From Geitlerinema sp. PCC 9228 (GTDB lineage: Bacteria > Cyanobacteriota > Cyanobacteriia > Cyanobacteriales > PCC-9228), in the NCBI RefSeq assembly GCF_001870905.1, contig NZ_LNDC01000052.1, positions 14,027 to 54,088 on the forward strand: a stretch of DNA of 40,062 bases, read 5' to 3'. A program made the position numbers and the translations under genes. The stretch's first letter is position 1. Each line of letters begins with the position of its first letter. The notes beneath the pieces are model-generated. The model made no database searches and was not told the origin of the DNA. It saw only the letters and a list, made by a program, of their open reading frames with translations. This document shows positions 1 to 40,062 of the stretch, piece by piece.

Positions 1-144
1 AACTGGATTCAGGTTCTACAGTTTCTTGGGGAGTTTTCTCAGATGGGGAAGTAGATTCAGCTTCTACAGTTTCTTGGGGAGTTTTCTCATCTAGAGAACT
101 GGATTCAGGTTCTACAGTTTCTTGAGGAGTCTCCTCAGATGGTG
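1..144. repeat. Three 48-nt in-frame tandem repeats
   Basis: Three consecutive 48-base units (about 1-48, 49-96 and 97-144) share the core TCTACAGTTTCTTG followed by GGAGT. Each encodes 16 residues of the acidic tail of the minus-strand membrane protein. The array may continue beyond the left edge, so total copy number is unknown. Confidence 0.85.
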
Positions 145-907
145 GTGTCTCTAAATCTTGAGTATCTGAAGTCAGCAAGAAAACAATGAAGATAACGAAA
201 ATAACAAGAATGGCGACAGAACCTATAACTATAGCAAGTAATGAAACTCGATTCAATTTCTTAGATTGGTACTTTTGCCATTCTTGATATGGAATTAAAT
301 TTGATACCCCTCGCCAAACACCAGCTTGCTTTAATGTTTCTTCGGATTTATTTCCAGTAACAACTACTAAAAAGTTTTTCGCTAGATCGACTGTTTCAAG
401 TTCATTCGCCAATTCCTTCCTTGATTTATCTGTATTTTGACAAATTTTTGGAGTTAGGTTCTCTTTATCTGGAGAACGTAATGATAATGTCTGCGAAAAA
501 TTATTTTCTATTTTAGATATTTCTTCCCCTAAAACCTTAAAATTACCTCCCTCTTCAGTAATGCTATGGTTGATGCAATCGTCTAATTTATTTCTTAACG
601 CAGAAGCTGCTAGCTTCTGTAATTTTTTTCTATCTTGTTCTCGATTTTGACTGTTACCAATCCAAGCAATAGAATTGCGAATATGTCTTCCTCGATAGTC
701 TTTCCTTCCACTCTCTATTCCTGTGACTAGCAATAACACTATTTCTTGCGTTTGCTGCAAAACAACCGAACGAGAATCGCTTTGGATAAACTCTCGAATT
801 GCTTCAATAGGTTTGGGGGTAGCAATAACGGCGTCATTTTGATTTTTCCAACAATAATCATTCTCAGCATGAGTACCACGACTCTTTATATAAATTTTGA
901 GTGTCAT
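1..907 (-). CDS. Hypothetical single-pass membrane protein with C-terminal 16-residue repeats (partial)
   Basis: I read this frame directly from the minus strand. It opens with ATG at 907 behind an AGGAG box 5-6 bases upstream and stays open for 302 codons to the left edge, so the C-terminus is missing. Residues about 1-215 are soluble and charged with no motif I recognise. Residues 221-245 form one strong hydrophobic segment. After it comes a Pro/Glu/Thr/Ser-rich tail built of 16-residue repeats around the core TPQETVE. The predicted topology is cytosolic N-domain, one membrane pass and an extended acidic tail. It is the last visible gene of an operon with two GTPases, 13 bases after the preceding stop. 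I infer a membrane partner or effector of those GTPases. The function is unknown. Confidence 0.8.
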   Translation of the reverse strand, partial: MTLKIYIKSRGTHAENDYCWKNQNDAVIATPKPIEAIREFIQSDSRSVVLQQTQEIVLLLVTGIESGRKDYRGRHIRNSIAWIGNSQNREQDRKKLQKLAASALRNKLDDCINHSITEEGGNFKVLGEEISKIENNFSQTLSLRSPDKENLTPKICQNTDKSRKELANELETVDLAKNFLVVVTGNKSEETLKQAGVWRGVSNLIPYQEWQKYQSKKLNRVSLLAIVIGSVAILVIFVIFIVFLLTSDTQDLETPPSEETPQETVEPESSSLDEKTPQETVEAESTSPSEKTPQETVEPESS

Positions 908-920
908 GACTTCTCCTAAA

Positions 921-1898
921 CTAAATTTCCAACCAATTTTTTCCTTGAACGACAATAGATGTGTTTTGATTATTGCACGTTACTGCATTTTGAAGAGATT
1001 TCTCCAAATCTTTATCTAAATTTAACCAGTTACGTACAAAACCTAACCACAACCAAGATTGTTTCCTTTGTTCCATTTCCAGCTTCAAAATAAATCGTAG
1101 AAGGTAAAGTAAAGGCTGTTCGCAATCCTGTGGTTTATATCCAGCATCGTGACTAATTTTATGGAAGTAGAAGTATGGTTGTTTTTCTTTCTCTTCTATT
1201 CTAGAGAAAATTACACTACCTACTGTTTGTACAGGGGTAATAACACTAGCAATTTTATCTCTAAGGGAATTGGAATTTAAAAAATCGAATAAGCTTTGGT
1301 AGCCTCGATCTTCGTGAATACGCTTTATTAATTTCTCTGATTCAGAAGCGTTCCGAACGTATTTTTCACACTTCACTGGTGCAAAAATAACTAGCTTTGG
1401 CGATCGCAAATCCTGAAAAACACTTTGACACAAAATTTTGACTTGTGTGGGACGATTGATATATTCATTCCATTTGCCTTTTTTTTCCATTAAAGCTGGC
1501 GCGTCAATAGCAACAAGTACCGCTTCAGATTCAGCTATTGAGTCTTTAACAAACTGTTTGTGTGTTTTGTCAGATTTCGGATATAAGTAATAACCAGGAT
1601 AATCGACAAACGTTAATCTCAAAAATGGTCTTTTCCCGAGATTACCAATATCGAAATTAAAATATCTAATATCATCATCTCCTTCTACACCACCAGTTGC
1701 TTCAAATTCCTCCGTTAAACTTCTTAATTGCCCTAATTTTTCAGCCAGTATTGCAGCAGTTTCAGTTTCAGAATCGGGAACAAATTGCAAGTTCATTTCA
1801 TTAAGAGTACTCTCAAATTGTTCGTACATGGCTGTCAGCAAACTGGTTTTTCCGACACCGCTTGCTCCGAGCATGGTAATTTTAAATTCTGATGACAT
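921..1898 (-). CDS. Small P-loop GTPase-like protein
   Basis: The 325-residue protein begins at ATG 1898, which has a GGAGG box 5 bases upstream; an in-frame TTG at 1916 abuts the previous stop but has no better ribosome site. Residues 10-19 hold a Walker A/G1 motif (LGASGVGKTS), and around residue 105 FVDYPG fits the G3 DxxG motif. The G4 motif is not a clean NKxD; the closest match is APVKCEK near residue 180. The G1 and G3 context resembles the GTPases of predicted conflict systems (the 'double-GTPase' families), but that assignment is from memory. It lies between a dynamin-like GTPase gene and a membrane-protein gene on the same strand, 18 and 13 bases away, and is almost certainly co-transcribed with them. 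Confidence 0.85.
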   Translation of the reverse strand: MSSEFKITMLGASGVGKTSLLTAMYEQFESTLNEMNLQFVPDSETETAAILAEKLGQLRSLTEEFEATGGVEGDDDIRYFNFDIGNLGKRPFLRLTFVDYPGYYLYPKSDKTHKQFVKDSIAESEAVLVAIDAPALMEKKGKWNEYINRPTQVKILCQSVFQDLRSPKLVIFAPVKCEKYVRNASESEKLIKRIHEDRGYQSLFDFLNSNSLRDKIASVITPVQTVGSVIFSRIEEKEKQPYFYFHKISHDAGYKPQDCEQPLLYLLRFILKLEMEQRKQSWLWLGFVRNWLNLDKDLEKSLQNAVTCNNQNTSIVVQGKNWLEI

Positions 1899-1916
1899 GT
1901 GTCCTCCATTCGACAA

Positions 1917-4142
1917 CTACTTGATAAATTGTAGAACATTTTGACTGTTAGCAGATTCCACATCTTCAATGGAACTTTGCCATTTCCGACGCAAACGGGT
2001 TTTGGCTGCCAGTTTTTGAAATTCTTCCGGCCAAATATCGAATCGTTCTTCTTGTAAAAAGATTTGCCATTCATCGTAAACACCTTCCGCTCGCAAAACG
2101 CGATCGATAAATTCTTCTACAATCGCAAATTCTGCTTGACTGGGTTCGCACAGCAAATCTTCTAAAGCTGTTTCGCATTCATAAACTGCCTCTGCGTGTA
2201 GGGTTTTTAAGTTGGTTAGTACTTCCTTGGCAGATGGTGATTTCGATAGGGTAAGTTGGGTTTCATTTGGCGTTAGTTTATCCAAATGTAAGCGGATGCG
2301 ATGTTGAATTAAACCGCGATAGGAAATATCAAAATCGCTGAGAATTTGAAAGCCAAACTTAAGTTTTTCCAAAGTATTGGGAATTCGTTCGGCAATTTCA
2401 TCGAGCAGTCGATAATCTTCATAGGAACTGAGTGCCTTCAAATGTGCTTGTTCTGCCAATACTTGGGCAACTTGTGATTTTACCTCTAATAGCGATCGCT
2501 TCAATCCTTTATCTAAAGAGAGAAAATGTTGCGATAAGTAGGCACGGATTTCGTTTAAATATTGATAGTAAGCATTGGGATAGCCTCCCAATTCATTTTG
2601 CCGACGCTCAATTTCATCTTGATTTTGAGGCAATCCCGTATCTTGGCGGCATGCTTCTAAAACACTTTCTACCTGTTCTTTAAATGTGTTATCCGTATCA
2701 TCGCGTTTTTCCCTCAATTCTTGCAGTATTCCTTGAAGACCATTTGTCATATCCTTCCACAATTGACGAAATAATTGTAAGAAACGAGAAAAATCTTCAT
2801 CGCTTCCTTTGGCTTGACCTAGAGCATTTTTGGCTTTTTCCAGTTCGGTATTAACAGAATCCTGGAGTTGCTGCAACCGTTCTTGACATGCCGAAGCAGA
2901 TTTGCGGTCCAATTCCGTAATAGAATCGGCAAGGTAATCTAAAGTGCGATCGAGAACTTCGTTAGCTTCCTCTTGATGGGAACAATTCTTAATCGAACAA
3001 TCCACCACATCAATATGTTGCTGCCCGATCGCATTGTATAATTGCTGGCAATTTTTATAATTATCCCCCATACTCGAACCTTTCTCGGTCCGATTGAGAA
3101 TCATAAACGACCATTCGCTCAATGGTACATCTTTTAACGCATTGGCTACAATATCGTACAGCCGCACATCCACATCTGCCCAATAATCGCCAGATGGTTT
3201 CGGCATCCGTACAAATAAGACCACATCGACATCGTTGCCAATGGTCTTGACCAATCGTTCTTCGTCGCCAATGCCAGTATCTCCCAACCCAGGGGTATCC
3301 ACCAAGGCAATTTGACCAACTTCCGGATTGGGAAAGTTGCAGACAATTTTGACTTCCCGCACTGCCATATAATTGTAAATGCGATCGCCTTCTGGAGTAT
3401 CCTGGGCTACATAGTTGCGAATTTCCTCTTTAGGAATGCGAAGGGGAGACGATTGACGCAAAAAGCGACCGTATTTATCGAAATTCTCGTGATAGCGGCA
3501 CAGGTGTTCGTATTTCGCTTTGGCTTCTGCGGCTTGAACGGTTTCTGGCAAGGGAGGCAGGGGATTTTGAATGAATTCGTTAACTGTTCTGGGAGGTCTG
3601 CCTAAATTTAAGTGTTCGTAATAGGGAGAAATTACTTCATTGAGAAACGATGGTTCGGTGTAAAACCAAACTTCGCCGTAGGTTTCTACATGAGGACTGT
3701 GGTGAATTGTACTGCGAACCCCCGTACAATGCTGTAAGTCACCATCGGGAATTTCTGCGGTGGTTAAGCCGCTCAAACTTTGCAAAAATCGACTTTTGCC
3801 CTGTCTGGCTCTTCCGACGACGCCAATATTTAGGGTATGGCGAGCAAAACGCGATCGCAATTTTGCTAAAGGGTCGAGTTCGGTGGTAATTTGTTCCTGT
3901 AACCTGCTTAAATTTAACTCCCGCAACCGACCAACCACGGTGGCATCTTCTTCAAGTTCCTCTAGCAAGCGATCGCGATGGTTTTCTAAGTTTCGCAATT
4001 TTTCTGCTAAAGTAGTAAGGTTGGCTTCCACCTGTTTGACTCGTTCGGCAAGGGGATGGCGTTTGTCGATAATTTGGCGAATTTGGCTGGTTCTACTCAC
4101 GATTTTAGATTTTCCTGCACGAGCGACACTGGTGCTTCCCAA
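1917..4142 (-). CDS. Dynamin-like large GTPase with coiled coils
   Basis: About 741 residues. Residues 30-90 are a charged heptad-rich coiled coil. G1 is GRARQGKS at 110-117, and G3 is VDTPGLGD at about 280. A possible G4 is LNRTEKG in place of canonical NKxD. The C-terminal half is again helical and charged, as in dynamin-superfamily stalks. There is no clear membrane segment. The start is uncertain: TTG 4142 is the longest option, GTG 4100 is an alternative with a weak GGAAAA upstream, and no ATG lies before the G1 motif. It is the promoter-proximal gene of the minus-strand operon with a small GTPase and a membrane protein. Bacterial dynamin-like proteins remodel membranes or act in defence; which applies here is inference. 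Confidence 0.85.
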   Translation of the reverse strand: MGSTSVARAGKSKIVSRTSQIRQIIDKRHPLAERVKQVEANLTTLAEKLRNLENHRDRLLEELEEDATVVGRLRELNLSRLQEQITTELDPLAKLRSRFARHTLNIGVVGRARQGKSRFLQSLSGLTTAEIPDGDLQHCTGVRSTIHHSPHVETYGEVWFYTEPSFLNEVISPYYEHLNLGRPPRTVNEFIQNPLPPLPETVQAAEAKAKYEHLCRYHENFDKYGRFLRQSSPLRIPKEEIRNYVAQDTPEGDRIYNYMAVREVKIVCNFPNPEVGQIALVDTPGLGDTGIGDEERLVKTIGNDVDVVLFVRMPKPSGDYWADVDVRLYDIVANALKDVPLSEWSFMILNRTEKGSSMGDNYKNCQQLYNAIGQQHIDVVDCSIKNCSHQEEANEVLDRTLDYLADSITELDRKSASACQERLQQLQDSVNTELEKAKNALGQAKGSDEDFSRFLQLFRQLWKDMTNGLQGILQELREKRDDTDNTFKEQVESVLEACRQDTGLPQNQDEIERRQNELGGYPNAYYQYLNEIRAYLSQHFLSLDKGLKRSLLEVKSQVAQVLAEQAHLKALSSYEDYRLLDEIAERIPNTLEKLKFGFQILSDFDISYRGLIQHRIRLHLDKLTPNETQLTLSKSPSAKEVLTNLKTLHAEAVYECETALEDLLCEPSQAEFAIVEEFIDRVLRAEGVYDEWQIFLQEERFDIWPEEFQKLAAKTRLRRKWQSSIEDVESANSQNVLQFIK

Positions 4143-4193
4143 GGGCTGACGCTAAAAAAAAGCAAAGTAGTTGTAAATTAACTATATTTTAGT

Positions 4194-4244
4194 ATATCAA
4201 TCCAACAATCGATCGTTGGTTGGGACCGATCGAACCATTGATAT
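4194..4244. repeat. Nested inverted repeat upstream of the GTPase operon
   Basis: An 18-base near-palindrome at 4202-4219 (CCAACAATCGATCGTTGG, one mismatched pair) lies inside an outer perfect 8-bp inverted repeat, ATATCAAT at 4194-4201 and ATTGATAT at 4237-4244. It sits about 50 bases upstream of the dynamin-like gene, where an operator would be expected. A decayed mobile palindrome is equally possible. Confidence 0.45.
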
Positions 4245-4396
4245 TTCTAAATTTCTCGTTTCTTGCAGGTAACCGTGCCAAGCTATAATGGGATATACTG
4301 GCCAAACTTCTGATTATCCTGGTGAAGCACGAGCTAGGTTGCTATCATACAATTTTCTGAAAAACAACAATCGTTTTGAATTTCCCTAATTCCCTG

Positions 4397-4425
4397 GTAG
4401 GGGTGCTCACGCGTTGCTCCCCTAC
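4397..4425. repeat. REP-like palindrome GTAGGGG...CCCCTAC
   Basis: A perfect 7-bp stem (4397-4403 with 4419-4425) encloses a 15-base loop in the spacer between the divergent GTPase operon and SIMPL gene. Similar GTAGGGG-type palindromes recur in cyanobacterial intergenic DNA, and a 10-bp-stem relative is at 14193-14221. No T-run follows, so it does not look like a terminator. The rest of 4143-4559 shows no gene. Confidence 0.6.
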
Positions 4426-4559
4426 AAAAACGCTATAACCCGCCTATTGTTTTCAAAACAATACCCAATCTGTAGATAATTTATATAGGAACAAGAAACG
4501 CCCGGTTTGCAATTTGCTACCCCAGCGTTTCCATATTTTTTGTGAGGAGTGAATTATTT

Positions 4560-5345
4560 ATGCAAAAAAGCAAACGTTCCAATCGTTTCCCAAGAAATAT
4601 CTTTGGGGGAAATTCGCGGTCGTGGCTTTTGGCTGGCACTTTTGCAGTCTTTTCCCTGTCATTAATTGCGATCGCATTTTTATCCGCACCCATGCCAGTC
4701 AGCCAACCAGCTTCCGCACAAGAACCTGCCGAACGCACCATTACGGCTAGTGGTGAAGGTACTGTGGCTATTCCTACCACCCAGACCCAAGTGCGTTTGG
4801 GGGTAGAGATACAGGGAAAAACTGCCAGTGAGGTACAGCAAGAAGTCGCCAAGCGATCGCAAGCTGTGGTTTCTCGCTTGCAAGAACGCAATGTGGAAAA
4901 GTTAGAAACCACTGGCATTCGCCTCAATCCCAATTACAACTATCAAAACAACCAGCGTCGCCTGGTGGGATATGTCGGTGTCAATACCGTGAGTTTTAAA
5001 ATACCCACCCAGCAAGCGGGTTCGATTTTAGACGAAGCGGTCAATGCTGGTGCTACCCGTATCGATGGGGTGAGTTTTACAGCCACCGAAGATGCGATCG
5101 CGCAGGCACGCAAACAAGCTTTACGCGCGGCTACCCAAGATGCTAAAGCACAAGCGGAAACAGTTTTAAATACATTGGAACTTGCTTCCCAAGAAATTGT
5201 GAGCATTCAAATTAACTCAGCTTCCCCACCCTCACCGCGAACTTTCCAAGCCGAAGCTGCCAGAGCTGCCGCCGATGCCAGTACCCCAGTTATGGGCGGG
5301 GAACAGGAAGTACGGACTTCTGTTACCTTGCAAATTCGCTATTAG
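4560..5345 (+). CDS. Secreted SIMPL-domain (DUF541) protein
   Basis: I start this 261-residue protein at ATG 4560, with GAGGAG at 4544-4549; an in-frame GTG at 4542 would put the ribosome site inside the gene. A basic N-terminus (KSKR) is followed by a hydrophobic stretch and a probable cleavage site near PASA-QEP, so it should be exported. The mature part begins with RTITASGEGTVAIP, the usual opening of the SIMPL/DUF541 family, and continues with the family's alternating strands (TGIRLNPNY; VGYVGVNTVSF). The family is periplasmic or outer-membrane and has been linked to stress tolerance; its biochemistry is not settled. It is probably a single-gene unit. Confidence 0.85.
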   Translation: MQKSKRSNRFPRNIFGGNSRSWLLAGTFAVFSLSLIAIAFLSAPMPVSQPASAQEPAERTITASGEGTVAIPTTQTQVRLGVEIQGKTASEVQQEVAKRSQAVVSRLQERNVEKLETTGIRLNPNYNYQNNQRRLVGYVGVNTVSFKIPTQQAGSILDEAVNAGATRIDGVSFTATEDAIAQARKQALRAATQDAKAQAETVLNTLELASQEIVSIQINSASPPSPRTFQAEAARAAADASTPVMGGEQEVRTSVTLQIRY

Positions 5346-5389
5346 GGAAAATCGTGAAAAATTAATTTCGCACGAGCCGAAAAAAGTGT

Positions 5390-5395
5390 TATAGT
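5390..5395 (+). promoter_or_regulatory. Putative -10 box of the first rbp gene
   Basis: TATAGT lies 30 bases before the conserved leader block. The second rbp gene has TACAAT at the equivalent place, 29 bases before its own block. The equal spacing supports both as -10 elements and puts the conserved block within the transcribed leader. No convincing -35 is visible. Confidence 0.45.
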
Positions 5396-5425
5396 AATAA
5401 ACGTCGAGAGATAAAGATCGGTGAC

Positions 5426-5486
5426 AACGTTTGATTTCGGTATTGATAGTGTTTTCGCAGCTTCATATTGACAGACTTTCTCCGAG
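5426..5486 (+). promoter_or_regulatory. Conserved 5' leader element of rbp (copy 1)
   Basis: This 61-base block matches 6159-6219 at 59 of 61 positions and sits at the same distance from both the putative -10 box and the start codon. A short CGAG...CTCG stem begins at its 3' end in both copies. It is transcribed but untranslated. I infer an RNA element controlling translation or stability, perhaps cold response or autoregulation by the encoded RRM protein. Confidence 0.7.
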
Positions 5487-5530
5487 ACTTTGGCTCGCTA
5501 CAGCATATGTAACTTAAAGAGAGATCGCGA

Positions 5531-5785
5531 ATGTCAATTTACGTAGGAAACTTGGACTACTCCGTTACTCAGGAAGACCTCAGCGACGTATTTGCTGAGT
5601 ACGGTACTGTACAGCGGGTCTATTTGCCCAAAGACCGCGAAACCGGTCGGATGCGGGGATTTGGATTTGTGGAATTGGAAACCCAACAAGAAGAATCCGC
5701 AGCCATTTCTGAGCTAGACGGTGCAGAATGGCTTGGTCGCCAGTTGAAAGTAAACCCAGCTCGACCTCGCGAAAAAAGGAACTAA
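5531..5785 (+). CDS. rbp: RRM-domain RNA-binding protein, copy 1
   Basis: The 84-residue protein is one RNA-recognition motif. RNP2 is IYVGNL at residues 3-8 and RNP1 is RGFGFVEL at about 42-49; these aromatic residues contact RNA in the family. The C-terminus is a short basic tail (RPREKRN) rather than the glycine-rich tail of some cyanobacterial Rbp proteins. Small RRM proteins of cyanobacteria are often cold-induced, and some act in mRNA localisation or stability. The ribosome site is weak (AAAGAGAG). A paralogue differing at one internal residue and in the tail lies 480 bases downstream. The 5' leader and a 3' hairpin are shared with that copy. Confidence 0.95.
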   Translation: MSIYVGNLDYSVTQEDLSDVFAEYGTVQRVYLPKDRETGRMRGFGFVELETQQEESAAISELDGAEWLGRQLKVNPARPREKRN

Positions 5786-5845
5786 CTTGCTGGTAAGAAG
5801 GAAGGCAGTTTGTCTTCCCGCTTAGCAATCGAGTTTCGATACCAC

Positions 5846-5881
5846 AACGCTTTTGGAAGCACTTTCCAAAAGCGTTTTTTT
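5846..5881 (+). terminator. Rho-independent terminator of rbp copy 1
   Basis: A perfect 13-bp stem, AACGCTTTTGGAA at 5846-5858 with TTCCAAAAGCGTT at 5864-5876, has a 5-base loop and a seven-T run at 5875-5881. The 13 bases AGTTTCGATACCA just upstream also precede the hairpin of the second rbp gene. I see no gene in 5882-6120. Confidence 0.9.
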
Positions 5882-6158
5882 GTCTTTCAGAGGATGGTGA
5901 ACGAACTTCCGCGTCAAGCGATCGCCATTTTCTCAAGGTGGAACCAATTGGTTGGTATCAAACGTAGAAGGACTCATAAACTCTTGGAACTCCCTAGCGA
6001 CATAGGCTACCAATATTATAGGAAGACAATGGGATCGGTCTGGCTTGCCAGCCGTAGCAGTCCATCCTGAGCTAAATTTCTAAATCGATCGAAAATTGTG
6101 TGCGCGAATCGTTATGTAGGTGCTACAATTACACTTAATGAGCAATCAAGCTCGTGAA

Positions 6159-6219
6159 AACGTTTGATTTCGGTATTGATAGTGTTTTTTCAGCTTCATA
6201 TTGACAGACTTTCTCCGAG
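6159..6219 (+). promoter_or_regulatory. Conserved 5' leader element of rbp (copy 2)
   Basis: This block is identical to 5426-5486 except for two adjacent bases (CG to TT in the T-rich stretch). A putative -10 TACAAT is at 6124-6129. The start codon follows 45 bases after the block, against 44 in copy 1. The promoters and the last bases before the start codons have diverged, so the conserved segment appears to be under its own constraint. Confidence 0.7.
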
Positions 6220-6264
6220 GCTTGGGCTCGCAACACGTTCCATGAATCGAGGAGAAATCCACTA

Positions 6265-6522
6265 ATGTCCATTTACGTCGGCAACCTAGACTACTCTGTA
6301 ACCCAAGAAGACCTCAGCGATGTTTTTGCTGAGTACGGCACGGTACAACGTGTTTATCTTCCTAAAGACCGTGAAACTGGTCGTATGCGGGGTTTTGGCT
6401 TTGTAGAGTTGGAAAACCAGCAAGAAGAATCCGCAGCAATTTCTGAATTGGATGGCGCGGAATGGCTTGGTCGCCAGCTGAAGGTCAATCCGGCGAGACC
6501 TCGTGGCGAGAAGAAAAACTAG
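6265..6522 (+). CDS. rbp: RRM-domain RNA-binding protein, copy 2
   Basis: This 85-residue RRM protein has RNP2 IYVGNL and RNP1 RGFGFVEL at the same positions as its upstream paralogue. It differs from it by Thr to Asn at about residue 51 and by the tail RPRGEKKN. The ribosome site is much stronger than in copy 1 (GAGGAG 11 bases before ATG 6265), so the copies may differ in output. The two genes differ at many third-codon positions, so the duplication is old, or the protein sequence is under strong purifying selection, or both. The copies could also have been homogenised by partial gene conversion. Confidence 0.95.
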   Translation: MSIYVGNLDYSVTQEDLSDVFAEYGTVQRVYLPKDRETGRMRGFGFVELENQQEESAAISELDGAEWLGRQLKVNPARPRGEKKN

Positions 6523-6630
6523 TTTGCCAGTTGTAACCAATTCATGGTAAGGTAGGGGCGAAGGTATATCGCCCTTGCCCCAACCAACCAAAATTTCCAC
6601 CAAAATTGAATAGGAAGTTTCGATACCAAG

Positions 6631-6672
6631 GCGCTTTTGGAGTTCTAGAACGATTGTTCCAAAAGCGCTTTC
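6631..6672 (+). terminator. Terminator of rbp copy 2
   Basis: An 11-bp stem pairs GCGCTTTTGGA (6631-6641) with TCCAAAAGCGC (6658-6668), followed by TTTCTTG and more T-rich sequence. The loop contains its own palindrome, GTTCTAGAAC. AGTTTCGATACCA stands just before it, as in copy 1. It lies between convergent genes, but only the plus strand has a downstream T-rich tract. Confidence 0.75.
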
Positions 6673-6695
6673 TTGTATTTTATTTTCCGGTTTGG

Positions 6696-8003
6696 TTAGC
6701 GTACTTCCCCACCACGAGTATAGGGAGATAGCCAAGGAACTGCAACGGCTAAGATTAATGGCGGTAGCATCGATAGCAGAAAAATTTGCGCGTAACTGCC
6801 AAAGATATCAAAACCCAGAGCAAATAAATAGGGACCAAAAGCCGTACTCGCTACAGCTAGGGTGGTAGCGAACCCTTTAATTTCTCCAAGTTGCGATCGC
6901 CCAAAATAATGAGCGTACACGCTACCTTGAATAACCCCTTTCATGCCTTGGATTATACCAGCGATAGTACCATAAATCCACATCCAAATCAAGTTGCTAA
7001 CAAAAATAGGCAGCACCAGGGAGACGCAGAGAAAAAGCAGCATGACGCTTAGCAAAAACCGGGGTTCCACGCGGTCAATGAAAAAGCCAGTAAGGAGATT
7101 GGTAACCGCCGTCACCACCCCCAGCGGGGCAAACACCGCCACAGCAACCTGATTCTCCAAGCCACCCATTTGCTGCATAATATCATAATGGTGGAAAATC
7201 AATCCTGTCGCCAACGCCGATACAAAAACATCCCCTAGGGTAAATACCCAAAAAGTGAGGCTGCGGCGCGCCTGAGAAGCGGTATAGTTGATTTCTTTCG
7301 GTCTATCGGCTTCAGAAATGTTGCTGGTGTGCTTGCTATCGGGTTGCAAGCCGAATAATTCTGGATGTCCGCGAAAAAATAACGCACCCACGGGAAGAAT
7401 GGTGGTGGCGACGATACCGCCCAAAATTATATAAGTCTGACGCCAACCAAATGCCTCAATTAGATTTTCCAACCAGCCGGGGAACAGGGCAATGCCAACG
7501 GCAAATCCAATGCTGGAAAGTCCCACTGCCATCCCCCGACGGCGAATAAACCATAGATTGATAACGTGGAGGCTAACCAGCGTTAACGAACCCTGACCGA
7601 GGCTGCGAATGAGGATAAATCCGACGGTGAGTGACAGCAATCCGCCAATAAATCCCATCCCAGCACAAGCGATCGCAAATAGAATAGAAATGAGAATAAC
7701 TGCCAAACGCGGACCGTAGCGATCGATAAATCTTCCTACAAAGGGCAGGATAAAAGAACCCCCTAGGGTGCCAAATGCATAGGTGAGCGACATTTGGGAA
7801 CGGGAAATTTCTAAATCGCCGATAATGCGATCGACAAATACCGAAACCCCCACAGTTTGACCGGGTGTGGTCATAATGGTGCCCAGGGTGCCTGCGATTA
7901 AGACAATCCAGCCGTAATAAATTGGTGCGTTGGCAACTATCCAGCTGTGGTGTTGGGGTTCGGGTTGGGTTGGTTGGTTGGATTCTGGTTTGTTATCGTT
8001 CAA
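6696..8003 (-). CDS. Major facilitator superfamily permease
   Basis: The 435-residue protein has about 12 hydrophobic segments in two halves joined by a hydrophilic stretch near residues 215-235. Residues 83-100 carry a loop-2/3 motif of the MFS type (GRFIDRYGPR), and RRRGMAVG appears near 155. The overall look is of the monocarboxylate or oxalate/formate-like MFS families; the substrate cannot be read from sequence. The start is probably TTG 8003, since the next ATG would cut into the first membrane segment, and there is no convincing ribosome site. It lies 74 bases after a VTT/DedA-type gene on the same strand and could be co-transcribed with it. It converges with rbp copy 2. Confidence 0.85.
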   Translation of the reverse strand: MNDNKPESNQPTQPEPQHHSWIVANAPIYYGWIVLIAGTLGTIMTTPGQTVGVSVFVDRIIGDLEISRSQMSLTYAFGTLGGSFILPFVGRFIDRYGPRLAVILISILFAIACAGMGFIGGLLSLTVGFILIRSLGQGSLTLVSLHVINLWFIRRRGMAVGLSSIGFAVGIALFPGWLENLIEAFGWRQTYIILGGIVATTILPVGALFFRGHPELFGLQPDSKHTSNISEADRPKEINYTASQARRSLTFWVFTLGDVFVSALATGLIFHHYDIMQQMGGLENQVAVAVFAPLGVVTAVTNLLTGFFIDRVEPRFLLSVMLLFLCVSLVLPIFVSNLIWMWIYGTIAGIIQGMKGVIQGSVYAHYFGRSQLGEIKGFATTLAVASTAFGPYLFALGFDIFGSYAQIFLLSMLPPLILAVAVPWLSPYTRGGEVR

Positions 8004-8077
8004 GAGTTCGCAAGGGAAATGGCAACGAAAGCGATCGAAAAGACGAAATTGGATTGTAACATAACGGCTACAGGATG

Positions 8078-8755
8078 CTAGCGATCGCCCTTTTTATCTT
8101 CAATCTCTTCACCCACATCAATCCGTTGTTTTTTCTTGACCCAACCCGTTACGATTGCTAAGAGAAAAACCCCCAACAATGCACCAAAAAGTAACCAACC
8201 ACTATTTTCTAAAAAACCAGCACCCACAGCCACCAATGGTGCATTGGAAATAACAACACTCAGCACCAAAGCCAGGAGAAAACGAGATACCGGTGTTTGG
8301 GTTAAACCCACACCATAACTCACAAAGTCAAATAATCCCGTCATTAACAAACCCGTCATGGTAAAGAAATTGTCTTCTAGATGTTTTTGGGCAAGAGAAT
8401 CCACTCGTTGCATGGAGCGATCGCCAATAAATTTCCCCACCCACTTGCGTCCGTAGCGTCGCGATAAAGAAAAGCTCAAACTACAAGACATCAGGTCGGC
8501 AAGAGAAACAATTAGAAAACCAGGACCAAAACCAAACAATCCCCCACCGAGAACCGCATAAACCGTTCCCGGCAAAGAAGGAATTACCACGCTGGTAAAC
8601 CGCAATCCAAAGACCCCGAGAGGTGCCCAAATTCCCAATTTGCTAACAAATGCTCGCAGGTCTTCGATATTAAAATATTGGCTTAAAATGATAGCAAGGG
8701 CTATCAAAACAACAACAACTAGAAATGTTAATCCTTGGCGTATTCTTAAAGACAC
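8078..8755 (-). CDS. TVP38/TMEM64 (VTT/DedA-superfamily) membrane protein
   Basis: The 225-residue protein starts at GTG 8755. An N-terminal membrane anchor (residues about 7-27) is followed by the VTT-domain core: PSLPGTVYAVLGGGLFG around 60-76, then SLADLMSCSLSF and RRYGRKW. A further hydrophobic hairpin is near residues 130-200, and the C-terminus is charged. The GTVYAVLGG and re-entrant loop pattern matches TVP38/TMEM64 proteins, a branch of the DedA superfamily whose characterised members include lipid scramblases and C55-P translocases. The lipid moved here is not inferable. It precedes the MFS gene in a likely two-gene unit and diverges from a K+ regulatory gene. Confidence 0.85.
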   Translation of the reverse strand: MSLRIRQGLTFLVVVVLIALAIILSQYFNIEDLRAFVSKLGIWAPLGVFGLRFTSVVIPSLPGTVYAVLGGGLFGFGPGFLIVSLADLMSCSLSFSLSRRYGRKWVGKFIGDRSMQRVDSLAQKHLEDNFFTMTGLLMTGLFDFVSYGVGLTQTPVSRFLLALVLSVVISNAPLVAVGAGFLENSGWLLFGALLGVFLLAIVTGWVKKKQRIDVGEEIEDKKGDR

Positions 8756-8984
8756 GATCGCTTAAAAAATTGGATTACTGTCGGCTGTTGCGCGTTGACT
8801 TAAAATCGAAAAGTACAAGTATAGTATAGCCGTTTTCTATGCTAGTGGTTCCATCGTAATTTTGTCAACAGAAAGGCAACGTTGCTTTCAAAAAAATAGT
8901 TCTTTTGTTAGGGTAGATACTATTGGAAAATCATGGTTGATGAAGAAAACATTCTCCAAAATAAATGGAGAAATAGGGAAATAC

Positions 8985-9659
8985 ATGTACATTTTGATTG
9001 GTGGTGCCGGGATGATGGGGTTGGATTTAGCCAAAACCCTGCTGCACATGGGTCATACCATTGCTATTGTAGACACAGATTCCCTCGCTTGCCAGTATGC
9101 CCGTGAGAAAATTGGGGTGATGGCTTTTGAAGGCAGTGCGGTGAATACCACCGTCTTATTAGAGGCAGGCATCCGCAAAGCCAACGCTATTATTGCCACC
9201 CTGCGGGAAGATGCCCTCAACCTGGCGATGGTTACCCTATCCAAACACTACGGTGTACCTCAGATTTTAGTACGAATGAGCGATCGCGATTTTGCCGACC
9301 CCTACCAACTTGCCGGGGCAACTCATATCATCAGTACCACCGAACTAGCCATTAGCCGCATCGTCAATGCCATCGAATATCCCCAAGTCGATGCCATGAT
9401 GCATTTTGAACAGGGGCAGGTAGAAGTTATCAAACTATCCATTCCCCAAAATTGCTACGTTGCCGGACGTACGATTGCGGAAATTGCCCAAGACCCTGGT
9501 TTTCCCACAGGAACTCTCATCATTGGCTATCAAGCCAATCCTTCCCAAGATTTAATTATCCCCAATGGCAATACTGTTTTAGAAAGCGGTTCCACAATTT
9601 TAGCTGTTACCAAACCCGACTTGGTACGGCAGACAATTGATTTTATGGGATTGTGTTAG
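8985..9659 (+). CDS. TrkA/KtrA-type K+ transport regulatory subunit (RCK)
   Basis: I start the 224-residue protein at ATG 8985 because a Rossmann fold should begin within a few residues; upstream in-frame ATG 8940 and TTG 8862 add an unusual tail. Residues 4-14 hold the dinucleotide motif GGAGMMG, with the acidic end of beta-2 at IVDTD. Residues up to about 135 are RCK_N (EAGIRKANAIIATL; VRMSDRDFAD). Residues 140-224 fit RCK_C. Such subunits form rings that gate Trk/Ktr potassium channels in response to nucleotides. No membrane subunit is adjacent. Together with the antiporter downstream it suggests an ion-homeostasis neighbourhood. Confidence 0.88.
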   Translation: MYILIGGAGMMGLDLAKTLLHMGHTIAIVDTDSLACQYAREKIGVMAFEGSAVNTTVLLEAGIRKANAIIATLREDALNLAMVTLSKHYGVPQILVRMSDRDFADPYQLAGATHIISTTELAISRIVNAIEYPQVDAMMHFEQGQVEVIKLSIPQNCYVAGRTIAEIAQDPGFPTGTLIIGYQANPSQDLIIPNGNTVLESGSTILAVTKPDLVRQTIDFMGLC

Positions 9660-9720
9660 TTTGTTTTTATATTGTTTTGCCAAAAATTGATAATTCCATC
9701 TCGTCGGGTGGGCATTGCCC

Positions 9721-10062
9721 TACTTTTTCAGAAAATAATGGTAGGGTGGGCATTGCCCACCCGATAAATATTAATTTAATCATCCTGCACCGATAAAAGC
9801 CTTTCGTTCAATTCCTTAATATAATTTTGTGCTACTTTTTCAGAAAATAATGGTAGGTAGGTGGGCAATGCCCACCCGATAAATATTAATTTAATCATCC
9901 TGCAGCGATAAAAGCCTTTCGTTCAATTCCTTAATATAATTTTGTGCTACTTTTTCAGAAAATAATGGTAAGGTGGGCATTGCCCACCCTACTACAAATA
10001 TTAATTTAATCATCCTGTAGTGATAAAAGCCTTTCGTTCAATTCCTTAATATAATTTTGTGC
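9721..10062. repeat. Three tandem 112-115-nt units copying the antiporter 3' end
   Basis: Units run 9721-9832, 9833-9947 and 9948-10062. Each contains TACTTTTTCAGAAA, a palindrome with core GGTGGGCATTGCCCACC (its spacer reads AAT in unit 2 and ATT in units 1 and 3), AATATTAATTTAATCATCC and the last roughly 20 codons plus stop of the antiporter gene. Unit 3 holds the real 3' end of that gene. Units 1 and 2 preserve the C-terminal codons and TAA as non-functional copies. A half-palindrome, CGGGTGGGCATTGCCC, stands just before unit 1. The array fills the spacer between the convergent trk-type and antiporter genes. Confidence 0.9.
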
Positions 10063-11673
10063 TACTTTTTCAGAAAGCAAACCTTTACGAACAGCATCGT
10101 TAATTGCTACTTTCTCCGCCACATAAAGACGACGGCGAAGTTTGTCTAAATAAGCTCTTTCCGCGACATTATCCGGTTGGTTGGCAATCCTTTGGTTGTA
10201 AATTTCTCGCAACTCATCTTCAGAAGACGCAATGCGAGCTTGATAGTTGGCAAATATCTCCTCGTAGATTAATTTAGGCAAACCACCAGCTTCAAAAAGA
10301 TTTTTCAGTTCTCTTTGAGCTGCCTTGGATGCTAGTAACTTCATTTGTAAGTTTTCAATATATCGCTGCGTGGGAGATGCTTGCGACAGTTGCAATCGCT
10401 TCACCAACCAAGGCAAACTCAATCCCTGAACGATAAGAGAAACCAGCACCGTACTAAAGATTAACGTAATAACTTGCGATCGCCCAGGCAACGTTACCGG
10501 CAAACTCAAAGCCAACGCCATAGAAAGCGACCCTTTCACATTCCCCAAAATCAGAACATGTTGCCACCGCCAAGGCAAAGGACGGTCAAAAAAACGCAGC
10601 AGCGACAGCAAAAAATAGATAGAAACAATTCGTCCGATTTGATACGCCAAAATCGCCAATAAAGCTGTGGGAATCGTTGCAAATAAAATCCGGGGGTCTA
10701 CTTCAATCCCCACCAACAAAAAAATAAACGTATTGACACCAAACCCAGCATATTCCCAAAAATTCAGCAGCGTTACTTTAATAGAAGCAGAGGTTTGCCG
10801 AAAGCCAAGATTGCCAATCACCAACCCCGCCAACACCACAGCAATGGCACTGGAAACGCCTAAAGATTGACCAATTTGAAATGTTCCCAGGGAAACAGCA
10901 ACCGTTAGCAAAATATTGCTCAAATCGTCGTCAATTTGCTGAAACAATCCGACGCAAAGATATCCCAATCCCAAGCCAAGCAGGCTACCTCCCCCAAAGG
11001 CAATGGCAATTTCTTGCAGGGTTTGACCAAATTGAAACGAACCTTCTAGATGAATGGATGCGATAACACTCAGCAATACCAGTGCAATGCCATCGTTAAA
11101 TAGACTTTCCCCTTCCACAATGGTTGCCAGGCGGGCAGGAACAGTGACGCTGCGGAATGCTACAATAACGGAAACTGTATCGGTAATTGTTAAAATTACG
11201 CCTACGGCACAAGCTGTAATCCATGCTAAACTTAGGGAAAATTTCAAAAACGTCGCGGTAATGGCAGCGGCAAGAAGAACGCCTGGTCCTGCCAACAAGG
11301 CGATGGGTTTGATGGTAGTTCGCAGTCGGCTAATATCGGTGTTGATGGCGGCTTCAAAAATTAAGATGGGGAGGAATAAATTTAAAACCACATCGGGATT
11401 TAAGCCCACCGCTTCTGGCAAGGATTCTTTGGTAATCGCCAATCCCGCTAGAACCAATCCCACGACGTAGGGGATTTTTAGACGACGGGTAATCAGGGCA
11501 ACGGCTGTTGCCACTAGCAACAACACTATGGAGGTAGTAATAAGCCCCGTGAAGTCTCCTGAAGATGCTGAAATTGTTTGGTTCAATGGTGGCGTGGCTA
11601 CATTGTTGGCAAGCAGGCGGCAATAGGTCACGTGGCATTCATCCGTTACAACCGACAAATCGTTTCCGACCAA
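10006..11673 (-). CDS. CPA1-family Na+(K+)/H+ antiporter (NhaP-type)
   Basis: About 555 residues with 12 or more hydrophobic segments over residues 45-420, then a cytosolic helical tail of about 135 residues. Family marks are GLVLAGLAI near 75, FNDGIALVL near 190, whose Asp is the expected ion-binding residue of the ND motif, and a later Gly-rich membrane segment (GNVKGSLSMALALSLP). CPA1 antiporters exchange Na+ or K+ for H+ across the plasma membrane and matter for salt and pH tolerance. The start is unclear: TTG 11673 is the longest option and GTG about 42 bases further in is an alternative. The gene's 3' terminal segment has been copied twice immediately downstream. Confidence 0.88.
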   Translation of the reverse strand: MVGNDLSVVTDECHVTYCRLLANNVATPPLNQTISASSGDFTGLITTSIVLLLVATAVALITRRLKIPYVVGLVLAGLAITKESLPEAVGLNPDVVLNLFLPILIFEAAINTDISRLRTTIKPIALLAGPGVLLAAAITATFLKFSLSLAWITACAVGVILTITDTVSVIVAFRSVTVPARLATIVEGESLFNDGIALVLLSVIASIHLEGSFQFGQTLQEIAIAFGGGSLLGLGLGYLCVGLFQQIDDDLSNILLTVAVSLGTFQIGQSLGVSSAIAVVLAGLVIGNLGFRQTSASIKVTLLNFWEYAGFGVNTFIFLLVGIEVDPRILFATIPTALLAILAYQIGRIVSIYFLLSLLRFFDRPLPWRWQHVLILGNVKGSLSMALALSLPVTLPGRSQVITLIFSTVLVSLIVQGLSLPWLVKRLQLSQASPTQRYIENLQMKLLASKAAQRELKNLFEAGGLPKLIYEEIFANYQARIASSEDELREIYNQRIANQPDNVAERAYLDKLRRRLYVAEKVAINDAVRKGLLSEKVAQNYIKELNERLLSLQDD

Positions 11674-12135
11674 ACTTTAGCGAATCTGACAGAAAAAACG
11701 CTTTCATATCATAAAACGTTTATTTTGTCAATCCCCCCATTTTCGCCGCCCAAAAAATTTCTCGATACAGGTAGGTTCGCCGAAACGCGATCGCGCGATC
11801 GCTCTCCACGCAAAAAAAGGGGTTTTGGCATTTTTAACCCAAGATCTGGGTAAAAATACACAGAAAACCCCAAAATACCAGTGTCTAAACCATAAACGAT
11901 CGTAGCATATTGGCTGAAAAACTGCCAACTCGTATTTTAATTGAAAATCTATCTCAACAAAAAAACAGGGATTTCGCCGGTTGTATTTAAATCCTAAAAT
12001 CGTTTCTCGGTATTTATCCTCCTGTTTAATAATACCTCCCCAACCAAATCCATACAAAGAAGGGCAAACAGCAATTGATTCTTTTTCTTTTTGCTGGGTA
12101 AGCGAATACAACTGCCTATCTACAGCAGAACGAAA
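11674..12135. other. Intergenic stretch, no gene seen
   Basis: I see no supported gene here. Two perfect HIP1 octamers are directly abutted at 11787-11802. The stretch holds the upstream regions of the antiporter gene and the 3' flank of the DUF488 operon. I found no clear terminator hairpin. Confidence 0.6.
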
Positions 12136-12807
12136 CTACATGGCAATGACGCCTGCAATTAATTTCCAAGCAGGGGCTTCTCCTTCCCAGTCTGGAAATG
12201 CATAAGGAATGCTCAGACTCATGGTTACCAAACAACGAGTGGGAGGTTCGTAACCGTCATCTAGTTTTTTAACCAATAGAGGGTCGGTAATTTTAATTTT
12301 CCGCAGACAAATCCCCCGAGACGTTACAATTGTTCCCCGCCAATCCATGTATCCTTTACCGTTTGGTTTTCCTTCTATGGAAAAACGTTCGGCGAAAATG
12401 AGCTGCAAGGTGGTACGTTGGTGAAAAGGAAGGCTTCGCAAATAGGAAGGGTAGACATATTTCCAACGATTGTGGAGAATATACGCGCCGCGATCGCAGT
12501 AGGGCAGCACATCCTCAACGTTCGCGCGACCGACATATTGCCATTGACCCGCCAAAACGGAATGATTTTCGCACTCAAAGCCAAAATCATCTCCCGTATC
12601 GTCTAAAGGAATGGCTAAAAGATCGAGCAATCTCGGTTCCCTGCCTTCCACAAACCGCACCCATTTGGGAACTTTGCCCGTTTCTGGATATAGGGTATCA
12701 CAAACCGGACGCACCCACTTACCAGTATCTACATCAATTCCTGCGATGCAACGTTCGTGTTTTTTCCAGGAATTCGCCAGACAGATAATTTTTCTCACAG
12801 ATGACAT
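12136..12807 (-). CDS. Dual-OB-like domain protein
   Basis: The 223-residue protein starts at ATG 12807, inside the last codons of the preceding DUF488 gene (13-base overlap). It opens with KIICLANSWKK and RCIAGIDVDTGKWVRPV, a pattern I recall from a family described as dual OB-containing, often annotated only as hypothetical. It is strand-rich with conserved-looking Trp residues (KWVRFVEG; DWRGTIVTSRG) and no membrane segment. OB folds commonly bind nucleic acid, but no function is established here. Its coupling to two DUF488 genes implies a shared role, perhaps in nucleic-acid modification, sensing or defence; that is inference. Confidence 0.75.
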   Translation of the reverse strand: MSSVRKIICLANSWKKHERCIAGIDVDTGKWVRPVCDTLYPETGKVPKWVRFVEGREPRLLDLLAIPLDDTGDDFGFECENHSVLAGQWQYVGRANVEDVLPYCDRGAYILHNRWKYVYPSYLRSLPFHQRTTLQLIFAERFSIEGKPNGKGYMDWRGTIVTSRGICLRKIKITDPLLVKKLDDGYEPPTRCLVTMSLSIPYAFPDWEGEAPAWKLIAGVIAM

Positions 12808-13241
12808 ATCTCAATATTTCCCCATTTTTCGCGCAAATACTCCGCTACCAAACGGCGATGGCAGCAATCTGGCTTGGCTTCGCTGCAAAGCAAGCAAGCA
12901 TGGTTAAAAAGATCGGGAGAAAGTTTTTGTTCGATTTGACGATTGTTTAAAAGGTCTAGAAAACTCCGTTCGTAGACTTGCCACTCTCCTTTATTTTTTT
13001 TGTATTCGTCTAAAATCTCTTTGGTGGGAGCGAGTTCTAAAATATGAACGTAGTCGATATGGCCAATGGTTTTGAGAAAATAGGGCAAGTCGGATTTTTT
13101 GGTAAATCCGGCCAGCTGGGAAACGTTGTTTAAACGGGTGTCGATAACTCGCTGTACCCCTGCTTCCTTGAGACTTTCAAAGAATTGCTGGGCGGTTTTT
13201 TTGGTAAATCCAATGGTGAATAAGTTAATGGTCGCGGTCAT
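12795..13241 (-). CDS. DUF488 protein, short form
   Basis: The 148-residue protein starts at ATG 13241, overlapping the upstream DUF488 gene by 17 bases. It begins with the family signature LFTIGFTKK and VIDTRLNN. Near the C-terminus it carries CLLCSEAKPDCCHRRLVAEYL-like residues: the Cys-x-Glu and Cys-His-Arg pair typical of DUF488. The family has been placed near rhodanese or phosphatase folds by comparative work I recall, but its reaction is unknown. It shares limited similarity with the longer paralogue upstream, so the pair is an old duplication or a heteromeric partnership. Confidence 0.85.
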   Translation of the reverse strand: MTATINLFTIGFTKKTAQQFFESLKEAGVQRVIDTRLNNVSQLAGFTKKSDLPYFLKTIGHIDYVHILELAPTKEILDEYKKNKGEWQVYERSFLDLLNNRQIEQKLSPDLFNHACLLCSEAKPDCCHRRLVAEYLREKWGNIEICHL

Positions 13242-13887
13242 GGGAAGTTGGGTCTTTTTCTACGTAGGCAATTTCGTCGCCTTGAAGTCTATAGGCTTGT
13301 TCCAAGCATTCTGCTTTTGTTGGGAGGGAATCCTGGGATGGGGCAAACAAGGAAAGCTGAATGGGTTGGCTGCTGCCTTGGAATTCTGTAAATCCATGCT
13401 TTTTCAGCATCCTGTCTTCTAAATGGTGGTGATTTTCTAAATGACCGTCTTTTAAAATATGGTTGATGTCGATATCGGGTTGGGATTTTTGCAAGTGCTG
13501 GCAAACCAAGATGGCACGGTGGCACGTGAGTGGGTCTTGTTCGGCACACATGAGGGAAATTCTGGGTTGGTTTTGGTTTACATCCCCGAGAAGGCGTGCA
13601 ATACCGCTGCGAAATTCTTCGGTTTGGGCAATTTTTTCGTAGACGGCTTTTCCATTCACGTAACATTCTTCGTGGTTGGGTCTCGCTCCCAATTCTTTCC
13701 CTAAAAATAGATAGGAAATGCCGGCTTGGGTTAAGGCTTTTTCTAAGGCGGCTTTTTTGAAGTGGGGCAGAAACTTGCTGTATGGATGGGAACGCACGTC
13801 GGCGACGACATCAATCTGATGCTGCTGCAGTAAAGATATAAATTTGTCTATGTCGTGGTTGGAATGACCAATGGTAAACAGTTCCAT
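13225..13887 (-). CDS. DUF488 protein, long form
   Basis: The 220-residue protein starts at ATG 13887. It opens LFTIGHSNHDIDKF, followed by VVADVRSHPYSKF, the usual DUF488 start. SLMCAEQDPLTCHRAIL at about residues 115-131 supplies the Cys-x-Glu...Cys-His-Arg motif. After residue 150 there is an extra tail of about 70 residues rich in His, Gln and acidic residues (HLENHHHLEDRML; QPIQLSLF) that the short paralogue lacks. It is the first gene of the three-gene overlapping operon, with the spacer containing tRNA-Val upstream. No promoter is obvious. Confidence 0.87.
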   Translation of the reverse strand: MELFTIGHSNHDIDKFISLLQQHQIDVVADVRSHPYSKFLPHFKKAALEKALTQAGISYLFLGKELGARPNHEECYVNGKAVYEKIAQTEEFRSGIARLLGDVNQNQPRISLMCAEQDPLTCHRAILVCQHLQKSQPDIDINHILKDGHLENHHHLEDRMLKKHGFTEFQGSSQPIQLSLFAPSQDSLPTKAECLEQAYRLQGDEIAYVEKDPTSHDRDH

Positions 13888-14137
13888 GGCGGGTATCCCT
13901 TGCCTTTAGCGCCTGGCGCATTTGGTCGCAAAATCTGATTTTGGTTGGAGAAGATTTTCTAAAAAGTTACTCTTTCCCTATATGGCTGTCAAGAATAACG
14001 CAACATTTCTTACGATGGTGGCGAGGTTTGTTGCTCAATCTTGCTGCGGTATGATTTTGACGAGACTGAAGAGACCAAAGAAAACGGCAGCGCTGAAGAG
14101 TACGAAGACTTCGCAGGGACGATTCGCGAATTGCTTC

Positions 14138-14285
14138 TATAGCAATTTCACATTAAATATAAATGGAATATGTCTAGACATTTGGAACTCCTGTAGGGGC
14201 GGTTCGCTTGCCCGCCCCTACCAATTAATTGCATCGCATACACGCCAAGTGAAAACGCTATATACAGGGAATTTCCATTTATAAC
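14138..14285. repeat. Possible MITE remnant with internal REP palindrome
   Basis: TATAGC-AA-TTTCAC at 14138-14151 is matched in reverse by GTGAAA-AC-GCTATA at 14249-14262. TATAAATGGAA at about 14158 is matched by TTCCATTTATA at about 14272. Between them is a perfect 10-bp stem, GTAGGGGCGG (14193-14202) with CCGCCCCTAC (14212-14221). The two outer pairs cross rather than nest. I see no gene elsewhere in 13888-14454. Confidence 0.4.
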
Positions 14286-14454
14286 ATTGCCGGTTCCATT
14301 TGTAGTGGATTTGGTATGACCTATGAACTTTGACAGGTTCAGTTTCCGCGAAGCTGCAGTCCGATTCCCTTGTCTTTCCTATGTTCCCCATCTTCTATAA
14401 ACACAGGGAAACGGGTTTTTAAAAACTTTTCCACCAAATTCGGAAAAAAAAGAA

Positions 14455-14526
<72 letters not shown>

Positions 14527-14643
14527 GTATTGGGCAACAATATCGTATTGTAACAGACTATCTACTAAAATAGCCAGCAATAGGAAGAAATTTTTTTAAA
14601 TTTTTCCTGGAAAACTCTTAATATCCCATTTGGCTTAATTTTT

Positions 14644-15300
14644 ATGCCTTCTGGTCGCACCCACGATCGCATTACCCTTTGGAGTTTGCCGGTTTTGGCA
14701 AGCATCACTTTTGTTCGTACTGGCAGCAGTAGTATCACCCTGTTGGTGTCGGGGGGATTTTTGTTTGGTGGTTTGATGTTTGGACCCGATTTGGATATTC
14801 GTTCCCGCCAGTACCAGCGTTGGGGATGGGGGCGTTGGATTTGGATTCCTTACCAGAGAAGTTTGCGCCATCGGGCTTTTTTATCCCACGGACCAATTGT
14901 GGGTACGTTGGGTCGTTTGCTGTATTTTGGAGTATGGTTGGCAACTATTGTACTGGTTGCTATTTTTATTTGGGCGATCGCGTGGGATATCTTCGGTCAA
15001 ACCGATAGCTGGCAACTCTCATTCCAACAGGTGCTTACCTCTAGCCTACAAACCATCCAGCGATCGCTGCAACAACACCCCCACCAATGGTTGGCAGTTC
15101 TTGTGGGTCTCGAACTCGGTGCCATGAGCCATTCTCTCAGCGATTGGAGTGGTTCCCTGTACAAACGAGTGCAAAAAAAGGGATGGCGCAGCATTTTGCC
15201 GGCAAAATCTCCAGCGGCAAAAAAAAAGCGTCGTTCCTCCAAATCCCCAAAATCCCGCCAACGGATTGCCAGCAAATCCAACTCGCGTAAAAATGGTTGA
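14644..15300 (+). CDS. DUF2227 family putative metal-binding membrane protein
   Basis: The 218-residue protein opens with SGRTHDRITLWSLP. It then has a hydrophobic pair of segments (about 15-50) containing GPDLD, the motif RHRAFLSHGP near residue 78, a long hydrophobic segment at about 90-118 and AMSHSLSDW near 168. The scattered His/Asp motifs next to membrane segments match DUF2227, annotated as putative metal-binding or metal-dependent hydrolase-like. The reaction is unknown. The last 40 residues are very basic (KKKRRSSKSPKSRQR), suggesting nucleic-acid or phospholipid contact. mazG follows 45 bases on and could be in the same transcript. Confidence 0.8.
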   Translation: MPSGRTHDRITLWSLPVLASITFVRTGSSSITLLVSGGFLFGGLMFGPDLDIRSRQYQRWGWGRWIWIPYQRSLRHRAFLSHGPIVGTLGRLLYFGVWLATIVLVAIFIWAIAWDIFGQTDSWQLSFQQVLTSSLQTIQRSLQQHPHQWLAVLVGLELGAMSHSLSDWSGSLYKRVQKKGWRSILPAKSPAAKKKRRSSKSPKSRQRIASKSNSRKNG

Positions 15301-15345
15301 AGATTGCGCAGATTGTTTATTTCATCGTTTTTTACCAAATTGGCT

Positions 15346-16182
15346 ATGTCTGGCACCCATCCTACCGACGATTCCCTAGATGCAAACCTGGCTGCCGTAC
15401 GGCGACTTGTGCAAATTGTGGCTGAATTGCGCCACCCCGAAACCGGTTGCCCTTGGGATTTGGCACAAACGGCAGAGTCTCTCATCCCCCATGTTATCGA
15501 AGAAGCCTACGAAACGGTTGATGCTATTCGCAGTGGCGATCGCGATGCCATGGCGGAAGAGTTAGGCGATTTGCTTTTACAAGTTGTATTGCAGGCACAA
15601 GTGGCAAAAGATAATCAAGAGTTTAGCCTAACCGAAGTTGCCAATACTATTAGCGAAAAGCTTGTGCGGCGACATCCCCATGTTTTTGGTGATGTACAAG
15701 TGAATAATGTTCAAGAGGTTCGCCAAAATTGGGAACAAATTAAAGCGGCAGAAAAAGGCGAAACCAACGCCGATAACCAAAAACTTAGCAAAAAACTGAG
15801 TCGCTACGCACGCACGTTACCGCCTTTGACAGGGAGTATGAAGATTTCCCAGAAAGCTGCTACTACGGGGTTTGAGTGGGATGATGCGAATGGTATTTGG
15901 GAGAAGTTCCAAGAAGAGGTGCAAGAGTTTCAACAGGCTTTGGCGCAAGAAAGCAGCAGCCGCCAGCAAGAGGAGTTGGGGGATTTGTTGTTTGTGATGG
16001 TGAACTTAGCGCGTTGGTATGGGTTGGATCCCAGCGAGGCTTTGCAGGATACCAACCATCGATTTGTACGGCGTTTTTCGCAAGTGGAAGCTTTGGCAGA
16101 TAAGCCGATGGATTCTTATTCGATAGAAGAATTAGAGGCTTTTTGGCAACAAGCGAAACAATATTTGAAGTCGAACCAGTAA
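15346..16182 (+). CDS. mazG: MazG nucleoside triphosphate pyrophosphohydrolase
   Basis: I start this 278-residue protein at ATG 15346 (MSGTHPTDD); an in-frame TTG at 15304 would add a hydrophobic stretch not typical of the family. The first MazG domain runs from about residue 15 (LVQIVAELRHPETGCPWD) and contains EEAYE and EELGD, the EExxE...ExxD metal-binding pattern. A second helical MazG domain in the C-terminal half repeats it (FQEEVQEF; EELGDLLF). MazG removes pyrophosphate from dNTPs and NTPs, cleaning damaged nucleotides, and in some bacteria affects (p)ppGpp. The length suits the two-domain E. coli type. crcB follows 15 bases on. Confidence 0.93.
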   Translation: MSGTHPTDDSLDANLAAVRRLVQIVAELRHPETGCPWDLAQTAESLIPHVIEEAYETVDAIRSGDRDAMAEELGDLLLQVVLQAQVAKDNQEFSLTEVANTISEKLVRRHPHVFGDVQVNNVQEVRQNWEQIKAAEKGETNADNQKLSKKLSRYARTLPPLTGSMKISQKAATTGFEWDDANGIWEKFQEEVQEFQQALAQESSSRQQEELGDLLFVMVNLARWYGLDPSEALQDTNHRFVRRFSQVEALADKPMDSYSIEELEAFWQQAKQYLKSNQ

Positions 16183-16197
16183 GGATGTTGGTACGTT

Positions 16198-16635
16198 TTG
16201 AAATTTCCGTTCAATTTGTGGCAATTTCTCGCTAATCTGGGACAGCAGCCAGGTATTCGGGCACCCCTGGCAATTGCTTTGGGTGCGATCGCGGGGGCTT
16301 TGACCCGTTACTATTTTAGTATGTGGCTGGCCAAACGGTTGGGGTCGGAGTTTCCCTATTCTACTTTGGTGGTGAATGTGACTGGCTGTTTGGTGATGGG
16401 TTTTTTTGCTACCCTCACTTTGGAAAAGTTGGTGGCGGTTTCCACGGAGTTGCGTTTGCTGGTGGCGGTGGGATTTTTGGGGTCTTATACCACGTTTTCT
16501 ACTTATAGTTTGGATTCTTTGTATTTGCTGCGCGATCGCCACCCCAATGTTGCCCTCTTGTATTTATTGGGAAGTGCTGCTGTCGGTATTTTTAGTGCCT
16601 ATTTGGGCTCGCTATTGGCTCGTTTTTGGCAATAA
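16198..16635 (+). CDS. crcB: CrcB/Fluc fluoride channel
   Basis: The 145-residue protein starts at TTG 16198, with AAGGA about 13 bases before it overlapping the mazG stop. Four membrane segments are visible. The family marks are GAIAGALTRY near residue 27, VVNVTGC near 60 with the conserved Asn, and GSYTTFSTYS near 98 with the Phe/Thr residues that line the fluoride path. Fluc proteins are dual-topology dimers that export fluoride. I see no fluoride riboswitch upstream; the gene seems to rely on transcription through mazG. Confidence 0.92.
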   Translation: MKFPFNLWQFLANLGQQPGIRAPLAIALGAIAGALTRYYFSMWLAKRLGSEFPYSTLVVNVTGCLVMGFFATLTLEKLVAVSTELRLLVAVGFLGSYTTFSTYSLDSLYLLRDRHPNVALLYLLGSAAVGIFSAYLGSLLARFWQ

Positions 16636-16805
16636 ATCCCACATTTCGCAGCTCGATCTCTATTTTCAATAGATTTTGGCTGAGAAATCTCCCTGATGGG
16701 GAGTCGAAGAGGATGAAAAGGGGCAAGAAAACTGGTGGTGAGGTGGGAAAATTGTTCGGGTCTTCGCAATACGGATGACCCATGAATTTTTTTGGCGACT
16801 GGGGG

Positions 16806-16834
16806 TTGATTTCCGGCGAGTCTTGACCTATAAT
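16806..16834 (+). promoter_or_regulatory. Near-consensus sigma-70 promoter with no gene downstream
   Basis: TTGATT at 16806-16811 and TATAAT at 16829-16834 are separated by 17 bases. Initiation would be near 16841, at the base of a long hairpin. The next real gene, ssb, is on the opposite strand and ends at 17180. Confidence 0.55.
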
Positions 16835-16840
16835 TTAGAT

Positions 16841-16950
16841 AATGGAGATAGTGTCTTCGATTTGAAGATTGCGTCTATTCCCATTATCTGAAAGTGTCTA
16901 CTACTAAAATACCATATTTGGGGCAATCGTGGGAAAAAAATTTCGCTTTT
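16841..16950 (+). ncRNA. Candidate small RNA with 5' hairpin
   Basis: AGATAATGG (16837-16845) pairs perfectly with CCATTATCT (16881-16889). Inside are further partial pairings, ATAG with CTAT and TCTTC with GAAGA around a GATTT loop. A possible A-rich/T-rich end (GGAAAAAAA...TTTTTTTCTTCC) lies near 16931-16958. No convincing reading frame or family match is visible. The rest of 16636-17179 shows no gene. The end coordinate is a guess. Confidence 0.35.
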
Positions 16951-17179
16951 TTTCTTCCGTTTTTCCGAGACCTTGGAGTCTTGCCACGAGGGAAAGCTCG
17001 ATTCTCCTTCACCAGATGCTTCGCGAGCGAACGATCGTTTTTTGAGCGGGGGTCAAGGAAAAACGACTGCATTTATTTTATTTGTAAACAAAGTTGGGGG
17101 CAGGATAGCTATTATTCGCTAAAAATAAGTTGTCAACATTCCCATCTCGTTTCAAAATATCCCTGCCCCGCGAATCGCA

Positions 17180-17554
17180 CTAAAACTCATCTTCGTAACC
17201 CGACCCCGAAGCATCTGAGATGGCGGCTTCGTTTTCTCGCTTGGACCCCAACAATTCCAAATCGTCTACCCGAATGACTGGTTTGGAGCGTTGGGCACCG
17301 GTATTGCGGTCTTGCCAGTGGTCGAACTTCAAACGACCTCGAATGCCAATTAGTTTACCTTTGCGAACGTAATTCGCTGCTACTTCCGCCCTGCGGTCCC
17401 AAATTTCCAGATCGAACCAATCCGGCTGGTCGCTATTGCGTCGGCGACGATCGACGGCTAGGGGCAGATTGCAAACCACGCTTCCCGACTCAAAATATCT
17501 CACCTCCGGATCGCGACCGGCACGACCCACCAGCGTCACACTATTTAAGCTCAT
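17180..17554 (-). CDS. ssb: Single-stranded DNA-binding protein (short cyanobacterial type)
   Basis: I start the 124-residue protein at ATG 17554 (MSLNSVTLVGRAG), where an SSB OB fold should begin; earlier in-frame starts add unrelated sequence. The fold continues with YFESGSVVCNLPLAVDRR, DWFDLEIWDRRAEVAANYV, RKGKLIGIRG and KFDHWQDRNTG, whose aromatic residues stack on single-stranded DNA. The tail is short and ends in GYEDEF, an acidic tip equivalent to the protein-docking tip of SSBs. The gene diverges from mreB, leaving a 253-base shared upstream region. Confidence 0.92.
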   Translation of the reverse strand: MSLNSVTLVGRAGRDPEVRYFESGSVVCNLPLAVDRRRRNSDQPDWFDLEIWDRRAEVAANYVRKGKLIGIRGRLKFDHWQDRNTGAQRSKPVIRVDDLELLGSKRENEAAISDASGSGYEDEF

Positions 17555-17807
17555 AACAGTACGTTCTACCAACCAATTTTTCTCTAGCGCTAAAAATCCC
17601 CAAAAAAGGGATTGAGATATGCTACCAACCAATTCTAGCAGGTTTCTGTTACCAGCGGAGCTTCCAGACCAACAGCCATCAAAAAAATACACAGAAAATT
17701 TCGTGATTGACTGGACTGGATGCAGAAAACGTAATAGAATCCATCTCGGTTAGGTTTTTAGATTTAATTCTACCCATATTGGTATTTGTTAGGGAGCCTG
17801 AAATCGC

Positions 17808-18857
17808 GTGGCTTTTTTCAATCGCTTTTCCCTGTCCCGAGACATAGGAATCGACCTGGGGACTGCCAATACCCTAGTATACGTATCTGGTAAAGGGATC
17901 GTCCTCCAAGAACCCTCCGTAGTAGCTATCGATCAAGAAAGAAGGGGGGTGCCCCTAGCAGTGGGGGAAGACGCCAAAAAAATGTTAGGCAGAACCCCAG
18001 GAAACGTCGTTGCCTTGCGTCCTTTACGCGATGGTGTCATTGCGGATTTTGACACCGCCGAACTGATGTTAAAACATTTCATCACCCGCGTAAACGAAGG
18101 CAAAAAAATTCTGGCCCTACCGAGGATTGTGATTGGCATTCCCAGTGGCGTAACCGGCGTGGAAAAACGAGCAGTAATGGATGCTGCTTTTCGAGCTGGT
18201 GCGCGGGAAGTTTGTGTCATCGACGAGCCAGTAGCCGCCGCTATTGGAGCTGGATTGCCAGTTGCCGAGCCTACAGGCAATATGATTATCGATATTGGCG
18301 GTGGTACGACGGAAGTCGCCGTTCTCAGCTTGCAGGGAACGGTGTTAAGCGAATCGGTGCGCGTTGCTGGTGACGAACTCAGCGAAGCCATCATTCAGTA
18401 TATGAAAAAAGTACATAATTTGGTTATTGGCGAACGCACGGCAGAAGAAATCAAAATCGAGGTAGGTTCCGCCTATCCGACAGATTACGATGACGAAGGA
18501 AGTATGGACGTGCGAGGGTTGCATCTGCTGTCGGGATTGCCAAGAACCGTATCCGTTAAAGCACCAGAAATCCGGGAAAGCATGTCCGAACCGCTATCAG
18601 TGATTGTGGAAGCAGTTAAACGAACTTTGGAAAGAACGCCGCCAGAGTTGGCTGCTGATATTATCGATCGCGGGATTATGCTTGCCGGTGGCGGTGCGTT
18701 GCTCAAAGGATTGGATACGTTAATTAGCCACGAAACCGGAATTGTTACCCATGTCGCAGCGGATCCGTTAAGCTGTGTGGTATTGGGAACCGGTCGCGTG
18801 CTAGAAAATTCCAAGCAATTGGAGCGGGTATTTAGTGCTAGTTCCCGAAGTATGTAA
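17808..18857 (+). CDS. mreB: Rod-shape determining protein MreB
   Basis: The 349-residue actin-like protein starts at GTG 17808 with AGGGAG 11 bases upstream. Phosphate-1 is DIGIDLGTANTLVY at about residues 12-25, followed by EPSVVAID; phosphate-2 is IDIGGGTTEVAVLS near 162; the adenosine motif is MLAGGGALLKG near 290. MreB polymerises on the membrane and guides cell-wall synthesis. mreC follows after 88 bases and then mreD. A possible promoter is TTGACT at 17707 with TAATAG or TAGAAT near 17732-17740, but the spacing is poor. Confidence 0.98.
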   Translation: MAFFNRFSLSRDIGIDLGTANTLVYVSGKGIVLQEPSVVAIDQERRGVPLAVGEDAKKMLGRTPGNVVALRPLRDGVIADFDTAELMLKHFITRVNEGKKILALPRIVIGIPSGVTGVEKRAVMDAAFRAGAREVCVIDEPVAAAIGAGLPVAEPTGNMIIDIGGGTTEVAVLSLQGTVLSESVRVAGDELSEAIIQYMKKVHNLVIGERTAEEIKIEVGSAYPTDYDDEGSMDVRGLHLLSGLPRTVSVKAPEIRESMSEPLSVIVEAVKRTLERTPPELAADIIDRGIMLAGGGALLKGLDTLISHETGIVTHVAADPLSCVVLGTGRVLENSKQLERVFSASSRSM

Positions 18858-18945
18858 TAGCTGTGCTTGTCGGTAGCGAAGTGACAGTTCGGTTTGCTAC
18901 CTGCGAGCGAGGCGTTTTGCTGTTATTGCCCGTACGGACAGTTTC

Positions 18946-19758
18946 ATGTTTGCTTTTATTCGCTGGTGGGAACGCCATTGGTTAGCGATCGCTTTAGCGA
19001 TTGCTGCTTTGGGAGCTACCTGGGTTAGCCGCCAAACCCAATCTTCTCTAGTTTTCGATTTATATGCCTTGCTCAGCCGTCCTTTTCAAACCGATACAGA
19101 GGCAGCGGAGCAAAGGCTTACCAATGCTCGCATTGAAGAATTGCAAGCCCGCATCGTAGAGTTGCAAAGCCAAAATCAAAAACTCAAACAGCATCTAGAG
19201 TATACCCAGCAAAACCAAATCAAAAGGGAAAAAATGGTTCCCATTGTGGGACGCAGTCCGGATAATTGGTGGCAGCAGCTGGTTTTGGGTAGCGGCAGCC
19301 AAGACGGCATCAAACCCGGCTATGTGGTTGTTGGTCCTGGGGGATTGGTGGGTAGGGTGACCCAAGTCACCAATCGTACTTCGCGGGTTTTGCTCCTGAG
19401 CGATCCGGAGTCTCAAGTTGGCGTAAAAATCAGTCGCAGCGGCTATGCTGGCTTGATTCGCGGTCAGGGTTCCCAGCAGGTAGTGATGGAATTTTTCGAC
19501 CAAATGCCGGATGTGAAAGTGGGGGATGTGGTGACTACATCTACCTATTCCGTTTTGTATCCGGCTGGTTTGCCGGTAGGAACGGTAAAATCTATCAGTC
19601 CGAATAAAAGTCCTGCCCCCGAAGCGGTGGTGGAACTGTCCGTTCCCCTCGACCATCTGGAGTGGGTCTTCGTTTCTCCCCACGAAGCAGTGGTGGAACA
19701 ACCGGAACAAAATCCCACCCGCAAAGAGAAGCCAGTACCGGGAGAGCCAAAGCCTTGA
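18946..19758 (+). CDS. mreC: Rod-shape determining protein MreC
   Basis: The 270-residue protein has a short cytosolic start, one membrane anchor at about residues 13-30, a coiled coil at about 50-90 (EELQARIVELQSQNQKLKQ) and the beta-rich periplasmic MreC core (DNWWQQLVLGSGSQDGIKPG; LLLSDPESQVGVKI; GLIRGQG; DVVTTS). The Pro/Glu/Lys-rich tail is short. MreC scaffolds the elongasome between MreB and the synthases. Its TGA overlaps the probable TTG start of mreD as TTGA, implying translational coupling. Confidence 0.95.
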   Translation: MFAFIRWWERHWLAIALAIAALGATWVSRQTQSSLVFDLYALLSRPFQTDTEAAEQRLTNARIEELQARIVELQSQNQKLKQHLEYTQQNQIKREKMVPIVGRSPDNWWQQLVLGSGSQDGIKPGYVVVGPGGLVGRVTQVTNRTSRVLLLSDPESQVGVKISRSGYAGLIRGQGSQQVVMEFFDQMPDVKVGDVVTTSTYSVLYPAGLPVGTVKSISPNKSPAPEAVVELSVPLDHLEWVFVSPHEAVVEQPEQNPTRKEKPVPGEPKP

Positions 19759-20288
19759 GGAATAAGCATTTTTTCCCTCTTTGGATTCGCCAGCTGCAAA
19801 ATTGGGCAGTTACGGTGGGGTCGGTGTTGGTTTGCTTGCTGCTGCTGCCCATGCGGCTTCCTGGCATGGAGTTGTTGGGAATTGGTCCCAATTGGTTGGC
19901 GATTTGGGTGGTGGCTTGGAGTGCCAATCGCAAGCCCTATCAGGGGATTTTAGCCGGGTTGGCGACTGGTTTCTTGCTCGATGGCATGAGCCGTGCCGAA
20001 CCCACCCATGCCATTGGTTTGGCGTTGGTGGGATTTCTCACGGCGAGTTTGAAAAAATCCCGCTACATCCAGGAGGATTTTATTTCGGTGGCGTTGATCG
20101 TGTTTGGCATGGTTTTGGTGGCGGAAACGGTGATGGCGGTGCAGTTTTTGTTTGTCGGCGATCGCGATTTGGCTGTGGTTTGGCAAAACTACCAAGTCAT
20201 TGCCCTGGCGTCTGCCGTTTTGAGCAGTTTGTGGGCACCGGTGGTTTACGTTCCTTTACAATGGTTTTGGCAGCGCTACCAAAGTTAA
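19755..20288 (+). CDS. mreD: Rod-shape determining protein MreD
   Basis: About 177 residues from TTG 19755, which overlaps the mreC stop; GGAG at 19741 is a distant ribosome site. An earlier in-frame start at 19662 would lie deep within mreC. Five to six hydrophobic segments are seen, with the family's loop GLATGFLLDGMSRAEPTHAIGL near residues 70-90, where the usual Asp and Gly are present. MreD is the integral membrane subunit of the elongasome. The start is inferred rather than certain. Confidence 0.85.
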   Translation: MRNKHFFPLWIRQLQNWAVTVGSVLVCLLLLPMRLPGMELLGIGPNWLAIWVVAWSANRKPYQGILAGLATGFLLDGMSRAEPTHAIGLALVGFLTASLKKSRYIQEDFISVALIVFGMVLVAETVMAVQFLFVGDRDLAVVWQNYQVIALASAVLSSLWAPVVYVPLQWFWQRYQS

Positions 20289-20305
20289 AATTTCCCGTTA
20301 AAATC

Positions 20306-20947
20306 ATGTCACACACCGATCGTACCGCCCAACTGCGGGCGTTCATGGAACCAGCAGGCATTCACAGCTTCCGGGAATTGAGCCGGCAAACGGGGATTTC
20401 CGAAAAACAACTGCGGAAACTGCGACGGGGTGAAGTTTATCAAGTACGGCTGGAAGTTTGGTGGCAGTTGGCCCGAGGTTTGCAAGTTTCTCTGATAGAC
20501 TTATTTCAAGCTTTTGGTATCCCTACAGGAGCGAGTCCCGGTCAACCCACGCAAGCGGATTTGGATGCCTTGCGACAGGAATACCAATATCTACAGCAAC
20601 AACTGCAGCAGCAAGAAGTCCAAATCCAACAGCAAATGAAACAGGCGGCGTTGGATATTTTGGAACCTTGGATGCGGAACTGGCCCCTGGCTGCCTATCG
20701 AGTACAACAAGACCCCAATTTTGCCGCCAGCAAACTCCTGAAACTGGTACAACCGGTGGAAAAATTATTGCAAGCTTGGGGGGTAGAAGCGATCGCTTCT
20801 GTGGGAGAACAAGTGAGTTACGACCCCACCCAACACCAACTGGTGGCAGGGGAACTGGAACCCGGCCAACCAGCGGTGGTCAAACGAGTGGGATACCGCC
20901 TCAACGACCAACTGCTGTACCGTGCGGAAGTGGTGCCTGCCCGCTAG
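20306..20947 (+). CDS. HTH domain fused to GrpE-like nucleotide-exchange domain
   Basis: The 213-residue protein starts at ATG 20306, 17 bases after mreD; the frame is open further back through mreD, but that part is spurious. Residues about 10-60 form an XRE-like helix-turn-helix (FRELSRQTGISEKQLRKLRRG). Residues 90-115 are a glutamine-rich coiled coil (QQQLQQQEVQIQQQMKQ). Residues 155-213 match the GrpE head domain: GVEAIASVGE, DP-x-H, GQPAVVKRVGYRLNDQLLYRAEVV. GrpE releases ADP from DnaK. The added DNA-binding-like domain is unusual for GrpE. Its place at the end of mreBCD hints at a chaperone or regulatory link to shape genes. Confidence 0.75.
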   Translation: MSHTDRTAQLRAFMEPAGIHSFRELSRQTGISEKQLRKLRRGEVYQVRLEVWWQLARGLQVSLIDLFQAFGIPTGASPGQPTQADLDALRQEYQYLQQQLQQQEVQIQQQMKQAALDILEPWMRNWPLAAYRVQQDPNFAASKLLKLVQPVEKLLQAWGVEAIASVGEQVSYDPTQHQLVAGELEPGQPAVVKRVGYRLNDQLLYRAEVVPAR

Positions 20948-21759
20948 CTTCGCGTGAGCGATCGCGCCGGGTCCAACCACAACAAGATTTCATCCCGCAA
21001 CCGATAAAAATCCTTATATAAATTTTGCTTGACCCACTGTCCCAAGGCATCCAATGGGGAAAATTCCTCAGACACCGGCCATTGCAAGTTTTGCCCCAGA
21101 GGGGTTAAGTGATTGCCCGGTAGCATTTGAATGGCGAATAGATGGGGAAATTTCTCTTGCAAAATGGGTTTCAAACGCATAGTTTCGTCAATATCGTCGT
21201 TTTGAAACTTTACCAAGAAATTACGTTTGACCCGATACCGATCCCTGACCAACTCTAAGGTGGCTTCTGGGGAAGGAGTGAATTCCAAATCCAAGTCAAT
21301 AAAAGATTCTACAAAGGGGGAAATTTGGTCTAACAAGACATCGAGATTGGGAATCGATTTTTTGGCGGAGTAGTTGTTGTAGGCCAGGAAAATATTACCA
21401 TCTCGCTCCACAGAAAACATACTATTCAGCATTAGGTGCATCTTGCACCCCAAGCTGTGCCCAATGCCATAAATGGGTACGTAACGCCGGCGTAGCAGGT
21501 TGGTTCGGCGCAACTCTTCCATGGCGAGATTGTATTTGGTGTAGATTTCTTGGGCAATATCGCGATGGTCGTAGGATATGAGAAAAGACGTGGCAATGAC
21601 CACATACCCAGCTTGGGCGAGTTCTTCCAGCAGAAATTTATAGGTTTCGTTGGGAGCCGCAGCAATAAATGCTCCCCCTAAAAAATGGATAATGCCTTTG
21701 GGTTGGTTTGGTTGAGGTGGTGCGAGCACCCAATTCCCCCGTATATCTTTCCATTCCAT
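20944..21759 (-). CDS. DUF1350 alpha/beta-hydrolase-like protein
   Basis: The 271-residue protein starts at ATG 21759 with GAGG just upstream. It opens WKDIRGNWVLAPP and has FLGGAFIAAAPNETY, an oxyanion-like loop, and IYGIGHSLGCKMHL near residue 97, the GxSxG nucleophile elbow with Ser. These are typical of DUF1350, a cyanobacterial and plastid family with an alpha/beta-hydrolase fold of unknown substrate. The gene converges with the HTH-GrpE gene and shares the four bases CTAG with it, each using TAG. Confidence 0.85.
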   Translation of the reverse strand: MEWKDIRGNWVLAPPQPNQPKGIIHFLGGAFIAAAPNETYKFLLEELAQAGYVVIATSFLISYDHRDIAQEIYTKYNLAMEELRRTNLLRRRYVPIYGIGHSLGCKMHLMLNSMFSVERDGNIFLAYNNYSAKKSIPNLDVLLDQISPFVESFIDLDLEFTPSPEATLELVRDRYRVKRNFLVKFQNDDIDETMRLKPILQEKFPHLFAIQMLPGNHLTPLGQNLQWPVSEEFSPLDALGQWVKQNLYKDFYRLRDEILLWLDPARSLTRS

Positions 21760-21875
21760 AGCCGCCTCTTGTGCTTCGTTGCTTTTTGTATTTTAAAGGG
21801 ATTTTTCAGATAGTGGGAATGTGGGAAAATAAAGGTATGGGAGCTTGGGGGAAATTTTTCTAGGGAGCGATCGCC

Positions 21876-22469
21876 ATGTCGGTACCTTCAGAACCTGCAT
21901 CTGTGGCACTGGGGAAATATTTTACCTTAGAAGCGTTTTGCACTTGTACGCAAACCTATCAAAAATACCAAGAAGCCATTGACCCTTATCCGCAAAACTG
22001 GGAAGAAACCATACCAGCCTTGGTGGCACTGCATCAAAATATTATCGATCCGATCGTCGATCGCTTTGGCAAAGACAATTTTCAGCTCACTTATGGATTT
22101 TGCTCGGCGGATTTAAAACGCTATCTGGAACGCCGCGACCCGGTAACTGGGGTAAAAAACGGTCGCATTGCCCCGCGAATCGACCAGCATATGGCTTGCG
22201 ATCGCAATCGCAAGGGCAATTATTTCTGCGATCGCCTGGGGGCAGCTTGCGATTTTCTAATTCAAAATACCAGCAGCGATGGGGTAGTGGCATGGATTTT
22301 GACAGAGCAACTGCCCTTTGATTCTCTGTATTACTACGGAAGCGATCGCCCGATTCACATTAGCTACGGCGAACAACACAAACGGGATATTTGGACTTTT
22401 TCTGCTAGCGGCCGACCCACTCGCAAAGGCATTGCCCGCTGGGTTGAGTTGGCACGCCAGATTCCCTAG
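21876..22469 (+). CDS. M15-like peptidase (D-Ala-D-Ala carboxypeptidase fold)
   Basis: The 197-residue protein starts at ATG 21876, with GGGAG separated from the start by a HIP1 octamer. It has the order Ser/Asp-rich loop with QHMACDRN, GAACDF and PIHISYGEQ, which would supply the His, Asp and His zinc ligands of the hedgehog/M15 fold (compare SxHxxGxAxD...H in the family). No signal peptide is visible, so if it acts on peptidoglycan its export route is unclear. The assignment rests on motif order only. Confidence 0.65.
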   Translation: MSVPSEPASVALGKYFTLEAFCTCTQTYQKYQEAIDPYPQNWEETIPALVALHQNIIDPIVDRFGKDNFQLTYGFCSADLKRYLERRDPVTGVKNGRIAPRIDQHMACDRNRKGNYFCDRLGAACDFLIQNTSSDGVVAWILTEQLPFDSLYYYGSDRPIHISYGEQHKRDIWTFSASGRPTRKGIARWVELARQIP

Positions 22470-22481
22470 CCGTGTTGGTAG

Positions 22482-23369
22482 CTATTCTTGCTCGCTGTTA
22501 TCTTCATCGGCAGCAAACTTACTTTCCAGCTCCCGATAGTGGGGAACATCGATGAGCTTCTCGAATTCTTGAAAATCTAAGGGATTTTCCCAACCCACTG
22601 TGGTTCCGTTCTCTTTTAAATGCTGGAAACAGCTTTTCATCGCTTGCGTGGCAGCAAACAAACCCGCCAGGGGATACACGACAATATCAAATCCCATATC
22701 TTGCAACTGTTGGCTGGATAAAACCGGGGTTTTGCCGCCTTCGATGGCATTGACAAATAAGGGAACGTCGGGAAAAGCAGCTGCGATCGCTTGCAATTCT
22801 TCCACAGATTGGGGAGCTTCCACAAACAAGACATCGGCACCGGCTTCGTAGTAAGATTGGCTGCGTCGAATCGCTGCCTGCAACCCCTCGGAAGCCCGGG
22901 CATCGGTGCGAGCAATAATCACCAAATCGCCATCGTCGCGTGCGTGTGCGGCAGCTTTAATTTTCTCCACGTGTTCCTCCATGGAAATCACTTGTTTGCC
23001 TTGGAAATGACCGCATTTTTTGGGCCATTGCTGGTCCTCTAGGATAATGCCAGTCACACCGGAACGTATGGCATCTGTTACCGTGCGAATGACATTGACG
23101 GGATTGCCGTAACCAGTATCCAGGTCGGCAACCAAAGGAATGTTAACGGTGCTGGCAATGCGATCGACGCTGTATAATGTCTCTGTGGCGGTCAGCAACC
23201 CCACATCCGGCATGCCCAAGGTAGAAGCAGAAATGCCAAAGCCGCTGGTAAACACCACCTCAAAGCCCAGTTGTTCCACCAGTTTGGCACCGAGACAGTC
23301 GTAAACGCCAGGCAAAACAATAATTTCCGGACGTTCTAAGAGGGTTCGCAGTTGTCGTGCTAAATCCAT
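22482..23369 (-). CDS. Isocitrate lyase/PEP mutase family enzyme
   Basis: The 295-residue protein starts at ATG 23369. Residues 18-26 (VLPGVYDCLGA) and 40-50 (FTSGFGISAS) are the usual ICL/PEPM beginnings. Metal-binding DLDTGYGN is near 85, EDQQWPKKCGH near 115 carries the catalytic Cys region, and IIARTDAR is near 150. The family includes oxaloacetate decarboxylase, methylisocitrate lyase and phosphonate enzymes. KKCGH leans towards a C-C lyase of the methylisocitrate lyase-like kind, but the substrate cannot be fixed. No propionate or phosphonate genes are adjacent. It converges with the M15-like gene. Confidence 0.85.
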   Translation of the reverse strand: MDLARQLRTLLERPEIIVLPGVYDCLGAKLVEQLGFEVVFTSGFGISASTLGMPDVGLLTATETLYSVDRIASTVNIPLVADLDTGYGNPVNVIRTVTDAIRSGVTGIILEDQQWPKKCGHFQGKQVISMEEHVEKIKAAAHARDDGDLVIIARTDARASEGLQAAIRRSQSYYEAGADVLFVEAPQSVEELQAIAAAFPDVPLFVNAIEGGKTPVLSSQQLQDMGFDIVVYPLAGLFAATQAMKSCFQHLKENGTTVGWENPLDFQEFEKLIDVPHYRELESKFAADEDNSEQE

Positions 23370-23467
23370 AACGAAAATTTTCCGTTTCTACCGCCAAGCT
23401 GTCCCCGATCCTATCACTCGTCGGGGATCGTTAATTTCTTGAAAATATTTAATTTTTTTTTATACAA

Positions 23468-23827
23468 GTGTGGGGATCGCCCAAGCACGGGAAACCAAGG
23501 GAATGGCTGTTGGTAGCGATCGCGGCGGTCAATGGGGGGCAATCGCCGACAATGGTAGGAACCAACGCCCCTACCGACACCAAACTGCATAAATCCCACA
23601 AATCTGCTATCTTGCCATATAGCTGGCAGCGCCGCAGGTTCGTCAAGTTTGCTCTTTTGTTAACCGCTAGCAAAATTCTGGTTTCCACCCCAGGCGCGAT
23701 GGCTGCTTCGGTGGCAGAACCCCCCAATAGCCAATTTCCGAACAATTTGCTACCCACCCCAGCCGGCATAGGCGATCGCGCCCAATTGTCCATAGCTGCT
23801 TTTTACCACCTAGGAATGCTTATATGA
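23468..23827 (+). CDS. Doubtful small ORF upstream of GH57
   Basis: An open frame of up to 119 codons ends in TGA that overlaps the GH57 start as ATGA. Its middle has a basic then hydrophobic stretch (RRRFVKFALLLTASK) ending in PGAMA, which looks like a signal peptide. I recognise no family, and composition is compatible with chance. The spacer 23370-23823 otherwise shows no feature. Confidence 0.2.
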   Translation: MWGSPKHGKPREWLLVAIAAVNGGQSPTMVGTNAPTDTKLHKSHKSAILPYSWQRRRFVKFALLLTASKILVSTPGAMAASVAEPPNSQFPNNLLPTPAGIGDRAQLSIAAFYHLGMLI

Positions 23828-26592
23828 CTTCTACTTATGACGCCACATCAAAAAAGTTAGAGGCATCGACTTTAGAAACAGTCACGAATGTCCCCTCTGC
23901 GGACGCTTCCTCTAGCCTTGCCACGCAATTGGAAAACAGCCCCAGCCAGCACCATCCCGTACCCACTGCCACCGGGGTGTACGTCACCTTGCACGGGCAT
24001 TTTTACCAACCCCCCCGGGAAAATCCTTACTTAGAAGCCATCGAACGCCAACCTAGTGCGGACCCCTTCCACGACTGGAACGAACGAATCCTTTACGAAT
24101 GCTACCGTCCCAATGCCTTTGCTCGTATTCTCAACGAACAGGGACAGGTAATCGAGATTGTCAATAACTTTGAATACCTCAGCTTTAATATCGGTCCCAC
24201 CTTAATGAGCTGGCTGCAGGAACGGGATGGGGAAACCTACCAGCGAATCATCGAAGGCGATCGCCGCAGTGCCGAACGGTTAGGGGGTCACGGCAACGCG
24301 ATCGCTCAAGTGTACAACCACATTATCATGCCCCTCGCCACAGAAAGGGACAAATACACCCAGGTCCGCTGGGGCAAAGCCGATTTTCGCCATCGATTCG
24401 GGCGGGAACCGGAAGGCATGTGGCTGGCAGAAACAGGGGTAGACAAAGCCACCCTAGAAGTGCTTTACAACGAAGGCATCCGCTTTACCATTTTGGCCCC
24501 TTCCCAAGCTCAGCGTTGCCGACCCCTACCCACCGCAGCAGAACCGGAACCCGAGTGGCAGGAAGTGGGCGGTGGCCAAATCGACCCCACCCGCCCCTAT
24601 CGCTGCTATCTTGACCCACCTACCACCGAGGAAACTTCCCGGCGGTATATCGATATCTTTTTCTATGACGGTCCAATTTCCCGAGACACTGGGTTTAACG
24701 ATATTCTCAAAAGTTCCCACAACCTCACCGGTCGCATTGGGGCAGCCATTCAGGGCGATCGCCGGCCGGCACAAATTATTTCCGTAGCCACCGACGGAGA
24801 AACATTCGGACATCACAAAAAAGGCGGCGAGAAATGCATTGCGTACGCCTTTGCTTACGAATTTGCCAAACAAGGCTGGTCGGTAACCAACTACGCTCGC
24901 TACCTGAGTCTCTACCCACCCACCTGGGAAGTGGAACTCAAACCCGTGACTGCTTGGAGTTGTTCCCACGGTGTCGATCGCTGGCAGGATGACTGCGGCT
25001 GCGGTGGGGGCGGCGACTGGCAGCAACAATGGCGGCGGCCTTTGCGGGATGTCCTCAATTGGCTGCGCGATCGCGCCCGGGAAGTTTACGTAGAAGCGGG
25101 GCGTCGCTACTTACAAGACCCCGATCGGGCCCGGGATGAGTACATTCAAGTCATTTTAGACCGCCGTCCGGAACCAGTGGCAGCCTTCCTCAAACAGCAC
25201 CAATCCCATCCCCTAACCCAGTCCGAACAAGTAGATGCCTTGCGTTTGTTGGAGATGCAGCGGCATACATTGCTCATGTTTACCAGTTGCGGCTGGTTTT
25301 TCGATGAAATTTCCCGTCCGGAAGGGGTGCAAATTCTCCGCTATGCCATGCGGGTGATGGAACTGGCGGGAGAGGTAACTGGTGTGCAGTTAGAACCGGA
25401 ATTTGTCCGCCAGTTGGAGGCTGCCCCCAGCAACGTGGAGGAGTTTGGCAATGGAGCGGTGGTTTATCAAAAGTTAGTAGCTCCTTCTAAAATTGAGTTG
25501 GAGCAAGTGGCGGCTCACTATGCCATTAGTTCCTTATTCGATAGTTACGCGGAAGAAGATCGTTTGTATTGCTATCGGGTTCACCAACTAGACTATCAAA
25601 GACAGCGGATGGGGTCTTTGCACTTGGCGGTGGGGCAGCTACAGTTGGTTTCCCAGGTGACGGCAGAAAGTTCCCATTTGGTGTTTGCGGTTTTGCATTT
25701 GGGAGGATGGGACTTTCACTGCTGTATCAAACCCTTTACCAGCCGCCTTTCCTACAGCCAGCTAAAAAGCCATTTATTCCGGGTGATGCAGCAAGCCAGT
25801 ACCGCCCAGGTGATTTTGGCGATGAACGAGCATTTTGATGGCTATTTCTTTGGCTTGCAGGATATTTTTGCCCAGGAACGCCATCGGATTATGGCCTGGT
25901 TAAATCAAGAAACTCTGTCTCGATTGGATAATCTTTACGCTCAGGTGTATCGGGATAATTTTGGTGTTTTGGTAGCGTTTCACCGGGATGGGTTGCCAGT
26001 TCCGAAGGAATTACAAGTGGCGGCGGAAATTGCTTTGAGCAATCGAGCGGTGGAAGCCGCTAGCCAGCTCAATACGGCTCGGGAACGGGGAGAGGACGAA
26101 CGTACGTTTTTGGCGGAGTTAGAAGCGATCGCCCAAGAGGCACAAAATTTGCACTGCCAGTTGGAGATTCCCCAGGTGAAGCAGACCTTGGAGACCATTA
26201 TCCAGCAGCGGCTGTGGGATTTAATCGTTTTTGACGAACCGCAAACTTGGCAGCAGGATGCCGAAGCCGCCATCGAACAAATCGAGCGACTCGAACAGCT
26301 CATCGACCTGGGTGAGAGCTTGCAGCTGTATTTGGATCTATCGCGATCGCAGGAAATTTATTTTGCCTGGTTGCACCGCCGTTTCCTGACTTCGCCCGAG
26401 GTGGAGGAAGCATCCCAACCCACCCAAAGCAATGCCGAAGCGATCGCTGCCTACTGCCCCCTAACCTGCAGCGTCTCCCCCCACCCCACCAGCAAATTCC
26501 CCAGCAACAATACCCAAATTTCGGCAATACTGGCAGAGAAATTATTGTATTTAGGGGAAAAGCTCGCCGTAGATGTTCGTACATTTCGCTAG
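23824..26592 (+). CDS. GH57 family glycoside hydrolase with DUF3536 region
   Basis: The 922-residue protein starts at ATG 23824, with AGGA 8 bases upstream. After a 50-residue polar leader, TLHGHFYQPPRENP opens the GH57 barrel. GMWLAETGVD carries the expected nucleophile, Glu203, and VATDGETFGHH the acid/base, Asp324. The GHG(N) and SCSHGVDRW motifs lie between and after. A C-terminal helical region of roughly 400 residues corresponds to DUF3536. GH57 enzymes act on alpha-glucans (amylase, branching enzyme, amylopullulanase); the specificity of the DUF3536 group is unknown to me. No signal peptide, so probably cytosolic, which would fit glycogen metabolism. Confidence 0.9.
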   Translation: MTSTYDATSKKLEASTLETVTNVPSADASSSLATQLENSPSQHHPVPTATGVYVTLHGHFYQPPRENPYLEAIERQPSADPFHDWNERILYECYRPNAFARILNEQGQVIEIVNNFEYLSFNIGPTLMSWLQERDGETYQRIIEGDRRSAERLGGHGNAIAQVYNHIIMPLATERDKYTQVRWGKADFRHRFGREPEGMWLAETGVDKATLEVLYNEGIRFTILAPSQAQRCRPLPTAAEPEPEWQEVGGGQIDPTRPYRCYLDPPTTEETSRRYIDIFFYDGPISRDTGFNDILKSSHNLTGRIGAAIQGDRRPAQIISVATDGETFGHHKKGGEKCIAYAFAYEFAKQGWSVTNYARYLSLYPPTWEVELKPVTAWSCSHGVDRWQDDCGCGGGGDWQQQWRRPLRDVLNWLRDRAREVYVEAGRRYLQDPDRARDEYIQVILDRRPEPVAAFLKQHQSHPLTQSEQVDALRLLEMQRHTLLMFTSCGWFFDEISRPEGVQILRYAMRVMELAGEVTGVQLEPEFVRQLEAAPSNVEEFGNGAVVYQKLVAPSKIELEQVAAHYAISSLFDSYAEEDRLYCYRVHQLDYQRQRMGSLHLAVGQLQLVSQVTAESSHLVFAVLHLGGWDFHCCIKPFTSRLSYSQLKSHLFRVMQQASTAQVILAMNEHFDGYFFGLQDIFAQERHRIMAWLNQETLSRLDNLYAQVYRDNFGVLVAFHRDGLPVPKELQVAAEIALSNRAVEAASQLNTARERGEDERTFLAELEAIAQEAQNLHCQLEIPQVKQTLETIIQQRLWDLIVFDEPQTWQQDAEAAIEQIERLEQLIDLGESLQLYLDLSRSQEIYFAWLHRRFLTSPEVEEASQPTQSNAEAIAAYCPLTCSVSPHPTSKFPSNNTQISAILAEKLLYLGEKLAVDVRTFR

Positions 26593-26671
26593 AAGCAAGG
26601 TATCTTGATAATTAACCTGGTTTCTGCACCAGGGCTCGACGTTCGATATAGATGAATCGTATCGATTGCTT

Positions 26672-28108
26672 ATGTCATTGAATTTTTGGGCTGAAAGAGA
26701 TTCTGCTTACTGCGAACTCAAGCCCCTAAACTCGGTCCTTACTAGCGAATGGGAAACCCAAACCAGCGACGAAGTACCCTATCGGGGGTATCGTGGTCGG
26801 CGGCGCAAAGCAGCGGTAGTGCTTACTTTTGTCTGGGGAGGAACGGTGTTTTTGCACTTACTTCCTTGGACTCCCTGGCTTATATTAGCTGTCACTGCCA
26901 TGCTTGGGGTGCAAGCCGTACGCTTGTTTGTGGTTTCACAAGTATCTTCTCAGGTTAGCGGCACGCCGTCGGCAACAAGAAGCACAGAAGAACAAGATTT
27001 TCCTTTCATTTCTATCCTCATTCCAGCCAAAAACGAAGCTAGCGTCATCGGCAAATTGCTAGAATCCTTGTGCCATCTCGACTATCCCGAAGACCAATAC
27101 GAAATTTGGGCCATCGACGATAGCAGCACCGACGGCACCGCTGCCGCGATCGAGCAGCTGGCACAAAGATACAAACAAGTACGCCTGTTTCGCCGTTCGC
27201 CGGGAGCTGGGGGTGGCAAATCGGGGGCACTCAATCAAGTATTGCCTTTGACCAAAGGTGAGATTATCGCTGTCTTTGATGCCGATGCCCGGGTAACGCC
27301 GGAAGTCATGAGGCGGGTGATGCCGACTTTTGACCGGCCAGAAGTGGGTGCCATCCAGTTGCGGAAGGTTATTGCCAACGCCAACGTCAACTTTTGGACC
27401 CGCGGACAAGCCACCGAAATGATTTTCGACGCCTACTTTCAGCAGTTGCGGGCTGCTACCGGTGGAATTGGCGAGCTGCGGGGCAACGGTCAGTTGATCC
27501 GTCGCCGAGCTTTGGAACGCTGCGGCGGGTTTAATGAAGCCACCATCACCGACGACCTCGACCTCACCTTCCGCTTGCATCTGGATGGATGGGAGATTGA
27601 ATGCCTTATGTACACCACTGTGGCAGAAGAAGGGGTTACCAATTTTCCCTCCCTATGGCACCAACGCAATCGCTGGGCAGAAGGAGGCTACCAGCGCTAT
27701 TTGGACTACTGGCGTCCTCTATGTAGCGATCGCTTGCCCCTGAAAAAACGCTTTGATGCCTTTCTCTTTTGCTTGCTGCAGTATTTGCTGCCCATGGCTT
27801 CCGTACCGGATTTGCTGATGTCACTCACTTTAGGTCGATTCCCCCTGTACGCCCCCATCACCGGATTAACGGTCAGCATGACGGTTCTGAGCATGTATAT
27901 GGGACTGCGGAAAACCCAGAACTGCCGCCATTGTTTGGGGAAATTCCCAGCAGAATCGGCTTTTGTTTCCTTGGGTAAAGCCCTGCAGGGAACCCTATAC
28001 ATGCTGCACTGGTTTTTGGTTATGGCTGGCACCACGGCTCGTTTGGCCGTACGCCCCAAACGTTTGAAATGGGTAAAAACGGAACATTTGGGAACGGTGG
28101 AAGGATAG
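26672..28108 (+). CDS. mgdA: Family 2 glycosyltransferase, probable monoglucosyldiacylglycerol synthase
   Basis: 478 residues from ATG 26672; a TTG two codons earlier is possible. The membrane segments near residues 50-90 precede the GT-A fold: SILIPAKNEA, WAIDDSSTDGT, AVFDADA (DxD), TDDLDL and QRNRWAEGGYQRY (the QxxRW motif). Two or more hydrophobic segments follow, and the C-terminus is RPKRLKWVKTEHLGT, which I recall as typical of cyanobacterial monoglucosyldiacylglycerol synthases of the Sll1377 type. These transfer glucose from UDP-Glc to diacylglycerol, the first step of thylakoid galactolipid synthesis. A cellulose-synthase-like GT2 is the alternative. It converges with dnaX at a 34-base spacer. 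Confidence 0.85.
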   Translation: MSLNFWAERDSAYCELKPLNSVLTSEWETQTSDEVPYRGYRGRRRKAAVVLTFVWGGTVFLHLLPWTPWLILAVTAMLGVQAVRLFVVSQVSSQVSGTPSATRSTEEQDFPFISILIPAKNEASVIGKLLESLCHLDYPEDQYEIWAIDDSSTDGTAAAIEQLAQRYKQVRLFRRSPGAGGGKSGALNQVLPLTKGEIIAVFDADARVTPEVMRRVMPTFDRPEVGAIQLRKVIANANVNFWTRGQATEMIFDAYFQQLRAATGGIGELRGNGQLIRRRALERCGGFNEATITDDLDLTFRLHLDGWEIECLMYTTVAEEGVTNFPSLWHQRNRWAEGGYQRYLDYWRPLCSDRLPLKKRFDAFLFCLLQYLLPMASVPDLLMSLTLGRFPLYAPITGLTVSMTVLSMYMGLRKTQNCRHCLGKFPAESAFVSLGKALQGTLYMLHWFLVMAGTTARLAVRPKRLKWVKTEHLGTVEG

Positions 28109-28142
28109 CTCGGCCATCCTTTCCCCAAACCAAATGGAGGGA

Positions 28143-30551
28143 TTATTCGATCGCATCTTCTGGCATCGCATTGGTGTTGGATGGCAGTTCCGGTTCTTGC
28201 GAACTATCGACAATAACGCCATCGAAGAAATTCGCCAGACGTTCCGCCGCGATCGCAAGTTCCTCCGTTCCCTCATAACTATTATCAGTAGCCGGATTCG
28301 ACGGCACCACCGCCTCCGATGGTGAATCTTGCTGTTGCTGGTTCCCCGCCTCTGACTTGCTAGTCTGCTGGGGTGTCGGGGAACTTTTTGCTGTTGGTGG
28401 GGCTGCCTGGTGACCATTATGGCTACGACTGGTAGCTGGTTGGCTGGGTTGTTGGGCAGCCGCAGCTCCTCCACGACCGGCAGCAGCACTGGAGGAAGAA
28501 CCAGAACCGGTGGCTTTTTTGCCCGTTTCCCGACTTTGCGGAGAAATCACCTCCAGACTAATGCGGATTTTCTCCCCCTGAATTTGGGAAAAAGCACTTT
28601 CCAACTCCGATAGCTTCCGCTGAGCCACTTTAAGCAACCCTTTGGAATTTACCCCCACCACCGCTGTTCTTTCCTGCGGCGAAAACGATAGCAAGCGGCA
28701 TTGCTGGCGTAGCAACTCCCGGGTTGCTCGCTTGCTCAAGCCATCGAGAATTTGCTGCCACAAACCGGGCAAATCAATACTTTCCGTCTCCTTTGTTTCT
28801 GCTGCTGTCTCTTGGGTCTCCTCCTTGGCCATTGGTTCCGTAGCTGGCGTTGCTGGCGGTGGAGGTTCCGATTGTACAGCTGGTGGTTCTACCGGCGGTG
28901 ACGGCTGCGGCTTGGGGGTGGCACTGCCATTGGCGGGTTCCTTCGCTGCTTGTTTCGCCCCGTTGCGATGTTCCTGTTGGGCAGGGGCTGGCGTTGCCTT
29001 GGCTGGTGGTGAAGACGCGGCTACTGGTGGGGAAGCTGGTTCGCGGCTGGCGGCTGGTAGCAGCTGCAGCAGGGTCACTTCCAACCACAAACGCGGCTGG
29101 GTGGTATTTTTTAACTGCGTTTCTGCTTTTTGCAGGTGGCTTTGGCAGTTCAGCAACGTCGCCACATCTACGTTTTGAGCCAACTGGCACAATTGTTCCC
29201 AAGTGCTGTCGGTATAGGGCACCAAATCCCGGCTTTCGGGAGATGTTTTGGCTACCAGCAAATCCCGATAGAAAGCGGTGAGGTTCTGTAAAATTGTCAG
29301 CGGTTCCCGCCCCAAATCCATCAAACGGCGGCAGCATTCCAGAATGGTTTGGGTTTGGGTGGAGAGAATGGCTTGCATCAAAGCCAGCAAATCCCGCTCC
29401 GGTACTGCCCCCACCAAATCCCAGACTCGGTCGGTGTCGATTTCCCCAGCCAGGAGGCTGAGCTGGTCCAGCAAGCTTTCCGCATCCCGCAATCCCCCTT
29501 GGGAGACTTGGGCAACCAAACGAATGGCTTCGTCGGCGATTTGGATTTGTTCTTTTTCGGCAATGGTACGCAGGTGTTCTACCATGCTTTCTAGGGGAAT
29601 ACGGCGGAAGTCAAACCGGTGGCAGCGGGAAACAATGGTGGGCAGTACCCGTTCGGGGTTGGTGGTTGCCAGCACAAATACCACGTGAGCTGGGGGTTCT
29701 TCGAGGGTTTTTAACAGGGCGTTGAAAGCTGGCACGCTAAGCATGTGGCAGTTGTGTACCAGCAAGCCATTGGCGACAAAGTTATGGTTGTCTGCTACTT
29801 CTAGGTCGTAGACGGGGGTGGGAGCTTGTTTTTGTAGCGATCGCACGGTGGCAAAGTCCGTGGAAATGGGGCCGCGATCGCTGGTTTTCGGTGCCAAAAT
29901 TTGCATGCCGGCTTGGATATCTTTAGCAGGTAGCCAGCCGTTTCTGGTTCCAATCAAATGTTTCCCCGTACAACGCAGGGAAAACGCATCGGTTTCCACA
30001 AGAAATGTTTCTTTAATTCCCCGTTCCAACCAACGCAAAACTTTTTTGTATTCCCAATCTTGGGTACGCTCGTTGTAACTAAGAACTTCCCGATTTTTTA
30101 AATTAGAATCTTCAATGGGTACGTCACCGTGGCGGGTGCGGATGCGGACATCCCCCGGCAGGCATTCGTCGATGATATAAACCTTGTATCGACACTGCAC
30201 TGGTGTCAGCTGAGCTCTTTCGATCAGTTCGCGGACGTTGTCAACCCCGGTGTTGCTGGCGGCATCCACTTCCACAATATCCAACGCCGAACCACTGGCA
30301 ATGGCCCGACAAACCTCACAAGTGCCGCAGGGTTGATGCGTCGGCTGCGAACTTTTTTGACAGTTGAGGGATTTGGCTAAAATTCTGGCACTGGAGGTTT
30401 TCCCCGTTCCCCGCGGTCCGGAAAACAAATACGCCGGTGCGATCCGGCTTTGCCGGATGGCATTGGTCAAGGTCTGAGCGATCGCTTCCTGACCGACCAA
30501 ATCCCCAAAACTTTGGGGTCGGTATTTGTGGTGGAGGGGTTCGTAAGCCAT
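28143..30551 (-). CDS. dnaX: DNA polymerase III gamma/tau subunit with mini-intein
   Basis: The 802-residue precursor starts at ATG 30551 (MAYEPLHHKYRPQSF); the frame extends further upstream but the family begins here. Walker A is GPRGTGKTS at residues 45-53. A four-Cys zinc module follows (Cys 64, 75, 78, 81). Walker B is split after IIDE-129 by an intein at 130-267 and resumes with CHMLS. The SRC sensor-1 region (PTIVSRCHRF) follows. The spliced protein would be 664 residues with a Pro/Ala-rich linker (about residues 490-580) and tau-like C-terminus. I see no ribosome site; a dispersed 21-base repeat lies 15 bases upstream of the start. No frameshift signal for a short gamma form was identified. 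Confidence 0.95.
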   Translation of the reverse strand: MAYEPLHHKYRPQSFGDLVGQEAIAQTLTNAIRQSRIAPAYLFSGPRGTGKTSSARILAKSLNCQKSSQPTHQPCGTCEVCRAIASGSALDIVEVDAASNTGVDNVRELIERAQLTPVQCRYKVYIIDECLPGDVRIRTRHGDVPIEDSNLKNREVLSYNERTQDWEYKKVLRWLERGIKETFLVETDAFSLRCTGKHLIGTRNGWLPAKDIQAGMQILAPKTSDRGPISTDFATVRSLQKQAPTPVYDLEVADNHNFVANGLLVHNCHMLSVPAFNALLKTLEEPPAHVVFVLATTNPERVLPTIVSRCHRFDFRRIPLESMVEHLRTIAEKEQIQIADEAIRLVAQVSQGGLRDAESLLDQLSLLAGEIDTDRVWDLVGAVPERDLLALMQAILSTQTQTILECCRRLMDLGREPLTILQNLTAFYRDLLVAKTSPESRDLVPYTDSTWEQLCQLAQNVDVATLLNCQSHLQKAETQLKNTTQPRLWLEVTLLQLLPAASREPASPPVAASSPPAKATPAPAQQEHRNGAKQAAKEPANGSATPKPQPSPPVEPPAVQSEPPPPATPATEPMAKEETQETAAETKETESIDLPGLWQQILDGLSKRATRELLRQQCRLLSFSPQERTAVVGVNSKGLLKVAQRKLSELESAFSQIQGEKIRISLEVISPQSRETGKKATGSGSSSSAAAGRGGAAAAQQPSQPATSRSHNGHQAAPPTAKSSPTPQQTSKSEAGNQQQQDSPSEAVVPSNPATDNSYEGTEELAIAAERLANFFDGVIVDSSQEPELPSNTNAMPEDAIE
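29751..30164 (-). mobile_element. DnaX mini-intein (138 residues, no endonuclease)
   Basis: The insertion begins with Cys (CLPGDVRIRT, block A) and ends NHNFVANGLLVHN (blocks F and G: penultimate His, terminal Asn). The next extein residue is Cys. TGKHLIGTRNGW is block B with its TxxH-like His. There is no LAGLIDADG or HNH region between B and F. All splicing residues appear intact: Cys1, block-B His, His137, Asn138 and Cys+1. It sits between Glu and Cys of the DECH Walker B motif, so unspliced DnaX could not bind Mg-ATP properly. Confidence 0.95.
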
Positions 30552-30565
30552 TGGTCGTTCGTCTG

Positions 30566-30586
30566 CTTCGACAAGCTCAGCACAAG
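30566..30586. repeat. Dispersed 21-base repeat in the dnaX leader
   Basis: CTTCGACAAGCTCAGCACAAG differs at one base from the reverse complement of 37012-37032. Repeats of this sequence type are familiar from intergenic DNA of many bacteria. Here it lies 15 bases before the dnaX start codon. Confidence 0.7.
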
Positions 30587-30759
30587 GTTGGTATTCGGTG
30601 GGGATCAAAAACCACAAATCCCCCCAAAAAGTGCCGGAGAAAACAGCCAAGAGCCTTCTCCGACAGCTTTCGGTGAAAACGGCGAAGTTCCCCAAATGGA
30701 ACGACCCGAACAGGTATGGATGCGGAACGGGGGAGCAAGGAGGCTCGCTAGCGGAACGG

Positions 30760-31593
30760 CTAGCTGGGACTGTTGGAGGGGTCCTCAACCTCGGAAACCG
30801 GCGGATCGTCAGTAGGTACGCCTTCTTGGGTGCTGCCGTCTAGATGCAAGGTAATCTTCGTCTCCTGCAACTGTTGCTGCCACCACCTTTCAAAAGCTTG
30901 CTCCTGAAGTTGTTGCTTTAACTCGCCGCTAAGAGAAGCAGCAATGGTATCTTCAATGCGGAAAATTTGATAGTTGTTTTCGTATTCTACTGGTCCCAAA
31001 ATTTCGCCAATTTCCCGGTCTTGGACCACTTCTTGAATGGCTTTGGGTAGTTGCCCCACAGGGACCGGACCCAGCATGCCGTAGCGGTTGCGGTCTCTGG
31101 CAATGGAGTGTTCTTTCACCAGAGAAACGAAATTGTCGGGATTTTCCTGTAACTGCTGTTTGAGCTGCTCGGCAAAATCCTTCTCGGAAACCACAATCCG
31201 CGAAATCACCACTTGCTCGAACAGGGATTTGTTTTGCTCGAAAATTTCTTCCACATCCGAGGCGGTGACTTCTTGCTTGAACCGCGCAATTTTGAGGCTT
31301 TCCGCCACCTGTTGGCGAAACCGTTCGTAAGTAGTGCGTTGCTTTTGCAGCCACTGTTCGAACCGTTGCGGATCCACAAGTTGGTTTTTCAAACGAAAAT
31401 TGATAATGGCTTGTTCTACTTGCTGGGCATCCAATTGCAGGTCATCGCGGTCGGCAAGGGCTTGCGAAACCACATGCTGGCGCAAAATTTTCCGGATTAC
31501 CTGCGGCAATTCCCCAGTGGCATTGAGGTACTGTAGTGCCTGACGCACGGAGATATGTTGGTTGTCAATGGAAATTAGTGTTTGGGAGTCCAT
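30760..31593 (-). CDS. Parvulin-type peptidyl-prolyl isomerase (SurA/PpiC-like)
   Basis: 277 residues from ATG 31593. Residues 1-110 are a SurA-like helical chaperone region (FRLKNQLVDPQRFEQWLQ; RFRQQVAESLKIARFK). Residues 125-230 form the parvulin domain: VVISRIVVSEKD, FVSLVKEHSIARDR, LGPVPVGQLPKAIQEVV and ILGPVEYENNYQIFRIED. No signal peptide is present, so it is probably cytosolic, as are many short cyanobacterial PpiC proteins, some encoded beside secretion genes. The acidic Ser/Pro tail is disordered. It lies 208 bases before dnaX on the same strand. Confidence 0.85.
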   Translation of the reverse strand: MDSQTLISIDNQHISVRQALQYLNATGELPQVIRKILRQHVVSQALADRDDLQLDAQQVEQAIINFRLKNQLVDPQRFEQWLQKQRTTYERFRQQVAESLKIARFKQEVTASDVEEIFEQNKSLFEQVVISRIVVSEKDFAEQLKQQLQENPDNFVSLVKEHSIARDRNRYGMLGPVPVGQLPKAIQEVVQDREIGEILGPVEYENNYQIFRIEDTIAASLSGELKQQLQEQAFERWWQQQLQETKITLHLDGSTQEGVPTDDPPVSEVEDPSNSPS

Positions 31594-31703
31594 GTTTTGT
31601 CCGAGATGGGTATACAAACGAGTAGCAAGAACGACTAGCGAGCCAGTGCATCGCTATTTTGCCCTATGAGTCCGCAGGTTGACCAGTTTCTTGGGAGAAA
31701 GTT

Positions 31704-32036
31704 TTCACGGAAAATCTTCAAACGGTGACTAAAGTCGCCTTCCCCACGCCCACTGATAGCGAAAAGAGGTGCAGTTTCCGCTCTTTCGGGGTTCTAGCCG
31801 GAATCGCCTCCCCGGCACCGGGTCATGGTTTCCTCGCCTATGTTTTTCGGGCTGGTCGAGCGAACGGCACGGCCTGACCCCTGGTAGGGCGGTTTAACCG
31901 TTAACAGCAGGGTGACCAACACCGAAAGCATTTGTAGGTACCATGACCTGAAAAACCTAGCCCCAAAGGGCGAAGGGCCGATCGGCTACCTGAAGCTGGA
32001 GGCATGAAGCCCCCGTGCTTCAGCTGGGGGGGCTGA
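31704..32036 (+). mobile_element. IS200/IS605-type end without transposase (family A, copy 1)
   Basis: About 333 bases match 33820-34196 in direct orientation. Both copies share a left edge TTCACGGAAAATCTTC and stop matching just after GCTGAC. The right end is a hairpin, AGCCCCC (32008-32014) with GGGGGCT (32028-32034), of the kind at the right end of IS200/IS605 elements. The interior is GC-rich and full of short complementary runs, for example GAAAAGAG with CTCTTTC. No intact reading frame is present. It resembles a right-end/omega-RNA segment stripped of tnpB. Confidence 0.55.
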
Positions 32037-32143
32037 CAAGATGGAAACCCAGCCACTGTTTTGATTTTACCACTGTGCGAAATCTCTGCGATCGCCCATA
32101 TTCCTGGGAAAGCAGGCAATGCGGGCAGTTTCCATCCTTTGAC

Positions 32144-32502
32144 CCTCTCACGAATAGAACTGGTGAGATGCTCGCTTCATTGGGTGTGCCTGTGAAGAGA
32201 TTCGCTATGAACTACTAGTCCATCCCCGGCAACAGGAACCCTCAACGAGCATTTTTCCGCCCCATTATGGACGTACTTGTGACACCTCGATTCCAAACCA
32301 CTTGTGCTGCTGCCAGCCACGTCTCGATGGGTTCGATCGCTGCAAGGAGTTCTTTGAGAAAGCGGTTTTTTCTCCGTATGGACACCATAGTGGGGACAAA
32401 TTTGACTGGTCTGTCTTGATTTTAACGGCGGCTCAAGCCGCACGGGTCGCTTTTTCTCCCTGCGCGTGAAAAGTCGGGGCTTTCAAGCTCCCGATTCATG
32501 CG
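32144..32502 (-). pseudogene. tnpB 3' remnant with right end (family B, copy 1)
   Basis: On the minus strand a frame reads TSQICPHYG...KKPLSQRT followed by a degraded second Cys pair and DRTHRDVAG, which I interpret as a decayed TnpB zinc ribbon (TSQxCxxCG...RDxAAA). It continues into a sequence shared with 36811-37092. The right end near 32144-32166 has a CTCAC...GTGAG hairpin. The opposite end shares GGGGCTTTCAAGCTCCCGAT and CATGCG with the other copy. The catalytic core is missing. Confidence 0.6.
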
Positions 32503-32748
32503 GTAAATTTTCATGAAAAAATGAATGGCACCTCCACCGGTACTATCCCCAACGCGATCGCAAAATCTCCCCCCTTCGACATGACCGCCGCCGGCTTCAA
32601 TAGATAGAATAAATCCAGTGGGAATCCCCATCGCTGCTTCTACGATAGCCACAATTTCCGGTTCCCACATACCAAGGCTAAATAGCTGGCTATCTCGTAG
32701 GCATAGGGCAGTGCGGTATTGCTTTGGTTGCTGTTTACGGAATTTCTC

Positions 32749-33144
32749 ATGAGTACTGATAATTTGTTTTCGTTCGTTCAGCAAGGATTTCGCGTCACTT
32801 TGGGAGCAACGGCTTCTTTTGTAGAAAGCCTGCAAGATTCCCAAAAGTGGGATGAAAACCTGCACAAACTCCAAACCGACTGGGAAGGGTTGACCCAAGA
32901 ATGGGAGAAAAAAGGAGAAGAAACAGAAACCGAAGCTCGCAATTTTGTCGATTCGGTTCTTAACCAGCCATCGGATTCTCAAAATGGTTCCAGTGGAGAA
33001 ACTTCTCCTAGTTCCAGTTTGACCCCCACCAGCTCCAAAACCGAAGGCGATACCCTGCAAGGGGAATTGCAGGAACTCACCGCTGAAATTGCGGCTTTGC
33101 GGGAAGAATTGGCAAAAAGTCGCAGCGACAACGAAGCGGAATAA
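32749..33144 (+). CDS. Conserved coiled-coil hypothetical protein
   Basis: 131 residues from ATG 32749 (MSTDNLFSFVQQGF); a longer frame starts at 32719. The N-terminal third is amphipathic and helical (FRVTLGATASFVESLQD), the middle has KWDENLHKLQTDWEGLTQEW with heptad character, then a low-complexity Ser/Thr/Pro stretch (about 80-105), then a terminal coiled coil (LQELTAEIAALREELAKS). Phasin-like proteins have this layout, but I do not recognise a named family. It stands alone between insertion-sequence remnants. Confidence 0.75.
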   Translation: MSTDNLFSFVQQGFRVTLGATASFVESLQDSQKWDENLHKLQTDWEGLTQEWEKKGEETETEARNFVDSVLNQPSDSQNGSSGETSPSSSLTPTSSKTEGDTLQGELQELTAEIAALREELAKSRSDNEAE

Positions 33145-33470
33145 GGCGATCGCGGTGGCCATGCTTCATGCCACGAACCTGTTATACCAAATCCGTACTG
33201 GCAAGACCCAATCGTACAACCGGGTCACCTCCCCACTGTAGTCCCCCGAGCCTGCGGGGGACAGTTCGGGTTATGTTTGTGGTTTAGCAATATCGGATTT
33301 CGTATTAGCGGTGGCACCACATCCGTTTTTTGAAACCACCGAAATTGTGGGTAGGGGTCATTCCAAGATGGTCTCTCTAGTAAGAAGATTTGCGAACTCG
33401 CATTTCGGGCATTTTTTGAACGGATTTGCGAGGAGATTCTAAGTTTCGCCAACCCAACGCGATCGCTTGC
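33145..33470. other. Intergenic stretch with two hairpins
   Basis: No gene is seen. A hairpin near 33155-33172 (GTGGC...GCCAC) follows the coiled-coil gene. A stronger one at 33241-33262 pairs GTCCCCC with GGGGGAC but has no T-run. Confidence 0.5.
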
Positions 33471-33515
33471 CAAAAAAACAAACCACCGGTGCAGGCACGA
33501 ACCTCGCCGGTGGTT
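33471..33515 (-). terminator. Terminator of the DUF4327 gene
   Basis: On the minus strand AACCACCGG pairs perfectly with CCGGTGGTT around a 15-base loop and is followed by TGTTTTTTTGG. The DUF4327 gene ends 42 bases upstream of it. Confidence 0.85.
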
Positions 33516-33557
33516 GTTATAAGTTTGCTAAATTTCCGTTGTCTTTCTTGATTTTTG

Positions 33558-33806
33558 TCAGTCGTTTTCCCACTCTTCGTGTCCCAGTAAATCAGCAATG
33601 CGATCGCGCAGCAAATAATCGCACTCTTCTAGTTCGCATTCCACGAAAGCCCATTCCCGAGGCGGAATGAACTGACAAAGGGTGTAGATGGGCTGCTGGC
33701 GGCTAACTTTGCCCTGATAAACGAGACTGCGAGCTTCCTCCTTGATGGCGTCAATAGAGTAGTGAACGTTTTTGTAAGTGTTGCTAGGAATGGTGGTAAT
33801 AGTCAT
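33558..33806 (-). CDS. DUF4327 family protein
   Basis: The 82-residue protein starts at ATG 33806. After a 15-residue variable start, YSIDAIKEEARSLVYQG, VSRQQPIYTLCQFIPPREW, CELEECDYLLRDRI and LLGHEEWEND match the DUF4327 pattern I recall; this family is confined to cyanobacteria and has no known function. No membrane segment. A family-A insertion remnant lies directly upstream, its edge 13 bases from the start codon, so the gene's promoter may sit inside the remnant. Confidence 0.9.
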   Translation of the reverse strand: MTITTIPSNTYKNVHYSIDAIKEEARSLVYQGKVSRQQPIYTLCQFIPPREWAFVECELEECDYLLRDRIADLLGHEEWEND

Positions 33807-33819
33807 AAAATCTACTGCC

Positions 33820-34196
33820 TTTCACGGAAAATCTTCGATACGTTTGCAAGCACTGTCGCTTTAGCGCCGGGAGGAAAAACGAACGGCGACTTTAGTCACC
33901 TTCCCCACCCCCACCGAGAGCGAAAAGAGGTGCAGTTTCCGCTCTTTCGGGGTTCTAGCCGGAATCGCCTCCCCGGCACCGGCTCATGTTTTCCTCGCCT
34001 ATGTTTTTCGGGCTGGTTGAGCTAACGTCACTGCCTGACCCCTGGTAGGGCGGTTTAACCGTTAACAGCAGGGTGACCAACACCGAAAGCATTTGTAGGT
34101 ACCATGACTCTAAAAACGTAGCCCCCAAGGGCTGAGGCTGGTCAGCTACCTGAAGCTGGAGGCATGAAGCCCCCGTGCTTCAACCGGGGGTGCTGA
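33820..34196 (+). mobile_element. IS200/IS605-type end without transposase (family A, copy 2)
   Basis: About 377 bases match copy 1 from TTCACGGAAAATCTTC to GCTGAC. It has about 45 extra bases near the left end (33837-33880) containing GTCGCTTTAGCGC, a 13-mer also found in the minus-strand hairpin at 39990-40010. The right-end hairpin is AGCCCCCG...CGGGGGTGCT, with loop and stem changes relative to copy 1. The rest of 34197-34483 shows no gene. Confidence 0.55.
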
Positions 34197-34483
34197 CGCC
34201 ACTGCGATCGATTACGCGACAATTACGCGACAGTTGAGGGATACTCCCAGAAAACAGCATGCTCGCAAGCAAGCTTTGTTGGTTTGGCTTTGAGAGCTTT
34301 TTGTAGCTACATATACTGAACTATTTTCATTGTGACCCCAAAAAAAAGTTCGTGACATTAAGATTGTGTTAACTTTTGTTTCCTTTTGATGTTTTAATGT
34401 CATCTCTAGAAACAATTGGGATTTTATATGAATTTATCGGTAAAATTTCGGCAAAAACAGGCAAAAATAAGCTAAAAATCCCA

Positions 34484-36061
34484 TCAAGCAAAAATTTTCT
34501 CCATCAAGCAAGCCTGTGCTGCCTGCATCTGCCCAAAGCTAAACAAACCCACTGTCTCCTCGGGCAAAATTTCAAACCAGCGATCGCGTAGGTAGGGGCT
34601 ACCATAAATAACCAAAGCTTGCAGTTGCCGTCGGTCAAGCAATTGCCGCAGCCAAACATCCACCTCCGGGGCCATACCTGCCACCCCGCGAAAAGGGTGG
34701 CCCCGGGCAAACAACTGCACCAACACCGGTCCTTTCAGTTCCCAATATGCCACGCTGGGGGTAAAGCGATCGCACAGTCGCAGTTGATATCCCTTTTCCC
34801 AGGGAACCGCGATCGCCGGGGGATGCCCTTTTAACGCCTCTTCCCGCAGCAATTCATCCACCACAATGACATTGCAGGGAGTTTGCTGTTCTCCGGCAGG
34901 TGGTAGTTGCCCATTTCCCCATTGGCTGCTAGAAGCTACCAGCAACGATTGGGCACTGGGATGGAACGTTGCCGGCAGATCGGGGATAGGATCGCCCCCA
35001 TGCTGCCAACAGGAACTGGCAATTTTGCTTTTGGCTTGCCAAATCCGTGCCACCGACGCCCGAATTCGCTCTCGGGAAATTCTACCTGCCTCTACCGCCT
35101 CCACCACCGCCTCAATTGTGGCTTTGGGGTCGCTGGGCATCAGCAAAATATCGGCACCAGCTTCCACCGCCATGACCGCCGCCGTAGCTGGCGTGTAAGC
35201 ATTGGCGATCGCCCCCATCACCAACGCATCGGTAACAATCAACCCAGAAAATCCCATTTGCTGGCGCAGTTGCCCCGTGAGAATCGCTGGTGACAGGGTA
35301 GCGGGAAGGCGATCGTCAAATGCTGGCATCCGTAAGTGAGCGCTCATTACCGCATCCACCCCAGCCGCGATCGCCCTGGCAAACGGCACCCGTTCCACCT
35401 GCTGCCACCGTTGCTGGCTGTGGGGAATCGTCGGCAAATGGAGATGGGAATCCACGCTCGTATCTCCGTGACCGGGAAAATGCTTGGCCGCGTTCAATAC
35501 CGAATGTTGCTGGCTGCCGCGAATAAATGCTTGGGTAAGTTCGCCAACCACCTCGGGAGTATCCCCGAAAGCTCGCACGTTAATCACCGGATTTTGGGGA
35601 TTGTTGTTTACATCTACCACCGGTGCCAAAATCCAGTTGATACCCAACGCTTGTGCCTGGCGGGCCGTAATTTCCCCCATTTCCCAAGCATAGCGGCGCG
35701 CCGCTGACAAATCCCGACGGGCAATTTCCGCGATCGCCATGGGTGGGGGAAACCAAGTTGCTCCGGCAAACCGCTGCCCCACCCCTTCTTCCACATCCGC
35801 CGCTACAAATAGGGGAATCTCGCTCCAAGACTGCAACTGCCGCGATCGCATCCAAACTTCCGCTGCCGTACCCCCCAACAAAATAACGCCACCAACCCCC
35901 CATGCACCAATCCACTCACGCAACGTAGCTTGGGGCGGTTCCCAAGCGGGGTATTCAATTTGCACATCAAACAGGTGGCCCGAGGCGCGTACTACCACCA
36001 TCTGAGCCACCTGCTGTGCTAACGACAGAGAATCGATCGCCACAAGAGAAGAACTTGCCAT
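34484..36061 (-). CDS. nagZ: GH3 family beta-N-acetylhexosaminidase-like enzyme
   Basis: 525 residues from ATG 36061. The GH3 barrel contains VGGVILLGG, FVAADVEEGVGQRF, INWILAPVVDVNNNP and AAKHFPGHGDTSVDSH, whose His/Asp dyad is the NagZ acid/base, and GLIVTDALVMGAI, whose Asp (in TDAL) is the nucleophile. Typical NagZ is about 340 residues; this one adds a roughly 170-residue C-terminal domain, as in many cyanobacterial and Gram-positive forms. It would release GlcNAc from cell-wall fragments. No signal peptide. Last gene of a DUF751-rbfA-nagZ unit, 14 bases after rbfA. Confidence 0.88.
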   Translation of the reverse strand: MASSSLVAIDSLSLAQQVAQMVVVRASGHLFDVQIEYPAWEPPQATLREWIGAWGVGGVILLGGTAAEVWMRSRQLQSWSEIPLFVAADVEEGVGQRFAGATWFPPPMAIAEIARRDLSAARRYAWEMGEITARQAQALGINWILAPVVDVNNNPQNPVINVRAFGDTPEVVGELTQAFIRGSQQHSVLNAAKHFPGHGDTSVDSHLHLPTIPHSQQRWQQVERVPFARAIAAGVDAVMSAHLRMPAFDDRLPATLSPAILTGQLRQQMGFSGLIVTDALVMGAIANAYTPATAAVMAVEAGADILLMPSDPKATIEAVVEAVEAGRISRERIRASVARIWQAKSKIASSCWQHGGDPIPDLPATFHPSAQSLLVASSSQWGNGQLPPAGEQQTPCNVIVVDELLREEALKGHPPAIAVPWEKGYQLRLCDRFTPSVAYWELKGPVLVQLFARGHPFRGVAGMAPEVDVWLRQLLDRRQLQALVIYGSPYLRDRWFEILPEETVGLFSFGQMQAAQACLMEKIFA

Positions 36062-36075
36062 TCCCTACGCTATGC

Positions 36076-36486
36076 TTATTCCGAGCTGTTTGCTTCGGCA
36101 TCTGAGCCCTCAGATACCGGCTCTTTTTCCTGACGCTCCCTTTGCAAACGATCGATCAGGGAGAGGACTTGGGTACCGCGTTCGATGGAACGGTCTTCGA
36201 TGAATCGAACTTCGGGGGTGCGGCGCAAACGCACGCGATGACCCAACTCGCTGCGCACAAATCCCGTAGCAGCTTTCAACCCAGCCATGGTTTCTTCCCG
36301 AGCTGCTTCGGTTCCGTAGATACTCACAAAAATCTTGGCATGTTGCAGGTCTTTGGAAACATCTACGGCGGTAATACTCACCATTCCTGCCCCAACGCGA
36401 TCGTCTTTGATGTCGTTGAGCAGCATTTGGCTGATTTCTTGTTTGATAAGCGAAGCTACGCGAGCAACGCGACGATTGGTAGCCAT
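36076..36486 (-). CDS. rbfA: Ribosome-binding factor A
   Basis: 136 residues from ATG 36486 ([19 protein letters not shown]), the usual beginning; an earlier in-frame start adds a non-family stretch. The KH-like fold has [59 protein letters not shown] and DRSIERG. RbfA binds the 30S subunit during 16S rRNA maturation and is needed at low temperature. The tail is acidic. It lies between DUF751 and GH3 genes, as is common in cyanobacteria. Confidence 0.96.
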
Positions 36487-36529
36487 AGGTATAAAAGATA
36501 CAAACGCAAACGAACGAAACAGAAGTTGG

Positions 36530-36745
36530 TTACGCCGGTGGTTGTGCTTCGTGCAAGCCCAGCATCGCCGCGAGGGTAAAATACAAAAACACGAAGCTGG
36601 ATACAAGAAAGCCCACCAGCGCCACCGCGCTCACTGGATTTTTCAACAGCGGTTTTAACCAACCAAAAAAGGAAAAGAAAATCCCTAAAACGATGGTAAT
36701 AAAGTAACGCGGGTAGCGAGAAACGTTAGCCCAAAAATCATTCAT
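36530..36745 (-). CDS. DUF751 small membrane protein
   Basis: The 71-residue protein starts at ATG 36745. [16 protein letters not shown] is the characteristic start, followed by two membrane segments (about 15-32 and 38-62, [16 protein letters not shown]). DUF751 is found in cyanobacteria and plastids and often sits beside rbfA; its function is unknown. It is 43 bases before rbfA. An IS remnant lies just upstream, leaving only about 65 bases of native promoter region. Confidence 0.92.
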
Positions 36746-36810
36746 GGCTTGGAACCAGGGGTAATCGTGCAGGCGCTTTGAGAGCTTGGTGTCCCTTTCT
36801 TAACTGTTAG

Positions 36811-37092
36811 CACTCTCACAAATAGAATTCGTGAGATTCTCGCTTCGTTGGGTGTGCCTAGATAGACTTGCTATGAGCTAGCCTATCTCCGGTGACAGGG
36901 ACCCTCAGCGAGCATGTTTCCGTCCTGCCGGTGGACGTATTTTTAACGGGATTCTAGCACATTTTTGACGGCGGCTCAAGCTGCACGGGACGGCGGCGAG
37001 CGCTCAGACGACTTGTGCTGAGCCTGTCGAAGCAGCGTCGCTTTTCATCCCTGCTTTCAAAAGTCAGGGCTTTCAAGCTCCCGATTCATGCG
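36811..37092 (-). pseudogene. tnpB 3' remnant with right end (family B, copy 2)
   Basis: This copy matches 32144-32502 at both ends (CTCACAAATAGAATTCGTGAG hairpin; CAAGCTCCCGATTCATGCG) but has lost the zinc-ribbon segment. It has gained a roughly 40-base insert containing CTTGTGCTGAGCCTGTCGAAG at 37012-37032. The flanking spacer 36746-37119 holds nothing else. Confidence 0.55.
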
Positions 37093-37119
37093 CTCACCCT
37101 TTTGGGGAAGGAAAACCAC

Positions 37120-37953
37120 CTAATTTTGGCTATGGGAACTGGTGGTTGTTGCGCCAAGAGCAGCGATTTCTTGCAATTGCTGAAAATCAAGGGGGTTCGC
37201 TGGCGATCGCAGGTTCAGCCACAACAGGTACTCAAAATTGCCCGCCGGTCCGGTAATGGGAGAAGGCACAACTCCTTGACTGTTCCATCCTAACGCACGG
37301 GCAGCCTCTATAACTTGGGCGATCGCGGCTGCCCGGTCGCCACTATGCCGAACCACGCCTTTTTTCCCCACGCGATCGCGCCCCACTTCAAACTGCGGTT
37401 TCACCAGCAAAATGACATCCCGCGGTGGCTGCAGCAGTTCCCACAGCCTCGGCAATACTTTCACCAGGGAAATAAACGAGAGGTCGGCTACCCCCAAATC
37501 CGGAAATTCCGCCCCAGGTGCGTAAAGCTGTTCTGCCGTCAGGTGGCGCAGGTTGGTCCGTTCTCGCAATACCAATCGGGGGTCGTTGCGCAATTTCCAA
37601 TCAACCTGACCGTAGCCCACATCCACACCATAAACTCGCCGCGCCCCATTTTGCAGCAAACAATCAGTAAACCCACCGGTAGAAATACCGCCATCCAAAC
37701 ACACGCGATTGGCAACGGTAATGGGAAAAGCTTCCAAAGCCGCGGCTAGTTTTTCGCCACCGCGGGAAACATAAAGCGATCGCGGTTTGACATGAATTTC
37801 TGCTGCGATGGGAACCTCCGTTCCTGGCTTATCGACAACTTCCCGAGCCACCCTTACCTCCCCAGCCCGAATGCAACGTTGGGCTTGCTGTCGCGACGAA
37901 CAGAAATTTCGCTCTACCAAAAGCACATCCAAGCGTTTTTTATCCTTCGCCAT
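37120..37953 (-). CDS. tlyA: TlyA family rRNA 2'-O-methyltransferase
   Basis: 277 residues from ATG 37953. Residues 7-65 are an S4 RNA-binding domain (RLDVLLVERNFCSSRQQAQRCIRAGEV). From about 80 the FtsJ-like fold has CLDGGISTGGFTDCLL for SAM binding, then VYGVDVGYGQ, LSFISLVKVLP and LLVKPQFEVGR. The catalytic Lys/Asp pattern fits. TlyA methylates cytidines in 16S and 23S rRNA; haemolysin annotation is historical. The SAM motif reads DGGIS rather than the more usual DVGAS. Its 3' end abuts the family-B remnant. Confidence 0.92.
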   Translation of the reverse strand: MAKDKKRLDVLLVERNFCSSRQQAQRCIRAGEVRVAREVVDKPGTEVPIAAEIHVKPRSLYVSRGGEKLAAALEAFPITVANRVCLDGGISTGGFTDCLLQNGARRVYGVDVGYGQVDWKLRNDPRLVLRERTNLRHLTAEQLYAPGAEFPDLGVADLSFISLVKVLPRLWELLQPPRDVILLVKPQFEVGRDRVGKKGVVRHSGDRAAAIAQVIEAARALGWNSQGVVPSPITGPAGNFEYLLWLNLRSPANPLDFQQLQEIAALGATTTSSHSQN

Positions 37954-38258
37954 GCCGTTTCCCTGCCTGCCGTTGGGCAGGTAGATCCCACTTTTTCCAT
38001 TCTATGGCAAATAATGGAAACAAGAACGAAGGATTCGACCGGTACGACTCCCTTGGTTGTTCGCGATTCGCTGCTGGGTTGCTTGTTTGTCTTTTCTTGT
38101 GTATCTACTGTTTTTGGGGAGATAAAGAACAACTGCGGCACGAAATACGACCCCAAAAACAACAAATCAAATTTAATATCTCCCTGGACCAAGAATAATA
38201 CAGGGGATTTTTCTATATAGCAAACATTACTTTCTATTTTTCGCTGGGAAAAGTAACT
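37954..38258. other. Intergenic region between divergent tlyA and channel genes
   Basis: No gene is visible. The last part before 38259 is AT-rich and would hold the channel promoter; GGGAAAAG 8 bases before the start is a weak ribosome site. Confidence 0.5.
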
Positions 38259-39113
38259 ATGTATTTTCGACGCAAGCGGCAAATCTTTCAACTGTTAGAG
38301 ACCAACCAATCCAACCATCCAGCCAGTCGCTGGTTTGATATTTTTCTCATGGGATTAATTGGTTTCAATATTTTCTTTGTGATTGTTGGAACGGTAGATA
38401 GCATCGCCCAACGCTACGATGGCTTTTTAAAAGGATTTGAAGTTTTTTCTGTTGCTGTTTTTACCATTGAATATATTTTACGAGTTTGGACCTGTACCCT
38501 GTACCATCAATTTGCCCACCCTATCTGGGGCAGAATTCACTATATTTTCACGCCCTTGGCGTTAATCGATTTGTTGGCGATCGCGCCTTTTTATCTTCCC
38601 CTGTTGTTCCCCGACTTGCGGTTTTTGCGTGCCCTGCGCCTGTTCCGCCTGTTCCGACTGTTGAAAATGGGGCGTTACTCCCAAACCCTCAAAGGATTGG
38701 CGCGGGTTCTCAAAGCCAAACGGGAAGATTTGGTAATTAGCTTTTTTACCATTTCCATTTTGCTGGTGTTTTCCTCCAGTTTGATTTATTTTGTAGAACA
38801 CGAGGCCCAGCCAGAAGCATTCCCTAACATTCCCGCTTCCATGTGGTGGGGGGTAGTTACCCTGACCACGGTCGGCTACGGGGATGTTTATCCCATTACC
38901 CCCATTGGTAAGGTTTTGGGCGCAGCTTTAGCCGTTTTGGGCATTGGCATTTTTGCCCTGCCGGCTGGTATCCTGGCTTCGGGATTTGCTGAAGAACTGG
39001 AAAAGCGACGGGAACGCCGTTCTCGTACCCAACAAATAGCAGCGGAAAAATTTTGTCCCCATTGCGGTAAAAGATTGGATGTACCACCCACCAACCCCAG
39101 AAACCACGAATAA
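38259..39113 (+). CDS. Voltage-gated potassium channel with C-terminal zinc ribbon
   Basis: 284 residues from ATG 38259. Six membrane segments: S1 near 28-48, S4 with regular basic residues (RFLRALRLFRLFRLLKM, about 124-140), then S5, the pore helix and S6. The selectivity filter TTVGYGD is at residues 203-209, indicating K+. After a basic linker (EKRRERRSR) the tail carries CPHCGKRL, half of a zinc-ribbon motif, so the C-terminus may bind Zn as a dimer. The last 35 bases overlap ureD in another frame. Confidence 0.93.
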   Translation: MYFRRKRQIFQLLETNQSNHPASRWFDIFLMGLIGFNIFFVIVGTVDSIAQRYDGFLKGFEVFSVAVFTIEYILRVWTCTLYHQFAHPIWGRIHYIFTPLALIDLLAIAPFYLPLLFPDLRFLRALRLFRLFRLLKMGRYSQTLKGLARVLKAKREDLVISFFTISILLVFSSSLIYFVEHEAQPEAFPNIPASMWWGVVTLTTVGYGDVYPITPIGKVLGAALAVLGIGIFALPAGILASGFAEELEKRRERRSRTQQIAAEKFCPHCGKRLDVPPTNPRNHE

Positions 39114-39954
39114 AGAATTGTCTGCGGCGAGCGCTACCAGTAGCTGGTTGGGGCGTCTAGAAATTACCTATACCCACCGCCAGCAAACCACGCAAATCCA
39201 ACGCGATCGCATCCAAGCCCCTTTAAAAATCCAACGTCCGTTTTACCCGGAAGGTCCGCAGGTGTGCCATACTGTTGCCCTGCATACAGCCGGTGGCATG
39301 GTCGGGGGCGATCGCTTATCCCAAGAACTCACGTTACAGCCGCAAGCCCAAGTTTTGTTTACCACGGCAGCCGCTAGCAAAGTATATCGCAGCGAAGAAG
39401 CGATCGCGCGCCATCAGGTACATTTACACGTACAAGCGGATGCCCACCTGGAATGGTTGCCCCAGGAAACCATTGTTTTCAACGGTGCCCGCTACCATCA
39501 AGATATGCGCGTGGCCTTGGCACCGGAAGCCACTTGGTTGGGATGGGAGATTACCCGTTTTGGTCGTTCGGCGCGGGGAGAACGGTTTGAACGGGGTACT
39601 TGGCGATCGCGTATAGAAGTGTGGCAAGGGGAAACACCACTGTGGATCGACCGCCAGTATCTCATCGGCGGCAGTCCCATGCTTGACAGCCTCAGCGGTT
39701 TGGCCGGTCAATCGGTCATTGCGACGTTGGTTTGGCTGGGAAAACCTGTCTCTGCCGATGTGGTGGCCAAAAGCCGCAATTTGTATTCGTTTCCTGAGGG
39801 GGAAATTGGCGTTACCCGTTTGCCTATGGGCATGCTATGTCGCTATCGGGGCTCTTCCACCGTCGATGCCAGACAGTGGTTGGTTGCCGTGTGGGGTTGG
39901 TTGCGCCAAACTTTTCGCCAGCGCCCGGTTTGTTATCCGCGGGTTTGGGTGTAG
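39079..39954 (+). CDS. ureD: Urease accessory protein UreD
   Basis: Up to 291 residues from ATG 39079, inside the channel gene; a TTG at 39118, just after the channel stop, is an alternative that starts nearer the family's usual WLGRLEITY. Family marks are LHTAGGMVGGDRL near residue 68, TTAAASKVYRS near 95, ETIVFNGARY near 130 and FGRSARGERF near 162. UreD (UreH) is a scaffold for UreF and UreG in nickel insertion into urease. The structural urease genes are not in the window and might lie beyond the right edge. Confidence 0.93.
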   Translation: MYHPPTPETTNKELSAASATSSWLGRLEITYTHRQQTTQIQRDRIQAPLKIQRPFYPEGPQVCHTVALHTAGGMVGGDRLSQELTLQPQAQVLFTTAAASKVYRSEEAIARHQVHLHVQADAHLEWLPQETIVFNGARYHQDMRVALAPEATWLGWEITRFGRSARGERFERGTWRSRIEVWQGETPLWIDRQYLIGGSPMLDSLSGLAGQSVIATLVWLGKPVSADVVAKSRNLYSFPEGEIGVTRLPMGMLCRYRGSSTVDARQWLVAVWGWLRQTFRQRPVCYPRVWV

Positions 39955-39987
39955 GGGCGTACCGAGGGGTCATTTGGCATTGTCACT

Positions 39988-40062
39988 GACCCCGCGCTAA
40001 AGCGACGGGGCTTGGGAACAGCCAGGTTCCCGTAGTAGTGGCTAGACCAAGAGCCGATAGTA
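39988..40062 (-). mobile_element. IS200/IS605-like right end on the minus strand
   Basis: CCCCG-CGCT at 39990-39998 pairs with AGCG-A-CGGGG at 40001-40010. It is followed by a second hairpin, GGGAAC (40014-40019) with GTTCCC (40026-40031). Read on the minus strand it ends AAGCCCCGTCGC...GCGGGGTCAGTGAC, a form typical of IS200/IS605 right ends. Any transposase would lie beyond the right edge. Confidence 0.5.

Follow-up and report, generated by a model that had tools for sequence, protein, structure and literature searches.

The dnaX gene of Geitlerinema sp. PCC 9228 is interrupted, within the Walker B motif of its product, by an intein of 138 residues. The locus raises the question of what such an element is doing in an essential protein: whether it serves as a switch on replication or is a reduced form of a mobile element and, if the latter, how an endonuclease came to be lost from it. 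The window referred to below is the whole stretch of DNA that was analysed, 40,062 nt in length. The relevant features, with the evidence for each, are as follows.

28143 to 30551, minus strand: dnaX (DNA polymerase III gamma/tau), 802 codons with the intein counted, and the stop codon; NCBIfam PRK14948.1 at 2.4e-245 and dnaX_nterm at 8.7e-128
30165 to 30551, minus strand: N-extein, last residues ...RYKVYIIDE, the Walker B Asp and Glu being its final two codons
30162 to 30164, minus strand: codon for intein Cys1 (first nucleophile), invariant in 24 aligned DnaX mini-inteins
29751 to 30164, minus strand: DnaX mini-intein, 138 aa; translation, Pfam and NCBIfam profiles, match to 7cfv and alignment
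29958 to 29969, minus strand: block B, T66-G-K-H69 (TxxH); T66 and H69 invariant in the 24
29935 to 29937, minus strand: site of the putative nested-nuclease ATG of relatives, CTG here; intein nt 227 in zero-based numbering, over an invariant Trp codon
29840 to 29890, minus strand: linker, about residues 92–108, joining the halves of the splicing domain; the nuclease gene of relatives sits here
29751 to 29813, minus strand: blocks F and G, VYDLEVADNHNFVANGLLVHN, including H137 and N138; translation and alignment
29748 to 29750, minus strand: Cys+1, the first residue of the C-extein; dnaX translation
28143 to 29750, minus strand: C-extein, CHMLSVPAFNALLKTLEEPP..., up to the stop codon; dnaX translation

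The start of dnaX is taken to be the ATG at 30549–30551. Translation of 29751–30164 gives 138 residues (CLPGDV...GLLVHN) without a stop, so the coordinates and length in the first-pass annotation were exact, as was its placing of the interruption between DE and CH of the 802-residue frame (...RYKVYIIDE^CHMLSVPAFN...). The Pfam profile Intein_splicing (PF14890) was matched at 45.5 bits (cut-off 35.8; 9e-12) and the NCBIfam profile intein_Cterm (TIGR01443) at 37.9 bits (cut-off 15.6); intein_Nterm (TIGR01445), at 22.9 bits, fell slightly below its cut-off of 24.5. Cys1, T66, H69, the block F pair H127-N128, H137 and N138 are all present and are invariant in the 24 aligned DnaX mini-inteins. With Cys+1 also in place, the description of the splicing residues (Cys1, TxxH, H137-N138 and Cys+1) as intact was borne out. 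The intein had further been described as lacking an endonuclease, and no endonuclease model was found among the Pfam and NCBIfam matches listed for it. Lying after the Walker B Glu and before a Cys, shorter than 150 residues and free of an endonuclease, it is confirmed as a natural mini-intein inserted at the DnaX Walker B motif, a member of the known DnaX mini-intein kind.

The nearest solved structure is that of the Spl DnaX mini-intein from Spirulina platensis (7cfv; phmmer E value of 4.5e-36 over residues 2–138), the next best match being at 1e-8. The two are alike in host protein, in size (136–137 versus 138 aa) and in the lack of an endonuclease, but the window copy differs in its linker and at three conserved positions; its residues P3, K68 and A91 are unusual, the alignment being at least 90% conserved at each of these positions. 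In a paper of 2011 (PMC3103413), the Spl DnaX intein, at 136 residues, is described as the smallest then identified, its splicing being then experimentally unproven. Two of the inteins collected here (G517 and G591, 136 aa each) appear by eye to be of the Spl DnaX type, and the window intein is 49% identical to that of G591. The Geitlerinema genome (G000) contains further inteins, whose host proteins were assigned by eye, on contigs C48, C106 and C100/C129 (L235–L237, L242): a GyrB-like intein of 169 aa, two DnaB-like inteins of 340 and 168 aa, and a DnaE-like intein that is seemingly split, with its N-part on C100 and a C-terminal match on C129.

To place the window copy within its family, two overlapping samples of cyanobacterial genomes (386 and 388) were searched with it. 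Ninety genomes matched at E values of 1e-20 or lower; the next matches began near 1e-14. The inteins of 89 of the 90 were assembled (G488 was left out) and 86 were sized, using a pattern that requires DnaX flanks and Cys at +1. Both features are therefore true of the 86 by selection, and all 86 lie in DnaX because the pattern demands its flanks. Outside the sized set are G635, at a contig end; G459, which was missed by the C-junction pattern though its intein is intact; and G404 (L151), whose N- and C-halves lie in different frames with a tandem-repeat insert between them, the locus being broken, misassembled or split. In addition, 13 viral contigs (L082–L094) encode stretches matching the window intein, the match in six being confined to the last 20–36 residues of the intein.

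The 86 sized inteins comprise 33 of 127–148 aa, 23 of 157–273 aa, two of 336 and 339 aa, 26 of 429–430 aa and two of 522 aa. Thirteen are shorter than 138 aa, among them five of 129 aa and one listed at 127 aa (G417), which has masked letters and is not among the 32 mini-inteins of the start-codon and footprint counts given below. The size of the window copy had been called close to the lower limit for natural inteins. That was roughly right, but with 13 of 86 shorter the size is an ordinary one, and the idea of a record-small intein was rejected.

The longer relatives are distinguished by a second open reading frame. The in-frame insert of one 430-residue intein gave no Pfam match up to an E value of 10, and the ORFs in the +2 frame of two such inteins matched LAGLIDADG_2 (PF03161) at 9.3e-23 and 3.2e-19. 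This frame is open for about 330–335 codons in the full-length intein, and the nuclease query matched all 28 inteins of at least 429 aa. The predicted product resembles I-SceI in profile (2e-7), and its model (pLDDT 75, pTM 0.60) resembles I-WcaI and I-SceI in fold (Foldseek E values of 5e-10 and about 8e-9 to 1e-8; target TM 0.67 and 0.65). D138 and D237/D238, the acidic residues of its two LAGLIDADG motifs, are invariant in 18 of 18 aligned copies, and we take them to be catalytic, as in the LAGLIDADG family. The product differs from I-SceI and I-WcaI in having two C-x-CGC motifs in its N-terminal region and in being encoded inside an intein, in another frame; no such nuclease is present in the window intein. 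The two inteins of 522 aa (L116 in G426, L117 in G481) have nuclease frames of 440–448 codons; upstream of the main nuclease match, further matches to the C-x-CGC region occur. As for the intein frame of a full-length copy, residues 95–389 were modelled by AlphaFold at a pLDDT of about 22, compared with about 85 for the splicing halves; the alignment contained 10 sequences, and this shallow depth may partly explain the low value for the filler. An in-frame endonuclease domain in the 430-residue relatives was thus rejected, one insert having no Pfam match and one model no structure there.

The 25 inteins of exactly 1290 nt allow the frames to be compared base by base, with the proviso that these copies are related and counts over them not independent. 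Frame 0 is free of stops in all 25, and the +2 frame over nt 234–1190 in 23; frame +1 contains 11–26 stops in each. Mean entropies at frame-0 positions 1, 2 and 3 were.42, 1.02 and.60 in the insert, versus.58,.37 and 1.19 in the splicing domain, i.e. variation peaks at third positions of nuclease codons all along the insert and at third positions of intein codons in the splicing domain. Over the insert, pairwise amino-acid identity averaged.68 for the nuclease frame, compared with.46 for frame 0 and.47 for frame +1. When nuclease codons were shuffled synonymously, a mean of 5.6 stops arose in frame 0, and none in only 4 of 5000 shuffles, compared with the observed zero in all 25. Selection therefore acts on the nuclease frame, whereas in the intein frame only stops are avoided; since its identity is about that of the unused frame, it otherwise shows no more sequence constraint than such a frame. 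The LAGLIDADG_2 matches, the open frame, the codon pattern and the shuffles all stand against a chance ORF, and that explanation was discarded. Two full-length copies (L041 in G544, L049 in G593) carry one stop in the nuclease frame while the intein frame is open, and perhaps show the nested gene beginning to decay, ahead of its deletion.

The nested gene is presumably translated and its product active. An ATG in the nuclease frame lies over the invariant Trp codon (nt 227) in all 25 copies of 1290 nt. It is found in 26 of 28 full-length and 15 of 21 intermediate inteins, and also in 24 of 32 mini-inteins, for which reason it is a weak sign on its own. In the sequence contexts viewed, no conserved and well spaced ribosome-binding site stood out by eye before it. 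As the nuclease frame is –1 relative to dnaX, ribosomal frameshifting by –1 was also considered, and no conserved slippery site was seen by eye in the same contexts.

It is of interest to compare these inteins with systems already described. The Ssp DnaX intein of Synechocystis sp. PCC 6803 is, like the window copy, a natural DnaX intein, but a full-length one; its length of 430 aa and its insertion site are assumed here. As described in PMC3443213 and PMC3620165, engineered smaller versions of it splice in high yield in E. coli. The latter (2013) counts it among inteins with putative endonuclease domain sequences, whereas in the 28 full-length relatives of this study the predicted nuclease lies in another frame. 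A comparable arrangement is the out-of-frame HNH gene of phage methylases, which (PMC11855218) is likewise hidden in a second frame of a host gene kept free of stops; it differs in that the nuclease is HNH rather than LAGLIDADG, there is no splicing domain and the host is a phage. The main text of that paper mentions neither DnaX nor Synechocystis, and the main text of two reviews (PMC1654191 and PMC7765530) neither DnaX nor reading frame. Searches of an open-access library turned up no description of an endonuclease overlapping the DnaX inteins; the founding paper of Liu and Hu (1997; FEBS Lett 408:311) or that of Gorbalenya (1998) may already describe one.

Comparison of these sequences shows that mini-inteins arose repeatedly by in-frame deletion of the nested nuclease gene. 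Inteins of nearly identical DnaX proteins differ greatly in size: two extein pairs that are 99.5% identical carry inteins of 430 versus 142 aa and of 430 versus 148 aa, and a pair 98.9% identical carries 339 versus 144 aa. On the DnaX extein tree, which like the intein tree is a quick search with SH-aLRT support only and has long branches for G490 and the window's genome, mini, remnant, full-length and absent inteins are intermixed. The starred branches alone require no fewer than 11 changes for the mini class and 14 for the full-length class, counts that on such a tree do not distinguish gain from loss. The 19 deletions compared, three of which had a kept-base identity below 0.8 and were not relied on, are all multiples of three bases because an open intein frame was required. 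A footprint of the nested gene, the CECGCG-type motif of the nuclease N-terminus in the nuclease frame, was present in 26 of 28 full-length, 7 of 22 intermediate and 16 of 32 mini-inteins, in the last sometimes fused to the nuclease C-terminus. The first-pass annotation had proposed looking between blocks B and F for a scar left by the endonuclease. Such a scar does exist in half of these mini-inteins, in another reading frame, but the window copy has none.

In two lineages of 138-residue mini-inteins, the deletion junction falls inside a TTTACAAATTTGG-type repeat; this repeat encodes a YKFG segment close to each end of the nuclease, the two segments being similar. An exact repeat of at least 9 nt, at the spacing that would give 138 aa, was found in 5 of 25 full-length copies (one of 13 nt, four of 9 nt); of the remaining 20, 19 had a longest repeat of 5–6 nt, which does not exceed that of shuffles. 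As a general route, repeat-mediated loss is thus only partly supported. The window itself contains 67 copies of the octamer GCGATCGC, known as HIP1, versus 0.46 expected. The linker, which houses the nuclease gene in relatives, contains two of them (29837–29844 and 29874–29881), at a distance of 37 nt; that these palindromes caused a loss of the nuclease here is a lead only.

Other accounts of the window intein must be weighed against ordinary splicing and descent from such a family. The unusual residues at positions 3, 68 and 91 might suggest an inactive intein, with DnaX supplied by another, intein-free copy. However, the catalytic residues are all in place, the two splice junctions and the flanking DnaX frame are intact, and a search of its own genome with the spliced DnaX core recovered, at E values of 1e-40 or lower, just the two halves of this one gene. 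Inactivity is considered extremely improbable. Splicing is, by homology to other DnaX inteins, most likely and, as the core matches only this gene, presumably required for growth. Since the insertion lies right behind the Walker B Glu, unspliced DnaX should, by inference from anatomy, be inactive, and this is one attraction of the proposal, made in the first-pass annotation, that the redox state of, or a disulfide at, Cys1 and Cys+1 holds back splicing and thereby gates DnaX and replication. Redox-sensitive inteins are known in other proteins, and Cys1, C65 and Cys+1 are all present here. Against this, the sequence offers no evidence for a switch, and the patchy distribution of the intein speaks against an essential role: DnaX proteins with an intein have close relatives with none (98.6% identical for a 129-residue intein, 95.7% for one of 138 aa and 97.6% for one of 430 aa), and the DnaX tree shows the size classes and intein-free proteins interspersed. 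Under a pattern permitting Cys, Ser or Thr, the +1 residue was Cys in 82 of 82 inteins. Cys is also common at empty sites (22 of 30, these being the kept loci from a search that found DnaX in 60 of 60 genomes), and its presence at +1 is hence no sign of selection for a switch. Such a patchy presence, between DnaX proteins 96–99% identical, resembles that of a mobile element more than that of a conserved switch, and the regulatory proposal is judged very unlikely. The distribution fits the cutting of empty sites, and homing, by the putative nested nuclease.

A more substantial alternative is that the window copy is an ancient mini-intein that never contained a nuclease, the overlapping gene having invaded other lineages later. 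Its linker has no recognisable nuclease remnant, the nuclease-frame footprint sought in it was absent, and the nuclease query gave no match in its own genome at E values of 1e-6 or lower; lacking a footprint and with CTG at nt 227, it may indeed never have carried the gene. In the intein tree its terminal branch, at 1.18, is longer than any other; the copy is at most 60% identical to any other and has no near relative in the samples, in which one genome of its family was included. The footprint is, moreover, missing from 16 of 32 mini-inteins, those of the Arthrospira type included. Footprints, on the other hand, decay in the absence of selection; the window copy has its site and intein family in common with nuclease-bearing relatives; and full-length and mini forms are near-identical in several lineages, which indicates that loss of the nuclease is frequent. 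A lineage that was always without the gene is regarded as quite possible, if somewhat doubtful; the window copy may instead descend from a nuclease-bearing ancestor and have lost the gene long ago. The first-pass annotation had counted a larger, active endonuclease at the same point in relatives as evidence against its account. A larger form, with a predicted nuclease, does occur, but it bears on the origin of mini-inteins and does not refute what was said of the window copy.

Taken together, the data make it highly probable that the window sequence is a HINT-fold mini-intein undergoing ordinary cis-splicing, in a family with a LAGLIDADG gene nested in the +2 frame and with mini forms produced by in-frame deletion. 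Splicing through Cys1, the terminal Asn and Cys+1 would take place soon after translation of DnaX and restore the Walker B sequence DE-CHML. In the full-length form (429–430 aa, twice 522 aa), the endonuclease would be a separate, I-SceI-like gene nested in the +2 frame; a ribosome on dnaX would make a structureless filler of some 295 residues, removed with the intein, and in-frame deletion of the nested gene would leave a mini-intein. On balance we also lean towards a more specific view, in which these elements are dual-coding parasites: a splicing domain and a nuclease in two frames, with the roughly 295 filler residues spliced out, an internal start over conserved Gly-Trp codons, and minis such as the window copy as products of in-frame collapse, in two lineages via a TTTACAAATTTGG-type repeat, with exactly 138 residues left.

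On its own, the window copy is one more DnaX mini-intein. Its relatives, however, document the loss of an endonuclease at a single site in a well-sampled natural series (430, 339, 336, 273 ... 129 aa), and the expectation that it would be useful for the study of such loss was sound. The family shows an intein whose predicted endonuclease is an overlapping gene and not an inserted domain. If this is true, a different reading of the central part of the widely used Ssp DnaX intein may be called for; hundreds of filler residues would be tolerated in an essential protein because they are spliced out; and the family would provide a concrete case of a mobile element whose two frames are held open for different reasons.
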